DNA of 64,000 nt from an uncultured Fretibacterium sp. (GTDB lineage: Bacteria > Synergistota > Synergistia > Synergistales > Aminobacteriaceae): the NCBI GenBank assembly GCA_947168585.1, contig CAMVMK010000005.1:1-64000 (forward strand). The letters run 5' to 3'. Position 1 is the first letter of the stretch. Each line of letters begins with the position of its first letter. The notes below the pieces were generated by a model. That model had not been told where the DNA came from and did not search any database. It worked only from the letters and a program-made list of their open reading frames with translations. Below, piece after piece: positions 1 through 64,000 of this stretch. The translations under genes and the position numbers were made by a program.

Positions 1-48
1 CGATGGTACTGTACGGGGTACGTACGGGAGAGCAGATCACTGCCAGTT
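1..48 (+). rRNA. rrf: 3' end of 5S rRNA (partial, truncated by window edge)
   Basis: GATGGTACTGT...GGGAGAGCAGATCACTGCCAG matches the conserved 5S rRNA 3' half pattern (GATGGTACT..GGGAGAGTAGGTCGCTGCCAG). Confidence 0.85.
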
Positions 49-53
49 TAGAT

Positions 54-89
54 TAAAAAGAGAGTCTCGTTAAAAGAGGCTCTTTTTTG
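54..89 (+). terminator. Rho-independent terminator of rRNA operon
   Basis: AGAGTCTC-GTTAAAA-GAGGCTCT stem-loop followed by a T run, directly after the 5S end. Confidence 0.85.
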
Positions 90-124
90 TTAAATCGAGT
101 TGAAAAATTAAATGGTAGAGTTAA

Positions 125-1900
125 ATGCAAGGCTTCTTTAATATCAATAACGTTCCTGATGAAAAATTTTTATCTAAACTTTTCATTAACCATAACACTG
201 GAGAAAAAATTTTTCCGCCTGATAAATTAGATTCCTTAATGCCGCGAAGTCTGAAATCTCAAGACGAACAAGACCAGCGCACACGCAGAAATGCTGAAGT
301 TTTTTCACCGTTTTTTTTGTGCCGCGAAATGATTGACGAACTTAAAGGCGTTGAAGATCTTGACTCGCGCTGTATCGAAATCGCATGCGGTGAAGCTCCT
401 TTCATTGTCTCAAGATACGACGCGGAAACAGGAAAATTTATCGATATTAAAGACAGAGCAGGCATACTCGACAGGAAATTAAAGAAAATTAACGAAACTT
501 CTTCAGACATCAGCGAATGGCTGAGATTTTCGTTGCGCGCTTTTCAATCCGTCTACGGCTATGAACTTCAAAAAGACAGCCTCGCAATAGCACGCTTAAA
601 TCTTTTTATGACTTTCACAGAATATTTTAATTTCAGATGGCCCGACGCTGCTCACGATAATTTATATAAAATTTTTTTGCCTCAAATTGCTGACGTTATC
701 GCCTGGAACTTTTGGCAGATGGACGGACTCGAAATTCCCGCGCCGGAAAAATTTTTGCCGGATATTTTTATCCCCGAAATAATGCCGCAGACGAAAAAAA
801 ACGAAATTAAAATTAAAGATTGGCGCACTGAAAAAGAAATTTTTTTCCCGGAAGGACTCTTTTACATGAAAGAAAAATTATTTGACTTTGCTGTCAGCAA
901 TCCCCCGTATCAAGAAGACACCGTAGGAAATCAAAAAAATTTTGCCTCACCCATTTATAATTTTTTTATGGATTCTACTTTTCAAATTGCCGAAAAAGTC
1001 GAATTTATAACCCCTGCGCGTTTTTTATTCAACGCCGGCGGAACTCCTAAAGCATGGAACGAAAAAATGTTAAACGATCCTCACTTCAAAGTCTTAAAAT
1101 ATGAGCCGGACAGTAAAAAAATTTTCCGCAACGCTGACATCAAAGGCGGAGTTGCTATAACTTTAAGAAACGAAAATAAAAATTTCGGCGCGATTGGAAC
1201 TTTTACGGCCTTCCCAGAATTAAATTCGATTTTAGATAAAGTAAAAAATTATCAGGGTTTCAAGCCATTTAGTGAAATTGTCGCTAACAGAGGTTTATAT
1301 AGATTTTCTCAAAAAGCATACGATGAACATCCGAAAGAAACGGCAAAAATTACAGACTCGCGCATCGGATCAAGTGCTTTCGAGCGAATGTCATCAATAT
1401 TTTATGACGAAAAGCCCAACGACGGAAAAGAATACGCAAAATTTTTAGGATTAGTGAAAATGAAACGCGTTTATAAATGGCTCAGGAGCGATTATTTTAA
1501 GAAACCAGATAACTTTGAAGCCTATAAAGTCTTCGTACCAAAGGCAAACGGCTCAGGCGCGTTAGGAGAGGTATTATCAACGCCCGTAATCGGCCTGCCC
1601 GTAATCGGCAGTACAGAGACGTTTATTAGTATTGGTTGCTTTAGCAGCGAGGTAGAAGCTGAAGCGTGTTACAAATATGTAAAAACAAAATTCGCCCGTA
1701 CTATGCTTGGTATTTTGAAAGTTACGCAAGATAATGCTCCGGAAAAATGGCGATACGTTCCGCTTCAAAACTTCACAGCCGGGTCTGATATAGACTGGTC
1801 AAAATCTATCCCGGAAATCGACTCGCAATTATACAAAAAATACAATCTTTCAGATAACGAAATAAAATTTATAGAGTCTCACGTCAAATCTATGGAATGA
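125..1900 (+). CDS. N6-adenine DNA methyltransferase (Eco57I/HsdM-like)
   Basis: 591 aa; motif I-like EIACGEAPF and motif IV NPPY (FAVSNPPYQED). Confidence 0.85.
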   Translation: MQGFFNINNVPDEKFLSKLFINHNTGEKIFPPDKLDSLMPRSLKSQDEQDQRTRRNAEVFSPFFLCREMIDELKGVEDLDSRCIEIACGEAPFIVSRYDAETGKFIDIKDRAGILDRKLKKINETSSDISEWLRFSLRAFQSVYGYELQKDSLAIARLNLFMTFTEYFNFRWPDAAHDNLYKIFLPQIADVIAWNFWQMDGLEIPAPEKFLPDIFIPEIMPQTKKNEIKIKDWRTEKEIFFPEGLFYMKEKLFDFAVSNPPYQEDTVGNQKNFASPIYNFFMDSTFQIAEKVEFITPARFLFNAGGTPKAWNEKMLNDPHFKVLKYEPDSKKIFRNADIKGGVAITLRNENKNFGAIGTFTAFPELNSILDKVKNYQGFKPFSEIVANRGLYRFSQKAYDEHPKETAKITDSRIGSSAFERMSSIFYDEKPNDGKEYAKFLGLVKMKRVYKWLRSDYFKKPDNFEAYKVFVPKANGSGALGEVLSTPVIGLPVIGSTETFISIGCFSSEVEAEACYKYVKTKFARTMLGILKVTQDNAPEKWRYVPLQNFTAGSDIDWSKSIPEIDSQLYKKYNLSDNEIKFIESHVKSME

Positions 1901-1906
1901 AAAAAA

Positions 1907-1932
1907 GTTAGGGGTGAGGGGTTAGGGGTGAG
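1907..1932 (+). repeat. G-rich TTAGGGGTGAGGGG-type short repeat
   Basis: GTTAGGGGTGAGGGGTTAGGGGTGAG; related copies at 14762-14787 and 49091-49119 (opposite strand). Confidence 0.7.
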
Positions 1933-2012
1933 AAAAGCAGTGCTTTCTCATGATTTTTTTATGATATGATTTAATTAATTTGTTAATGTACTTCATAGTA
2001 ATGAACTTGGGT

Positions 2013-2049
2013 ACTCCCTTGCTCTGATCAAGCGGGGAGCAATTTTTTT
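2013..2049 (+). terminator. Stem-loop/terminator between MTase and helicase genes
   Basis: CTCCCTTG CTCTGAT CAAGCGGGGAG followed by AATTTTTTT. Confidence 0.6.
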
Positions 2050-2093
2050 ATTTTTTATGGTAAAATTTTTTACAGCTTCCCTAAATTTCAAAA

Positions 2094-5000
2094 TTGGAGA
2101 TGAATAAAATTTTGCAGCACATCATAAAAACTTCTGTAAAAGCTAATCCGATGATTTATGCTTACACTACGCCCGGAGTTCAATATCACGACGGCTGGCT
2201 CAAAATCGGCTATACTGAAAGAGACGTAGATACAAGAATTAAAGAGCAAGTTCATACGTCTGATGTTAAAGCCAAAAAAGAATGGGCATTCGAGGCAGTT
2301 TATAAAGACGGATCGGGAAAAACTTTCACGGATAAAGATTTTCATAATTATCTCCGTCTTAACGGGGTACAGCAGCAGGACGGCGAGAATAACGAATGGT
2401 TTTTCATAACTTCTAAAGACGCGCTCGAATATTTTAAGAAATTTCAGACATCATCTGATTTTTTTATTGATAAAAAACTCGATACTGCACCGTACACACT
2501 AAGAGATGAGCAGCTTGACGCGGTAAATAAAACTATCCAATATATGAACACTCATGGCGGCGGCGAATTTCTTTGGAACGCAAAGCCCCGTTTCGGAAAA
2601 ACTTTATGCGTCTATGATTTAGTAAAGAAAACTCATGCTAAAAAAATTTTAATTGTAACTAACCGTCCCGTCATTGCTAACAGCTGGTATAAAGATTATG
2701 ATAAATTTGTAGGGCGCAAAAGCGGCTATAATTTCGTCAGCAGCGTTAAAGATATCGACTCTGAACATTCAAAAAATCCCGTATTAAATTACAATGAATA
2801 TTTATCAAACGCAAATTCTAAAAAAGGCTTGATTTATTTCGTATCGCTTCAGGACTTAAAAGGCTCGGTATATTTTGGCGGAACTTATGAAAAACTGCGT
2901 GAGATCGGCGAAATTATCTGGGATATTTTAGTAATCGATGAGGCTCACGAGGGCATTGATACGTCGAAAACTGATACAGCTTTCCGACATATACAACGAA
3001 ATTTTACGCTGCATTTATCCGGCACCCCGTTTAAGGCATTAGCAAGCGATAAATTTTCTGATGAAGCTATTTTTAATTGGACATATGCCGATGAGCAGGA
3101 TAAAAAATTAAATTGGAAAATTGAAAGCGAAAGGGAAAATCCATATGAGATTTTGCCTCAGCTAAATTTATTTACTTATCAAATAAGCAATATTTTTCAA
3201 GACGAATCCAAAATCCCTTTTGACTTAAACGAATTTTTTTCAGTAAAAGACGGTAAATTTGTTTATGATTCATATATCGATAAATTTTTGAACAATCTGA
3301 CTGATAATAAAAAATTTCCGTTCTGTGATTTGTTCCGCAATGAATTAAAGCATACTTTTTGGCTGTTAAACCGGGTTGAATCGGCGAAACTGTTAGCAGA
3401 AAAATTAAAAAAGCACAAAGTCTTCGAGAATTACGAGATAATTTTAGCGGCAGGCGACGGCAGATTAAACGATGACAACGATAACAAGGCAATAGAAAAA
3501 TCTTATAAAAAAGTTGTTGAAGCTATCCAAAATAAAGACAAGACTATAACTCTTTCAGTCGGACAGCTGACAACGGGAATTACTATCCCGGAATGGACGG
3601 GAGTTTTAATTTTATCGAATCTCCAATCGGCGCAGTTATATATGCAGGCAGCTTTCAGGGCTCAAAATCCCTGCTTATTCCGAAAAGATTCAATGCGGAA
3701 AATTAATTCTTATGTTTTTGATTTCGATCCGGCCAGGAGTTTGGTAATTTATGAAAAATTTGCAAATGATTTAGCACCCGGCGGCGATTCTAAAACTAAC
3801 ATAAAAAAATTGTTGGATTTTTTTCCGGTTATTGCTGAGGATGATAAAGGCGAAATGACAGAATTAGACTCGGCTAGAGTTTTGTCAATTCCGCGTAGGA
3901 TTAGAGCTCACGAGATTGTAAACAGCGGTTTTATGTCGGATTTCTTATTTGTTAATACCGGAAGAATTTTTAACGCTTCTGATGAAGTTATTGAGATTAT
4001 TTCTAAATTCACGCCGGTTTCTAAACCGTCTAAAAAATTTCTGCCTGATATTAGAGAACTGCGAAAAATCCCGGTTGATGATAACGGAGAAGTTTTCTTA
4101 GAAGATTCTTATGTTGACGGAGTAAAAGAAAAAATTTTCGGCGGAAAAACTTTCGGAGAAAATCTTACTCTCGATATTGAAAATCAAGATAATTTAATTA
4201 AAATTTTCCAAGATGAAGCTGTTGCCCGTTTAGTCCAGACAGCTAAAAATCACTACGGGCGGGAAGTTAATAAAAAATTACAGGAAAATTTGAACTCGGA
4301 GGCCGCGAAAAAAATTAATGAGGCTTTCAGTGATTTTTATATTAAAAAAGCTAAACTTGAAAACGAAAATCCGGAAGTTTTAGAGAAAAATTTTCGTGAA
4401 GAATTAAAAACTACGCTTGAAAATTTCATTGAAGACGCTGAAAAAGAAACAGTAACTTCAATCGAAAAAGATAAATTCACGCAGGAAAAATTAACGGGCG
4501 AGGAAGAAATTAAAGACTGTCTGCGCGGATTTTCCCGTACAATTCCGGCGTTTTTAATGGCTTACGGAGATGAAAAAGTAACGCTCGAAAATTTTGATAA
4601 AATAATTCCCGATGAAATTTTTTCAGAAGTTACGGGAATAACTATAGAAGAATTCCGCAGGCTCAGAGATGACGCAAAAGTTTTTGCTTCGTCTGAATTT
4701 AATGACGCTGTGAAATTATTTTTGAATTTACGCGCCGAACTTGCAAATTATTTTGACGAAGGCAGCACCCGCGATATTTTTGACTATATTCCGGCTCAAA
4801 AGACTAATCAAATTTTTACGCCTAAAAATATTGTAAAAGAAATGCTGGACGATTTAGAAAACGAAAATCCCGGCTGTTTTGACGACCCTGAAAAAACTTT
4901 TATAGATCCTTATATGAAATCCGGGCTTTTTATTGCGGGCATTGTAACTCGTTTATACCGTTCGGAGAAAATCAAGAAAATTTATCCTGATAAAATTTCA

Positions 5001-5201
5001 AGATTAAAACATATTTTTTCTGAACAAGTTTACGGGCTTGCTCCGACTGAAATTATTTATAAAATCGCCGTGAATTTTATTTTGGGATTTGATAAAAATT
5101 CTGAAATTAAAAAATTTAATCTCCGGAAATTTAACGCTGCTCCTTACGTAAAAGACGGGGATTTTGAGGCAAAACTCCGCGAATTATTTGACTTTAAGTA
5201 G
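2094..5201 (+). CDS. Restriction-type fusion: N-terminal GIY-YIG/T5orf172-like nuclease, SF2 DEAH helicase, C-terminal partial N6-MTase-like domain
   Basis: IYAY...GWLKIGYTERDVDTRI (GIY-YIG/T5orf172-like); PRFGKT Walker A; DEAH; SGTPF; QAAFRAQNP; C-terminal NQIFTPKNIVKEMLD and FIDPYMKSGLFI resembling MTase motifs X and I. Confidence 0.8.
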   Translation: MEMNKILQHIIKTSVKANPMIYAYTTPGVQYHDGWLKIGYTERDVDTRIKEQVHTSDVKAKKEWAFEAVYKDGSGKTFTDKDFHNYLRLNGVQQQDGENNEWFFITSKDALEYFKKFQTSSDFFIDKKLDTAPYTLRDEQLDAVNKTIQYMNTHGGGEFLWNAKPRFGKTLCVYDLVKKTHAKKILIVTNRPVIANSWYKDYDKFVGRKSGYNFVSSVKDIDSEHSKNPVLNYNEYLSNANSKKGLIYFVSLQDLKGSVYFGGTYEKLREIGEIIWDILVIDEAHEGIDTSKTDTAFRHIQRNFTLHLSGTPFKALASDKFSDEAIFNWTYADEQDKKLNWKIESERENPYEILPQLNLFTYQISNIFQDESKIPFDLNEFFSVKDGKFVYDSYIDKFLNNLTDNKKFPFCDLFRNELKHTFWLLNRVESAKLLAEKLKKHKVFENYEIILAAGDGRLNDDNDNKAIEKSYKKVVEAIQNKDKTITLSVGQLTTGITIPEWTGVLILSNLQSAQLYMQAAFRAQNPCLFRKDSMRKINSYVFDFDPARSLVIYEKFANDLAPGGDSKTNIKKLLDFFPVIAEDDKGEMTELDSARVLSIPRRIRAHEIVNSGFMSDFLFVNTGRIFNASDEVIEIISKFTPVSKPSKKFLPDIRELRKIPVDDNGEVFLEDSYVDGVKEKIFGGKTFGENLTLDIENQDNLIKIFQDEAVARLVQTAKNHYGREVNKKLQENLNSEAAKKINEAFSDFYIKKAKLENENPEVLEKNFREELKTTLENFIEDAEKETVTSIEKDKFTQEKLTGEEEIKDCLRGFSRTIPAFLMAYGDEKVTLENFDKIIPDEIFSEVTGITIEEFRRLRDDAKVFASSEFNDAVKLFLNLRAELANYFDEGSTRDIFDYIPAQKTNQIFTPKNIVKEMLDDLENENPGCFDDPEKTFIDPYMKSGLFIAGIVTRLYRSEKIKKIYPDKISRLKHIFSEQVYGLAPTEIIYKIAVNFILGFDKNSEIKKFNLRKFNAAPYVKDGDFEAKLRELFDFK

Positions 5202-5252
5202 AATTTAACGTTTAATATTTCAAAAATTAATGAAACTCAGGAGGAAATAAAC

Positions 5253-5726
5253 ATGAGCAATAAACTTGTAGCTTATTTTTCAGCAAGCGGGACAACCGGC
5301 GGAATTGCTAAAAAATTAGCAGACGCAGCAGGAGCAGACATTTATGAAATCAAACCCGCAGTGCCTTACACGAGTGCGGACTTAAACTGGCAGGATTCAA
5401 ATTCGCGCAGCAGCATCGAAATGAAAGACAAGACCTCACGCCCTGAACTTGCCGATAAAAATGCCCCGATTGAAGGCCATGATGTAATTTTCTTAGGTTT
5501 TCCGATCTGGTGGTATGTTGCGCCGACGATCATTAATAATTTTCTTGAAAGTTATGATTTTTCGGGCAAAAAAATTATTTTATTCGCTACTTCCGGCGGC
5601 AGCAGTTTCGGAAAAGCTATAGAGGGCCTTCAGCCCAGCGCACCGAAAGCGGAAATAATAGAAGGAAAAGTTTTCAGCCGCAGCGTAACGGGATTTGAGC
5701 TAAAGAAATTCGCTGATAATTATTAA
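5253..5726 (+). CDS. Flavodoxin family protein
   Basis: YFSASGTTGGIAKKLADAAGADIYEI FMN-binding loop; GFPIWWYVAPT motif. Confidence 0.9.
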   Translation: MSNKLVAYFSASGTTGGIAKKLADAAGADIYEIKPAVPYTSADLNWQDSNSRSSIEMKDKTSRPELADKNAPIEGHDVIFLGFPIWWYVAPTIINNFLESYDFSGKKIILFATSGGSSFGKAIEGLQPSAPKAEIIEGKVFSRSVTGFELKKFADNY

Positions 5727-5810
5727 AAATTTTTCCCTCACAAGAACGCTTCACCGGCGAACTTACGAGGGATTTTTGTAGTTGTAAATGTAGTTATAAA
5801 AAATTAATTT

Positions 5811-6077
5811 TTACGCTTCCATTGCTTTCAGTTTTCGAGCCATGAGAGCTTTTCTTCTTGCGGCTGTGTTCTTGTGCATAACGCCTTTAACAACGGCCTT
5901 ATCGATGACACTCTGAGCAACGTTGAAACTTTTGAGGGCTTCGTCTTTGTTGCCTGATGCTGCGGCTTCGATCAGACTTTTCACAGCTGTTTTGCTTCTT
6001 GATGTCCAATACTTGTTATAAAGTCTATTACGTTCTGATGTTAATACCCGTTTTTTAGCGGATTTTTTATTTGGCAT
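5811..6077 (-). CDS. rpsT: 30S ribosomal protein S20
   Basis: MPNKKSAKKRVLTSERNRLYNKYWTSR...MHKNTAARRKALMARKL typical bS20. Confidence 0.96.
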   Translation of the reverse strand: MPNKKSAKKRVLTSERNRLYNKYWTSRSKTAVKSLIEAAASGNKDEALKSFNVAQSVIDKAVVKGVMHKNTAARRKALMARKLKAMEA

Positions 6078-6104
6078 TAAAAATTCTCTCCTGATTTAAT
6101 AGAA

Positions 6105-6190
6105 TGGTGCCGGAGGGGAGATTCGAACTCCCACAGAGTTGCCCCCGGTGGATTTTGAGTCCACTGCGTCTACCATTCCGCCACTCCGGC
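6105..6190 (-). tRNA. tRNA-Leu(CAA), CCA encoded
   Basis: Minus strand GCCGGAG...ACTCAAAATCCAC...long variable arm...GTTCGAATC...CTCCGGCACCA; anticodon CAA. Confidence 0.95.
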
Positions 6191-6253
6191 ATCGTGAAAA
6201 ATATCACGGTATAAAATACACTTGCTTTTAATTTTTGTCAATTAAAATTTTTA

Positions 6254-7159
6254 TTAATCATTAACTTGCGATTGAGTTCCTAATTTCAGCATTTTAGTTA
6301 TACTCGTTGATAATAACGGTATCGGGTCGACAAACTGACCGCCTAAAATTAAACTGTAATGAAGGTGAGGCCCCGTAACCCGTCCTGTGCTTCCGCTCTT
6401 GGCCACGACCTGGCCTTTTGAAACTCTATCGCCTTTTTTGACGTTGATCTCGCTTAAATGAAAAAATGCTGTGATTACTCCGTTGCCTGAGTCTATATAA
6501 ACGCTTCCGCCCGCATAATAGTGAAAGCCCGTTAAAATTACAGTCCCTGCAAAAGGCGCGAGGACTTTAGTTCCGTTTGCAGCGCGAATATCTGCACCGT
6601 TATGGCCGCTTCTCGGTACTCCGTTATAAACTCTTTGAAAACCGTAATGGCTTGTCAAAGTTATATTAGTGAGCGGCGGCTGAGGAGGTGTTGTCCAGCG
6701 GCGGGCTTCGGTCATTGTTTTTAATGCTGCTGCTATAGCTTTTGACTCGCTTCGGATTCGGTTTAATTCTTTTTTCGGAGGATTTACCATTTGAGGATTT
6801 ACGGTTAAATGTTCCTGCGGATAAGTTCTTTCTTTTAGGGTAATTCTGCCTGATGCTTTATATTTTTTTCCGCCCTGAATAAACTCGAATAAAATATCAT
6901 AAACTCCGGGCTTAGTGTTTCTAACGTCAGAGCCTAAAAGACCGTAGGAAATTTTTCCCGCTCCGCCCTGTTCGACATTGAGAGCTACAGTTCTGTTCTG
7001 CCATGTAACCATAGGATTTATATAGTCAGCCGTTGAAGTTATCGAGACAGCAAAGGCCTGCCCTACGTCCCAGCTTGTAGGAAAATTCACCCACGAAGCC
7101 GCGAAAGAATTTTCAGACGTCATTAATATAAAACTTAAAATAAAAATTATCTTTCTCAT
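6254..7159 (-). CDS. M23 family (LytM) metallopeptidase, secreted
   Basis: HNGADIRAANGTKVLAPFAGTVILTG...GPHLHYSL M23 motifs; signal peptide. Confidence 0.92.
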   Translation of the reverse strand: MRKIIFILSFILMTSENSFAASWVNFPTSWDVGQAFAVSITSTADYINPMVTWQNRTVALNVEQGGAGKISYGLLGSDVRNTKPGVYDILFEFIQGGKKYKASGRITLKERTYPQEHLTVNPQMVNPPKKELNRIRSESKAIAAALKTMTEARRWTTPPQPPLTNITLTSHYGFQRVYNGVPRSGHNGADIRAANGTKVLAPFAGTVILTGFHYYAGGSVYIDSGNGVITAFFHLSEINVKKGDRVSKGQVVAKSGSTGRVTGPHLHYSLILGGQFVDPIPLLSTSITKMLKLGTQSQVND

Positions 7160-7179
7160 TTCTACTTCCTTCCTACTTC

Positions 7180-7992
7180 CTAATTCCTACTTGCTTTTAC
7201 TAACTTTACAATAATTTGGGCTAATTTGCCTGAAGTTTTTTTCATATTTTCAATAACTTCCTGCTCGGTTAATTTATTTTCAGAAATTCCGGCGGCCATG
7301 TTAGCAACGCAGGATAAAACAGCGGCTTTCATGTTCATTGCATTAGCGGCGATAATTTCCGGAATTGTAGACATTCCAACTAGGTCAGCCCCTAAAATTC
7401 CGGCCATTTTAATTTCTGCGGGAGTTTCGTAAGACGGCCCCATGAACGCGGCGTAAACTCCTGTTTTTAGTCCGAAAGATTTTAATATCTCCAAAATTTC
7501 AGGGTTATAAGCGTAAGTCATATCGGGAAATCTGACATTAAAACGCGGTTCGTTAACTCCGATTAAAGGATTATCGCCCATAAAATTAATATGATCTTTC
7601 ACGGCAATGATGTCGCCGATCTGAAAATTTTTATTAATAGCTCCGGAGGCATTTGTCGCAATATATTCATTAACTCCAAGAAGTTTTAAGACCCTCACAG
7701 GAAAAACTACGGCCTGCATGGGATAGCCCTCATAATAATGAACGCGGCCTTGAAGCAGAATTATATTTTTTTCATGAATTTTTCCGGCGATAATTTTCCC
7801 TGCGTGTCCAGGAGCAGTTGAGCGCGGCCAATTAGGAATTTCTTTATTGTCGATGATAATTTTATTTTCGATAACGTCAGCAATATCTCCGAGCCCTGAG
7901 CCTGCAACTATCGCAGTCGCCGGAGTTCCAGTCAAAAATTTTTTTATAAAATTTGCGGCCTGTTGAGCTTCGTCATAATTATAAGCATTCAT
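7180..7992 (-). CDS. punA: Purine-nucleoside phosphorylase
   Basis: VAGSGLGDIADVI; STAPGHAGKIIAG; LQGRVHYYEGYPMQ; GMSTIPEIIAA class-II PNP motifs. Confidence 0.93.
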   Translation of the reverse strand: MNAYNYDEAQQAANFIKKFLTGTPATAIVAGSGLGDIADVIENKIIIDNKEIPNWPRSTAPGHAGKIIAGKIHEKNIILLQGRVHYYEGYPMQAVVFPVRVLKLLGVNEYIATNASGAINKNFQIGDIIAVKDHINFMGDNPLIGVNEPRFNVRFPDMTYAYNPEILEILKSFGLKTGVYAAFMGPSYETPAEIKMAGILGADLVGMSTIPEIIAANAMNMKAAVLSCVANMAAGISENKLTEQEVIENMKKTSGKLAQIIVKLVKASRN

Positions 7993-8113
7993 AATTAATT
8001 CTCCTTAAAAAAATTTTAGTTATTCTAACATAAGAAAATATATATAAATTGATTTAATAAAAATTAAAGAAATAGAAAAGGAAAGAATTTTTAGACTTTG
8101 TTGAATTAGGAAG

Positions 8114-8135
8114 CTCCCGCTTCTATAAGCGGGAG
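8114..8135 (+). repeat. Perfect hairpin, possible IS200/IS605-type right-end / omega-RNA remnant
   Basis: CTCCCGCTT CTAT AAGCGGGAG followed by TAGTTAACTG; resembles conserved right ends of TnpB-carrying elements. Confidence 0.4.
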
Positions 8136-8175
8136 TAGTTAACTGTTGGATAATAATAACTAAGCTGTCCGCGTA

Positions 8176-8916
8176 TTAATCTTCTTCTTTGGGATATAAA
8201 GTAAAACTCAGACTGACAAAAACTTTACTGCGGGTGGCTTTTTTATCAATTCCTTCATTTTCATAAGGAACAACCATTTCACAGCCTATAACATTTACAC
8301 CGCCGTTAGAGGCTTTTACAACGGCCATTCCGTTTTCATCGGTCTTAATTGTCTCAGTGTGATGATTAAGCACGTCAGGAATGATAGCAACATTTGCCAT
8401 AGGTTTATCGCCGTTCAAGAGCTGAACTTTGAACTCCTCGCCAACCGCTAATTTAGTAGGGTCAACACTCGGAACAAGCTGATAGAGCAAGCCGCTTACA
8501 GGAGCTATTTTATCAACGCTCTTCAAATAATTTACAGAATATTTGATTGCATGTGTGCCGATTGTAGAACCTTCAACTTCAGTCATAGGCTTAGGAATCC
8601 AAGTGCCGTCCGGGCTGTTGCTCCAAAAACCGTAGTCAAGTTCAACATAAACAACGGACGTTTTATCATCCGGCTCAATGTATAAATAATTTTCGCCGTT
8701 GATAGGTTTTACAGCAACATCTTTATAAGCGGCATCGTATCCGTTCATGCGGATTAATCCGTTAGGATCATAGCCGTTATCTTTCCAGCCTTCTCCGCAT
8801 ACAAGCTGTGTACGGTCACATCTCATTGCGAACCAAACACCGTGAGCGTAGGCACTATTAGCTATAAGCATCATAGCAACGAACAAAAGAACTGCTGAAA
8901 TACTTGATTTTTTCAT
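8176..8916 (-). CDS. DUF4198-like periplasmic protein (possible metal-uptake accessory)
   Basis: Signal peptide, AHGVWFA start of mature protein; LLNGDKPMANVAIIPD...TDENGMAVVKA. Confidence 0.65.
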   Translation of the reverse strand: MKKSSISAVLLFVAMMLIANSAYAHGVWFAMRCDRTQLVCGEGWKDNGYDPNGLIRMNGYDAAYKDVAVKPINGENYLYIEPDDKTSVVYVELDYGFWSNSPDGTWIPKPMTEVEGSTIGTHAIKYSVNYLKSVDKIAPVSGLLYQLVPSVDPTKLAVGEEFKVQLLNGDKPMANVAIIPDVLNHHTETIKTDENGMAVVKASNGGVNVIGCEMVVPYENEGIDKKATRSKVFVSLSFTLYPKEED

Positions 8917-9046
8917 AATAAATCTCCCTTCGATAAAATATAAGAAATCTAATAAGTTTGAGTTATCTTACTTTTATAAAATAACATTATTCGCAATTAA
9001 AGTCAATATATTATAATTAGCGAAAAAAACGGAGCTGAAAATTAAA

Positions 9047-10093
9047 TTGCAAAAAATAAAATTTGAAACTGATTATCAAGAAGGAGCGCACCCGAAAATT
9101 CTTGAGCGTCTTTTAGCGGCAAATCTCGAACAGACTTCGGGCTACGGCGTTGACTCTCACTGCGAAAATGCTAAAAATTTAATCCGAAAAGTTATCGGAA
9201 AATCTAACGCTGAAATTTTTTTTGCTGTCGGCGGAACTCAATCGAACACAATAGCTATAAAATTTTTATTAAATCCTTGCGAAGGAGTTATCAGCGTTCA
9301 GTCGGGTCATATTAACGTCCACGAGTCCGGAGCAATCGAAGCAACAGGCCATAAAGTAATAACTCTGCCTCATCATAACGGCCTTATGGACGCCAACGAC
9401 TTAAAAAATTATCTTAAAAAATTTTACGCCGACCCGACTTGGCCTCATATGACACCGCCCGGAATGGTTTATGTTTCTTATTCGTCAGAGTACGGAACTC
9501 TTTACACTAAAGAAATGCTCACGAAAATTAAAGCCGTTTGTAACGAATATAAATTAAATCTCTTCATTGACGGAGCAAGGCTCGGAGCGGGCTTGATGTC
9601 TTCAGCTGCCGACATGAATATAAAAGATATTGCAAATTTATGCGATGCTTTTTATATCGGCGGAACTAAAAACGGCGCGTTATTCGGTGAAGCTATTGTT
9701 TTTCCTAAACCTGAAAAATTTAATTTCAGATTAATGACGACTTTAATAAAACAACAGGGCGGACTTTTAGCTAAAGGAAGATTATTAGGTCTTCAATTTG
9801 AAGTTTTATTTGAAGATGATTTATATTTCGAGAACGCAAAACACGCCGATATTCAAGCAATGAAAATCAAAAAGGCTTTCACTGAAGCAAAAATTCCGTT
9901 TTTATTCGAGTCGTTTACTAATCAGCAATTCCCGATTTTGACGCAGGAGCAGCATAAAAAATTAAGTTCTGAATTTGATTATGAAACTTGGGAGCCTCTT
10001 GAAAATAATAAAATCGCAGTCAGATTTGTAACGAGCTGGGCAACAACTGATGATAATGTAGACAGATTAGTAAAGGCGATTAAAGCATTATGA
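9047..10093 (+). CDS. Low-specificity L-threonine aldolase / beta-eliminating lyase family
   Basis: GGTQSNTIAIKF, HINVHESGAIEATGHKV, FIDGARLGAGL PLP-enzyme motifs. Confidence 0.9.
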   Translation: MQKIKFETDYQEGAHPKILERLLAANLEQTSGYGVDSHCENAKNLIRKVIGKSNAEIFFAVGGTQSNTIAIKFLLNPCEGVISVQSGHINVHESGAIEATGHKVITLPHHNGLMDANDLKNYLKKFYADPTWPHMTPPGMVYVSYSSEYGTLYTKEMLTKIKAVCNEYKLNLFIDGARLGAGLMSSAADMNIKDIANLCDAFYIGGTKNGALFGEAIVFPKPEKFNFRLMTTLIKQQGGLLAKGRLLGLQFEVLFEDDLYFENAKHADIQAMKIKKAFTEAKIPFLFESFTNQQFPILTQEQHKKLSSEFDYETWEPLENNKIAVRFVTSWATTDDNVDRLVKAIKAL

Positions 10094-10099
10094 TATAAT
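10091..10099 (+). promoter_or_regulatory. Extended -10 promoter (TGATATAAT) of candidate antisense RNA
   Basis: TGnTATAAT ~7 nt upstream of the structured RNA. Confidence 0.5.
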
Positions 10100-10105
10100 G
10101 AAGCC

Positions 10106-10271
10106 GTTCGGGAGAGGTCGAACGTTAATAATAAGGCTCACTAAAGCAGAGTTGGTTGCTCTGCAGTAGGCGAAACCTTTTCCTAGTTAAAAGGTCTAAC
10201 ATTTTATGGCGCGGATTAGATCCGCAACCGCTCGTACAAGTTTAGAGTAAGACTTTACGAGCTTTATTTTT
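10106..10271 (+). ncRNA. Candidate structured RNA with intrinsic terminator, antisense to a 33-aa sORF
   Basis: Successive hairpins GTTCG/CGAAC, GCAGAG/CTCTGC, ACCTTTT/AAAAGGT, GCGGAT/ATCCGC, and terminal GCTCGTACAAG/CTTTACGAGC followed by TTTATTTTT. Confidence 0.5.
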
Positions 10272-10297
10272 AGCCAAAGCTCAAATAACTTTTTCAT
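10196..10297 (-). CDS. Small ORF, 33 aa amphipathic cationic peptide (candidate type I toxin)
   Basis: Strong SD GAAAGGAGGTGATAAC-ATG; MKKLFELWLKIKLVKSYSKLVRAVADLIRAIKC; leader contains hairpin CCTGAAA/TTTCAGG upstream of SD; extended -10 TGATAAAAT at 10398-10406. Confidence 0.5.
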   Translation of the reverse strand: MKKLFELWLKIKLVKSYSKLVRAVADLIRAIKC

Positions 10298-10452
10298 GTT
10301 ATCACCTCCTTTCACCTGAAATTTTTTCAGGCTATCAGGGCGACCCCTTGCAAGCCTTCACTATGATTTAGAAAATCAAAGTGCCTCTCCATAAATTATT
10401 TTATCATGTACTATAATTAGCTGAAAAATAAACGGAGATGAAACAATAATTA

Positions 10453-13128
10453 ATGTCTAAAAAAATTCGCAATAGAAATCTTGAGAAAAATTATTCTCCT
10501 GATTCAATCGAGCAGAAATGGTACGCTAAATGGCTTGAAAGCGGCCTCTTTAACGCTGAAATTAATCCCGAAGCTAAGGCTTTTTCAATCGTAATTCCGC
10601 CGCCTAACGTTACAGGCTCTCTTCATGTCGGACACGCTTTCGATCACACTTTCCAAGATATTATGTGCCGTACTAAGAGAATGGAAGGTTACAGTGTTTT
10701 ATGGCTTCCCGGCACTGACCATGCAGGCATAGCGACTCAAAACGTTGTCGAGAAAGATTTAGCTAAAAAAGGAATTTCCCGTTACGACTTAGGCCGCGAG
10801 GAATTTGTCAAAAAAGTTTGGGAATGGCGGAAACTTTACGGCTCAAGAATTATCGAGCAGATGAAAAGACTAGGCAACTCCTGCGACTGGAGACGCGAAA
10901 GATTTACTCTTGACGAAGGACTTTCAAAGGCTGTCCGTGCCGTTTTCGTGAGATTATATAAGAAAGGTTTAATTTATCGCGGAAAATATATCGTAAACTG
11001 GTGTCCCCGCTGTGCTACGGCTATTTCTGATTTAGAGGTCGAATACGAAGAAAGTCAGGGAAATTTTTACTACGTCAAATATCCAATCGTTGAAAAAGAC
11101 GCGGGCGAAGAATTTTTATTAGTCGCAACGACACGCCCTGAAACTATAATCGGAGATGTCGCTATCGCCGTTCACCCCCGAAGCGAAAAATATAAACATT
11201 TAATCGGCAAACATGTCCGCGTGCCTTTAACTGACCGCGAAATTCCTATTATCGAAGACAATATGGTCGATCCGGAATTTGGAACAGGCTGCGTTAAAAT
11301 CACTCCGGCTCATGACCCTAACGACTTTTTAGTCGGCTTAAATCATAATTTAGAGCAAATTCAAGTTATTGACTCTCAAGGCATTATGAACGAAAAAGCC
11401 GGAAAATATAAAGGCATGACGATTGAACAGGCCCGCGAAGAGTCAGCAAAAGATTTAGAAGCTCTCGGACTTTTATTAAAAGTCGAAAAAATTACTCACT
11501 CTGTCGGACACTGCCAGCGTTGCGGAACAACTGTCGAGCCTTATCTCTCTGAACAATGGTTCGTTAAGACAAAACCTTTAGCAGAACGCGGAGTCCAGGC
11601 TGTAAAAGACGGGCGTATTAAATGGGTTCCCGAACAATGGGAAAAAACTTATTTTAACTGGATGGAAAATATCCGCGACTGGTGTATCTCTCGTCAATTA
11701 TGGTGGGGGCATAGAATACCGGCTTGGATCTGCGATGACTGCGGACATATAACAGTTGCTGAAAACGATCCTACGGAGTGCGAGCATTGTCACAGCAAGA
11801 ATATTCATCAAGAAAGCGATGTTTTAGATACTTGGTTCAGTTCTGCTCTTTGGCCTTTCTCGACTATGGGCTGGCCTGACGATAAGCCCGAATTAAAATA
11901 TTTCTATCCGACTTCGTTAATGGTAACCGGCTTCGATATAATTTTCTTCTGGGTTGCCCGAATGATTATGATGGGTCTTGAATTTATGGACGATGTACCT
12001 TTCAGAGATGTTTATATTCACTCGTTAATCCGCGATGAACACGGCAAGAAAATGAGCAAAACTAAAGGCAACGTCATTGACCCGTTAGTAATGATTGATA
12101 AGTACGGCGCGGACGCTTTAAGAATGACTCTCGCTGCTCTTTCTGTTCAGGGACGCGATATTTTATTGTCGTCAACGAGAATAGAAACGTATAGATTCTT
12201 TATGAATAAACTTTGGAACGCGGCGCGTTTTGCCTTAATGAATCTTGATGACGAAGTTCATGAGATAGATAAAAATCAGCTTCATCTGCACGATAAATTT
12301 ATTTTGACCCGTACTCAGGAAATGGCCGCAAAAGTACGCGAATTAATTGACAGCTATGACATTGGAACGGCAGCAAGAAGTCTTTATGATTTCGTTTGGG
12401 GCGATGTATGCGACTGGTATCTCGAAATGTCAAAGCCTGCCTTAAAAGGCGATGAGGGCGAAGAAAGACGCAAAACTACAGCGGGAGTTCTTGAAGAAGT
12501 TTTCAAAACTACTTTGCCTTTGCTGCACCCGTTTATTCCGTTTGTAACTGAAGAATTATGGGCGGCATTCGGATACGGTGATGAATTTATTATGCGTTCA
12601 AATTGGCCTGAAGCAAAGAAAGAATTTATTTTTGACGGCGTAATTTCAGAAATGAAAATTTTGCAGGACTCTGTCAGAACTTTGAGAAATTTACGTGCAG
12701 AAGCCCATGTTGCTCCACAGCAGTGGCTCAATAAAGCAGTTATCCGCGTGAATTTAGATTCTCAGGCCGCAAAAATTCTTAAGTCGTCATTAAATCAAAT
12801 TCAAAATCTTTGCCGGGTTCATGATGTAATTCTTGAAGCCCCGTCAAATGAATGGACTTACGGCGCATCGCTCTCATCAGTAACTGGAGAAGCTGAAATT
12901 AAACTGCCGGTTGGTGATGTTCTTGACGTTCCGAAAGAAATCACGAGGCTTGAAAGCGAAATTTCTTCAATCGAAAAGGAAATTGCTAAGAGTCAGGCAA
13001 GGCTCGAGAAAGCTGATTTTGTTTCGCGTGCTCCTGCTGAAGTTGTCGAAAAAGAACGCAGCAAAGTCTCAGAAGGCCAAGCACAAGTGGAAAGATTAAA
13101 AGCAAATTTAGAAAGTCTTAAAAATTAA
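10453..13128 (+). CDS. valS: Valyl-tRNA synthetase
   Basis: PPPNVTGSLHVGHAF (HIGH), KMSKTKGNVIDP (KMSKS), C-terminal coiled-coil. Confidence 0.98.
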   Translation: MSKKIRNRNLEKNYSPDSIEQKWYAKWLESGLFNAEINPEAKAFSIVIPPPNVTGSLHVGHAFDHTFQDIMCRTKRMEGYSVLWLPGTDHAGIATQNVVEKDLAKKGISRYDLGREEFVKKVWEWRKLYGSRIIEQMKRLGNSCDWRRERFTLDEGLSKAVRAVFVRLYKKGLIYRGKYIVNWCPRCATAISDLEVEYEESQGNFYYVKYPIVEKDAGEEFLLVATTRPETIIGDVAIAVHPRSEKYKHLIGKHVRVPLTDREIPIIEDNMVDPEFGTGCVKITPAHDPNDFLVGLNHNLEQIQVIDSQGIMNEKAGKYKGMTIEQAREESAKDLEALGLLLKVEKITHSVGHCQRCGTTVEPYLSEQWFVKTKPLAERGVQAVKDGRIKWVPEQWEKTYFNWMENIRDWCISRQLWWGHRIPAWICDDCGHITVAENDPTECEHCHSKNIHQESDVLDTWFSSALWPFSTMGWPDDKPELKYFYPTSLMVTGFDIIFFWVARMIMMGLEFMDDVPFRDVYIHSLIRDEHGKKMSKTKGNVIDPLVMIDKYGADALRMTLAALSVQGRDILLSSTRIETYRFFMNKLWNAARFALMNLDDEVHEIDKNQLHLHDKFILTRTQEMAAKVRELIDSYDIGTAARSLYDFVWGDVCDWYLEMSKPALKGDEGEERRKTTAGVLEEVFKTTLPLLHPFIPFVTEELWAAFGYGDEFIMRSNWPEAKKEFIFDGVISEMKILQDSVRTLRNLRAEAHVAPQQWLNKAVIRVNLDSQAAKILKSSLNQIQNLCRVHDVILEAPSNEWTYGASLSSVTGEAEIKLPVGDVLDVPKEITRLESEISSIEKEIAKSQARLEKADFVSRAPAEVVEKERSKVSEGQAQVERLKANLESLKN

Positions 13129-13211
13129 TTAATTAGGAATTATTAAATTAGGAGTTTAGGAATAAAAAAATTTCTATCTCCTAATTTTTTTGAAAAATAA
13201 AATTATAAAAA

Positions 13212-14744
13212 ATGAAAAATAAAATAATTGATTTCATAAATAATAGCGTTTATGTTCTGCTTCCGTTCTTATTAAGCATAATAATGATCTTGAATTTATT
13301 TTTTCATAATATAAATTACGCGTGCCGGAAAGAATTTCTTTTTCCGAATTTTATTTTGCTTGCTGTATCGTTGTCGATTTATATAATTTTTGCAATTTTC
13401 ATAGAACTAAAAAATAAATCTGAACTTCTGATTTTTTACAGATATAAGCATATAAATAATTGTACTGTGTTCTTATTTATAATTTTGCTTTATATTTCGT
13501 ATAACATTTATTTTTTAACAGGCTGGGATGCAGGATTAATTATTAACAATGCAAAAGCTATTGCAAGGGGACGCGCGATTGACGGAGGCTGGAACACAGA
13601 ATATTATTCCCGTTATCCGAATAATAGATTATTACTTTTGCTTGAAATAGTTTTATTCAAAATTGATAACCTTTTCTTGGGGGATATCGATAATCATTTT
13701 ATACTTATTTTTGTTCAGTGTATTTTATATGCAGCAGCAGGAAATATTTTATATAGAGTTATCTTAGAACATAATCAAAGTAAAAAATACGCTTGGTTAG
13801 GCTGGTTAAATTTTTGTATATTATTAGCTGTTTCCGGCTGGGTTACTTTGCCTTATACTGACGGAATGGCACTTCTCTTTCCGATTTTAATTTTAAGACT
13901 CTATCAGAAAAAAGAAAATTCCAACAAAGATAAACTAAAATTTTTATATTGGATTTTAATTTCATTATTATCATACTGGGGCTACGAAATGAAACCTACA
14001 GTTTTGATAATTTTTATCTCGATCATCATCGAAGAACTTTTATTTGGAATAAAAAATTTTAATAAAGACAAATTAATTAAATCTTTTCTTGTTAGTTCAG
14101 CAATAATAATTTGTTTTACAATATCACACAGCGCATTTAATGCAGCATTTAACGTTTTAGGAATTAAAACTAATGAAGACCTTAATGTTGGAGCATTGCA
14201 CTTTTTTATGATGGGATTAAAAAATGATAGAGACGGAGTTTGGGATGGCAGTGATGTTGATTTATCGTGGAGCATAAAAGATAAAAAATTACTTAAACAG
14301 ACACAGCTTCAAACTATAAAACAACGCTTAAAAGATTATGGAGTAGTAGGATTTTTAAGACACACTGCTCGAAAGTCTTTAGTAATTTTCAATGATGGCT
14401 CATTTGCTTGGGGTGTAGAAGGCAGCTTTTATAAAAAAGTTTATAACTGCCCAAATATCATAAGCCGCAAATTAAGAGATTCATTTTATAACAACGGAAA
14501 AACGTATCCACAGCTCGCTATGATAGAGCAAGCAGTTTGGCTGATGACTTTATTTATATGCGGATTTTGTTTTTTGATAAAGAAAGATAAATTTAATTCA
14601 GTTACTATTATCTCAATCATTGGAATTATAATTTTTGAATATTTGTTTGAAGCTCGTGCGCGTTATTTAATGATTTACGTTCCCGTATTTATTATCTTAT
14701 CGATAATATGCTTGAAAAACATCGCGAATAAAATAAAAAATTAG
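13212..14744 (+). CDS. Polytopic membrane protein, possible GT-C glycosyltransferase
   Basis: 510 aa, many TM segments, YYSRYPNNRLLLLLE motif seen in membrane glycosyltransferase-like proteins. Confidence 0.5.
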   Translation: MKNKIIDFINNSVYVLLPFLLSIIMILNLFFHNINYACRKEFLFPNFILLAVSLSIYIIFAIFIELKNKSELLIFYRYKHINNCTVFLFIILLYISYNIYFLTGWDAGLIINNAKAIARGRAIDGGWNTEYYSRYPNNRLLLLLEIVLFKIDNLFLGDIDNHFILIFVQCILYAAAGNILYRVILEHNQSKKYAWLGWLNFCILLAVSGWVTLPYTDGMALLFPILILRLYQKKENSNKDKLKFLYWILISLLSYWGYEMKPTVLIIFISIIIEELLFGIKNFNKDKLIKSFLVSSAIIICFTISHSAFNAAFNVLGIKTNEDLNVGALHFFMMGLKNDRDGVWDGSDVDLSWSIKDKKLLKQTQLQTIKQRLKDYGVVGFLRHTARKSLVIFNDGSFAWGVEGSFYKKVYNCPNIISRKLRDSFYNNGKTYPQLAMIEQAVWLMTLFICGFCFLIKKDKFNSVTIISIIGIIIFEYLFEARARYLMIYVPVFIILSIICLKNIANKIKN

Positions 14745-14761
14745 GAGCGGGAATTTTAATT

Positions 14762-14787
14762 TAACTCCTCACCCCTAACTCCTCACC
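14762..14787 (-). repeat. TTAGGGGTGAGGAG-type short repeat
   Basis: Plus strand TAACTCCTCACCCCTAACTCCTCACC, reverse complement of the 1907-1932 motif family. Confidence 0.65.
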
Positions 14788-14794
14788 GTCTTTT

Positions 14795-17700
14795 TTATCC
14801 AAGAAAATCTAAAAGACTCGGCTGTATTAATCTCGCAATTACGGCCAAGTTAGCCTGATACATATAATCAGCCATCATTAACTGAGTTATAACGTCAGCA
14901 GGATCAGCACCCGTCAAAGTATCTTTTTCTTCGGTCATTACGGAATTTTCAGTGATTAATCTTTGATTGTTATATTCATAGCGGGCTTGCAAGGCTCCGT
15001 CTTCGGCCATGACGCTTAAAATATTATTAATAAAGTCATCCATTCGGGGAAGCATTTTATTAAGCAAGTCTTCACGGTTGCCCGACTCGATAGCCGCCAT
15101 TACGTCATTAATAACTCCGAATCCGTTTTGTCTTGCTGTATTTGCGCCGCTTCTGACTGTAGCGTTTTGAGTGTGAGCTCCGGTACTGTATAAATCTCCG
15201 CCGGTTAAGTCAACGCCGCGTGGTTCTGTAGAATTTCCGCTGTCGTAATAGGCTTTGCCCTCAAGATTATAGCCGCCGCGATAGTGAGTTCTGCTCAAAA
15301 CGTAAACTGCGTCATCGTCAACATCTTCAACCATGAATTTTCTTGTAACATCGTTATCGCTCCCGTCAAGAAATTCAATTTTCACTGAATAACCGCGCGG
15401 CGAGTAAACTACAAGTTCGTTATCATCGTTGATAAAAGCCTGTACATCTTCGTCCTGCATTCTTGAATTTATAAATTGAGCAATGTCATCGGCTTTGATT
15501 TCGTCATCGCTCGTAACATCGCGTATAGTTGTCAAGTCTATAGTGTGGGTGTAGCCTGCGACAGTGATATTTAATTTTTCAGCAGGAAACTCTACAGGGT
15601 TAGCAGGGTTATCAGGGTCATTATAACGCTGGGCATTAACGTCCCAAGTGAAGCTGAGAATGCCGTCTCCAGTCCCGTCAGGATTTACTCGGGTTTGAAT
15701 ACCCGTTGAAATTCCTAAAGCATCTTCGGCTATATGGCCTTTAATATCGAGAATATTTACAGCCGAGCCGTCAACTGACGAGATAGAAATTAAGGGAAAA
15801 TCTCCCGTGTTTCTTGTCGCGTCCTGCCCCATATGTTCATCATAATAATTTACATAGAGCCAATCTCCGGCTTGGACTCTAAGCCTGTCCATAACGTCTT
15901 TAACTGTATCTGTCGCGCTTACGTCAATGTCAACGCTGTGAGAAAGATTAGAAAATCTTATAGTTCCTTCTCTAAAGTCTAATGCGTCAGGATTTGATTC
16001 AATATTGCCGTATATATCAACATCGGAGTTATAAGCCTGTTCAAACGTAGCGTTATCGAGCATTTTAATGTGAGTCTGTTTCAAATTTGACGAAACTCCG
16101 CCGTGAATACCCATTTGAGTTGCAAGGCCGCCGGAATAATCGTTCCATTCGGGGTCGTTAAAAGGCATATCGACAACAGTGAAAGCCTCGCCCGATAAGA
16201 AATACATTGAGCAGGAGCCTTCAATATCTTGGCCGGTCTTGTCAATATGCTGGGCAAATCCCATAATGTCGTGGCCCTCAATTTCGTTCACTTGGTCAAC
16301 AATTTCTTTCATTAATAAAGCACGGTCGACAAATCCTGTTTCTTTGTTGATTACATCAGCTTTTTTAATATTAACATCGTAATACATTCCGCAGTTCATT
16401 TGAACTCTCATAGGAACGCCTACATTATCATCAACGCACGGAGCGGACGGGAAATTAACACATTTCATTCCCACGCCGATATAATCATCGCTTTCGTTGT
16501 AAGCGTCAGTCCTTAAAGCTGTCGAGAGATTCATTTTGCTTGCGTAATTATATTCGTTCATATCTAAAAATATAACCTGCTCGCCGTTCAATCCGCGCAT
16601 TACGATTCTTTTTGTTTCCTGTTCAAAATCAGCTGTGCCGCGTCCCCAGTCATCGTCAGCATCATGGCCGCCGGGTTCTACTGTAACTTCGAGCCAGCCT
16701 GTTCCGGCATTTTTGAGCCTTTCTGCTAATTGTTCGATAGTATATTCGCCGGAATTTAATTTCATATCGACACTGCGTCCGCCGCTGATAATTCTCCAAT
16801 GAAGCTGAGTTCCGTCATCGACTGTCAAAGTTTCGTCAGGAGCAAATTCCCGGCTTTTCGTAGCTGTTTCCATGCCGAGATAATCAAAAATATCTATATG
16901 GCTTTGATCTAAAATTCTAACTTCGGACTTAACTATCACGGAATCTTTTGCGACATTGCCGTCCTCGTCAAGAAATTCAGCAAACATTGCTTCAGCTCCG
17001 CCTTCAGCTTTAATCACGAGCGACGGATAATGCAGAGCCTCTTGAGCCTCGTCAATGTTAAGCCTGTCTGAAGGCAGGTCGCCTATTCTTTGAGCAGTAA
17101 TAACTATGCTGTTTCCGTCTGCCGAATGACGTGCGTAAATTCCCTCAATAGCGTTAATTTTTCCTGCTAAAGTTTCGGGAGTATCTGTTGAAGAAATTTC
17201 GATAGTTACGGGACTGACTGAACCGTCAAGAGTCGAAATTGTCAAACTTGAACCTTCTGCGTTCCAGCCTGCGCAGTCTGTGCTGCTTAAATCACGGCTG
17301 ATTATAGTTGCTGCTGTCGGCATATAATCAGTATCCGGCCAGCCTGTAATTCCGACTTTTTCGCCGGTGTTGGACTTCAAAAATAACTGCTGTGTTCCGC
17401 TGTCGTAATCATATTCAATATAAGCGTTGACCAGCATATCCGCGCCCTGTTCTTCGAGCGAGCTGTTTATAATTGAAACTAAATCCTCAAGAGAAATTCC
17501 TGAAAGTTCATTAGGATCTCTATAGCCGTTATTATCAGTAAAATTTAAGCTCTGTATATTTTCTTCATTTGCAAATTCATCGCTATGCTTGTTAGTTTTG
17601 TTTGTGTCGGAGTCGTTCCAATCTTCAGGAATAAAAACGGCGAGTGTTCTGTTTCCGACAGTAATTTGAACTTTTTCTTCGCGTCCTGTCCAACGCCAAT

Positions 17701-18301
17701 CTAACGGAACTTTATGAGAGCAGATAAAATAAGTATCTTCATTTTCGGGAACTATGTCGCTGCCCGTGAATGAAATATCGCCTAAAAGAGTATCGCTCAA
17801 AACATATTTAAGTCTATCGTCAGAGCCTTGATATTCTATACTTCCGTCTGCTTTTTCTATAAAAGGCTTTTTTGATGAATCAGTACCGCCGAATAAATAC
17901 TGCCCTGCAACTTTAGTATTTAAGTTGTCGAGCATAATTTTTTTATTAGCTTCTATCTGCTGTGTTATATCTTTTAATTGAGTTTCGTCTAAAGCACCGT
18001 CTCCGGCTTCGATAATTAAATTTCTTATAGATTTAGCAGCGTCAAGAACATTTTGAAGAGCACTTTGAGCGTGTTTAAGCATTGTCAAAGCGTTGCTTGT
18101 GTTATCTTGATATTGTTCATTAGCATTAATCGCAGTCTGAACAGTAAGCGAGCGTGCTATTGCCGAAGGATTTTCAGATAGACGCGTATATTTCTGCCCT
18201 GTAGCTATTTGCTGCTGAAGATTTTGGATATTCCGCTGATTTTCCCGCAAAGTATCCATGAGACTCCCGTACATTGTTGCTGTTGTCAGACGGCTGAACA
18301 T
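14795..18301 (-). CDS. flgL: Flagellar hook-associated protein 3 (FlgL), unusually large (1168 aa)
   Basis: N-terminal TLRENQRNIQNLQQQIATGQKYTRLSENPSAIA and C-terminal flagellin-like D0 region; adjacent to flgK. Confidence 0.93.
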   Translation of the reverse strand: MFSRLTTATMYGSLMDTLRENQRNIQNLQQQIATGQKYTRLSENPSAIARSLTVQTAINANEQYQDNTSNALTMLKHAQSALQNVLDAAKSIRNLIIEAGDGALDETQLKDITQQIEANKKIMLDNLNTKVAGQYLFGGTDSSKKPFIEKADGSIEYQGSDDRLKYVLSDTLLGDISFTGSDIVPENEDTYFICSHKVPLDWRWTGREEKVQITVGNRTLAVFIPEDWNDSDTNKTNKHSDEFANEENIQSLNFTDNNGYRDPNELSGISLEDLVSIINSSLEEQGADMLVNAYIEYDYDSGTQQLFLKSNTGEKVGITGWPDTDYMPTAATIISRDLSSTDCAGWNAEGSSLTISTLDGSVSPVTIEISSTDTPETLAGKINAIEGIYARHSADGNSIVITAQRIGDLPSDRLNIDEAQEALHYPSLVIKAEGGAEAMFAEFLDEDGNVAKDSVIVKSEVRILDQSHIDIFDYLGMETATKSREFAPDETLTVDDGTQLHWRIISGGRSVDMKLNSGEYTIEQLAERLKNAGTGWLEVTVEPGGHDADDDWGRGTADFEQETKRIVMRGLNGEQVIFLDMNEYNYASKMNLSTALRTDAYNESDDYIGVGMKCVNFPSAPCVDDNVGVPMRVQMNCGMYYDVNIKKADVINKETGFVDRALLMKEIVDQVNEIEGHDIMGFAQHIDKTGQDIEGSCSMYFLSGEAFTVVDMPFNDPEWNDYSGGLATQMGIHGGVSSNLKQTHIKMLDNATFEQAYNSDVDIYGNIESNPDALDFREGTIRFSNLSHSVDIDVSATDTVKDVMDRLRVQAGDWLYVNYYDEHMGQDATRNTGDFPLISISSVDGSAVNILDIKGHIAEDALGISTGIQTRVNPDGTGDGILSFTWDVNAQRYNDPDNPANPVEFPAEKLNITVAGYTHTIDLTTIRDVTSDDEIKADDIAQFINSRMQDEDVQAFINDDNELVVYSPRGYSVKIEFLDGSDNDVTRKFMVEDVDDDAVYVLSRTHYRGGYNLEGKAYYDSGNSTEPRGVDLTGGDLYSTGAHTQNATVRSGANTARQNGFGVINDVMAAIESGNREDLLNKMLPRMDDFINNILSVMAEDGALQARYEYNNQRLITENSVMTEEKDTLTGADPADVITQLMMADYMYQANLAVIARLIQPSLLDFLG

Positions 18302-18363
18302 TTTTATTTCCTCCTAAATTTTACTTCTCTGCCCGTTTGTCAGGCGGGCTAACTCCTATTTGT

Positions 18364-21300
18364 TTATCGGCCGACGAGTCCCATGCCGTTAATTATCGTG
18401 TTTAACATTTCGTCCATTGTCGTTATATAACGCGACATTGCTCCGAAAGCGCGGTTTAATATAACCATGTCCATGAGTTCTTCGTCTAAATTTACTCCGC
18501 TTACGGCCTGACGCTGGCTATCAATTTGCGAGCTTACTGTCGATTGAGTTTTATACATTAAGTTAGCGTGGCTTGCTTCCGTTCCGATTTGGGAGAGCAT
18601 AGCGTCATAAATCCCGCTGATTGTCATAGTTCCATGTTCAAGAACTTTTGCGAAATTCAAATCGTTCATTCTTGAAGCGTTCGTGCCATCGCCTGCGCCT
18701 GCGCTGATACCCTTAGTTGCGAGACCGTTTTCGTCTTTAACGCCCGTAGCCGCGCCGATTAATGACGGATCATGAGAAACGCGGTCAGTAACTTTTAATT
18801 TTTCTGAAGCCCCCGACTGCATTGTAAGAGCATCGAAAAACGCCACGCCCGTTGTCGTGATGTCGCTCCCTACACCGTAGCCCGAATATTGAAGAGCGTT
18901 GATATTTTTAATTAATCCGTAAGCCATTTCGTCAAGTTCGGATTTAAGATTAGGGATCATTTCGTCTCTTGCTTCTTCGAGGCCTTTTATAGAACCGTCT
19001 TTAATATGATGAAGGACTTTGATAATTGCACTGCCCTCACTCTTTAAGTTCAGCCATAAACTTTGACTGACTTCGCTGAGTTCTGTCGCGCTGTAACGGT
19101 CAGCAACTTCGCCCGTTGTTGCTGGTATTCTGCGCGCCATATTGAATTTATTATCAGAAGAAAGATAACGGACTCCGTCTAAACTGAATGAAGCGTCATT
19201 AGCTACGCCCGAGTCGGGAATATAAGCTATTTCGCGGTAACTCGTCAAATATTTGTCGCTATCTTCGGGGTCAGGAATATTTGAAATTATTAATTGATTT
19301 TGAGTGAGGCCGAGCCTGCGCAAAACCTGCATATTTCCGTCTTCAGAACCCATTAGAGTAATTCTTTGGGCTTCTCCGGCTACGTTTGCTGAAATTTCAA
19401 GATAGCCGTTATCAACTGAAGCATGAACCCATTGTTCCGGCTCAGTAAAGCCAAATTCAGCCTGATATTTTTCATTGATTTTATTTCGGATTGTTACGAG
19501 ACTGTCTGAATTTTCAACGTCAATCGTAATCACGGGATTTTCATTCACCATTCCGAGTCTTTCAGCTAAATTGCCCTCGACATCTGAAATTGAAATTAAA
19601 TGATTATCGCGGCTTTCAATATAGAATTGAGTATAAACTCCTGTAGATGATTTCCCGGCAGTTACTGACATATTTGCTAAAGCCGGATTATCGGAAGTTG
19701 CCGCGTTTGTAAAAGTATCGGCCATGAAGTCGCTTAAATCTTTAACGGAAAGAGTCGAACTTGTAGTCTTAGTGTTGCCTAAATCGGAACTTAAAATCCA
19801 AGTGTTAGTAGAACTGTTCCAAGTGGCCGTGAAATCGACTTGATCTCCTGAGACCCCGACCCTGAAAGTATGACGTTCGCCCGCCGTACCTGCCGCTAAA
19901 ATTTCACCTTCAGCAAGGTCGGCAGTTTCGCGGAAAACGTTTGAAGTTACGCGGGTTCCCTGCGTTCCGACCTGGATTCTAAACGAGCCGGAAATGTTCA
20001 AAGCGTCAGTTATTTCTACGGGTTCAACGCGCATATTTACACCGGTTAATTCTGCTTTAACTTCGGTCAAAGTTCCTAATAATCCGGCATAATCAGTAAT
20101 TTCGAGCGGCGAATTTTCGTTAATATCGCTGTCGGTCGTGAAAGTTATTGATGCTGGTCGGTAATTATAAATAGCTTTCAAATTCACATCAACGCCGTTG
20201 TTAGATTGAGCGTAAGAAACAGCATTATTAATAAAACTTGTAAAGTTACTGACAGTTAAATTTCCATCCGAAGTTGTAAAAGTTACAGGATTGCCGTCAT
20301 CGTCAAATATAGAATCGCCGTTGAGTTCTGCTCTCATTTTCCAAACGTACACAGTATTATCATCAGCGTCAGTTGTTTCAACGCGGTCGATTTTTATAGT
20401 TAAAACCGAAGGCTTTTCATCAGCGTCAAGAGTTCTGAACGTTAATTTATAAGGAATATCAGCAGAGTCAGCCGTTAAAATATTTGAGCCTTGAAATTCC
20501 GAAGTTTTAGCGGCTCTTGTCTCGAGGCAGTGGGCATTACCGCCGCCGACTGTCCATTCAACACCGTTAGCAATTCTATCGACTGTTAATTGGTGAGTGC
20601 CTTCCGGGCCTGTAGCTAAAGCCTCAGCAACGTTGATATTGTCAACTATATCAAATTCGTTTTCAGCGACTTGAACATCGTAATAAACTTGATTGTCCCA
20701 CATGAAAGCATGAGCTTTTAACTCTCTTACATGAACGCCTTGAACTAAAACACGGCCGTTGACAGATAAGAAAAATTCACCCTTGACACCATTATGTTCA
20801 ATAGGCTCATTATATTGGATATCCATCATTTTAGAGAGTTTATCTAAAATTAAATCTCTTTGATCATATAAATCATTAGCATTTTGATCTAAGGCTTCAG
20901 CTGTAGCTATCTCCTGATTTAGTGCGGCCAAGTCATATAACATCTGATTAGCTTCTGCTACAGACTGCTGAATTTCCATGTTAACAGATTCGTTATAAGT
21001 ATTAAAATTAGATATTAAATTAGAAAGCATTATGCCGATAGAATCTGCTGACTCAACTAAGGCACGGCGCGCGCTCGTATCTTCCGGAGAACGCTGTAAA
21101 GTCTGCATATTTGTAAAAAAAGTATCCATAGCATCGCGCAGTCCCGTAGATTGGGGCTCGGCTATATAATTTTGTATAGAATCATATAAACCGCTAACTT
21201 TTTCCCAATATCCTAAAGCTGATTGGCAGTCTCTATATTGAAAATCTAAAAATTCATCTCTTATTCTTTCTATAGTGCTTGCGTACATGCCCTGACCCAA

Positions 21301-21471
21301 CTGGCCGACATGCGCTATATCTTCGGGTGTTACAGTTGAAAAAATTACACGCTGACGGGAATAACCCTCAGTGTTCATATTAGAAATATTATGACCGACT
21401 GTCTGCATACCGAGTCTAAACCCGTTCAGAGCCGATTTTCCCATCTCAAGACCGCCGAAAGTGCTGCTCAT
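18364..21471 (-). CDS. flgK: Flagellar hook-associated protein 1 (FlgK), unusually large (1035 aa)
   Basis: SALNGFRLGMQTVGHNISNMNTEGYSRQRV; C-terminal VSGVNLDEELMDMVILNRAFGAMSRYITTMDEMLNTIINGMG. Confidence 0.96.
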   Translation of the reverse strand: MSSTFGGLEMGKSALNGFRLGMQTVGHNISNMNTEGYSRQRVIFSTVTPEDIAHVGQLGQGMYASTIERIRDEFLDFQYRDCQSALGYWEKVSGLYDSIQNYIAEPQSTGLRDAMDTFFTNMQTLQRSPEDTSARRALVESADSIGIMLSNLISNFNTYNESVNMEIQQSVAEANQMLYDLAALNQEIATAEALDQNANDLYDQRDLILDKLSKMMDIQYNEPIEHNGVKGEFFLSVNGRVLVQGVHVRELKAHAFMWDNQVYYDVQVAENEFDIVDNINVAEALATGPEGTHQLTVDRIANGVEWTVGGGNAHCLETRAAKTSEFQGSNILTADSADIPYKLTFRTLDADEKPSVLTIKIDRVETTDADDNTVYVWKMRAELNGDSIFDDDGNPVTFTTSDGNLTVSNFTSFINNAVSYAQSNNGVDVNLKAIYNYRPASITFTTDSDINENSPLEITDYAGLLGTLTEVKAELTGVNMRVEPVEITDALNISGSFRIQVGTQGTRVTSNVFRETADLAEGEILAAGTAGERHTFRVGVSGDQVDFTATWNSSTNTWILSSDLGNTKTTSSTLSVKDLSDFMADTFTNAATSDNPALANMSVTAGKSSTGVYTQFYIESRDNHLISISDVEGNLAERLGMVNENPVITIDVENSDSLVTIRNKINEKYQAEFGFTEPEQWVHASVDNGYLEISANVAGEAQRITLMGSEDGNMQVLRRLGLTQNQLIISNIPDPEDSDKYLTSYREIAYIPDSGVANDASFSLDGVRYLSSDNKFNMARRIPATTGEVADRYSATELSEVSQSLWLNLKSEGSAIIKVLHHIKDGSIKGLEEARDEMIPNLKSELDEMAYGLIKNINALQYSGYGVGSDITTTGVAFFDALTMQSGASEKLKVTDRVSHDPSLIGAATGVKDENGLATKGISAGAGDGTNASRMNDLNFAKVLEHGTMTISGIYDAMLSQIGTEASHANLMYKTQSTVSSQIDSQRQAVSGVNLDEELMDMVILNRAFGAMSRYITTMDEMLNTIINGMGLVGR

Positions 21472-21477
21472 AATTAT

Positions 21478-21930
21478 TTACCCCCTAAAATCGGCCGCAG
21501 ACTGTGAAAGAGTATCCCCGTTTATACGCCGCCATTCAGAAAGCAGCATTGAAGTATATTTTTCGTTCTGGTCAATTAGGCCGCTTAAAATCATTATTTC
21601 CGATTTCAACAAAAAAACAGACTGCGCTAATTTATCAGCAGCCTTCTTAAATTCTTCACGCTCATAGTCCTGCATAATTGACAGCAGCGAACTTACTTTC
21701 GGTTCACACGAAAACGCGGCGGCTAATTTTTTCGCAATTTCCGAGCGTATATTTTCGTGAGTCTGGACTTCAAAAGAAATATCCCGTGCTTCGTCCATCA
21801 AAGAATTTACAGCTTCGGTGTCGCGCTGACGCATTGCCTCGCGCTGTTCGCGCATAACGTCAATTAAGTCATCTATGCAGTCGGCTTCGTCAAGAATTGA
21901 ATCTATAAGTTTCTCAACATCGGCACGCAT
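21478..21930 (-). CDS. flgN: FlgN-like flagellar export chaperone
   Basis: Coiled-coil 150 aa, position directly upstream of flgK. Confidence 0.8.
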   Translation of the reverse strand: MRADVEKLIDSILDEADCIDDLIDVMREQREAMRQRDTEAVNSLMDEARDISFEVQTHENIRSEIAKKLAAAFSCEPKVSSLLSIMQDYEREEFKKAADKLAQSVFLLKSEIMILSGLIDQNEKYTSMLLSEWRRINGDTLSQSAADFRG

Positions 21931-21946
21931 TTTTCATAAAAATTTT

Positions 21947-22243
21947 TTATTCTGCGGCGACGTCGATCATTCCCGCGATTATCAACCGTCCGGCTAATTT
22001 ATCGAGCGGAGGATTATAAGTTCCCTCTTCAATTTGCGTCTTGAAATTCGTTACAACGTCTTCCCTGACGTCCGGAATATTTTTTATTTCGGCGTTGACT
22101 TTCGAGAGCAAAGTTCCGAACGAACTGAATTTTGCGTTATCGGCTTCTTCGTAAGCTGAGCTGCCGTTGTAAGAAACACTCCTTTTTGATTTTTTATTAT
22201 TCAGGGCATCAATGTTATATTGCCCAGATATTCTTCCAATCAT
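21947..22243 (-). CDS. flgM: Anti-sigma-28 factor FlgM
   Basis: Small protein upstream of flgN; KTQIEEGTYNPPLDKLAGRLI matches the FlgM C-terminal pattern. Confidence 0.85.
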   Translation of the reverse strand: MIGRISGQYNIDALNNKKSKRSVSYNGSSAYEEADNAKFSSFGTLLSKVNAEIKNIPDVREDVVTNFKTQIEEGTYNPPLDKLAGRLIIAGMIDVAAE

Positions 22244-22362
22244 TTTTTATGCCCTCCTTTGCAAAGATTTTCTTCGTTTTGAAATAAATTTCGGTTTTAT
22301 TTCTGTGTATCTTTAGCCTTTACAATAAAAAAATAAAATCGAAGGGACATTAAAAATTTTAG

Positions 22363-22902
22363 TTAAATATTTTTCCAGAGAACTTTTAAGAAATCCATTG
22401 CGTTATCGATTGTAACAAATCTCACAGCAAAAGCCGCCATCGACAGAAGCACGCAGCACAAAACGAAATTTCTTTCACCCCTGCTCATCTCGCCGATTTT
22501 TTTAGACATATGGAAAACATGAAAACCTATGCTTCTTTTCCACGGAAATAAAAACGGAACTGTTCCGCACCACGCGTCTTCAAGAATATGAAGCAGACAG
22601 CCCATTACCCAAAATCCCGCGCACGCCCATAAATCATAATGAGCGTTTCTTCCGTCAACGAGAGCAGAAAGTCTCGGAATTATCCAGCCCGCTCTCTTGA
22701 AACATACGTAAGCTAACGCAGCCCACGGGGCAAACCAGTGAGTCCAGCGTCTGTGCCAGCGGTTTCGTCTTTTTCCGAAAAATACATATTCAGACGAGTC
22801 CGGAAATGTTGAGCCGAAAAAGCTGAATAACGCCGCTAAAGGCGATCCTGTCGCCCCTAAAATTATTGCAGTTGTTGAAAGTCTATGTCCTTTTCCTGTC
22901 AT
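22363..22902 (-). CDS. YdjM-like membrane-bound metal-dependent hydrolase
   Basis: GKGHRLSTTAIILGA; FPDSSEY; HRRWTHWF motifs. Confidence 0.8.
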   Translation of the reverse strand: MTGKGHRLSTTAIILGATGSPLAALFSFFGSTFPDSSEYVFFGKRRNRWHRRWTHWFAPWAALAYVCFKRAGWIIPRLSALVDGRNAHYDLWACAGFWVMGCLLHILEDAWCGTVPFLFPWKRSIGFHVFHMSKKIGEMSRGERNFVLCCVLLSMAAFAVRFVTIDNAMDFLKVLWKNI

Positions 22903-22942
22903 GTTAGTATCCTAAAAATTTTTAAGGTATTATAACAAAATT

Positions 22943-23476
22943 ATGATGATTTTAATTTGCGGAAGCTCAGGAAGCGGTAAAAGTAAATTCACCGAAGATT
23001 TACTCGAAAAATTTAAGAGCGAAAAAAAATTTTATGTCGCTGCGTCAAAAATTTTTGCAATGCCTGACGGCAGACAGGATTTAGAAATGCTCGAACGTAT
23101 AAAAAAACATAAAGCCATGAGAGCCGGAAAAAATTTTATAACTATCGAACGCGAAAAAAATTTAGGAGGATTAAATTTCCCGGAAAGTTCGAGCGTCTTA
23201 ATTGAAAGTTTAACGGCGTGGCTCGCTAATGAAATGTTTGACTCGAACGGCGGACAGGAAAAAATTTTTGAAAAAATTTTCGATGATATTCAAACGTTAA
23301 AGGCCAAGTGCGAAAATTTAATTTTAGTTTCGGACGATATTTTTTCGGACGGAATTATTTACGATGACTCTACAGAATTTTATAGAAAAACTCTTGCGGC
23401 CTTGATGATTAAATCTGCTTCAATAAGCAATAAAGTTATAGAAATTTTTTCGGGACTTCCCGTCTATTTGAAGTAG
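22943..23476 (+). CDS. cobU: Bifunctional adenosylcobinamide kinase/guanylyltransferase-like
   Basis: ILICGSSGSGKSKFTEDL P-loop; VLIESLTAWLANEMF; VSDDIFSDGI. Confidence 0.8.
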   Translation: MMILICGSSGSGKSKFTEDLLEKFKSEKKFYVAASKIFAMPDGRQDLEMLERIKKHKAMRAGKNFITIEREKNLGGLNFPESSSVLIESLTAWLANEMFDSNGGQEKIFEKIFDDIQTLKAKCENLILVSDDIFSDGIIYDDSTEFYRKTLAALMIKSASISNKVIEIFSGLPVYLK

Positions 23477-23547
23477 AGGGGAAGTCTTCTTGCGAGTTAT
23501 GATAAAAAACGGCCGTCTTATGAACAGCCGCCCTCGAATTTTCTATT

Positions 23548-23874
23548 TTATTTTTTCTTATTTTTTTGAATTTCGTCATATTTTTGCTTGGCTTCGGTTT
23601 CTGCTTCTTCGGCATCTTTTTGTGAAACTTTTGCAGACGAAAACCAGCCTTCTTCCTTTAACTCTTCTAATTTTTTAGAGTTGTCCTCACCGCTAAGCTG
23701 AGAGAGATACGCCCACATATAAGCCTTTTTATAATCTTTTTCCACATATTCGCCTCTATAATACATTGCGCCTATATTAGATTGAGCGTTGGCATTGCCA
23801 TTATCAGCTGCTTTACTGAACCAATCAAAAGCTTTTTTATAATCTTGCAGTACTCCCCTTTTTCCGAAGTAGTA
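23548..23874 (-). pseudogene. 3' part of Sel1-repeat protein gene interrupted by IS607
   Basis: Minus-strand frame reads YYFGKRGVLQDYKKAFDWFSKAADNGNANAQSNIGAMYYRGEYVEKDYKKAYMWAYLSQLSGED...; continuation of the 25773-27062 ORF that ends ...NYTAQLELG. Confidence 0.85.
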
Positions 23875-23926
23875 TTAAATTTCTTTACTTGTTTTATATA
23901 AAAATATATGATATTATAAAAATAAA

Positions 23927-24514
23927 TTGAACGGAGGAGTGTTAGTTTTTTTGAAATTAAGTGAGTACGCAAAGAAAAATTCAATAACATATCAAACAGC
24001 TTGGAATCATTTTAAGAGCGGAAAAATTCCTAATGCAAGGCAACTCGCTACTGGAACTGTTGTTATTGATGAGAATTTACATACTCAAATTAATGATTAT
24101 GTTATTGTTTATGCAAGAGTTTCAAGTTCTGAAAATAAATCCAACCTTGATTCACAGGCAGAAAGATTAGTGCAGTATTGCGAGGCATCGGGATTAACCA
24201 TTTCAGAGATTGTGAAGGAATGTGCGAGCGGTCTGAATGATAACAGACCTAAATTGTCAAAAATATTCAGAGATAGGAAAGCTACCAAAATTGTTGTTGA
24301 ACATAAAGACAGATTAACAAGATTCGGTTATAACTACATAGAACTTCTTTACCCTGAATGCAAAATAATAGTTGTAGATCCGTGTGAGGATAAACAGGAT
24401 TTGTTTGAAGATTTTGTTTCGCTTGTAACAAGTTTTTGTGCGCGTATTTACGGAAGAAGACGTTCACGCAGGAAAACGGAGCAGATAATAGAGGCGTTAA
24501 ATGCTACTGAGTGA
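23927..24514 (+). CDS. tnpA: IS607 family serine recombinase TnpA
   Basis: LKLSEYAKKNSITYQTAWNHFKSGKIPNARQLATGTVVI (MerR-like) + VYARVSSSENKSNLDSQAERL serine recombinase motif. Confidence 0.93.
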   Translation: MNGGVLVFLKLSEYAKKNSITYQTAWNHFKSGKIPNARQLATGTVVIDENLHTQINDYVIVYARVSSSENKSNLDSQAERLVQYCEASGLTISEIVKECASGLNDNRPKLSKIFRDRKATKIVVEHKDRLTRFGYNYIELLYPECKIIVVDPCEDKQDLFEDFVSLVTSFCARIYGRRRSRRKTEQIIEALNATE

Positions 24515-25736
24515 ACAGCACATTTTTACAAGGGGCTCAAAATCCTTTCAAGAGTTTGAAAAATTGTGTCGTAATGCCAATAATTTGTACAATGCGACAA
24601 TGTATTGCGTACGTCAAAACTTTTTCGCAGGAAAGATATTAACTTACCCTGAGGTAAATAAACAATTCATCAAAGATAAGCAGGCTGATTATTACAGTTT
24701 TCCAACAAAAATATCACAGCAAATTCAAAGGAATGTTGCTGCTGCATGGAAAAGTTATTTTAGCCTTATTAAGGATTACAAGAAAAGCCCATCAAAATAT
24801 CAGGGCAAGCCGCATATACCTGGATACAGAGAAAAAGGCGGATTTTATATAGTTCCGTTTACAGTGCAGTCAATATCTTTTAATAACCGCAATGTTAAAA
24901 AGGGATTTTTGAAATTATCAGGAACTTCTGTACTAATTAAGACACAGCAAAAAGAAATACAGGCGGCACGATTAGTCCCATTGGATAGGAATCACATAAA
25001 AGTGGAAGTTCTTTATAAGGCTGTATGCCATGAAAGAAGGGATACTGGCAAAATTGCGTCGATAGATTTAGGCGTAAATAATCTTGCAACAATTATATAT
25101 CCTAACTCAAAAACAGAAATTATCAACGGCCGCCCGTTGAAGTCTATAAACCAGTTTTATAACAAGAAATTGGCGAAAGTACGCTCTGAAAATTCACGGA
25201 GAAAAAAACAGACAAGAAAAGAGGTGAATTTGATTAGCAAACGCCGCAATAAGATAAATGACTATCTTCACAAGTCATCCCGTTATATAGTGAATCAATT
25301 AGTTTCCAACGATGTATCAGAATTAGTAATCGGGTACAATGCGGGGTGGAAACAAGACACCGAAATGGGAAAAGCAGGTAATCAGAGATTTCAGTCGATA
25401 CCGTTTTATAAATTCATAAATATGCTGACATACAAATGCGAATTAGCTGGAATTGCAGTAGCTACAAATGAAGAAAGTTACACGTCAAAATGCAGTTTTT
25501 TAGATAATGAAGAAATTTGCAAACACGATGAATACAAAGGTAAACGGGTAAAACGTGGATTATTCAAAAGTTCTGGCGGAAAATTATTAAACGCTGATGT
25601 CAATGGTGCATTGAATATTCTGAAAAAATATCTCGAAGAAAAAGTAGTCAGGAATAAAGAGCAAATCTTAAACTCTTTGGACTTGATAGAGGTGTGTAGT
25701 ACGCCAACAGTTTATACTGTAAAACTCATAGCATAA
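24501..25736 (+). CDS. tnpB: RNA-guided nuclease TnpB (IS605 OrfB)
   Basis: SIDLGVNNLATI (RuvC-I), ELVIGYNAGWKQ, EESYTSKCSFLDNE, ADVNGALNILKKY (RuvC-III). Confidence 0.93.
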   Translation: MLLSEQHIFTRGSKSFQEFEKLCRNANNLYNATMYCVRQNFFAGKILTYPEVNKQFIKDKQADYYSFPTKISQQIQRNVAAAWKSYFSLIKDYKKSPSKYQGKPHIPGYREKGGFYIVPFTVQSISFNNRNVKKGFLKLSGTSVLIKTQQKEIQAARLVPLDRNHIKVEVLYKAVCHERRDTGKIASIDLGVNNLATIIYPNSKTEIINGRPLKSINQFYNKKLAKVRSENSRRKKQTRKEVNLISKRRNKINDYLHKSSRYIVNQLVSNDVSELVIGYNAGWKQDTEMGKAGNQRFQSIPFYKFINMLTYKCELAGIAVATNEESYTSKCSFLDNEEICKHDEYKGKRVKRGLFKSSGGKLLNADVNGALNILKKYLEEKVVRNKEQILNSLDLIEVCSTPTVYTVKLIA

Positions 25737-25772
25737 ATTTATATTTTATATATTTTTATATGTTTTGAGTAA

Positions 25773-27062
25773 CTATCTACTTCCAAGTTCTAATTGAGCT
25801 GTATAATTAGTGTCTGCCAATTTAATTAGACTTTCTAAGTCTAAACTTTCTATATCGATGCTTTTTTGAAGTTCAGATTTTTTTTGAGGCGATGTTTGAG
25901 AAGCTGTATTTTGTTGAGCTTTCTCAATTACTGTTTTAAGATCATCTTTAAGCGCGTATAAATCAAGCGCGTCGAGTTTCCCTTTTTTCATTTCCGAGAG
26001 AAAAACGCCGCTTACATTAACCTCGTACTCAAAATCTACGTTAGGCTCAACGCAGGCTATACCCTCGTCTTTATCATCCAAAAGGAAATAAGTAACGCCG
26101 GCGAATAAATTATTGCTCCAGTCCCCGTCTTGTGTGTAGTCACGGACAATACTAAGATGTTTTCTGATTTCGGCAGTATTGGGATTTTTTTCCGCTGCGA
26201 GAGTCTGCACTCTGTATTTTTCGACTTCGAGTTTATAAGGGTCATATCTCAGGACAGGCCGCCAAATCTCATCGAATTTATCAAAACATTTTGCTGCTTC
26301 TGCATTATCTTTAACTTCTTGTGCCGCAGCAGCACGGTAATACCAGTAAGGCGGATAGGTTTGAAAATTTCTCTCAACGTTTCGTGATTTTAACATTCTT
26401 AAACGTTTGGACGGGTCATCGGCATTCACTGCCTTAAAAAATCCGTTGAGGCTGTCCTGAGTAAGTCTGTATTCGTCGGGGAGTTTATATTGACGCAGCA
26501 AATTCCATGAGGCACTTAATAATCTTGTTTGCAGGTCGTTGCATCTTTCAATATCTTCTTTTTTAAGCTGCCATAGGTCATTCTCAAGCCCTTCAATAAG
26601 TTCAACTTTTGAAATTTGATAGCTTAAGTAAGACGATAGGCAAGAAGTCGCTAAACTTCCGAGCCAGCTCCATAAATCTACTCCATAAGCCCGTATGCCG
26701 CTGAGCGCGTTTATTAACCGTCTTTGTTCGCGATTATTGTAACGATCCTGAAAACGTTTTGCTTCTTCCTGCCGTAAAGTTTTGCCCGTAATGAAATTCA
26801 TCATTTCGGTAAAAAGTCCCGTAAGTTCGTAATCATTTTCAATATTTCCAAGCGCGAGTTTATTAATGATGTTGTTATATTCTTGATCAAGGACGATTCT
26901 GTCTTGAGTCGTAACTATTTTGTGAATTGACACGATAGCCATATTAAGAGCCAGCATAGTATGCTGAGGATCATAATCATTTTCTTTAGCTTCTTCAGAA
27001 TATACCGGAGCTACAGACAGCGCAAAAAACATCAGCACGATAATAAAAACGACACGCTTCAA
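25773..27062 (-). pseudogene. 5' part of Sel1/TPR-type secreted protein gene truncated by IS607
   Basis: Signal peptide; ends ...LIKLADTNYTAQLELGSR-stop exactly at the IS right junction, i.e. at the start of a Sel1 repeat continued at 23874. Confidence 0.8.
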
Positions 27063-27120
27063 TTATTTCACTCCTCAAAAAATTTTAATGTGATTTTGAA
27101 ATTTTATCACATTGAAACTA

Positions 27121-27145
27121 ATTAGGAGTAAGGAGTTAGGAATTA
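27121..27145 (+). repeat. TTAGGAGTAAGGAGTTAGGAATTA short intergenic repeat
   Basis: Same heptad-like theme as other intergenic TTAGGAG/TTAGGAA motifs in the window. Confidence 0.5.
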
Positions 27146-27152
27146 TTTTTTC

Positions 27153-28277
27153 TTAGACGTTGAAAGTCTCCGAAACTTTTACAAGTTCATCGCGGATTTT
27201 AATATGCTGAGGGCAGGCCTCTTCGCAGGCTCCGCATTTAATACATTCGCTGGCATGTTTATGTCCCTGCCATACAACGTTGAAGTTTAATTGATTTTTA
27301 GCAAAATCAAGATTTTTGTAGAGCGTGTAGACATTCATGGCCGTGAAAGAGCCTGAAATTCCTATATCCATTGGGCAGACTTTGGCGCAGTAATTGCAGG
27401 TTGTGCACGGAATTATAGGAATTTTAGCGAGTTCGGCGCGGGCATTTTCGATAACTTTTTTTTGTTCGCCCGTTAAGTGCTTAAAGTCTTTCATATAAGA
27501 AAGATTGTCGCGCATCTGCTCAAGATTAGACATTCCTGATAAAACAGTGATAACTCCGTCTAAATCAGCGGCAAATCTAACAGCCCATGAAGCGCACGAA
27601 GAGTCAGGCTCGGCGGCCTTAAAAACTTTTTCGACGGTCTCCGGCGGTGTTGCTAAAGTTCCGCCTTTAACCGGCTCCATTATGATAACGGGCTTGTTGT
27701 GTTTTCTCGCGACTTCGTAACACTGGCGTGATTTAACTGCGGGATTTTCCCAGTCTGCGTAATTAATTTGAAGCTGAACAAATTCCGCTTCCGGGTGTTT
27801 CGTCAAAATTTCTTCAAGCTGTTCCGGCGTTGAATGGAAAGAAAAGCCTAAATGTTTAATTTTTCCTTTAGCTTTTTCGTTCAAAAAATAATTCCAGAGA
27901 TCGAAGTCCTCAAAAAATTTTGTTCTTTTGTCGCCCAAATTATGAAGCAGATAAAAATCGAAATATCTTGCTCCGGTCTGCTTCAAAGAAGTCTCGTATT
28001 GAGCAAGAGCGTCTTCTCTCGAATTGCATTTGATCCAAGCGGCGTTTTTTGTAGCGAGCTGGAATTTTTCTCTCGGATAACGTTCAACGAGAGCTTTTCT
28101 TATAGCGTCCTCGCTGCCGGGATAAGCCCAAGCCGTGTCGAAGTAAGTGAAGCCTGCTGCTAAAAACTCATCAACCATTTTCTTTGTCTGCTCAAGATCG
28201 ATAGTGTTCTCATCAAGATGAGGCAGACGCATTAACCCGAAACCGAGTTTTTTAATTTCTTCTCCTAAATATGACAT
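27153..28277 (-). CDS. Aldo/keto reductase with C-terminal 4Fe-4S domain
   Basis: KLGFGLMRLP; DTAWAYPGSEDAIRKAL; CTTCNYCAKVCP and CIKCGACEEACPQHI. Confidence 0.95.
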   Translation of the reverse strand: MSYLGEEIKKLGFGLMRLPHLDENTIDLEQTKKMVDEFLAAGFTYFDTAWAYPGSEDAIRKALVERYPREKFQLATKNAAWIKCNSREDALAQYETSLKQTGARYFDFYLLHNLGDKRTKFFEDFDLWNYFLNEKAKGKIKHLGFSFHSTPEQLEEILTKHPEAEFVQLQINYADWENPAVKSRQCYEVARKHNKPVIIMEPVKGGTLATPPETVEKVFKAAEPDSSCASWAVRFAADLDGVITVLSGMSNLEQMRDNLSYMKDFKHLTGEQKKVIENARAELAKIPIIPCTTCNYCAKVCPMDIGISGSFTAMNVYTLYKNLDFAKNQLNFNVVWQGHKHASECIKCGACEEACPQHIKIRDELVKVSETFNV

Positions 28278-28299
28278 TTTAATTCCCCCCGTAATTATA

Positions 28300-28605
28300 T
28301 TAATCTGTTACGTCTTTCATTAAAGGCAGCCCTGCTTTTATAGTGCAAATTAATGCGAGAACGAACACGATTATTATAAAAATAAAATTTTCCGTAAACA
28401 TCCCGACTATTCCTGCCAAAGCCGGAGCGGCTGCAACAACAGCTAAGAGTTTTGCGAATTGGACAGCATATTTTTTCTCGTCTTTCATTTTTGCTGCGTA
28501 ATGCCTCCGGATTAAATTTACGTCTTTAGTCCACGCTAATAAAAGAGCGTAGAGAAGAATTGCGCCGGAAAATATAAACATTAAAATTGAAAATCCGTAT
28601 TCCAT
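28300..28605 (-). CDS. Small hypothetical membrane protein
   Basis: 101 aa, three predicted hydrophobic segments. Confidence 0.5.
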   Translation of the reverse strand: MEYGFSILMFIFSGAILLYALLLAWTKDVNLIRRHYAAKMKDEKKYAVQFAKLLAVVAAAPALAGIVGMFTENFIFIIIVFVLALICTIKAGLPLMKDVTD

Positions 28606-28677
28606 TTTTCGCGAGCCGCCTCCTTATGAAAATTTTTTTAATATTAACATGTTCAACGGAACTTTAAGCAAGATTTT

Positions 28678-29577
28678 ATGCTAAAATTTTCAAAAATAAA
28701 AAGGAGATATGATTTTCAAATGGCTTTGCCGAAACAAAAAGAACTTTTTTCTGTTATTCTAAAATTTTTGTCTGACGGTCAGGAACATAAAATGAAAGAT
28801 ATTTGCGATTATTGCGCGGAATATTTTAATCTTTCGGATTATGATAGAAAAATTATGACTTCGGGCGGTCAAAGTATGTTTGTGAATCGTGTCTATTGGG
28901 CGCGGCTGTCTCTTAAAAATGCCGGTTTAATTGAAAGTCCTCAAAGAGCAGCTATACGTATAACTTCGTCCGGCCTCGAAGAACTTGCAAAAGAAAACGG
29001 CGAAATTACTTCAAATATTACTGAAGATTTTCATATTGAAGAAGCTCAAAGCCCGCAGGAAAGAATCGATTATGCTATCGAACAGTTAAAATCGGCTCTT
29101 GCTGACGACTTACTTACAGAAGTAATAAACATGAATGAATATGATTTTGAGCAGCTTGTAGTCGATTTGCTTGTGAAAATGGGATACGGCAAGCCCGAAG
29201 AAAATAAAAGCGCTGTAACTAAAAAATCCGGCGACGGCGGTATAGACGGAATAGTCCGCGCTGATAAATTCGGCTTTGATGCTGTCTACACTCAGGCCAA
29301 GAAATGGAAAAGCGACTCTCGCATTCAAAGCCCCGAAATTAATAAATTTTTGGGAGCTATGGTCGTGCAGGGAGCAACGAAAGGATTATTCATAACGACG
29401 GGACAATTCTCAAAAGGAGCGATAGAAACTGCCCAAAAAAGTCCTGCACATAAAATTGTTTTAGTCAACGGCAGGCAGCTCGCAGAATTAATGATTGAAT
29501 ATAATTTAGGCGTTACAACAGTTAAAACTTATGAAATTAAAAGAATCGACTCAGATTATTTCAACAGGGACGACTAA
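28678..29577 (+). CDS. mrr: Mrr-type restriction endonuclease
   Basis: N-terminal winged-helix region (Mrr_N) and C-terminal catalytic region GDGGIDGIV...DAVYTQAKKWK; likely start at MALPKQKELF. Confidence 0.93.
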   Translation: MLKFSKIKRRYDFQMALPKQKELFSVILKFLSDGQEHKMKDICDYCAEYFNLSDYDRKIMTSGGQSMFVNRVYWARLSLKNAGLIESPQRAAIRITSSGLEELAKENGEITSNITEDFHIEEAQSPQERIDYAIEQLKSALADDLLTEVINMNEYDFEQLVVDLLVKMGYGKPEENKSAVTKKSGDGGIDGIVRADKFGFDAVYTQAKKWKSDSRIQSPEINKFLGAMVVQGATKGLFITTGQFSKGAIETAQKSPAHKIVLVNGRQLAELMIEYNLGVTTVKTYEIKRIDSDYFNRDD

Positions 29578-30205
29578 CTAAAAATTTCACAAGTCTTTCA
29601 GAATACGGCATAAAAATATCCGCGATAAATCCGACTAAAAACGCGCAGATAATTGTTCCTATTCCTAACTTTCCGCCGAGCATAAAGCCTATTAAAACAA
29701 AAAGGCCGTCTGTTATTATTCTTGTAAGTCCGAAACGAAATTTACATTTCTCACTTATAACTACGGCAACTAAATCATTAGGTCCTGTCCCTGCTTCAGA
29801 ACGGATTACAATAGTCATGCCCAACGAAAGAATTATGCAGCCTAAAAATAAAACAGGAATTTTTACAGTTAGTCCCGAACTCTCTATGGCAAAATCTTTC
29901 AAGAGCCACGTAAAAAAATCTATTATAGGGCCGCCGCAAAACATACAGATAATTGTTCCGGCTTTTATATAACTTTTGTCGATTAATAACAAAATTAAAA
30001 TTATCAAGAAACAAACGCTCATGTGAATTATTCCGTGTGATAAATTTATTCCCGTCATTGCCGTAAGTAATCTAAGCCCTTGAATAAAAACATTAAAAGG
30101 ATCTGCTCCTAAATTTGAAAGCAGAAAAAACGTTACGCCTAAGTGTGCTATCGTAAGTCCGCAAAAAAGAATTGCAAGCCTTATAAAAAATTCTCTAATT
30201 TTCAT
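29561..30205 (-). CDS. YczE/YitT-like integral membrane protein
   Basis: SNLGADPFNVFIQGL; IRSEAGTGPNDLVAVVISEK; five hydrophobic segments. Confidence 0.75.
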   Translation of the reverse strand: MKIREFFIRLAILFCGLTIAHLGVTFFLLSNLGADPFNVFIQGLRLLTAMTGINLSHGIIHMSVCFLIILILLLIDKSYIKAGTIICMFCGGPIIDFFTWLLKDFAIESSGLTVKIPVLFLGCIILSLGMTIVIRSEAGTGPNDLVAVVISEKCKFRFGLTRIITDGLFVLIGFMLGGKLGIGTIICAFLVGFIADIFMPYSERLVKFLVSRPC

Positions 30206-30256
30206 TTTATTTTAATTTCCTAAAAATAATGTATGCTGATTATAATATGACGTATT

Positions 30257-31042
30257 ATGAAAAACATGAAAAAAATTATTTTATTTATATTTATTTTATT
30301 AATAGCGCAGGCCGATGCTGCAGATTTTAATTTTAATAAGAAAGATTTTTATCGTTCACTTTCATCGCGCTTAAGCAAAGATAGAAATAATTATATTTAT
30401 CTTAGTGATGAAGAATTTGCAAATTTCCGCGCCGTAACTTCAACAGGGATAAAAGCCGGAAAATTATACCGCTCGTCTTCGCCCGTCAAAGCATGGGGAA
30501 ACCGTAATAAAATCGCTGACAGTGCCGCTCGTGAGGCCGGAGTGAGAACTTTTATAAATCTTGCTGACGAATATAAAAATTTGAAAAGCTATAAAGATTT
30601 TTCCGAAACTTATTACTCGGCTCAAAAAATAATCTGCCTGAACTTAAATCTAAAATTTGAATCTAAAAAATTCCAGGCCGGCATAGCGCGTGCAGTAAAT
30701 TTCATGGCTAATAATCCGGCTCCGTATTTAATTCACTGCGACTTAGGTAAAGACCGCTGCGGAATTGTCTGCGCCGTCATTGAAAGTTTAATGGGAGCTT
30801 CTTCAGACGAAATAGTAAAAGATTACATGATTTCTTTCTATAACTATTTCGGAATAAAACCAGGCTCGGCTGAATATGAATTTGTAGCTGACAACGAAAT
30901 AAGGCCGTTTTTAGCTTCGATATTCGGCGTTAAAACTATCGAAAATATAAATTTACCTGCAGCTGCAACACAATATTTATTAAAAATCGGAGTAGAGAGC
31001 AAAGACATTGAAGCATTAAAAATCAACTTAGGAACCTACTGA
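30257..31042 (+). CDS. Secreted tyrosine/dual-specificity phosphatase-like protein
   Basis: Signal peptide; HCDLGKDRCG matches HCx5R PTP signature; LYRSSSP. Confidence 0.85.
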   Translation: MKNMKKIILFIFILLIAQADAADFNFNKKDFYRSLSSRLSKDRNNYIYLSDEEFANFRAVTSTGIKAGKLYRSSSPVKAWGNRNKIADSAAREAGVRTFINLADEYKNLKSYKDFSETYYSAQKIICLNLNLKFESKKFQAGIARAVNFMANNPAPYLIHCDLGKDRCGIVCAVIESLMGASSDEIVKDYMISFYNYFGIKPGSAEYEFVADNEIRPFLASIFGVKTIENINLPAAATQYLLKIGVESKDIEALKINLGTY

Positions 31043-31082
31043 ATATGCTAAAATTGTCTAAATTTTTATAGGAGATTTTTTT

Positions 31083-32000
31083 ATGAAGATCAAAAATTTT
31101 TGCCGCGTAATATTTACAGTATTAACATTCTGCGTGTTAATATCATCGTGCGCTTTTTCAGCTGCGCCGTCTGTAACTGTCGGTATGATAGGCTATCTTG
31201 GTGCTACAGAAAACGAATTTCAGAATGCTGTTGACGAATTAAACGAAATATTACAGGTTTTTTCTTCTATGCCTTATGCTTCTCCTGAACATCTGGAGTT
31301 TCTAAAAATACTCGAAGCTTTTCATAATAACCGCCACGTTATTCATTTTTATTATAATTTAGCTTCAATGTTAATGGCTCTCAATGCCGGACATGTCCGT
31401 GAAATTTCATTGCCCGAAAGCACAGCAAAATATATATTAAAAAACAATCCTGAATATCTTAAACTTTTTTCAATAATTATGCCGTCATCGCTTTCCTTCG
31501 GATTTAGAGGAGAAAACTCAGAACTTTGCGGCGAATTTAACAAGGCTATAGCTTCAATGAAAGAAGACGGAACTTTGAAAGCCCTCGAAGAAAAATATAT
31601 CAACGCTGAAAATATTTCTGACGCGGCATCTTTTGAAAAATTTGACGGTGCAGGCAAAATTACCGTAGCAGTTACCGGCGATATGCCTCCTATCGATTTT
31701 ATTGCCGCAGACGGAACACCCGCAGGTTATAACACTGCAGTTTTATCTGAAATCGGCAGAAGATTAAAGAAAAACATCGATATAATCAGCATTGAAGCCG
31801 GAGCACGTTCAGCCGCTTTGAGTTCGATGCGGGCCGATGTAATTTTCTGGTATCGTTCAACAAAAGGAATGACTTTCCCGAAAGAAATTGAATTTAACGG
31901 CGAAAATCCTGTTAACGCTGTAATGAACGATGCAACGGAAGGCGTTATCCTTTCTGAGCCTTATTACGAATGGAAAAACACTTTTATAATCACAAAATAA
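31083..32000 (+). CDS. Periplasmic substrate-binding (SBP_bac_3-like) protein, lobe-swapped order, paralog 1
   Basis: C-lobe-like half (FNKAIASMKEDGTLKALEEKYI) precedes N-lobe-like half (KITVAVTGDMPPIDFIAADGTPAGYNTAVLSEIGRRL...LSEPYYEW). Confidence 0.75.
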   Translation: MKIKNFCRVIFTVLTFCVLISSCAFSAAPSVTVGMIGYLGATENEFQNAVDELNEILQVFSSMPYASPEHLEFLKILEAFHNNRHVIHFYYNLASMLMALNAGHVREISLPESTAKYILKNNPEYLKLFSIIMPSSLSFGFRGENSELCGEFNKAIASMKEDGTLKALEEKYINAENISDAASFEKFDGAGKITVAVTGDMPPIDFIAADGTPAGYNTAVLSEIGRRLKKNIDIISIEAGARSAALSSMRADVIFWYRSTKGMTFPKEIEFNGENPVNAVMNDATEGVILSEPYYEWKNTFIITK

Positions 32001-32123
32001 AAAAAATATGAAATTAGAAATTAGAAATTAGAAATTAGGAAGCAGGAAGCTAAAAACTTTCAGCCTCCTAATTTTTTTATTATGTTAAAATTGTCTTAAT
32101 TTTTTAATTAAGGAGATTTTTTT

Positions 32124-33056
32124 ATGAAAATCAAAAAGTTTTATCGTTTAATCCTCGTTGCTTTGATGATTTCTGTTTTGTTTTCGTCATGTGCGTTTGC
32201 TGCTCGTAAGGGGGGTATAAATCACGTTCACGGAGGTGTCTTGAATTATCTCGGCACGACCGAAGACGAATTTCAGACTGCTCTTGATGAATTAAGCAAA
32301 ATGCTTCCGGCTTTTTCTTCTTTCAGCACGACTAACATTCCTGAATATCAGGATTTTGTAACAATGCTCACAGCTATCAAGGAGAACCGCCACGTTATTC
32401 ATTTTTATGATAATTTAACTTCAATGTTAATGGCTCTTGAGGCCGGGCGTGTCGATGAAATTTCTCTGCCTGAAAGCACAGCAAAATATATCATGAAGAG
32501 CGATCCAGAATATAGAATTCTTTTCACTATTCGTATGCCGTCAGCTATTTCCTGCGGATTTAGAGCAGAAGATAAAGAACTTTGCGCGGAATTCAGCAAG
32601 GCTATAGCTTCAATGAAAGAAGACGGAACTCTCAAAGCCCTCGAAGAAAAATATATCAACGCCGAAAATATTTCTGAAGCAGCAGCTTTTGAAAAATTTG
32701 AAGATGCAGGCAAAATTACCGTAGCAGTTACCGGCGATATGCCTCCTATGGATTTTGTTGCCTCTGACGGAAAGCCCGCAGGTTATAACACTGCAGTTTT
32801 ATCTGAAATCGGAAAAAGATTAAAGAAAAACATCGAGATAATCAGCGTTGAAGCCGGAGCACGCTCATCAGCTTTGACTTCGGGACGCGCCGACGTAATT
32901 TTCTGGTATCGTTCAACAAAAGGAATGACTTTCCCGAAAGAAATTGAAATTAAAGGTGAAAATCCTGTCAATGCCGTAATGAAAGACGCGAATGAAGGCG
33001 TTATTCTTTCTGAGCCGTATTACGAATGGCAGAGAACTTTAATGATCACGAAATAA
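32124..33056 (+). CDS. Periplasmic substrate-binding-like protein, paralog 2
   Basis: Same architecture; nearly identical to paralog 3 over a ~659-bp block. Confidence 0.75.
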   Translation: MKIKKFYRLILVALMISVLFSSCAFAARKGGINHVHGGVLNYLGTTEDEFQTALDELSKMLPAFSSFSTTNIPEYQDFVTMLTAIKENRHVIHFYDNLTSMLMALEAGRVDEISLPESTAKYIMKSDPEYRILFTIRMPSAISCGFRAEDKELCAEFSKAIASMKEDGTLKALEEKYINAENISEAAAFEKFEDAGKITVAVTGDMPPMDFVASDGKPAGYNTAVLSEIGKRLKKNIEIISVEAGARSSALTSGRADVIFWYRSTKGMTFPKEIEIKGENPVNAVMKDANEGVILSEPYYEWQRTLMITK

Positions 33057-34055
33057 AAAAGCAATTATTAATTAGAAATTAATTAGGAAGCAGGAAGCGA
33101 AAAACTTTCAGCCTCCTAATTTTTTTATTATGTTAAAATTGTCTTAATTTTTCTATAAAGGAGAGATTTTTATGAAGCTCAAGAATTTTTATCGCGTAGT
33201 CATCGTTGCTTTGATGGTTTCTGTTTTATTTTCGTCATGTGCGTTTGCTGCTCGTAAGGGTGGGCTAAATCACGTTCACGGAGGTGTCTTGAATTATCTG
33301 GGCACAACTGAAGACGAATTTCAAAACGCTCTTGATGAATTAACCGCAATGCTGCCTGCATTTTCTTTAAGCATGTTTGATGTTCCTGAAAATCAAGATT
33401 TTGTAACAATGCTCACAGCTATCAAGGAGAACCGCCACGTTATTCATTTTTATGATAATTTAACTTCAATGTTAATGGCTCTTGAGGCCGGGCGTGTCGA
33501 TGAAATTTCTCTGCCTGAAAGCACAGCAAAATATATCATGAAGAGCGATCCAGAATATAGAATTCTTTTCACTATTCGTATGCCGTCAGCTATTTCCTGC
33601 GGATTTAGAGCAGAAGATAAAGAACTTTGCGCGGAATTCAGCAAGGCTATAGCTTCAATGAAAGAAGACGGAACTCTCAAAGCCCTCGAAGAAAAATATA
33701 TCAACGCCGAAAATATTTCTGAAGCAGCAGCTTTTGAAAAATTTGAAGATGCAGGCAAAATTACCGTAGCAGTTACCGGCGATATGCCTCCTATGGATTT
33801 TGTTGCCTCTGACGGAAAGCCCGCAGGTTATAACACTGCAGTTTTATCTGAAATCGGAAAAAGATTAAAGAAAAACATCGAGATAATCAGCGTTGAAGCC
33901 GGAGCACGCTCATCAGCTTTGACTTCGGGACGCGCCGACGTAATTTTCTGGTATCGTTCAACAAAAGGAATGACTTTCCCGAAAGAAATTGAAATTAAAG
34001 GTGAAAATCCTGTCAATGCCGTAATGAAAGACGCGAATGAAGGCGTTATTCTTTC
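32352..34055 (+). repeat. Tandem direct repeat units (32352-33010 and 33397-34055) appearing identical by eye
   Basis: Both blocks start at GATTTTGTAACAATGCTCACAGCTATC and end at GGCGTTATTCTTTC before the first visible mismatch. Confidence 0.85.
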
Positions 34056-34101
34056 CGAGCCGTATTATGAATGGCAAAGAACTTTAATAATCACGAAATA
34101 A
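33172..34101 (+). CDS. Periplasmic substrate-binding-like protein, paralog 3
   Basis: Same architecture; tandem copy of paralog 2. Confidence 0.75.
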   Translation: MKLKNFYRVVIVALMVSVLFSSCAFAARKGGLNHVHGGVLNYLGTTEDEFQNALDELTAMLPAFSLSMFDVPENQDFVTMLTAIKENRHVIHFYDNLTSMLMALEAGRVDEISLPESTAKYIMKSDPEYRILFTIRMPSAISCGFRAEDKELCAEFSKAIASMKEDGTLKALEEKYINAENISEAAAFEKFEDAGKITVAVTGDMPPMDFVASDGKPAGYNTAVLSEIGKRLKKNIEIISVEAGARSSALTSGRADVIFWYRSTKGMTFPKEIEIKGENPVNAVMKDANEGVILSEPYYEWQRTLIITK

Positions 34102-34220
34102 AAAAGCAGTTATAATTAGAAAATAATTTAGGAAGCAGGAAGCGAAAAACTTTCAGCCTCCTAATTTTTTTATTTTGCTATAATATTCGGGCTAAAATTT
34201 TTTAAGGAGTTTATGTTTTA

Positions 34221-34811
34221 ATGTCAAAGATAAAACAAAAGTTTGCTTTAATTTTCGCGGCGTTATTTATCTGCGTTTTTGTTTCGTCCGCTGCTTTTGC
34301 TAAAGATAGTCCCGTACCTCCGTCAAAAGGCCAATGGGGTTTTGCTCTCGAGGATTCTTTGCCTCTTTACGAAAAAGCCGACGTAAATTCAGATTCTGAA
34401 TATGTAGAATTTGACGATGATGAATGGTTCAAAGTTCCAAGCGCAATCCGCGACAAAAATAATAATTTATGGTACAAAGTCAGCATCAACGGTAAAAGCG
34501 GCTGGCTGGCTCAAAACGGCGTAAGATTAAAACTTCAGAACGGCGGAAAAAGTAAAATCGCCTCAAACCTCTATAAGAAATACAAGAAAAATAAAAGTGC
34601 TTTACAGTCTCTTTTAGGTCTCGATCAAGACGGAGTAAGAAGCAAACTCGGAACCCCGACATTGCGCGAGACACCCTACGAAGAAAGCGATGTTAATATT
34701 CTTTCATATGAACTTTCCGACAGAAAAATGACCCTTGTCGTAACTTTACGCGACGGCGAGGTTGAAGAAGCCGTTTTTTATGAGGGCCGCGCAGGTCAAA
34801 CTGACGACTAA
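34221..34811 (+). CDS. Secreted SH3-like domain protein, paralog A
   Basis: Signal peptide; LPLYEKADVNSDSEYVEF...LWYKVSINGKSGWLAQNGV bacterial SH3 pattern. Confidence 0.65.
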   Translation: MSKIKQKFALIFAALFICVFVSSAAFAKDSPVPPSKGQWGFALEDSLPLYEKADVNSDSEYVEFDDDEWFKVPSAIRDKNNNLWYKVSINGKSGWLAQNGVRLKLQNGGKSKIASNLYKKYKKNKSALQSLLGLDQDGVRSKLGTPTLRETPYEESDVNILSYELSDRKMTLVVTLRDGEVEEAVFYEGRAGQTDD

Positions 34812-34826
34812 GGAGAAAAATTTTTT

Positions 34827-35459
34827 ATGAAGAAGATTTTAATTTTAATTTCGCTTGTCTTAATTTTTGCCGGAGCCGCTTCTGCTCAAGATAGAACGCT
34901 CTCGCCCGTAGCTCCGTCAAAAGGCCAATGGGCTTATGCTCTTGAAGATTTACTGCCGCTCTATAACGCTCCTGACGCAAAGGCCGATGCCGAATATATC
35001 GAATTTCCCGAAGAATGGCTGAAAGTCCTCGACACTGCCCGCGACAGCGAGAATAATTTATGGTGCAAGGTTAAAGTCGGAAAATCAAGCGGCTGGTTAG
35101 CTCAGAACGGAATTTTATTTAAGGCCGGCCCTAAGAGCAAAACTGCTTCTGATTTATATAACGCTTACGAAAAGAAAATGAAAAAAGCTAATAAAAATCC
35201 CGAACTTTTTGCGAGCGAAGACCCAAGCGAATGTAAAGAATTTTTAGGTTTTAACCCGTTAGGCATGAGCGAGACTTCAATTCAAAAAAGACTCGGAAAA
35301 CCTACAGCGCGTTACTCGGATTATTTTGAACCTCAATTCACGACCCTTACTTACGAATTTCCGAATAAAGATATGACGTTTAACGTCTGCATGGAAAACG
35401 GCAAAGTTTACACGATTAAACTTAATAACGGACGTGTCGGAGCAATCTCGATTAATTAG
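34827..35459 (+). CDS. Secreted SH3-like domain protein, paralog B
   Basis: Shares PSKGQWAYALEDLLPLYNAPD...LWCKVKVGKSSGWLAQNGI with the preceding gene. Confidence 0.65.
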   Translation: MKKILILISLVLIFAGAASAQDRTLSPVAPSKGQWAYALEDLLPLYNAPDAKADAEYIEFPEEWLKVLDTARDSENNLWCKVKVGKSSGWLAQNGILFKAGPKSKTASDLYNAYEKKMKKANKNPELFASEDPSECKEFLGFNPLGMSETSIQKRLGKPTARYSDYFEPQFTTLTYEFPNKDMTFNVCMENGKVYTIKLNNGRVGAISIN

Positions 35460-35465
35460 GAAAAA

Positions 35466-36389
35466 TTGAATTTTGCTCTTGAAATTTCGCTTGCAATTTT
35501 AATCGATTTAATTTTAGGAGATCCGAAAAATTTTTTTCACCCAGTGAAATTAATCGGAAGTTTTATAAATTTAGAAAGAAAATTTTTATTTCAGGAAAAT
35601 TCATTTATACGCGGCCTCGTCTTGTGTTTATTGACGTTAAGCACGACGGGGCTTTTTGTGTGGCTTGCGTTATATCTCACGGGAAATAATTTTTTCGTGA
35701 GAATTTATTTTTTATATTCTGCTCTTGCGTGGCGGGACTTGAAAGACGAGACGGAAATAATTTTTCACGCTTTAATCAATAAAAATCTTATTGAAGCCCG
35801 AAAATTTTTATCTTATGTCGTAGGGCGCGACACCGAAAACTTAAACGAAACTGAAATCATACGCGCCGTTATCGAGACTATCGCTGAAAATTCTATTGAC
35901 GGAGTTATATCCGTAATTTTTTACGCTGCTCTCGGATATTTAATTTTTAATTCTTACGGAATGATTTTAAGCGTCTGGATTTTCAAGGCCGTAAGCACTT
36001 TAGATTCAATGATCGGCTATAAAAAATATAAATCTTTCGGAACACCGTCAGCAAAGCTTGACGATATATTAAATTTTATTCCGGCTCGTCTCGGAGGTTT
36101 TATTATTGCCGCTCAGAATAAGAATGCTCTAAAAATTTTTCTCCGAGACCGTCTTAAACATTCAAGCCCTAACAGTGCACACGGAGAAAGCGCGTTCGCC
36201 GGAGTCTTAAATATAAAATTAGGCGGAGGAGCATTTTATGATAAAAAATTCGTCTCTCGTCCGTTTATAAATTCTGAGGCTCGAAATCCTGAAATTTTTG
36301 ATATAGTCCGGGCATGGAAATTGCTCGATGAATCCTGCGGAGCGTTCGCGCTCTTGATGATGATATTAATTTTTATTTTAGCTTCGTGA
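35466..36389 (+). CDS. cbiB: Adenosylcobinamide-phosphate synthase
   Basis: IDLILGDPKNFFHPVKLIGSFI; VGRDTENLNETEIIRAVIETIAENSIDGVISV. Confidence 0.95.
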   Translation: MNFALEISLAILIDLILGDPKNFFHPVKLIGSFINLERKFLFQENSFIRGLVLCLLTLSTTGLFVWLALYLTGNNFFVRIYFLYSALAWRDLKDETEIIFHALINKNLIEARKFLSYVVGRDTENLNETEIIRAVIETIAENSIDGVISVIFYAALGYLIFNSYGMILSVWIFKAVSTLDSMIGYKKYKSFGTPSAKLDDILNFIPARLGGFIIAAQNKNALKIFLRDRLKHSSPNSAHGESAFAGVLNIKLGGGAFYDKKFVSRPFINSEARNPEIFDIVRAWKLLDESCGAFALLMMILIFILAS

Positions 36390-36555
36390 AAAATTATTAT
36401 TGCTGAAAAATTTTGAGATTTTTGTAGTTGAAAATGTAGTTGAAAAAATTATTTTTTTCTGTGAAAGTTCCGATAATTTTTTTACGGTTAAATTATAGCA
36501 GAAAAAATTTTTTCTTGATGATATAATTCAGCGTAATTGTCGAATAATTTTTAGA

Positions 36556-39054
36556 ATGTCTTATAAAGGAAAGGGGATTTTAACTATCATGAAACGAATT
36601 AATATATTCGTTTTGTTATGTATATTGATTTTAACTTTAACTTCGGGAGCGGCTTGGGCTGCTGTCGCAAGTTATAATAATAAATCATATAGTACTTTGC
36701 AGGAGGCGATTAACGATGCCCAAACTCATACTACAGCTAAAATTACACTTATAAATGATATTACTTTAACTGACACGCTTACAATAAGCGATGACTATGA
36801 TAACGCATTAACTATTGACTTAGACGGCTATGATATATCCTGCGGCAGTAGTGCTATACGCGCTTTATGGATTCATGCTGGGAATGTAACGATAACAGGT
36901 TCAGGAACTATATATGCAAAAGGGACAAGCGATAGCAGCAGTGTTATCCGCGTGGGTGCTGCGGCATCTACAAGCGCGGATTTTGCAAGCCTTATTATTG
37001 ATGAAGATGTAATTGTAAGCAGTGATAATTGCTACGGAATTGCCGTTTTTGGTAATAATCTTCCGGCTTCAGAGACAGATACGGCTGATTATTACGGGCA
37101 ATATTTAGAGATTAATGGTACAGTTGCAGTAACGGGCGGTGCTTCAGCAATTTCAGGCAACGGAACTTCAACTCTTTCAGCGAATCGTATTACAATCAAC
37201 GAAAATGCTGAAATCAGTGCTAAGTCAGATACAGGAATTTATCACCCTCAATCAGGCGATATTGTATTTTACGGCGGTACAATCTCCGGGCCTACAGCTC
37301 TCGAACTTAAAGGCGGTAACGCAATAGTTTACGGCGGTGATTTTGCTCCTACCGGAAACACAGCAGATAATAGCGAAAATAACAACGGTAGTTCTTCAAC
37401 AGGTTATGCTATCGCAGCAATCATTAATAATAATTACAAAGGCTCTGCTAACGTTACAATTCATGACGGAACATTTCGCGGCCTCGTTGACATCGCTGAA
37501 GATAGTGAAGAATCTGACGCAGAATATACGCCTACTGTAATAATCGCGGGCGGAACATTTACAAATTCGAGTTATCTTAACGAAGATTATCTTCCTGCAG
37601 GCTATGTTGCTGTTGAAGATACAAATTCATACTACACCGTTTACAGAGACACTACAATTACATCTCTTCCTACAGCCTCAGCAATAAGAGAGGGACTTTC
37701 TTTAGACAACAGCGTACTCTCCGGCGGTACAGTGAAAGCTGTAACAGATTTAGACGATACAACAAGCGTTGACGTTTCAGGAACATGGACATGGATAACG
37801 CCTGCAGTTAAGCCGAAAGTTTCTGACGATAACAAAACAAAATACGGAGTTATTTTCACTCCTGATAATAGTGAAGAAAACGCTAAAATTGTATCTGCCG
37901 AGATAACTATCAGAGTCAACCCTGCAAGCAGCGACACTTCGACAGGCTACGTCAAAGCAGTTTCAGTTGATTCTACAGGTGAACTTAAATATGACGTTCA
38001 GGGGAGCGTACCTCTCTCAACAATTTTGAACAATCCAAACGTTAATTTAGCAGACATCAAGAAAATTTCGATTAACAGTCAAGTATCTTCAATTACAAAT
38101 TCGGATTTATTGAAAGTTAATCTTGATACTCTTGATTTAAGCAGTGCTTCAGGATTATCATCAGGATCAACGCTTAATCTCAGCGGCGTTACAATCGGAA
38201 CTCTTACAATGTCAAGCGGTACTAAAGTAGGAACTTTGACGCTTTCAAGCACGAGCAAAGTCAGCCACATTAACGCAGGCGGCGCGCCTCTCACGACTGT
38301 AAATTTAGCGAGGAACACAACTATTGAAACGCTTAACCTTGAGGGTACAGGTGTAGGCACTCTCAACGCTTCGGGCTGTACAAACCTTAAAACGCTCAAC
38401 GCTTCGGCATGTTCAAACCTTGAGACTCTTGATGTTTCGGGATGCACAAGCCTTGAAACTCTTAACTCAAGTTATTCGGAATTAACGAGCATTAATCTCG
38501 AGGACTGCGACAGTCTTGAAACTCTTGACGTTTCCAACAATGCTTTATTGTTCCTTGACATCAGCGAACTCGACAGTTTAACGACAGGAAGCTGGAGCGG
38601 GCAGGAAAACTATAAATCTTTCAAATCTTACAAGCCCTCAGATAATCAAATTAATTTAGCAAGTTTCATTTTGGCATATGTAAGCAGCGCCACGAGCGCA
38701 GATATTGCCGCAAGAATTACAAGTGTCAAAGAATTTGACTCATCTGACAAAGAAGTCCAACAAGCCGAATATGACTCATCGACCGGCATAGCAACATTCG
38801 GAACGACTCCGACAGGCTATTTAGTTTATTATGTCAATGTTGATGATGTTACAGCTTCCGACTCCGAAGCTAATTTAGCCGCTAATGAAACTTCTATGGA
38901 CGTAACTTTGTATAACAACGAAGCAAGCGGTTCATCATCCGAACCTTCTGTGCTCGGTCCGAGCAACGCGGGCTGTAATTCGTTAGGAATTAGGAGCGTT
39001 CTCTTGTTCCTTGCAATGTTTATATTTGCCTGCGCGAAAACTAAACGCTTGTAA
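36556..39054 (+). CDS. Surface/secreted repeat protein with beta-helix and leucine-rich-like repeats and a GCN Synergist-CTERM-like sorting tail
   Basis: Signal peptide; LETLDVSGCTSLETLNSS..., LNLEGTGVGTLNASGCTNLKTLNASAC repeats; C-term SNAGCNSLGIRSVLLFLAMFIFACAKTKRL. Confidence 0.75.
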   Translation: MSYKGKGILTIMKRINIFVLLCILILTLTSGAAWAAVASYNNKSYSTLQEAINDAQTHTTAKITLINDITLTDTLTISDDYDNALTIDLDGYDISCGSSAIRALWIHAGNVTITGSGTIYAKGTSDSSSVIRVGAAASTSADFASLIIDEDVIVSSDNCYGIAVFGNNLPASETDTADYYGQYLEINGTVAVTGGASAISGNGTSTLSANRITINENAEISAKSDTGIYHPQSGDIVFYGGTISGPTALELKGGNAIVYGGDFAPTGNTADNSENNNGSSSTGYAIAAIINNNYKGSANVTIHDGTFRGLVDIAEDSEESDAEYTPTVIIAGGTFTNSSYLNEDYLPAGYVAVEDTNSYYTVYRDTTITSLPTASAIREGLSLDNSVLSGGTVKAVTDLDDTTSVDVSGTWTWITPAVKPKVSDDNKTKYGVIFTPDNSEENAKIVSAEITIRVNPASSDTSTGYVKAVSVDSTGELKYDVQGSVPLSTILNNPNVNLADIKKISINSQVSSITNSDLLKVNLDTLDLSSASGLSSGSTLNLSGVTIGTLTMSSGTKVGTLTLSSTSKVSHINAGGAPLTTVNLARNTTIETLNLEGTGVGTLNASGCTNLKTLNASACSNLETLDVSGCTSLETLNSSYSELTSINLEDCDSLETLDVSNNALLFLDISELDSLTTGSWSGQENYKSFKSYKPSDNQINLASFILAYVSSATSADIAARITSVKEFDSSDKEVQQAEYDSSTGIATFGTTPTGYLVYYVNVDDVTASDSEANLAANETSMDVTLYNNEASGSSSEPSVLGPSNAGCNSLGIRSVLLFLAMFIFACAKTKRL

Positions 39055-39071
39055 AAAATTTTGAAATTCTA

Positions 39072-39107
39072 AAAATCGTCTTGGCCTAAAAAGCCGGGCG
39101 ATTTTTT
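39072..39107 (+). terminator. Rho-independent terminator
   Basis: AAATCGTC-TTGGC-CTAAAAA-GCCGGGCGATTTTTTT. Confidence 0.75.
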
Positions 39108-39115
39108 TATTTATC

Positions 39116-40162
39116 ATGAAAAATTTTCCAATTCACGGGGCAAACCCTGAAAATTTATACCGGGCTTTTAATATTGAAATTCCTGAAAAAATTTTAGATT
39201 TCAGCACTAACACGAATATTTTTTCATGCCCGGATTTTGATTTAGACATAAAAAATTTAGTTTCAAATTATCCTGACCCGGACTGTAAAAAACTACGTGA
39301 AATAATTTCAAAACGCGAAAAAATTTCTCCCGAAAAAATTTTATTCACTAACGGAATTAACGAAGCAATTTTTTTACTCGCTGATTTATTTAGAGGAAGA
39401 CGCGCGGGAATTTTTCAGCCCTGTTATTTTGAATATTCACGGGCTTTTATTAAAGCTGAAAATATTTTTAATTGCCGCCCCTTTTTAAGGGGAGGTGTCG
39501 AACAATGTGAGACGGAGGGGTTACAACTATCACAAGCCGGAGATTTTGAAATTTTTATAATCGTAAATCCTAATAACCCGACAGGAATTTTTATAAAAAA
39601 TCTTGCGGATTTAATAAAGAAATTTCCTGAAACTATTTTTATAATTGACGAGGCTTATATAGATTTTTTGCTGAAAGACGAGCCGGAAAAATTATTAAAT
39701 TTTAAGAACGTAATTTTATTGCGCTCACTCACGAAATTTTTTCATTTAAGCGGCGCAAGAATAGGCTGCGTGATTGCGGACGAAAAAATTATAAAATCCC
39801 TGAAAAATTTTCAGCCGTCATGGAGCGTCAACGCCGTTGCTCAAGCCTTAGCCGTGAAATTTTTGAAAGATAGAAATTTTTATGAAACCTCGCGGAATTT
39901 TTATAAAATTAACACTCCTGAATTTATAAATAATTTGAGGTCATCGGGTTTTGAAGTTTCAGACTCGTCCGTAAATTTTTTCTTGATTAAAGTTGAAAAT
40001 GATTTAGAAGTCATAAAATTTTTATTAAAATCCGGGATTGTCGTCCGGCACACGAGAAATTTTCAAGGACTTGACGGAAATTTTATCCGCGTTGCCTCAA
40101 GATTTCCTGAAGAAAATAATTTTTTTATCGAGAAATTATTAAGTTTTAATGCTATACTCTAA
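39116..40162 (+). CDS. cobD: L-threonine-O-3-phosphate decarboxylase / HisC-like aminotransferase
   Basis: HGANPENLYRAFNIEIPEKILDFSTNTN; VNPNNPTGIF; IIDEAYIDFL; RSLTKFFHLSGARIGC. Confidence 0.85.
   Translation: MKNFPIHGANPENLYRAFNIEIPEKILDFSTNTNIFSCPDFDLDIKNLVSNYPDPDCKKLREIISKREKISPEKILFTNGINEAIFLLADLFRGRRAGIFQPCYFEYSRAFIKAENIFNCRPFLRGGVEQCETEGLQLSQAGDFEIFIIVNPNNPTGIFIKNLADLIKKFPETIFIIDEAYIDFLLKDEPEKLLNFKNVILLRSLTKFFHLSGARIGCVIADEKIIKSLKNFQPSWSVNAVAQALAVKFLKDRNFYETSRNFYKINTPEFINNLRSSGFEVSDSSVNFFLIKVENDLEVIKFLLKSGIVVRHTRNFQGLDGNFIRVASRFPEENNFFIEKLLSFNAIL
39475..39522 (+). repeat. Short palindromic repeat inserted in frame in the cobD-like ORF
   Basis: CCGCCCCTTTTTAAGGGGAGGTGTCGAAC...GACGGAGGGGTT, resembling dispersed ACCCCTCCGTC...GACACCTCCCCT repeats; GC-rich island in an AT-rich gene. 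Confidence 0.55.
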
Positions 40163-40165
40163 AAC

Positions 40166-41272
40166 ATGAAAAACAGAAACGAAATAATAATTAAAACAAG
40201 TCTTATAGGAATTTTAACGAACGTTCTTTTATCGGCGTTTAAGGCGGTTATCGGAATTATGTCAAATTCTATCGCCGTAATTTTGGACGCAGTGAATAAT
40301 CTTTCAGACGCAGTTTCTTCATTAATAACTATAATCGGAGCAAAACTCGCAGGAAGACAGCCCGATAAAAAACATCCGCTCGGTCATGGCCGTATAGAAT
40401 ATTTAAGCGCGCTGATTGTCGCCGGAATTGTTCTTTATGCCGGAATAACTTCGATCGTTGAATCCGTTAAAAAAATTATTTACCCTGAAACTCCCGACTA
40501 TAAAATAATTTCGCTGTTTATTATTGCCGTTGCTATCGCCGTGAAATTAATTTTAGGGAAATACGTAAAAACTCAAGGTGAAAAAGCAAATTCTTCTTCT
40601 TTAATTGCTTCCGGCTCTGACGCTACGTTTGACGCAATTTTATCGGCTTCAGTGCTTGGCTCTGCAATAATTTTTATGCTCACGGGAATTTCTTTAGAAG
40701 CTTATGTCGGCGCGGTGATTTCGCTTGTAATTATTAAATCCGGCGTAGAAATGATTACAGATACTCTTGATGACATTTTAGGCGTTAGGACTGACAAAGA
40801 ATTGACGGCGAAAGTTAAAAAACTCTTGACCGAAGAGCCCAATGTTCGAGGAGCTTACGATTTAGTTTTATATAATTACGGTCCTGATAAAAATTACGCT
40901 TCCGTACATCTTGAACTCCCCGACACTATGACAGTCCGCGAAGTCGATAAATTAACGCGCCGGGTTGAAGTAAAAATTTATCAAGAAACCGGCGTTATTC
41001 TTGCAGGTGTTGGGCTTTATTCCTACAACACAGGCGACAGCCAAGCCGCTGAAATTGAAAATAAAGTCCGTCAAACAGTTATGGCTCATGAATGGGTTAT
41101 TCAGCTTCACGGATTTTATCAAGAAAATAAAGAAATTCGTTTCGATGCCGTTTTTAGTTTTGATATTAATCCAAAAGACGGAATAAAAATTCTTTATGAC
41201 GAAATTAAAAATTTATATCCCGACTATAAAATAACAATCACGCCGGACGTAGATGTTTCAGCTTCGGATTAA
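40166..41272 (+). CDS. Cation diffusion facilitator family transporter
   Basis: SNSIAVILDAVNNLSDAVSSLITIIGAKLAGRQPDKKHPLGHGRIEYLSALIV. Confidence 0.95.
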   Translation: MKNRNEIIIKTSLIGILTNVLLSAFKAVIGIMSNSIAVILDAVNNLSDAVSSLITIIGAKLAGRQPDKKHPLGHGRIEYLSALIVAGIVLYAGITSIVESVKKIIYPETPDYKIISLFIIAVAIAVKLILGKYVKTQGEKANSSSLIASGSDATFDAILSASVLGSAIIFMLTGISLEAYVGAVISLVIIKSGVEMITDTLDDILGVRTDKELTAKVKKLLTEEPNVRGAYDLVLYNYGPDKNYASVHLELPDTMTVREVDKLTRRVEVKIYQETGVILAGVGLYSYNTGDSQAAEIENKVRQTVMAHEWVIQLHGFYQENKEIRFDAVFSFDINPKDGIKILYDEIKNLYPDYKITITPDVDVSASD

Positions 41273-42148
41273 GCCGCTTAAAAAATTTATATCGAGATTA
41301 TTTTTAATTAAATCTGCTATAGCGTCAAAGGCTTTCTCATCGGTTAAAAAATTTTCGCCGGTGAGATTTTTATTTGCGGACAAACTCAAAGAATCTTCAG
41401 CTTCAAGTAAAATATTTTTCGCAAAAGGCATGACACCGACAACTTTAACGCCCGTATAATTTTCTGTCCATTCGACAGCGGATTGAAATAAATTAATGTC
41501 GCCCCGAAATTTATTAAAAATTATTCCCTTAACTCTTTCTCGGTCTTGGCCTAAAAGTTCGAGAGTTCCAACGACTGAAGCAAGCGCACCGCCTCTGTCA
41601 ACGTCAGCGATTAAAATTACAGGCACGTCAGCTTCGCGTGCTATTCTCATGTTGACGATCTCGTGAGCGTTCAAATTAATTTCTGCCGGACTTCCTGCGC
41701 CTTCGATGATTACAGCTTCAAAATTTTTTTCGATAAAACTTAACGCTTCTCTTACGGCCTTAATGCCCTCGTTTTGAGTAAAATTTTCAAAGTAAAAATT
41801 TTTTTCTGCGGGGCGTTCAAATTTTTTTCCGTTTAATATTATCTCCGAAGATTTTTCGTGCTGAGGTTTTAATAAAATCGGGTTCATAAAAATTTCAGGC
41901 TCAAGACCTGCCGCCCTTGCTTGAAGAGCCTGAGCTAAACTCATCTCTAAATTATTTTGCGTTGTGTAAGAAATATTTGACATATTCTGCGACTTGAAAG
42001 GGCAGACTTTCAGATTAAAATCTCGTGAAAATAATCTGCATAAGCCCGTAACTAAAAAACTTTTTCCAGAGTCGCTTGATGTTCCTTGAATCATTATACC
42101 TTTCATAATAAATTTGTTATTATAATTATTAAAGTCAAGTTTAAGCAA
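41258..42148 (-). CDS. Cobyric acid synthase N-terminal (amidotransferase-less) domain protein
   Basis: MIQGTSSDSGKSFLVTGLCRLF...PFKSQNMS...AQALQARAAGLEPEIFMNPILLKP; ends after the EDSLSL region with no GATase domain. Confidence 0.85.
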   Translation of the reverse strand: MLKLDFNNYNNKFIMKGIMIQGTSSDSGKSFLVTGLCRLFSRDFNLKVCPFKSQNMSNISYTTQNNLEMSLAQALQARAAGLEPEIFMNPILLKPQHEKSSEIILNGKKFERPAEKNFYFENFTQNEGIKAVREALSFIEKNFEAVIIEGAGSPAEINLNAHEIVNMRIAREADVPVILIADVDRGGALASVVGTLELLGQDRERVKGIIFNKFRGDINLFQSAVEWTENYTGVKVVGVMPFAKNILLEAEDSLSLSANKNLTGENFLTDEKAFDAIADLIKNNLDINFLSGLIRS

Positions 42149-42232
42149 ATAAATAAAATCACGGTTTTATTTTTGTGAGTTTTCATAGATAATTTCACGC
42201 GGAAAATTATTAATAAAGGAGAAAAAAATTTA

Positions 42233-43249
42233 ATGACAAAAATTTTAATCGCGGCTTTAATGCTTCTCACAGCGTCATCGGCTTTTGCTCTTGAGAACGA
42301 TACGAGAGTTTTCAAAATTTACGATGATATTAAAGTCGAAAAAGCTCATTTTCATAACCGTTTCGGGATTGATTTAACGGGAGATTTATACATGCCCAAA
42401 GATTTTGATGCTTCTAAAAAATACGCGGCCATAGCGGTTGCAGGACCTTTCGGGGCAGTCAAAGAGCAGGTCTCGGGGCTTTACGCTCAGGAAATGGCTA
42501 AGGCAGGATTTGTCGCGCTTGCGTTCGATCCTTCATTCACGGGCGAGAGCGGCGGAGCAGTCAGAGATATTTCCTCACCCGAAGTTAACACGGAAGATTT
42601 TTCTGCGGCTGTAGATTTTCTTTCAACCCGTGATTTTGTTGATGCTGAAAAAATCGGAATTATAGGCGTTTGCGGCTGGGGCGGAATCGGTCTCAACGCT
42701 GCTGCGGCTGATACAAGAATTAAAGCAACCGTAGCTTCAACTATGTATAATATGTCGAGAGTAGCTGCTAACGGATATTTTGACGCTGACGACAGTCCCG
42801 AAAAAAGAATAGCTGCGCGCAAGGCTCTCAATGCCCAGAGAACTAAAGATTATAAGGCCGGAACTTACGCAAAAGCAGGCGGAGTTATTGACCCTCTTCC
42901 GGAAGACGCTCCGCAGTTTGTGAAAGATTATTACGCTTACTACAAAACTCCGAGAGGCTATCACAAAAATTCTGTAAACTCTAACGCAGGCTGGACAGTA
43001 ACATCTTCGCTTGCTATGATTAATATGCCTATGCTTGCATTTATCGGAGAAATTGAAAATCCTGTTTTAGTTGTTCACGGCGAAAAAGCACATTCGAGAT
43101 ATTTCAGTGAAGACGCTTTCAAAATGCTCAAAGGCGACAATAAAGAACTCGTTATCGTTCCCGGCGCGTCTCATGTAGATTTATATGACAACATGGAAAA
43201 AATTCCGTTTGAAAAAATAATTTCTTTCTTCAAAACGAATTTGAAATAA
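42233..43249 (+). CDS. Secreted alpha/beta hydrolase (dienelactone hydrolase-like)
   Basis: Signal peptide; GIIGVCGWGGIGLNAAAAD nucleophile elbow (here GVCGWGG); C-terminal PGASHVDLYD. Confidence 0.8.
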   Translation: MTKILIAALMLLTASSAFALENDTRVFKIYDDIKVEKAHFHNRFGIDLTGDLYMPKDFDASKKYAAIAVAGPFGAVKEQVSGLYAQEMAKAGFVALAFDPSFTGESGGAVRDISSPEVNTEDFSAAVDFLSTRDFVDAEKIGIIGVCGWGGIGLNAAAADTRIKATVASTMYNMSRVAANGYFDADDSPEKRIAARKALNAQRTKDYKAGTYAKAGGVIDPLPEDAPQFVKDYYAYYKTPRGYHKNSVNSNAGWTVTSSLAMINMPMLAFIGEIENPVLVVHGEKAHSRYFSEDAFKMLKGDNKELVIVPGASHVDLYDNMEKIPFEKIISFFKTNLK

Positions 43250-43264
43250 AAATCATGAATTTAA

Positions 43265-43293
43265 CCCCGTGTTCAGCACGGGGATTTTTTTTA
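43265..43293 (+). terminator. Rho-independent terminator
   Basis: CCCCGTG TTCAG CACGGGG ATTTTTTTT. Confidence 0.9.
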
Positions 43294-43337
43294 ATTTTTT
43301 GATTTCTTGTATAATATTGCAACAGGAGGTATTAAAC

Positions 43338-45048
43338 ATGGAATTAAAGAAAAATTTTTATTTTCCCTTACTTGCGTTTTTAATAATTTTCACAGCGTTA
43401 TTTGCCTGGCTTGGGTTTTATAATTGGCCGCACTCGGGCGATGATTTTAATTTTGCTACGAGGGTTTCGCAAACAGGTTTTTGGGAATTTCAAAAAGATT
43501 TTTTCCTGCATGATAACGGACGGCTTGCTAACGCCTTTTTTCTTAGTCTGTGTGTTTCTTTTCCGTTTATCTCTTCTTATAGATTTTGGGCTTTAATTAC
43601 AATTTTGACTTACGCTATTTGCGTTTGGATTTTTCTCGGAATTTTACCCCCCCCCCCACGAAATCTCACGAAAAAATAAAATCTTACTCACTGTAGTTAT
43701 CTCAGCTTCAACTCTCGCGTCTCTTTATTCACTTAGTGAAACACTATATTGGCTTGCCGGCTCGCCGTATCTTTGGTGCGTATCACTGCATATTCTCTCG
43801 ATGGCTTGGGCTGTGAAAGCTCTGCAAGGTTCAAAGTCTGCATTTTTAGCTTGTCTTATTGTTTTATTTATCAACGGTACTTTAATAGAATTACCATGTA
43901 TTTTTCAGGGCGTATTTGCATTTATTGCTATGATTTATTTTGCTTTCAAACGAGAGAAGAAAAGTGCTTTAATTTGTTGTTCGTTCTGGCTTGTCTCTAT
44001 AGCTGCGTTTTGTTTTTTATATTATGCTCCGAGTACTACCGCAAGGATGGCGAAACATATTCCGAATGATTTTCAAGTTTTTGCGTCTCACTTGAAACGG
44101 ACATTATTAATCGGCAGCATTCAGGGATTTTTGACTACAATAAAATTTTTTGCAACACCAATGACTTATGTCTTTTTAATGTTTCTGCCGTTAATTGCTA
44201 AAAAAATCCCCGTTAAAAATACAAAATTAAAAATTCGGCATGTCGTAATTATAATGTATTTAATCGCTGTTTTAATGCAGGCTGTTCACGGCTGGGGACT
44301 AAGCGGACGGCTTCCTGAACGCGGTGAAACTACAGCATTATTATGTATGGGTATAACTTGGTGCTGGCTGTTGGGACGCTTTTATCGCGGAAAACTCACA
44401 ACTTCAGAAAAATTCGCTGATTTCAGCAGAAAATTTCGTTATCCGGTTTTAATTCTTGCTTTATTAATCAGTTTTAACTTTTGGGAAGTTATAGAAAACT
44501 TAAAAATTGCTCCGGAATATAGAGCAGAGCAAGTTGCGCGGTATGAATATATTCTTGAGCAAAAGAAAGCCGGAGCAGAAAATATAACAGTAACTTTCTT
44601 TGAAAATAGGCCAAGACTTATATTAGGAGATTTATCAACAACGCCGGAATCGGGAAATTTTGCAAAATATTTCGGCATAAAAAGTATTTTGGCAATTCCT
44701 AAAGAATTAAGCGGTGATATCGAAGCTATTAACGAACTTTGGAAAGGCCGTTCAACGCCGTTAATTAAAATCGCAGAGGCAGGCAACACTGATTTTATAT
44801 ATGAATTAGGCTTAAAGAGCGAACCTTTTTTACAACATACTATAAACGCTCTTGGACATTTACCGCACGGGCTCGAAGTCAGTGCAGAGCAGGCTGAAAA
44901 ATGGCAGCGGATGGGAGCTAATTTAGGCGATGCACGCTGTATGTGGCCTTTAGCTCGGTTAATTTTCAATAGAGATAAATCTTTCAAGGGAATTGCTGAA
45001 GCTATTTATTGGGTCGTAAGATATCAGCTTGCAAATATGCGGCTTTAG
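43338..45048 (+). pseudogene. Polytopic membrane protein (DUF6056/GT-C-like), frameshifted at a C11 tract; probably phase-variable
   Basis: SD AGGAGGTATTAAACATG; ORF ends at 43679 just after C11 (43647-43657); the frame used by the 43801-45048 ORF is open from 43660 and reads EISRKNKILLTVVISAST..., joined if one C is lost. Confidence 0.75.
43647..43657 (+). repeat. Homopolymer C11 (simple sequence repeat)
   Basis: TTTTACCCCCCCCCCCACG. Confidence 0.95.
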
Positions 45049-45063
45049 GAGGCGGCTGAAATT

Positions 45064-45987
45064 TTGATTTCGATTTTATGTCCGTGCTACAACGAAGAGG
45101 CCGTTTTAGATTTATTTTTCGAGCGTATTTCTGCTGTAATTGCAAAAATTCCTGAAAAATTTGAATTTATTTGCGTCAATGACGGCAGTAAAGATAAAAC
45201 CCTCGAAATTTTGAAAAATCATGCTGAAAAAGATTCAAGAATTAAAGTCATAGATTTTTCCCGTAATTTCGGCAAAGAAGCTGCTTTGACCGCCGCTCTC
45301 GATTACTGCAAAGGCGATGCCGCTATACCTATTGATGTTGACTTGCAGCAGCCTCCGGAATTAATTTCAAAAATGATTGAAAAATGGCGCGAAGGCTATG
45401 AAGTTGTTGCAGCCCGGCGGGATCGTGCTACGGATTCTTGGCTGAAAAAAATCACTGCTTTAGCCTTTTATAAATTTCAAAATGCTACTTCAAGATATGA
45501 AATTCCTGCTAACGTCGGAGATTTTAGACTTATTGACAGAAAAGTCATAGATGCTCTTAAAAAAATGAAAGAATCTTTGAGATTTATGAAAGGACTTTTT
45601 GCTTGGGCAGGTTTTAGATCCTGCATAATTGATTACAAAGTAGAAAAGCGCATGGCAGGCGAATCTAAGTTCAATTTTTGGAATTTGGTACATTTTGCAA
45701 TAGACGGCTTAACATCGTTCAGCACTGCACCTTTGACGCTTTGGCTATACGTAGGGGGGGGTATCTCAATTTGCGCGTTTGTATACGGATTTTTTATTTT
45801 TATCAGGACTATTTTATTCGGAATTGAACTCCCAGGTTATGCGTCATTGCTTTGTTTGACGCTATTTTTCGGCGGTTCTCAAATGCTCGGCATCGGGATT
45901 TTAGGCGAATACGTCGGGCGGACTTATATCGAGAGTAAACAACGGCCTGTTTATATTATCCGTGAAATTTATGAATCGGAATCGTAA
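45064..45987 (+). CDS. GtrB/DPM1-like polyprenyl-phosphate glycosyltransferase, copy 1
   Basis: ISILCPCYNEEAVLDLFFERI; DVDLQQPPELI; two C-terminal TM; ILGEYVGRTYIESKQRPVYII. Confidence 0.93.
   Translation: MISILCPCYNEEAVLDLFFERISAVIAKIPEKFEFICVNDGSKDKTLEILKNHAEKDSRIKVIDFSRNFGKEAALTAALDYCKGDAAIPIDVDLQQPPELISKMIEKWREGYEVVAARRDRATDSWLKKITALAFYKFQNATSRYEIPANVGDFRLIDRKVIDALKKMKESLRFMKGLFAWAGFRSCIIDYKVEKRMAGESKFNFWNLVHFAIDGLTSFSTAPLTLWLYVGGGISICAFVYGFFIFIRTILFGIELPGYASLLCLTLFFGGSQMLGIGILGEYVGRTYIESKQRPVYIIREIYESES
45754..45761 (+). repeat. Homopolymer G8 within GtrB-like gene
   Basis: TACGTAGGGGGGGGTATCTC, encodes YVGGGIS. Confidence 0.9.
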
Positions 45988-46021
45988 GTAAATTTTTGTA
46001 ATAATTTTAGAAACTTTAACA

Positions 46022-46051
46022 GCCGTGCTCTCTGCAGCGCGGCTATTTTTA
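46022..46051 (+). terminator. Terminator after GtrB-like copy 1
   Basis: GCCGTGCT CTCTGC AGCGCGGC TATTTTTA. Confidence 0.75.
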
Positions 46052-46074
46052 TGCAGTAAAGAAGATGATAAAAA

Positions 46075-47001
46075 ATGATTTCAATTTTATGTCCATGTTA
46101 TAACGAGGAAGCTGTTTTAGATTTGTTTTTTGAAAAAATTTCTGAAGTAACTGCAAAAATTCCTGAAGAATTTGAATTTGTTTGCGTCAATGACGGCAGC
46201 AAAGATAATACTCTCGAAGTTTTGAAAAATCATGCTGAAAAAGATTCGCGGATAAAAATCATTGATTTATCGCGTAACTTCGGCAAGGAAGCTGCTTTGA
46301 CTGCCGCTATAGATTATTGCAAAGGTGATGCTGCTATACCCATTGATGTTGATTTGCAGGATCCGCCGGAATTAATTTCAAAAATGATTGAGAAATGGCG
46401 TGAAGGTTATGAAGTTATATTAGCACGGCGCACAGACCGTTCTTCTGATTCATATCTAAAACGAACAACAGCAAAAATGTTTTACCGTCTGCATAATTTA
46501 ATTTCTAATCCTGAAATTCCTGAAAATGTCGGCGATTTTAGATTAATTGACCGTAAAGTTATTAACGCCCTCAAAGAATTGAAAGAGTCTCATAGATTTA
46601 TGAAGGGTCTTTTTGCGTGGGCGGGCTTCAAAACTTTCACGCTTGATTACAAACGCAACGCAAGAAGTTCAGGGACTTCAAAATTTAACGGCTGGAAACT
46701 TTGGAATTTAGCTATCGAGGGCATAACATCGTTCAGCACCGCACCTTTAACTTTATGGCTTTATCTTGGAGGCGCGATAGCTTTCAGTGCGTTTGCTTAC
46801 GGATTTTGGATATTTATAAGAACTATAATATTCGGGATCGAGCTTCCAGGCTATGCTTCATTAGTATGTTTAATTTTACTTTTCGGCGGCCTTCAATTAT
46901 TAGGAGTTGGAATTTTAGGTGAATATCTCGGCAGAACTTATATCGAGAGCAAGCAAAGACCTGTTTATATTATCCGCGAAATTTATGAATCTGAATCGTA
47001 A
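46075..47001 (+). CDS. GtrB/DPM1-like polyprenyl-phosphate glycosyltransferase, copy 2
   Basis: ISILCPCYNEEAVLDLFFEKI; DVDLQDPPELI; same C-terminal region as copy 1. Confidence 0.93.
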   Translation: MISILCPCYNEEAVLDLFFEKISEVTAKIPEEFEFVCVNDGSKDNTLEVLKNHAEKDSRIKIIDLSRNFGKEAALTAAIDYCKGDAAIPIDVDLQDPPELISKMIEKWREGYEVILARRTDRSSDSYLKRTTAKMFYRLHNLISNPEIPENVGDFRLIDRKVINALKELKESHRFMKGLFAWAGFKTFTLDYKRNARSSGTSKFNGWKLWNLAIEGITSFSTAPLTLWLYLGGAIAFSAFAYGFWIFIRTIIFGIELPGYASLVCLILLFGGLQLLGVGILGEYLGRTYIESKQRPVYIIREIYESES

Positions 47002-47035
47002 GTAAATTTTTGTAATAATTTTAGAAACTTTAACA

Positions 47036-47066
47036 GCCGTGCTCTCAGCAGCGCGGCTATTTTTAT
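47036..47066 (+). terminator. Terminator after GtrB-like copy 2 (repeat of copy 1 terminator)
   Basis: GCCGTGCT CTCAGC AGCGCGGC TATTTTTA. Confidence 0.75.
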
Positions 47067-47087
47067 GCAGTAAAGAAGATGATAAAA

Positions 47088-47198
47088 ATGATTTCAATTT
47101 TATGTCCATGTTATAACGAGGAAGCTGTTTTAGATTTGTTTTTTGAAAAAATTTATGAAGTAACTGCAAAAATTCCCGAAAAATTTGAATTTGAATGA
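47088..47198 (+). pseudogene. Truncated third GtrB-like copy (36 aa)
   Basis: MISILCPCYNEEAVLDLFFEKIYEVTAKIPEKFEFE-stop; preceded by the same intergenic/terminator unit. Confidence 0.85.
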
Positions 47199-47300
47199 AA
47201 TTTGAAAACCTTGCGTCAAATAGTCAATTTAACAAAACTACCTGACGCAAAATTTAAGCATACGACTATTAAATCCTATCTCGCTCTGTGGTATAATAAT

Positions 47301-47396
47301 CACAGGATAAGAATTAAGATAGTGGGCATTCGCTCACAAATCGAATGCTGAATAACTCTTAGAATGTATTATAGCATATTTTCTTATCCTTTGTTT
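47301..47396 (+). ncRNA. Candidate small RNA or MITE-like element bounded by 10-bp inverted repeats
   Basis: Extended -10 TGGTATAAT (47289-47297); AGGATAAGAA ... TTCTTATCCT terminal stem; internal GCATTCG/CGAATGC hairpin; trailing TTTGTTTTTTTG. Confidence 0.45.
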
Positions 47397-47451
47397 TTTT
47401 GTTTGCATTTGATATTCTAAACTAAAAGCTCATCAAAAGTATCGCAGATAG

Positions 47452-48219
47452 CTATAAAACGAAAAATATTCCTGCAGAAATTCCTGAAATTATCACCGAA
47501 GCAGTGTCGTTAAATTTCCAAACTAAAGGCTTTCTTCTCGTTCGTCCCGAGCCTCCGTCATAGCCCCGCGCTTCCATAGCTGTTGCAATCTCGTCCGCAC
47601 GCCTGAAAATTATTATGAACAACGGAATTAATACAGGAAAAAATGCCATGACTTTTTGAAATAAATTCCCTTGATCGAGCCTCGCTCCGCGCGATAATTG
47701 GGCTTTAATAATTTTGTCCGTTTCCTGCATTAATAAAGGAATAAATCTTAATGCCATTCCTATCATCATTGAACATTCATGAGCTGGAAAGCCTATTTTT
47801 GCAAGCGGCCTAAGCAGATAGTCTAATCCGTCAGCAAGTTCAAGAGGCGCGGTAGTCAATGGCAGCATTATAGCGAACAGCATTAAAACTATAAGCCTTA
47901 TCGATGTGAAAAAAGCCCTGTAAACTGCCGTAGATAAATCACTCGAAAAATAAGCAGCGATTAAATTAAAAATAAAAGTAAATGCCACTAAAAAAAATAC
48001 AGGCCGCGAGGATTTAAGCAAGATCCGCCACGAAATTTTTGAAGCATGAACAATAACAGCAAGTAACGCCGCCCAAAAAGCGAGCTGAAAAAAATTTTTT
48101 GCCGGAAAAATCGCCGAAATTATAAAAATCAACGAAAATAATTTTGCTCTCGGGTCAAGTTTATGAATTATTGAACCCGTCGGAACATATTGACCTAAAT
48201 TTATATCTGAGAGAAACAT
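47452..48219 (-). CDS. ecfT: Energy-coupling factor transporter transmembrane protein EcfT
   Basis: GQYVPTGSIIHKLDPRAKLFSLI; AQLSRGARLDQGNLFQK; RADEIATAMEARGYDGG. Confidence 0.95.
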   Translation of the reverse strand: MFLSDINLGQYVPTGSIIHKLDPRAKLFSLIFIISAIFPAKNFFQLAFWAALLAVIVHASKISWRILLKSSRPVFFLVAFTFIFNLIAAYFSSDLSTAVYRAFFTSIRLIVLMLFAIMLPLTTAPLELADGLDYLLRPLAKIGFPAHECSMMIGMALRFIPLLMQETDKIIKAQLSRGARLDQGNLFQKVMAFFPVLIPLFIIIFRRADEIATAMEARGYDGGSGRTRRKPLVWKFNDTASVIISGISAGIFFVL

Positions 48220-49922
48220 TTTATAAATTCCTGATAGTCATAGAGTAAAGGAAAATTTTTATTTATTTTTCTGATTTCAGCTGACACTCTCAAAACGTCA
48301 GGCCAAGACTCGGGCTCAAGGACGTTCATAATTTCTTCGATAACTTCATCGGGCGAGCCTTCTTTGATTTTTTCGCCGTTTCTTAAAATTAAAATTCTGT
48401 CGCTGAACTTCAAAGCTGTGTCTAAATTATGAGTGATTGTGATTATAGTTGTGCCGGAGTTCCGTAAATTTTTAAGCATTTCTAAAATTTTTTTCTGATA
48501 AGAAGCGTCAAGACCTGCTAAAGGCTCATCAAGAACTATACATTCAGGCCGTGTCGACAACACTGAAGCAATAGCAACTAAACGTCTTTCACCACCGGAT
48601 AAAGCTAAAGGATTTCTTTCTAAAAAATTTTTTCCAAGCCCTACACATTCAAGCCCGAATAAAACAGCTTCGTCTAATTTAGAATTTTTTAAGCCCGCGT
48701 TTTTGGGAGCAAAAGCTAATTCTTCTCTGACAGTCGGCGAAAATAATTGATCTTCAGGATGTTGAAAGACAAGCCCGACCCGTTGTCTTAAAGCGTGAAC
48801 TTCCTCGCCTTTCTGCGGTAATTTTTGAGCGTCAAAAAAAATTTCTCCGCTTTGAATTTTATATAAAGCGTTTAAGTGTTGAACGAGAGTAGATTTTCCG
48901 CTTCCTGTATGGCCGATGATTGAGAGCCACGAGCCTGAAAAAATTTCAGTATCAAGATTTTTAAGTGCAAAATTTTTTTCGTCATACTTAAACGAAAGAT
49001 TTTTAATATTAAATTTCGTTTCGTGATTTTTAATTTCGCTGTTATTTTTCAATTTCGCAGGAACTGAAAAATTTTTTTCGCTGAAAATTTCTAACCCCTC
49101 ACCTCTAACGCCTAACCTGTTAAAAAATTTTTTGATTTTAAGTTCATCTGGAAGTTCAAAGCCTAATTCTTCAGCTTTGTCCCAAAATTCCTGAGTTTTT
49201 CCCTGCCAAATTATTTGACCTTTCGACAAAACTAAAACGCGCTGAATATCATCAAAATTTTCTGTTTCAATTTGATGGGTAATCTGCAGAATTGTCATGC
49301 CTTCGCCGTGAATAAATCTCAAAACTTTTTCAATTCTAAGACGGCTTTTAGGGTCAAGCATTGCCATAGGCTCGTCAAGAATTAAGCACTCTACATCAGC
49401 CGCCAATACTCCGGCAAGAGCAGTTCTTTGTTTTTCGCCGCCGGATAAAGCAGAGACTGGAGCGTCTTTTTTGTGAAGCAAATCAGCTTCTTTAAGAGCT
49501 ATATCAACTCTAAGCTGAATTTCTTCGGAAGGCAGACCTTGATTTTCGGGAGCAAAAGCTACGTCATCTTCAACCATAGCCGCGACGATTTGATTTTCGG
49601 GGTCTTGAAAAACCATTCCGATTTTCCGCCGCAAGTCTTGAAAATCCATTTTATTAATGTCAACGCCGTCAATAAAACACGCGCCCTCGTCAGGTTCTAA
49701 GAGGCCGCCTAAAATTTTTGTGAGCGTAGATTTTCCGGAGCCGTTATGTCCGAGTAACGCTATACGTTCGCCTTTGTTTACAAAAAAAGAGACGGAGTTT
49801 AATGTCCGTCCCGTAATTTTTTCGTCATAAGAAAACGAAACAGAGCGTACTTCTAAAAACGGCTGATTATTTCTGTTCAGTTGCTGCTGCTTCTGTTTTC
49901 TGTTCACGTTCAACAAGTTCAA
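48201..49922 (-). CDS. ECF transporter ATPase, two ABC domains fused (EcfA1-EcfA2-like)
   Basis: Two Walker A (GHNGSGKST, GHTGSGKST), two signature motifs (SGGEKQR, SGGERRL), two Walker B; start may lie downstream of the rplQ overlap. Confidence 0.93.
   Translation of the reverse strand: MNLLNVNRKQKQQQLNRNNQPFLEVRSVSFSYDEKITGRTLNSVSFFVNKGERIALLGHNGSGKSTLTKILGGLLEPDEGACFIDGVDINKMDFQDLRRKIGMVFQDPENQIVAAMVEDDVAFAPENQGLPSEEIQLRVDIALKEADLLHKKDAPVSALSGGEKQRTALAGVLAADVECLILDEPMAMLDPKSRLRIEKVLRFIHGEGMTILQITHQIETENFDDIQRVLVLSKGQIIWQGKTQEFWDKAEELGFELPDELKIKKFFNRLGVRGEGLEIFSEKNFSVPAKLKNNSEIKNHETKFNIKNLSFKYDEKNFALKNLDTEIFSGSWLSIIGHTGSGKSTLVQHLNALYKIQSGEIFFDAQKLPQKGEEVHALRQRVGLVFQHPEDQLFSPTVREELAFAPKNAGLKNSKLDEAVLFGLECVGLGKNFLERNPLALSGGERRLVAIASVLSTRPECIVLDEPLAGLDASYQKKILEMLKNLRNSGTTIITITHNLDTALKFSDRILILRNGEKIKEGSPDEVIEEIMNVLEPESWPDVLRVSAEIRKINKNFPLLYDYQEFIKCFSQI
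49091..49119 (-). repeat. GTTAGGCGTTAGAGGTGAGGGGTTAG repeat inside the fused ECF ATPase linker
   Basis: Related to the 1907-1932 and 14762-14787 repeats; translated as RLGVRGEGLE. Confidence 0.55.
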
Positions 49923-50262
49923 TCACTGCCATAGGCGAGCCGTCGCCTTTGCGTGCTCCGAGTTTAACAATTCTTGTATAACCGCCTTTATCGAAAGATT
50001 TATATTTCGGGGCGATCTCAGCAAATAATTTTGTTGCTGCTTCTTTATGCGGCATTTTTGCGAACACTACGCGGATATCATGAACGCTTCCGCCTTTAGC
50101 GCGTGTGATTAATTTCTCAGCTACGCGGCGAAGTTCTTTAGCGCGTGTTACGGTCGTTGTGATACTTCCGTTAAGAAATAAACTTGCGGCCATATTTCCG
50201 AGCATTAATTTTCTATGACTGCCGTAACGCCCGAGTGTTCTGTGGTCAACATGATGTCTCAA
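49867..50262 (-). CDS. rplQ: 50S ribosomal protein L17
   Basis: MRHHVDHRTLGRYGSHRKLMLGNMAASLF. Confidence 0.97.
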   Translation of the reverse strand: MRHHVDHRTLGRYGSHRKLMLGNMAASLFLNGSITTTVTRAKELRRVAEKLITRAKGGSVHDIRVVFAKMPHKEAATKLFAEIAPKYKSFDKGGYTRIVKLGARKGDGSPMAVIELVEREQKTEAAATEQK

Positions 50263-50297
50263 TTTAAGATTGCACCTCCTTGTTCGTGGTTAAATTA

Positions 50298-51740
50298 TTA
50301 TTCTTTTTCGTCCGCTGCCGGAGTTTTTTTAGAAGTTTTCTTAGGCTTCTTAGGTTTTTCGGCCTCTTCTTCAGCTTTTACTTCTGTTTTTTCTTCCGGC
50401 TTTGCGTCTTCAGCTTTTTTCTTAGATTTTGAACTTGACTTTTTAGTCTTAGTTTCTTTCTCTGCTTTTTCTGCTTTTTCCTCGACAGGCGCGGTCTGTT
50501 CTTTTACTTCGGCTTCAGCTTCGGGCTTAGTTTCTTCCTTTGCGGGCTTCGGCTTCGGTTTAGGCTTAGGTTTCGGCTTGTCTTTACCGCCCTTAGGCTT
50601 TTCCGGCTTTTCGTCTTCTAAATCTGGAAGATTATTAGTCTCCGGGATTACTTCTTCTTCAGGATACATTGATAAAGTACTGAGAGTTAATTCACGTTCT
50701 TCAAGTTTTTTCTCAATTTCGGTGAGTGATTTTTTACCTAAATTGCGGATTTTAAGAAGATCATCGTGAGATCTCTGCAGTAAATCGCCGACAGTTTCAA
50801 TGCCGACCCTCATTAAGCAGTTTTCGCTTCTGAGAGAAAGTTCAAGAGTACGAATAGGCTCATCTTCAAGCGAAAGTTCGTTATCTTCAACTTCAGCTTT
50901 TTCTTCAACCGCTTTAGGTCTTGAAGAAGGCTTACGGTCTCCCTTTGCAGGCGTTTCTATTACTGACGGTTTTTCTGCAATAATGCTGTTAATCTCATCA
51001 GGAGAAACGACGCTCACAGTTCCGGCGATATGAGCGAAACAATTTTGAGCGATCCCGGCGGCTTCTTTTACAGCATCTTCCGGCGAAATTGCTCCGTTAG
51101 TCCAGACATCAAGAACAAGACGTTCATAGTCAATGCTCTGACCTACGCGGGCCGGTTCTATGCGGTAATTAACGCGCTTAACCGGTGAAAAAATTGCGTC
51201 CGTCAAAAGAGCGTCAACAGGCAGATGAGCCGGTCTTTCACGTTCTGCAGAAAGATAGCCGACACCCGGCTCAATGTAAATTTCCATTACTAAGTGAGCA
51301 CCGGGTTCAAGTGTGCAAAGAACACCTGAACCGCAAAATTCAAAATCGTTATCCCAAGGTAAATCCTTAGCCGTTATAACTCCGGGATTTTGTTCGCGTT
51401 CAAAAAAATCTTTCGGCAAATCCTGAGAGTCAAGCGTAAGAAGCTTATAACCTTCGGCTTTAAGCTGAGGTTTTTCAGTTTTTGCTTTAATCGGAATGTG
51501 CTTCAAGTTCATCAAAATTTCAATGACGTCCTCACGAACGCCCTTGATAGTGCTGAACTCATGAAGCACCCCGTCAATTCTTACGGCTGTAACAGCTACT
51601 CCCCTAATTGAAGAGAGCAGCAAACGCCTTAAAGCATTGCCGAGCGTATCGCCGTAGCCGCGCTCTAAGGGTTCAGCGTATAAACAGCCGCAATCTTGTT
51701 CTTTTTCTTCGATATAAACCTTAAAATTGGTGTTCTCCAA
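50298..51740 (-). CDS. rpoA: DNA-directed RNA polymerase subunit alpha with long charged C-terminal tail
   Basis: FEPLERGYGDTLGNALRRLLLSS-type NTD; CTD LELSLRSENCLMRVGIETVGDLLQRSHDDLLKIRNLGKKSLTEI; then ~121-aa K/E/P-rich tail. Confidence 0.97.
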   Translation of the reverse strand: MENTNFKVYIEEKEQDCGCLYAEPLERGYGDTLGNALRRLLLSSIRGVAVTAVRIDGVLHEFSTIKGVREDVIEILMNLKHIPIKAKTEKPQLKAEGYKLLTLDSQDLPKDFFEREQNPGVITAKDLPWDNDFEFCGSGVLCTLEPGAHLVMEIYIEPGVGYLSAERERPAHLPVDALLTDAIFSPVKRVNYRIEPARVGQSIDYERLVLDVWTNGAISPEDAVKEAAGIAQNCFAHIAGTVSVVSPDEINSIIAEKPSVIETPAKGDRKPSSRPKAVEEKAEVEDNELSLEDEPIRTLELSLRSENCLMRVGIETVGDLLQRSHDDLLKIRNLGKKSLTEIEKKLEERELTLSTLSMYPEEEVIPETNNLPDLEDEKPEKPKGGKDKPKPKPKPKPKPAKEETKPEAEAEVKEQTAPVEEKAEKAEKETKTKKSSSKSKKKAEDAKPEEKTEVKAEEEAEKPKKPKKTSKKTPAADEKE

Positions 51741-51763
51741 ATTCCAAAATCTCCTTTTAGAAT

Positions 51764-52162
51764 TTAGACACGACGCCTCTTCGGAGGTCTGCAGCCGTTG
51801 TGAGGAATGGGCGTAGCGTCTTTGATTAAGTTCACCTGAAGCCCTGCGGCCTGTAACGAACGGATTGCGCTTTCACGGCCGGGTCCCGGACCTTTGACAA
51901 CAACGTCAATTTCCGTCATACCCTGATCCTGAGCTGCTTTCGCTACCTGCGACGCTGCTGTCTGAGCTGCGAATGGTGTTGATTTTCTCGCGCCTTTGAA
52001 GCCTACGTTTCCGCCGCTTGCCCAAGTGATGATGTTTCCGGCTTTGTCGCTGATGCACATAATCGTGTTGTTAAAAGTTGAGAAAATGTGCGCCACTCCG
52101 TAATTTATATTTTTCTTTTCGCGCCTTTTGCCTTTGCGAGCCTGCGCTGTTCTCTTTGCCAA
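51764..52162 (-). CDS. rpsK: 30S ribosomal protein S11
   Basis: [40 protein letters not shown]. Confidence 0.97.
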
Positions 52163-52213
52163 GTTTAATTTACCTCCTTACTTGTTTACTCTTAAGCCGC
52201 TGTTTTAATTAAT

Positions 52214-52591
52214 TTACTTTGTTGCGACTTTCTTGTTAGCGACTGTTCTTCTCGGACCTTTGCGGGTTCTTGCGTTGGTCTTAGTTCTCTGGCCTCTGAC
52301 GGGAAGTCCGAGTCTATGACGCTGTCCGCGATAGCATCCGATGTCAATAAGACGTTTGATGTTCATAGAAATTTCGCGTCTTAAATCTCCCTCGACCTTG
52401 TAATTGTCTTCGATTTCACGGCGAAGTTTCTGAGTGTCGGCTTCGTCTAAATCTTTAACTCTGATGTCGGGGTTAACGCCTGTTGCTGCTAAAATTTTCT
52501 GAGCGGTTTTAAGACCGATACCAAAAATATACGTTAAGCCGATTTCTACTCTTTTTTCTCTCGGCAAGTCTACTCCTGCGATACGTGCCAT
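52214..52591 (-). CDS. rpsM: 30S ribosomal protein S13
   Basis: [41 protein letters not shown]. Confidence 0.97.
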
Positions 52592-52598
52592 TTAATTA

Positions 52599-52724
52599 TT
52601 ACCTCCTGACACCCTGACGCTGTTTATGTCTCGGGTTGCGGCTGCAAATTACGCGCACAACTCCGTGACGGCGGATTACTCTGCAATATTCACAGATAGG
52701 CTTTACTGAAGGCCCTACTTTCAT
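52599..52724 (-). CDS. rpmJ: 50S ribosomal protein L36
   Basis: Manually read: [41 protein letters not shown]. Confidence 0.95.
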
Positions 52725-52739
52725 GCTAATACCACCTTA

Positions 52740-52967
52740 TTATTTATAACGATAAATTATTCTTCCCCTTGTTAAATCATACGGGGAGATTTCGACTAAC
52801 ACTTTATCACCGGGTAAAATCCTGATGAAGTGCATTCTCATTTTTCCGCTGACATGAGCTAAAACTCTATGCCCGTTTTCAAGTTCAACTCTGAACATTG
52901 CATTGGGCAGCGGTTCTGAAATTACGCCCTTTACTTCGATTACGTCCTCTTTGCCGGAATTTGCCAT
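52740..52967 (-). CDS. infA: Translation initiation factor IF-1
   Basis: [52 protein letters not shown]. Confidence 0.97.
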
Positions 52968-53224
52968 TAATTCCCTACGCTCCTAAAAAAATATCCCGCG
53001 TCAATGTCTTGACCTGCCTTTATAAATTCTATTAACTCTTCTGCGCGTCTTAACGTCGATTGCAAATGTTTAGGATTTTTCTTTTTCGGCTTTGAAACAT
53101 TAAATCTTTTCGGCCTTATTAATTTTACACGCCCGTCAAGTTCAAAACCTGAAACAACATAAAAAATTCCCGTATCTTTGCCCTGCTTTGAGATAACTAT
53201 CTGGCCTATCTGATACTCTGCCAC
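52967..53224 (-). CDS. KOW domain RNA-binding protein (L14e/L6e-like)
   Basis: [24 protein letters not shown] motif; position between infA and map. Confidence 0.8.
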
Positions 53225-53985
53225 TTTGTTAAAATCTCCGGCCCGTCGTCAAGAATTACAATCGAGCGTTCAAAGTGTGCCGCGTCAGATCCGTCAACAG
53301 TTGAGACAGTCCAGCCGTTAGCTCCGACCTTCACATCTTCGCGCCCGGACATAATCATAGGCTCAATAGCTATAGTCATGCCAGTTTTTAACGTCATTCC
53401 CTGACCGGCACGGCCGTAATTCGGAATTTGAGGGGCTTCGTGCATTTTTTTGCCGATGCCGTGTCCCGTGTAATCCCGGACTATGCCGAAACCTAAAGGA
53501 GTAACGTAACTTTCAACCGCGTACCCTATGTCGCCGAGAGTGTTGCCGTTTAACGCCGCTGCTATCGCCCTGTTCAAAGAATCTTCCGTAACTTCAAGAA
53601 GTTTTTGTTTTTCGGGGCTTATAGCACCTACTGCATAAGTGCAAGCCGCGTCTCCGCAATAACCGTTTACATATGCTCCAACATCTACGCTTATAATGTC
53701 GCCTTCCTGTAAAATCCTGTTAAAATCCGGAATTCCGTGAACGACCTCTTCATTAACTGAAGCGCAGATAGTACCGGGAAACGGTGTCATTTCAAACGAC
53801 GGCTTATAATTCTTAAATGCCGGTATTCCGTTGTTTTTTCTAATATGCTCTTCGGCTAATCTGTCAAGCTCTCCCGTTGAAATTCCGGGTCTGACAGCTT
53901 CGCGCATTATATCAAGAACTTCGGCAGTAACACGACCGGCAACTCTCATTAACTCGATCTCTTCAGGGCGTTTAATTTTTATCAT
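53206..53985 (-). CDS. map: Type I methionine aminopeptidase
   Basis: EEVVHGIPDFNRILQEGDIISVDVGA; YTGHGIGKKMHEAPQIPNYG. Confidence 0.96.
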   Translation of the reverse strand: MIKIKRPEEIELMRVAGRVTAEVLDIMREAVRPGISTGELDRLAEEHIRKNNGIPAFKNYKPSFEMTPFPGTICASVNEEVVHGIPDFNRILQEGDIISVDVGAYVNGYCGDAACTYAVGAISPEKQKLLEVTEDSLNRAIAAALNGNTLGDIGYAVESYVTPLGFGIVRDYTGHGIGKKMHEAPQIPNYGRAGQGMTLKTGMTIAIEPMIMSGREDVKVGANGWTVSTVDGSDAAHFERSIVILDDGPEILTKWQSIR

Positions 53986-54601
53986 GGTCTAACAACTCAA
54001 CAACATCTGCAAAAACTTTTTCGGGCTTCTGCGATGCGTCAACCTCAAGCAATAAATTTCTGTCGCGGTAAAACTTAACTAACGGCTCTGTCTGCTCGTG
54101 AAAAACTTTCAAACGGCTTCTGACTGTAGTTTCGTTATCATCTTCGCGTGTGTAAAGTTCTCCGCCGCAATACGGGCATTTATCATGCTCAAGCCTCGTT
54201 GTAACGTTTCCGCAATCTTTGCAGACTGCACGGCTCGAAAGTCTTTTAACGATAGCTTCATCATCAACGCTGAATAAAATAACGCCGTCAATTTTAGTTT
54301 TGCTCTCTAAAAATTCAGCCTGCGCTACAGTTCTTGGAAATCCGTCAAGCATAAAGCCTTTAGAATTTTCATTCTCTAACTCGGCTAATTTTGCTCCGAC
54401 CATTTTCATTACTGTTTCATCAGGAACAAGCTGACCCGCGTCCATATATTTTTTAGCTTCAAGTCCAAGAGGCGTTGAATTTTTCAAATTTTCTCTGAAA
54501 ATGTCGCCCGTTGAGACGTGAGCAAGACCATAACGCTCTTTAAGCAAGGCGGCCTGAGTACCTTTGCCGGCACCGGGCGCGCCTAATAAAACTAATCTCA
54601 T
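53972..54601 (-). CDS. adk: Adenylate kinase
   Basis: LLGAPGAGKGTQAALL; LDGFPRTVAQAEFL; zinc-type lid CKDCG...CPYCGG. Confidence 0.97.
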   Translation of the reverse strand: MRLVLLGAPGAGKGTQAALLKERYGLAHVSTGDIFRENLKNSTPLGLEAKKYMDAGQLVPDETVMKMVGAKLAELENENSKGFMLDGFPRTVAQAEFLESKTKIDGVILFSVDDEAIVKRLSSRAVCKDCGNVTTRLEHDKCPYCGGELYTREDDNETTVRSRLKVFHEQTEPLVKFYRDRNLLLEVDASQKPEKVFADVVELLDHDKN

Positions 54602-54603
54602 AA

Positions 54604-55908
54604 TTAACCTCTTAAAAGCCCGCGTGAACGACCGCTGCCGGATTTCTTTAATATTCCGTCATAGTGGCGCATTAAGAGCTGTGCTTCAATCTGGTTAATC
54701 GTATCCATCGCAACGCCTACAACAATTAAAACTGCTGTACCGCCGAAATAGAAACTTCTGACATTTAACACCGATGACATTACATTCGGAATTAATGCAA
54801 CTATAGCAAGGAAAACCGCTCCGCCGAGCGTAATTCTTTCCATAACGCGCGTAATATAATCCGAAGTAGGCTGTCCGGGTCTGATGCCTAAAATAAATCC
54901 GCCGTATTTCTTCATGTTATTAGCGATGTCGTTAGGATTAAAGACTACCGCTGTGTAGAAATACGAGAAGAAAATTATCAATGCTACATCGCAAATAATG
55001 TAAAATACACTATTCGGCGCAAATAACGAACTGAAAAATCTTCCGACCGAGCTGTCCGTGAAATAATTCGCGATTGTGTACGGGAAAATTAAGAGTGATG
55101 ACGCGAAAATAATCGGAATAACTCCGGCCTGATTGACTTTCAAGGGAATGAAAGTGCTCTGGCCGCCGTAAATTTTATTGCCGACTACACGTTTTGCATA
55201 TTGAACAGGCAAACGCCTCTGACCTTCCTGCAACATGATACAGCCTGCTACAACGACTATCATTAAGACAATGCCTAATAACAAAGCTATAACACTGAGT
55301 GAGCCAAGTCTTACCATGCTCCAAGTCTGCAAAATTGCTTCAGGTATTCTTGCGACAATACCGGCAAAAATTAATAATGAAATTCCGTTGCCGATACCGT
55401 GATCCGTGAGTTCTTCACCGAGCCACATGACCGCGACTGAACCTGTTACAAGAGTTACGATGACTAAAAGCCAATCGAAAAATCCTCCCTGCATAATTCC
55501 AAGTCCGCGAAGCCATGCCGTCATACCTACAGCTTGAACTATTGCGAAAACTACTGCTCCGTAGCGCGTCCACTGCGTAATTTTTTTATGACCGTCTGCG
55601 CTGTCTTTCTGCAATTTCTCAAGGAACGGGAAAATTACAACTAACAACTGCATGACGATACTTGAGTTAATATACGGTGCAACGCCTAACGAGAATATTC
55701 CAAAACGGCTCAAAGCTCCGCCCGAAAATAAATTCAGGAAGTCCATGACACCGCCGCCCGTGCTGAATAAACTTGCCATTGCGGCACGATCAACGCCGGG
55801 GCTTGGGATATATGCCCCTAATCTAAATATGAACAATATCCCAATCGTGAATAATATCCTGCGTTTTAAGTCGGGCAGTCTGAATATATCACCCAAAGAC
55901 CCGAACAT
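54604..55908 (-). CDS. secY: Preprotein translocase subunit SecY
   Basis: IPSPGVDR; GISLLIFAGIVARIP; KVNQAGVIPIIFASSLL. Confidence 0.98.
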   Translation of the reverse strand: MFGSLGDIFRLPDLKRRILFTIGILFIFRLGAYIPSPGVDRAAMASLFSTGGGVMDFLNLFSGGALSRFGIFSLGVAPYINSSIVMQLLVVIFPFLEKLQKDSADGHKKITQWTRYGAVVFAIVQAVGMTAWLRGLGIMQGGFFDWLLVIVTLVTGSVAVMWLGEELTDHGIGNGISLLIFAGIVARIPEAILQTWSMVRLGSLSVIALLLGIVLMIVVVAGCIMLQEGQRRLPVQYAKRVVGNKIYGGQSTFIPLKVNQAGVIPIIFASSLLIFPYTIANYFTDSSVGRFFSSLFAPNSVFYIICDVALIIFFSYFYTAVVFNPNDIANNMKKYGGFILGIRPGQPTSDYITRVMERITLGGAVFLAIVALIPNVMSSVLNVRSFYFGGTAVLIVVGVAMDTINQIEAQLLMRHYDGILKKSGSGRSRGLLRG

Positions 55909-56378
55909 TAGATTACCTCGTGAGTTCCGCCAGCGGCTTCGATTTTCTTAGCTGCTTCTGCGCTGAATGCTGCGGCCTTGATTTTAAGAGCCTTTTTGAG
56001 ATCGCCTCTTGCTAAAATCTTCACAGGAATATTTTTCTTGCGTATTACTTTAGCATTGTAGAGAGCTTCTGCATCAATTTCTGCTCCTGCTTCAAATTTC
56101 TTTTCGAGAGCGTCAAGGTTTACAGGCTGAAAAACTTTCGCAAATCTGTAATTATTAAATCCGCGTTTAGGAGTTCTTCTTGTAATCGGCATCTGGCCGC
56201 CTTCAAAACCGGGTTTAACACCGCCGCCGGTTCTGGCTTTATCGCCTTTGTTGCCTTTTCCTGAAGTTTTGCCTGTTCCGCTTCCGATACCCTGACCCAA
56301 ACGCTTTGATTTATGCGTTGAGCCTTCTGAAGGGTGTAAATCGTTTAACGTAATCATTTTTACTCTACGACCTCCCAT
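55908..56378 (-). CDS. rplO: 50S ribosomal protein L15
   Basis: MITLNDLHPSEGSTHKSKRLGQGIGSGTGKTSGKGNKG; start probably at internal Met. Confidence 0.96.
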   Translation of the reverse strand: MGGRRVKMITLNDLHPSEGSTHKSKRLGQGIGSGTGKTSGKGNKGDKARTGGGVKPGFEGGQMPITRRTPKRGFNNYRFAKVFQPVNLDALEKKFEAGAEIDAEALYNAKVIRKKNIPVKILARGDLKKALKIKAAAFSAEAAKKIEAAGGTHEVI

Positions 56379-56542
56379 TTAACGAGATGGCGCACATGTT
56401 CGATCATGCCGCGAATTTGGGGCGTGTCTTCGTGTTCAACTTCTGAATTTAATTTCTTAAATCCGAGTGCTTTAATTGTGCGCTTCTGTCTTTCGGGAAA
56501 ACTAATTGCGCTTTTAATCCACTTTGCTTTGATTTTTGCCAT
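56360..56542 (-). CDS. rpmD: 50S ribosomal protein L30
   Basis: IKAKWIKSAISFPERQKRTIKALGFKKLNSEVEHEDTPQIRGMI. Confidence 0.95.
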   Translation of the reverse strand: MAKIKAKWIKSAISFPERQKRTIKALGFKKLNSEVEHEDTPQIRGMIEHVRHLVKWEVVE

Positions 56543-56548
56543 TGTGAA

Positions 56549-57118
56549 TTACTCCCCGATTACTGCTTCATCAGCAGCTCCTGACGCTGGTTCTTCGCTC
56601 ATAAGACCGCGCAACTTCATAATTTCGTCTTCAGTTCTTGTGATCTTAATAGCTTCAAGAGTAGCGTTTGCAATATTAATAGCGTTTGCTGTACGGCCTG
56701 TAACTTTTGTAACAACGTCTTTAACGCCGCCAAGCTCCATAATAGCACGGACAACACCGCCTGCGATAACTCCTGTACCTTCAGGGCACGGCTTGAGCAA
56801 AACTCTCGCAGCTCCGAATTCACCTACAACGGGGTGCGGAATTGTACTCCCGGCGTGGCGTACAGAAACCATATTTTTCTTAGCTTTTTCAATGCCTTTG
56901 CGAACTGCTTCGGCTATTTCTTTAGCTTTGCCGATACCTGTTCCGACCTGAGACACGCCGTCGCCTACAACTACAAGAACAGCAAAACGGAATCTTTTAC
57001 CGCCTTTAACGACTTTGCTGACGCGGTTGATAGCGACAACTCTCTCTTGAAACTCTACGGCTTCTACTTCATTTCTTCTGGGCATTTTAGAATACAAGCC
57101 CTCCTTCGCGTGCGGCAT
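56549..57118 (-). CDS. rpsE: 30S ribosomal protein S5 (true start probably internal, MPRRNEVE)
   Basis: [44 protein letters not shown]. Confidence 0.96.
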
Positions 57119-57452
57119 CAGCTACAGCCGCGATTTTTCCGTGATAGGCATGACCTCCGCGATCAAATACTACATTATTAATCCCTTTGGCTTTTGCACG
57201 TTCAGCTATTGTCTTGCCGATGACTTTAGCAGCAGCGATATTGCAGCCGCCTTTAAGTTCAGGCTGTAAGACTTTTTCGAGAGTTGAGGCACTTACAAGA
57301 GTATGGCCTTTTTCATCATCGATAACTTGAACGTAAATATTTTTAAGGCTTCTGAACACGCACAGACGGGGCTTTTCAGCTGTTCCCGAAAGTGTACGGC
57401 GCAGTCTTTCATGCCTTATAACGCGCATATCATTTCTTGATTTCTTTTTCAT
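57087..57452 (-). CDS. rplR: 50S ribosomal protein L18
   Basis: [45 protein letters not shown]. Confidence 0.96.
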
Positions 57453-57458
57453 GATGTT

Positions 57459-57998
57459 TTACTTCGCCCCAGTCTTTCCGGCCTTGCGGAGAATATACTC
57501 GTTTTCAAACTTGATACCCTTTCCGTGATAAGGCTCCGGCGGTCTGAACTCTTTAATAAGGGCGCATGTCTGACCTACTAATTCTTTATCAATGCCCTTA
57601 ACATGGAATTTAATCGGGTTTTCTACAACAATTTCAATACCTGCAGGAGGCGTGAACTCAATCGGGTGGGAATAGCCCAAATTCAAGACTAATTTCTTGC
57701 CCTGCAAGGCCGCTCTCCAACCTACTCCGACTATTTCCATTGTTTTCTGGAAACCTGTTGTAACGCCTGTGATCATGTTAGCTATTAAAGCTCTCGTCAT
57801 GCCGTGCCACGCTCTTGTCTGCTTTTCTTCATTAGTTCTTGAAACTTTAACTTGAGCGTTATCAATCTCAACGTTAATTCCGGGCATTAATTTAGCATGA
57901 AGTTCGCCTTTAGGTCCTTTGACGATGATGTCAGTGCCTTTGACTTCAATGCTTGCGCCTTTTACGATGTCTACTGCTTTGCGTCCAATACGAGACAT
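57459..57998 (-). CDS. rplF: 50S ribosomal protein L6
   Basis: MSRIGRKAVDI...VKGPKGEL; PPEPYHGKGIKF. Confidence 0.97.
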   Translation of the reverse strand: MSRIGRKAVDIVKGASIEVKGTDIIVKGPKGELHAKLMPGINVEIDNAQVKVSRTNEEKQTRAWHGMTRALIANMITGVTTGFQKTMEIVGVGWRAALQGKKLVLNLGYSHPIEFTPPAGIEIVVENPIKFHVKGIDKELVGQTCALIKEFRPPEPYHGKGIKFENEYILRKAGKTGAK

Positions 57999-58010
57999 TT
58001 TATAAACCTC

Positions 58011-58415
58011 CTACCAGACATAGCAGAGAACTTCTCCGCCAAGACCGAGTTTATTAGCTTCAGCACTTGTCTTCAAGCCTTTTGACGTTGAAAGAATTGC
58101 TAAACCTAAACCGCCCATAACAACGGGCAATTTATCACTGCCGACATAAATTCTGCGGCCGGGTTTGCTGATTCTTCTAAGTCCCTGAATAACACGCTGA
58201 CGGCCTGCACCGTATGATAAATAAATTCTGATTTCAGCATACGGCTTGCCGGGGTCCGTTATCATTCTAAAATTCTTGATATAGCCCTCATCTTTTAATA
58301 TTCTTGCAAGAGCTAATTTCATTTTGCTCGAAGGAACATCAACGCTTTCGGCGTAAACCATGTTAGCGTTGCGAATTCTTGTGAGCATATCTGCAACAGG
58401 GTCATTTACGTACAC
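58011..58415 (-). CDS. rpsH: 30S ribosomal protein S8 (GTG start inferred)
   Basis: [33 protein letters not shown]; open frame extends further 5' but homologous start is here. Confidence 0.93.
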
Positions 58416-58429
58416 TTTGACCGTCCCCC

Positions 58430-58615
58430 TTACCAGCTGGCTTTTACAACGCCCGGGAAAGCTCCCTCGCGTGCCATTTTTCTGAAGCAGCAGCGGCACA
58501 TATCGAACATTCTGATATAGCCGTGAATACGTCCGCAGAGCGGGCATCTGTTGTGCTGTCTCGTGCTGAATTTAGGGGTTTTCTGTGCTTTAAGTTTTAA
58601 TGCTTTTCTTGCCAT
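58430..58615 (-). CDS. rpsN: 30S ribosomal protein S14 type Z (zinc)
   Basis: [43 protein letters not shown]; CxxC zinc motifs. Confidence 0.96.
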
Positions 58616-58623
58616 TTTGTTAC

Positions 58624-59181
58624 TTAAGCCCCCTGATTTCCTGTTCTAAACGGCATTCCAAGACCTTTTAACAACGAAAAGGCTTCTTCGTCAGTCTTGG
58701 CAGTTGTAACGATTGAAACGTTCATGCCGCGTGATCTAATTACTTTGTCATAGCTTATCTCAGGGAAAATTAACTGCTCACGGAGACCTAAATTATAATT
58801 TCCGCGACCGTCAAATCCCTTGCGCGTAATTCCCTGAAAGTCCTTAATTCCGGGCAATGCCAAAGAAATAAGTCTGTCAAGAAATTCCCACATTTTAGCA
58901 CCTCTTAAAGTTACAGCGCAGGCTACGGGCATATTCTGACGAACTTTGAAACCCGCGATTGATTTTTTCGCCCTCTTTAATAAAGGCTGCTGGCCTGTGA
59001 TTGCTCTAAGCTCATTAATAGCAGCGTCCATGAATTTAATATCGAGTTTAGCATCGCCTACACCAATGTTGACTACAACTTTCTCGATTTTAGGAAGCTG
59101 CATAACGTTTTTATAACCAAATTCTTTTTGAAGAGCCGGAACTACTTCGCTCTTGTATTTTTCAAGCATTCTTGGTGTCAT
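58624..59181 (-). CDS. rplE: 50S ribosomal protein L5
   Basis: [38 protein letters not shown]. Confidence 0.97.
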
Positions 59182-59184
59182 GGC

Positions 59185-59514
59185 TTAAATTCCTCCGCGA
59201 TCAATAACTTCGCCGCATTTTTTGCAGACGCGAACTTTTTTACCGCTCTCAAGGAACGATGCTCCGACCCTTGTAGCCTTGCCGCACTGAGGGCAGACAA
59301 GCATGACCTTGCTGGCATAAATCGGGGCTTCCTGTTTGATAATTCCGGACTGCGGATTATTCTGTGAAGGCTTGACGTGGCGCGAAACCATGTTGACACC
59401 TTCAACAACGACTAAATCACGTTCAGGAACACGGCGGATAATTTTGCCTTCTTTTCCTTTATCCTTGCCGGAAATTACTTTAACCCGGTCATTTTTCTTT
59501 AATCTTACTGACAT
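59185..59514 (-). CDS. rplX: 50S ribosomal protein L24
   Basis: [54 protein letters not shown]. Confidence 0.97.
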
Positions 59515-59526
59515 TTTTAATATCTC

Positions 59527-59895
59527 CTATACGACCTCAGGAGCAAGAGATAATATACGCATGTATTTTTTTGCTCTTAATTCACGGCCTACGGGTCCAA
59601 AAATACGTGTTCCTCTCGGTTCTCCGTTAGCGTCAATTAATACTGCTGCGTTATCATCAAAACGGACATAAGTCCCGTCCCTGCGTCTGACTTCTTTTTT
59701 AGTCCTGACTATGACGGCCTTAACTACACTGCCTTTAGCTATATTGCTGTTCGGAATGGCCTCACGGACTGACGCGACAATAACATCGCCGATAGTGCCG
59801 TAACGTCTTTTACTTCCGCCCATAACCTGAATGCAGAATAATTTTCTTGCACCTGAATTATCAGCGACATTCAGTACACTTGTAAGCTGTATCAT
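59527..59895 (-). CDS. rplN: 50S ribosomal protein L14
   Basis: [49 protein letters not shown]. Confidence 0.98.
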
Positions 59896-60195
59896 TTATG
59901 CCTGAACCTCCTCTGAATTTTCAGAAGCTGAATTTTCATCAGTACCGAAGACAGGAGCTTTTCTCATAATCTCAACGAGTTCCCAGCGTTTAGTTTTGCT
60001 TAAAGGACGGGTCTCGCGGATTTTGACTTCATCTCCCATACCGCACTGATTGTTAGCGTCATGAGCCACATATTTCTTAGCGCGCTTAATTCTTTTTCCA
60101 TACAGCGGGTGTTCTGCCATTCGCTCAACACGGACGACTACAGTTTTGTCCATTTTGTTGCTTACGACAATACCCGTTCTAACTTTACTCGGCAT
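59896..60195 (-). CDS. rpsQ: 30S ribosomal protein S17
   Basis: [41 protein letters not shown]. Confidence 0.96.
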
Positions 60196-60427
60196 TGGCT
60201 GCTTCCTTCTTTTCTGTAACGACCTTCTCAGATGCTATAGTGAGCAGTCTTGCGATAGTTTTACGAACTTCGCGAATACGGCTTGTATTTTTCAAATGCC
60301 CGACAGCATTCTGAAAACGAAGGTTGAATAATTCTGTTTTATACTCTTTAACTTTTCCGGCGATCTCTTCGCTTGTGAGCTCTCTGAGTTTCTCCGGCTT
60401 TACGCTCGCGTCCATCAGGCTAATCAC
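60185..60427 (-). CDS. rpmC: 50S ribosomal protein L29
   Basis: [49 protein letters not shown]. Confidence 0.95.
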
Positions 60428-60836
60428 TCCCTCCGCTGCGTACCATGCGAACTTTCACGGGCAGTTTGTGTGAAGCTGTCCTGAAAGCTTCCTGAGCAAG
60501 TTCTTCACTAATTCCCGAGAACTCGAACAAGACGCGGCCTCTTTTAACTGCGGCTACCCAAAATTCCGGAGCTCCCTTTCCTTTACCCATACGAGTTTCC
60601 AAAGGTTTTTTGGTGTAGGGTCTATCGGGAAAAACTCTGATCCAGATTTTGCCGCCTTTTTTCATTTTACGCGAAATGGCAATACGTGTAGCTTCGATTT
60701 GTCTTGCTGTAAGCCAAACATTTTCGAGAGCTTGAATACCATAATCGCCGAAAGCTATCGTTGTGCCGCCTTTAGAAATACCTCTAAGCGGTGAACGATG
60801 TGATTTTCTAAATTTAACTCGGCTTGGCATTAACAT
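60420..60836 (-). CDS. rplP: 50S ribosomal protein L16
   Basis: [14 protein letters not shown]...[42 protein letters not shown]. Confidence 0.97.
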
Positions 60837-60842
60837 GGTAAA

Positions 60843-61526
60843 TTACGCCCCCTTATTAGCCGGTCTGTTGCGTGCTGAACGTACAGGAGCAGGGGTTTTC
60901 TCGTGTTCTCTGTCTCTGTAAATCCAAATCTTGCAACCGATAACACCGTACATTGTTACAGCTTCTGCAAAACCGTAATCAATATCAGCTCTTATAGTCG
61001 AAAGAGGCAACTGGCCTTCATTATACCATTCTGTACGGGCAATTTCAGCACCGCCTAAACGTCCGGCAACTTGGGCTTTAATGCCTTTAACGCCTGATTT
61101 TGTAGCTCTGAAAATTGCCTGCTTCATAGCGCGTCTGAATGAAACTCTGCGCTCGAGCGAGCTTGCAATACCTTCAGCGACTAATTGAGCCTCGACATCG
61201 GGATTTTTAATTTCATGTACGTTTACCATGACTTTGCCGCCGGTCAAGGCCTGAAGTTCATTTTTGATATTCTGAATTTCGTTGCCGCCTTTACCGATTA
61301 CAACACCCGGTCTTGCTGTATGAATTGTGAAACGCACAACAGGCCCTACACGTTCAATTTCAATGCGTGAAATGCCTGCGCCTTCCCACTTTTTCATGAT
61401 ATATTTACGCAATTTAATATCTTCATGAAGTTTTTTTGCGTAATTTTTTTTGTCGGCGTACCATCTTGACTGCCATTCAGTTGAGACACCGAGACGGTAA
61501 CCGATTGGGTGAACTTTCTGTCCCAT
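60843..61526 (-). CDS. rpsC: 30S ribosomal protein S3
   Basis: [51 protein letters not shown]. Confidence 0.97.
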
Positions 61527-61889
61527 TTACTTTTTTCCTCCTTGACGCTCGCAAAGCGTTACAGTTACATGCGACATCTTATGCACGTAAGGGTGGGCGC
61601 GCCCCATTGAAACCGGACGAAATCTCTTCATCATAGGGCCCTGATTGGCATAAACTTCATGGATATATAATTTATCTAAGTCCATACCGTAATTATGCTC
61701 TGCGTTCGCCATTGCGCTGTTAAGAACTTTCAAAATTATACCAGCGGCTTTTTTGTCGCTGAATTTTAAGATAGTTACGGCGTCTGCCGCGCTTTTCCCG
61801 CGAATAAGCTCCAAAACCTGACGGACTTTATACGGGGAAATTCTGGCGTTCTTAGTCATTGCTGTTGCTGTTCTTAATACTTCCGCCAT
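61527..61889 (-). CDS. rplV: 50S ribosomal protein L22
   Basis: ARISPYKVRQVLELIRGKSAADAVTILKFSDKKAAGIILKVLNSAMANAEHN. Confidence 0.97.
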   Translation of the reverse strand: MAEVLRTATAMTKNARISPYKVRQVLELIRGKSAADAVTILKFSDKKAAGIILKVLNSAMANAEHNYGMDLDKLYIHEVYANQGPMMKRFRPVSMGRAHPYVHKMSHVTVTLCERQGGKK

Positions 61890-61901
61890 TGTTCTTTCTC
61901 C

Positions 61902-62171
61902 TTATTTCTTTTTGTCCTGTCCGGCATGATGTCCGAATTTTCTTGTCGGAGCAAACTCGCCGAGTTTGTGGCCTACCATGTTCTCGCTGATATAGACGGG
62001 CAGGTGCATACGTCCGTTATGAACAGCGATTGTATGCCCGATCATCTGCGGAACTACAGTTGAACGTCTTGACCAAGTTTTTACAACTTTTTTGTTGCCT
62101 GAAACGTTCATAGCTTCTATTCTGTCGAGGAGCCTCTGTTCAACAAAAGGCCCTTTCTTAGTTGAGCGCAT
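61902..62171 (-). CDS. rpsS: 30S ribosomal protein S19
   Basis: [62 protein letters not shown]. Confidence 0.97.
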
Positions 62172-62188
62172 TTATTTTTCAGCTCCTT

Positions 62189-63016
62189 TTACTTTTCATA
62201 ACGCCTGCGGATAATCATCTTATCTGATGACTTACGTTTGCGTGTCTTATAACCCTTTGCAGGAGTGCCCCAAGGCGATACGGGGTGTTTGTTGGATTTT
62301 GATTTTCCTTCACCGCCGCCCATTGGGTGGTCTACAGGGTTCATAACCATACCTCTTACGGAAGGTCTGCGGCCTTTCCAACGGGTTTTGCCTGCTTTGC
62401 CCCAAGAGATATTATCATAATCTTCGTTGCCTACTTGTCCTACGGTGGCCATGCACTCTAAAAGAATTAAGCGTAATTCACCGCTGGGCATTCTGATATA
62501 AGCATATTTGCCCTCTTTGGACATTAATTGAGCTGCTCCACCTGCTGAACGTACAAATTTAGCACCGCAGCCGGGCTGAAGCTCGATATTGTGAATTACT
62601 GTACCAACGGGAATGTCTTTTAATTTCAAGGCATTGCCGGGGGTAATATCACTGTCGGGTCCTGAATAAATCGTGTCGCCGACATTCAAGCCCTTAGGCA
62701 TGATTATATAACGTTTTTCACCGTCAGCGTAATTAATTAAACCAATTCTGGCGTTGCGGTTAGGATCGTATTCGACCGTTGCAACTTTGCCTGGAACGGC
62801 GATTTTATCACGCTTGAAATCTATAATCCGGTAGGCTTTCTTGTGTCCGCCTCCAATATGGCGCATGGTGATACGGCCTGTATTGTTGCGGCCTCCGTGC
62901 TTTTTAAGATGGACAACAAGCGAACGCTCCGGTTTGTCTGCCGTAATGTCCTCGCGGCCCTGAAGGCTCATATGGCGGCGGGCGGCGGTATACGGCTTAA
63001 ACTGTTTAATTGACAT
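62189..63016 (-). CDS. rplB: 50S ribosomal protein L2
   Basis: [44 protein letters not shown]. Confidence 0.98.
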
Positions 63017-63034
63017 TTTCGTGTTTCTCCTGTT

Positions 63035-63331
63035 TTATATCGAAGCACCCTCGAAGAACTCGATATGCTGATCCGGCTTAAGGCTTACTATTGCTTTTTT
63101 CCATGAGCGTGTGAAGCCCTTAGCAAGTCCGCGTCTGCGCATTTTGCCTTTAACGTTAATTGTGTTCACAGCGGCAACTTTTACGTTAAAAACTTCTTCG
63201 ACAGCCTTGCGAATTTGAATTTTATTCGCGCTCTTGTGAACTTCAAACGTATATTTGTTCAAAGACATTAAGGCACTTGATTTTTCCGTGATTATCGGGC
63301 GAATAATAATATCATGAGCAGTTAAATTCAT
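63035..63331 (-). CDS. rplW: 50S ribosomal protein L23
   Basis: [57 protein letters not shown]. Confidence 0.96.
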
Positions 63332-63954
63332 TTTGAATATACCTCCTCGATTTTCGCAACGACTTCGGGCGTTACAATCAGATTTTTAGCGTTAAGAATA
63401 TCATAAACATTAATACTTGCAATATTTATGGCCTTAGCACCGGGCAAATTTCTGACCGAACGTGTTACGTTAAGAGCATTATTATGATAAATCACGAGAG
63501 TTTTGCCTACTCCTAAAGCTGTAAATAAATTTTTCACAGCCTTCGTTGAAGGTTTCTCGATTGTATCAAATCCCTTAACGACTGACATCAAATCTTCACG
63601 GACTTTATCAGAAAGAACGCTTCTTAAAGCAAGCTGACGGACTTTCTTATTAACTTTCTGATGATAATCTCTCGGATGAGGTCCGTGAGCAACACCGCCG
63701 TGTACCCAGATAGGCGAACGAGTACTTCCCTGACGGGCGCGGCCTGTGTGTTTCTGTCTCCAAGGCTTTTTACCGCCTCCGGAAACATCTCCGCGTGTTT
63801 TAGTGCTGTGAGTTCCCTGACGGCAATTTGCTAAATGCGCTACTACAACTTGATGAATAGCCGACATATGAACAGGAGTATCAAAAACTTCTGAAGAAAG
63901 TTCCATTTCTCCGGCTCTTTCGCCAGTGAACTCGTAAACTTTTACAAAAGGCAT
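63328..63954 (-). CDS. rplD: 50S ribosomal protein L4
   Basis: [61 protein letters not shown]. Confidence 0.97.
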
Positions 63955-63971
63955 AATTATTCTTTCCCTCC

Positions 63972-64000
63972 TTATGCGTGTTTGTAGAGGGCTATCAGGC
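63972..64000 (-). CDS. rplC: 50S ribosomal protein L3, C-terminal end only (truncated by window edge)
   Basis: Minus frame reads ...LIALYKHA-stop directly upstream of rplD, the conserved operon position of rplC. Confidence 0.7.

Follow-up and report, generated by a model that had tools for sequence, protein, structure and literature searches.

An uninterrupted tract of 11 C residues in a DUF6056 gene of an uncultured Fretibacterium sp. is best explained by phase variation through slippage, a reading that we consider very probable and that makes the gene a putative contingency locus. The tract lies in a window of 64,000 nucleotides (the whole stretch of DNA that was analysed) and is one of about 44 G/C tracts that the genome carries in glycan genes and promoters. 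The original prediction had described a phase-variable tract at this one position. That reading is now strongly supported by the 44-tract set, its gene content, and the near-random reading frame of its members, and the locus proves to be one of dozens that have a flanking motif in common.

We infer that the switch operates in living cells as follows. Slipped-strand mispairing would alter the length of C11, and the change in length would toggle the DUF6056 GT-C-type enzyme between an intact form of about 569 aa and an early-truncated form reduced to the N-terminal transmembrane region and the first loop, where the Asp-Asp pair lies. The adjoining GtrB-like enzymes would supply the polyprenyl-phosphate sugar, the DUF6056 enzyme would add sugar to a surface glycan, and switching would thereby diversify the cell surface.

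The tract is found in the context TTTTA-C11-ACGAAATC, within a gene whose start codon at 43338 is preceded by a ribosome-binding site, AGGAGG, seen in the sequence at 43324-43329. The frame that begins at this start codon (frame 0) enters the tract and reaches a stop 22 nt past C11, just where the upstream ORF had been predicted to end. A second frame extends without a stop between 43609 and 45048; it reads EISRKNKILLTVVISAS and runs on into ORF 43801-45048, and this continuity, too, had been anticipated. The frames meet at C11 with 134 and 462 open codons and are offset by one base. Therefore, a tract shorter by one base yields a single ORF of about 569 aa, and the earlier arithmetic, in which loss of one C restores a protein of about 570 aa, is right. 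As to the extent of the gene, the two-frame structure holds, but the downstream half begins at the tract and not at the ATG at 43801, translation starting from 43338. The 462 codons of the downstream half contain no second lesion, and the length of C11 sets the frame of an otherwise intact gene. Five C8 patterns occur in the window compared with 0.10 expected from shuffled sequences, which excludes chance as the origin of the window tracts. The features of the locus and the tracts in promoter spacers are collected in Table 1.

Table 1. Features of the C11 locus and its neighbourhood (window coordinates), and G/C tracts in promoter spacers of the same genome (locus:position)
Feature	Position	Strand	Basis or remark
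C11 homopolymer (G11 on the - strand), putative slippage tract	43647-43657	+	Read in sequence; shuffle test; genome-wide set
N-terminal half of the DUF6056/GT-C-like gene, containing NWPHSGDDFNF	43338-43679	+	Frame and homologue alignment; frame lost just past the tract
C-terminal 462 codons of the same DUF6056 gene	43658-45048	+	Membrane part polytopic, Sel1/TPR-like region at the C-terminus; ORF 43801-45048 of the ORF list
TA flank of C11 (TTTTA-C11; in the G-sense G11-TAAAATT)	43645-43646	+	Borders 43/44 tracts of the genome
GtrB/PgfS/ArnC-like polyprenyl-phosphate glycosyltransferase (GT2), predicted	45064-45987	+	Family matches
In-frame G8 in the first GtrB-like gene (...LYVGGGIS...), with TA on its 3' side	45754-45761	+	Sequence
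Second GtrB/PgfS/ArnC-like GT2, close paralogue without a tract (LYLGGAIA)	46075-47001	+	Sequence and family matches
Poly-G 9-13 in promoter spacers	L030:4042 and 4464, L038:4019, L040:10613, L041:2266, L044:3990, L048:2767, L025:4036

The identity of the gene is established by a Pfam match of the downstream half to DUF6056 (PF19528; 4.2e-13, 49.3 bits against a cut-off of 27) and by full-length homologues, one of which (L010) scores 75.3 bits with the same family. A scan of genome contigs with the single protein returned no relatives, and an alignment-based query returned nine. Ten homologous sequences occur in the genus, one being a paralogue within the same genome, and nine of the ten were aligned with the downstream half; the named relatives belong to rumen Synergistaceae and Fretibacterium MAGs. 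In the full-length homologues (554-578 aa), a part matching ORF 43338-43679 precedes the match to the downstream half. Since these homologues carry both parts, the two ORFs represent one gene of about 570 codons in two frames. The paralogue, at G000:C35, is intact, with a frame of 562 aa and 51% identity. Homologues in three other species (G006, G008, and G022) contain independent tracts of G11-13 at another site, the AVKxLRGG region; the frame is kept in one of them and lost in two. The DUF6056 family has gained tracts more than once.

The GT-C-like label proposed earlier finds tentative support in a structure search, with E-values of only 2e-3 or worse. The solved structures best matched by an AlphaFold2 model of homologue L230 are STT3 of OST, PimE, AftA, ArnT, and AftB. 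Nearly all matches are GT-C enzymes with probabilities of 0.9-1.0, but with E of 2e-3 to 0.05 and TM of 0.2-0.4; the resemblance is thus of moderate quality (pLDDT 73, E 2e-3, TM 0.33-0.38). The acidic motif expected of GT-C enzymes is present as PHSGDDF, the counterpart of the homologue consensus PxPxDDxxF, in what the inferred topology makes the putative first extracytoplasmic loop. In a family profile search, the C-terminus matches Sel1-repeat structures.

As the original prediction had stated, the gene lies directly upstream of GtrB-like genes. The G8 tract in the first of these is a candidate for a second contingency tract of the same cluster, to judge by its sequence. A complete Gtr cassette, in which a serotype-specific GT-C gene accompanies gtrA and gtrB, is not found here, and no GtrA-like ORF of at least 80 aa exists between 43338 and 47001. 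Elsewhere in the window, positions 36556-39054 encode a large secreted-looking repeat/LRR-like protein with the C-terminal end SNAGCNSLGIRSVLLFLAMFIFACAKTKRL, which we take to resemble a C-terminal sorting signal of Synergistetes.

The host genome, a MAG of 110 contigs from a Fretibacterium-like member of the rumen Synergistaceae, has 44 G/C tracts that reach 9 bases or more in 2.35 Mb, where the frequencies of short runs predict almost none. In a 0.85-Mb sample, C-runs number 8174, 1320, 164, 24, and 7 at n=3-7, and 5, 12, 1, and 5 at n=8-11. Their number drops about three- to eightfold with each added base up to n=7 and does not drop further at 8-11; hence long C tracts form a separate class, to which the tract of the DUF6056 gene belongs. 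The length distribution of A-runs has no comparable second mode. In 28 of the 44 cases, a long open arm adjoins the tract on either side; 23 of these have G on the coding strand, and the DUF6056 gene of the window is among the five C-sense cases. At least 28 tracts are internal to genes, half or more of them in glycan or methyltransferase genes. Coding tracts are in frame in 9/28 cases in this genome (19 shifted), in 3/15 in G005 (12 shifted), and in 6/17 in G022 (11 shifted). Pooled over the three species, 18/60 are in frame (30%), compared with 33% predicted for random length. The out-of-frame genes are open on both sides of the tract.

The proteins linked to tracts are biased in function. 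Among 30 of them, Pfam identifies two GT2 proteins and a weak third, two GT11, a GT4, an AlgX-like protein, a Glyphos_transf (CDP-glycerol transferase-like) protein, two FkbM, a DUF4422, a sugar epimerase-aminotransferase, and four SAM methyltransferases. The exceptions are a dicarboxylate symporter, an M13 peptidase, a solute-binding protein, an RR-HD protein, and a surface protein. A control set of 18 random genes included one possible surface enzyme, an acyltransferase. Two pairs of tandem paralogues have a tract at the same site in each member, namely L036:568 and 2151 (G9/G9) and L047:4033 and 4935 (G10/G9). At L039:4007, a solute-binding protein has an in-frame G9 within its predicted signal peptide (MKKILVSLLLLLSVTWGGVTASAA). 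In addition, 7 or 8 tracts occur between TTGACA-like -35 and TAAAAT-like -10 hexamers separated by spacers of 15-21, and in most cases a start codon with a ribosome site lies downstream. From their sequence, these spacer tracts are probably phase-variable promoters, candidates for transcriptional switching.

A distinctive characteristic of the set is the dinucleotide TA directly 3' of the tract in the G-sense, which is present at 43 of the 44 tracts. Further out, A is found at +3 and a T-rich stretch at +7 to +9, and TAA follows most tracts. The T-rich flank also occurs at tracts without a -35 hexamer (T fraction at +6 to +10 of 0.54 vs 0.31, sd 0.04). Three origins of the TA flank are ruled out: a cause at the protein level, because TA occurs in all three codon phases, in C-sense genes, and in promoters; homology among tract loci, because grouping similar loci still leaves TA at 35 of 36 unrelated groups; and seeding from short TA-flanked runs, because TA adjoins just 3-5% of C3-C5 runs in the 0.85-Mb sample. 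Generic slippage leaves this near-invariant flank unexplained. The preference for TA is concentrated in the genus. TA follows 306/766 tracts in the other 42 genus genomes and 10/32 in G132 of the same family, and it is rare outside the genus (1/80 in G071, 0/76 in G090). Genomes G071, G090, and G149, from other genera or families of the order, each contain 56-80 tracts of at least C9 with essentially no TA, for which high GC or another kind of tract biology may be responsible. In two sister species, unrelated genes have different, likewise significant motifs upstream of their G tracts: AAAATTACTTAC abutting the 5' side of the tract in G022 (loci L192, L201-L229; 9.1 bits per site vs about 4.7 in displaced controls) and GTAATTnTAC 5-8 nt before it in G005 (loci L134-L173; 7.8 bits vs about 4.4). 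The flank motifs are properties of the DNA and are species-specific.

It is possible, if unlikely, that a sequence-specific process makes or maintains the tracts, a trans-acting factor or replication hot spot reading the flank and slippage playing a partial role. The persistence of TA across unrelated groups, the occurrence of the motif in all codon phases and promoters, and its concentration in the genus agree with such a process, as do leave-one-out motif scores that separate tracts from G4-6 runs with an AUC of 0.98 in this genome, 0.93 in G022, and 0.89 in G005. However, neither the motif nor the side of the tract on which it is found is the same from species to species, and second-order selection for slippery contexts could yield the same pattern; moreover, GnT hot spots show flank effects without a dedicated factor (PMC12344412). 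A stronger version, which we regard as rather doubtful, holds that the G/C tracts of this genus are more than slippage-prone runs. They would be DNA elements whose species-specific flank is recognised by a trans-acting or replication-linked process, and this process would create, extend, or destabilise them and so direct contingency mutation to chosen genes.

A fixed frameshift, that is, a pseudogene broken by chance at a homopolymer, would agree with the out-of-frame assembled copy and with the intact paralogue elsewhere in the genome. It is improbable given the 462 downstream codons free of a second lesion, about 19 genes of the genome that are broken at a G/C tract only beside others intact across one, and the homologues of three species with tracts of their own. 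The length of C11 could also be an error of assembly or sequencing in a fragmented MAG, homopolymers being error-prone in some chemistries, with the true tract one base shorter and the gene constantly on. Even if individual lengths are wrong, such errors cannot produce a surplus of 44 long tracts that are concentrated in glycan genes and promoters and share a flanking motif, nor do they fit the single-mode A-runs, and we judge this reading very improbable. That tract and flank came in together as a mini-element with a poly-G tail is hardly credible. Short flanks are alike at unrelated sites within a species, but at both sites examined, those in DUF6056 and GtrB, the proteins match tract-free homologues with one extra residue at most. 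This leaves no room for an insertion and contradicts the idea at these two sites.

Phase variation by slippage, the preferred explanation, has to be seen in a genome that encodes intact MutS1 and MutL, which rules out loss of mismatch repair as the source of tract instability. Epsilonproteobacteria are mismatch-repair-poor; with both proteins intact here, slippage at 9-11 bases may therefore be slower. The flanking motif is the part of the findings worth following, and it opens a test of whether contingency tracts are defined by length alone or also by a rate-setting cis sequence, and MutS/MutL-proficient cells with many tracts of 9-11 bases are a good setting for that test. If the preferred explanation is true, random switching would vary the surface glycans of rumen Synergistaceae, and this would matter for how they interact with phages and with the host.

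The papers searched on the sequence context of contingency loci describe no TA or other flanking motif, apart from work on GnT hot spots, where mutation at G runs is set by the dinucleotides on either side (PMC12344412). There, the T 3' of a G run changes to G least when A comes next, and the base at +2 follows a similar order (PMC12344412). T followed by A is thus the coldest T-to-G context, matching the TAA of most tracts described here. By this order, TAA best shields the edge of a tract from substitution, and such protection would favour A after T. The effect accounts for that A but not for the near-invariant T itself, and the GnT hot spots concern substitution at G3-5, not indels at G9 and above (PMC12344412).

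Several known systems resemble the locus in part. As in GtrA/GtrB/Gtr(type) and PgfS-type cassettes, GtrB/PgfS-like GT2 genes adjoin a polytopic GT-C-like protein. Unlike in the Gtr cassettes, no GtrA-like ORF is adjoining, DUF6056 is not among the described Gtr(type) proteins, and the DUF6056 protein has an additional C-terminal Sel1-like region. In phase-variable promoters of the Neisseria type, a homopolymer lies between -35 and -10, and the arrangement TTGACA-N-G9..13-TAAAAT with spacers of 15-21 in the present genome is similar; it differs in that a TAAAATTT-like flank also borders coding tracts without a -35. The closest parallel is with the poly-G/C loci of Campylobacter and Helicobacter, where dozens of tracts per genome lie in surface-glycan genes and promoters and genes are turned on and off by frame, the latter being putative here (PMC8355987, PMC2823697). 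The differences are a Synergistota host with intact MutS/MutL and tracts that nearly always adjoin TA and an AT-rich motif, a contrast drawn from the flanks of the present genome alone. Searches of the open-access literature found nothing relevant on phase variation in Synergistetes, Synergistota, or Fretibacterium, and large-scale homopolymer phase variation appears to be unreported for Synergistota. The single locus is of a known type; what is new is a genome-wide set with flanking motifs in this phylum.
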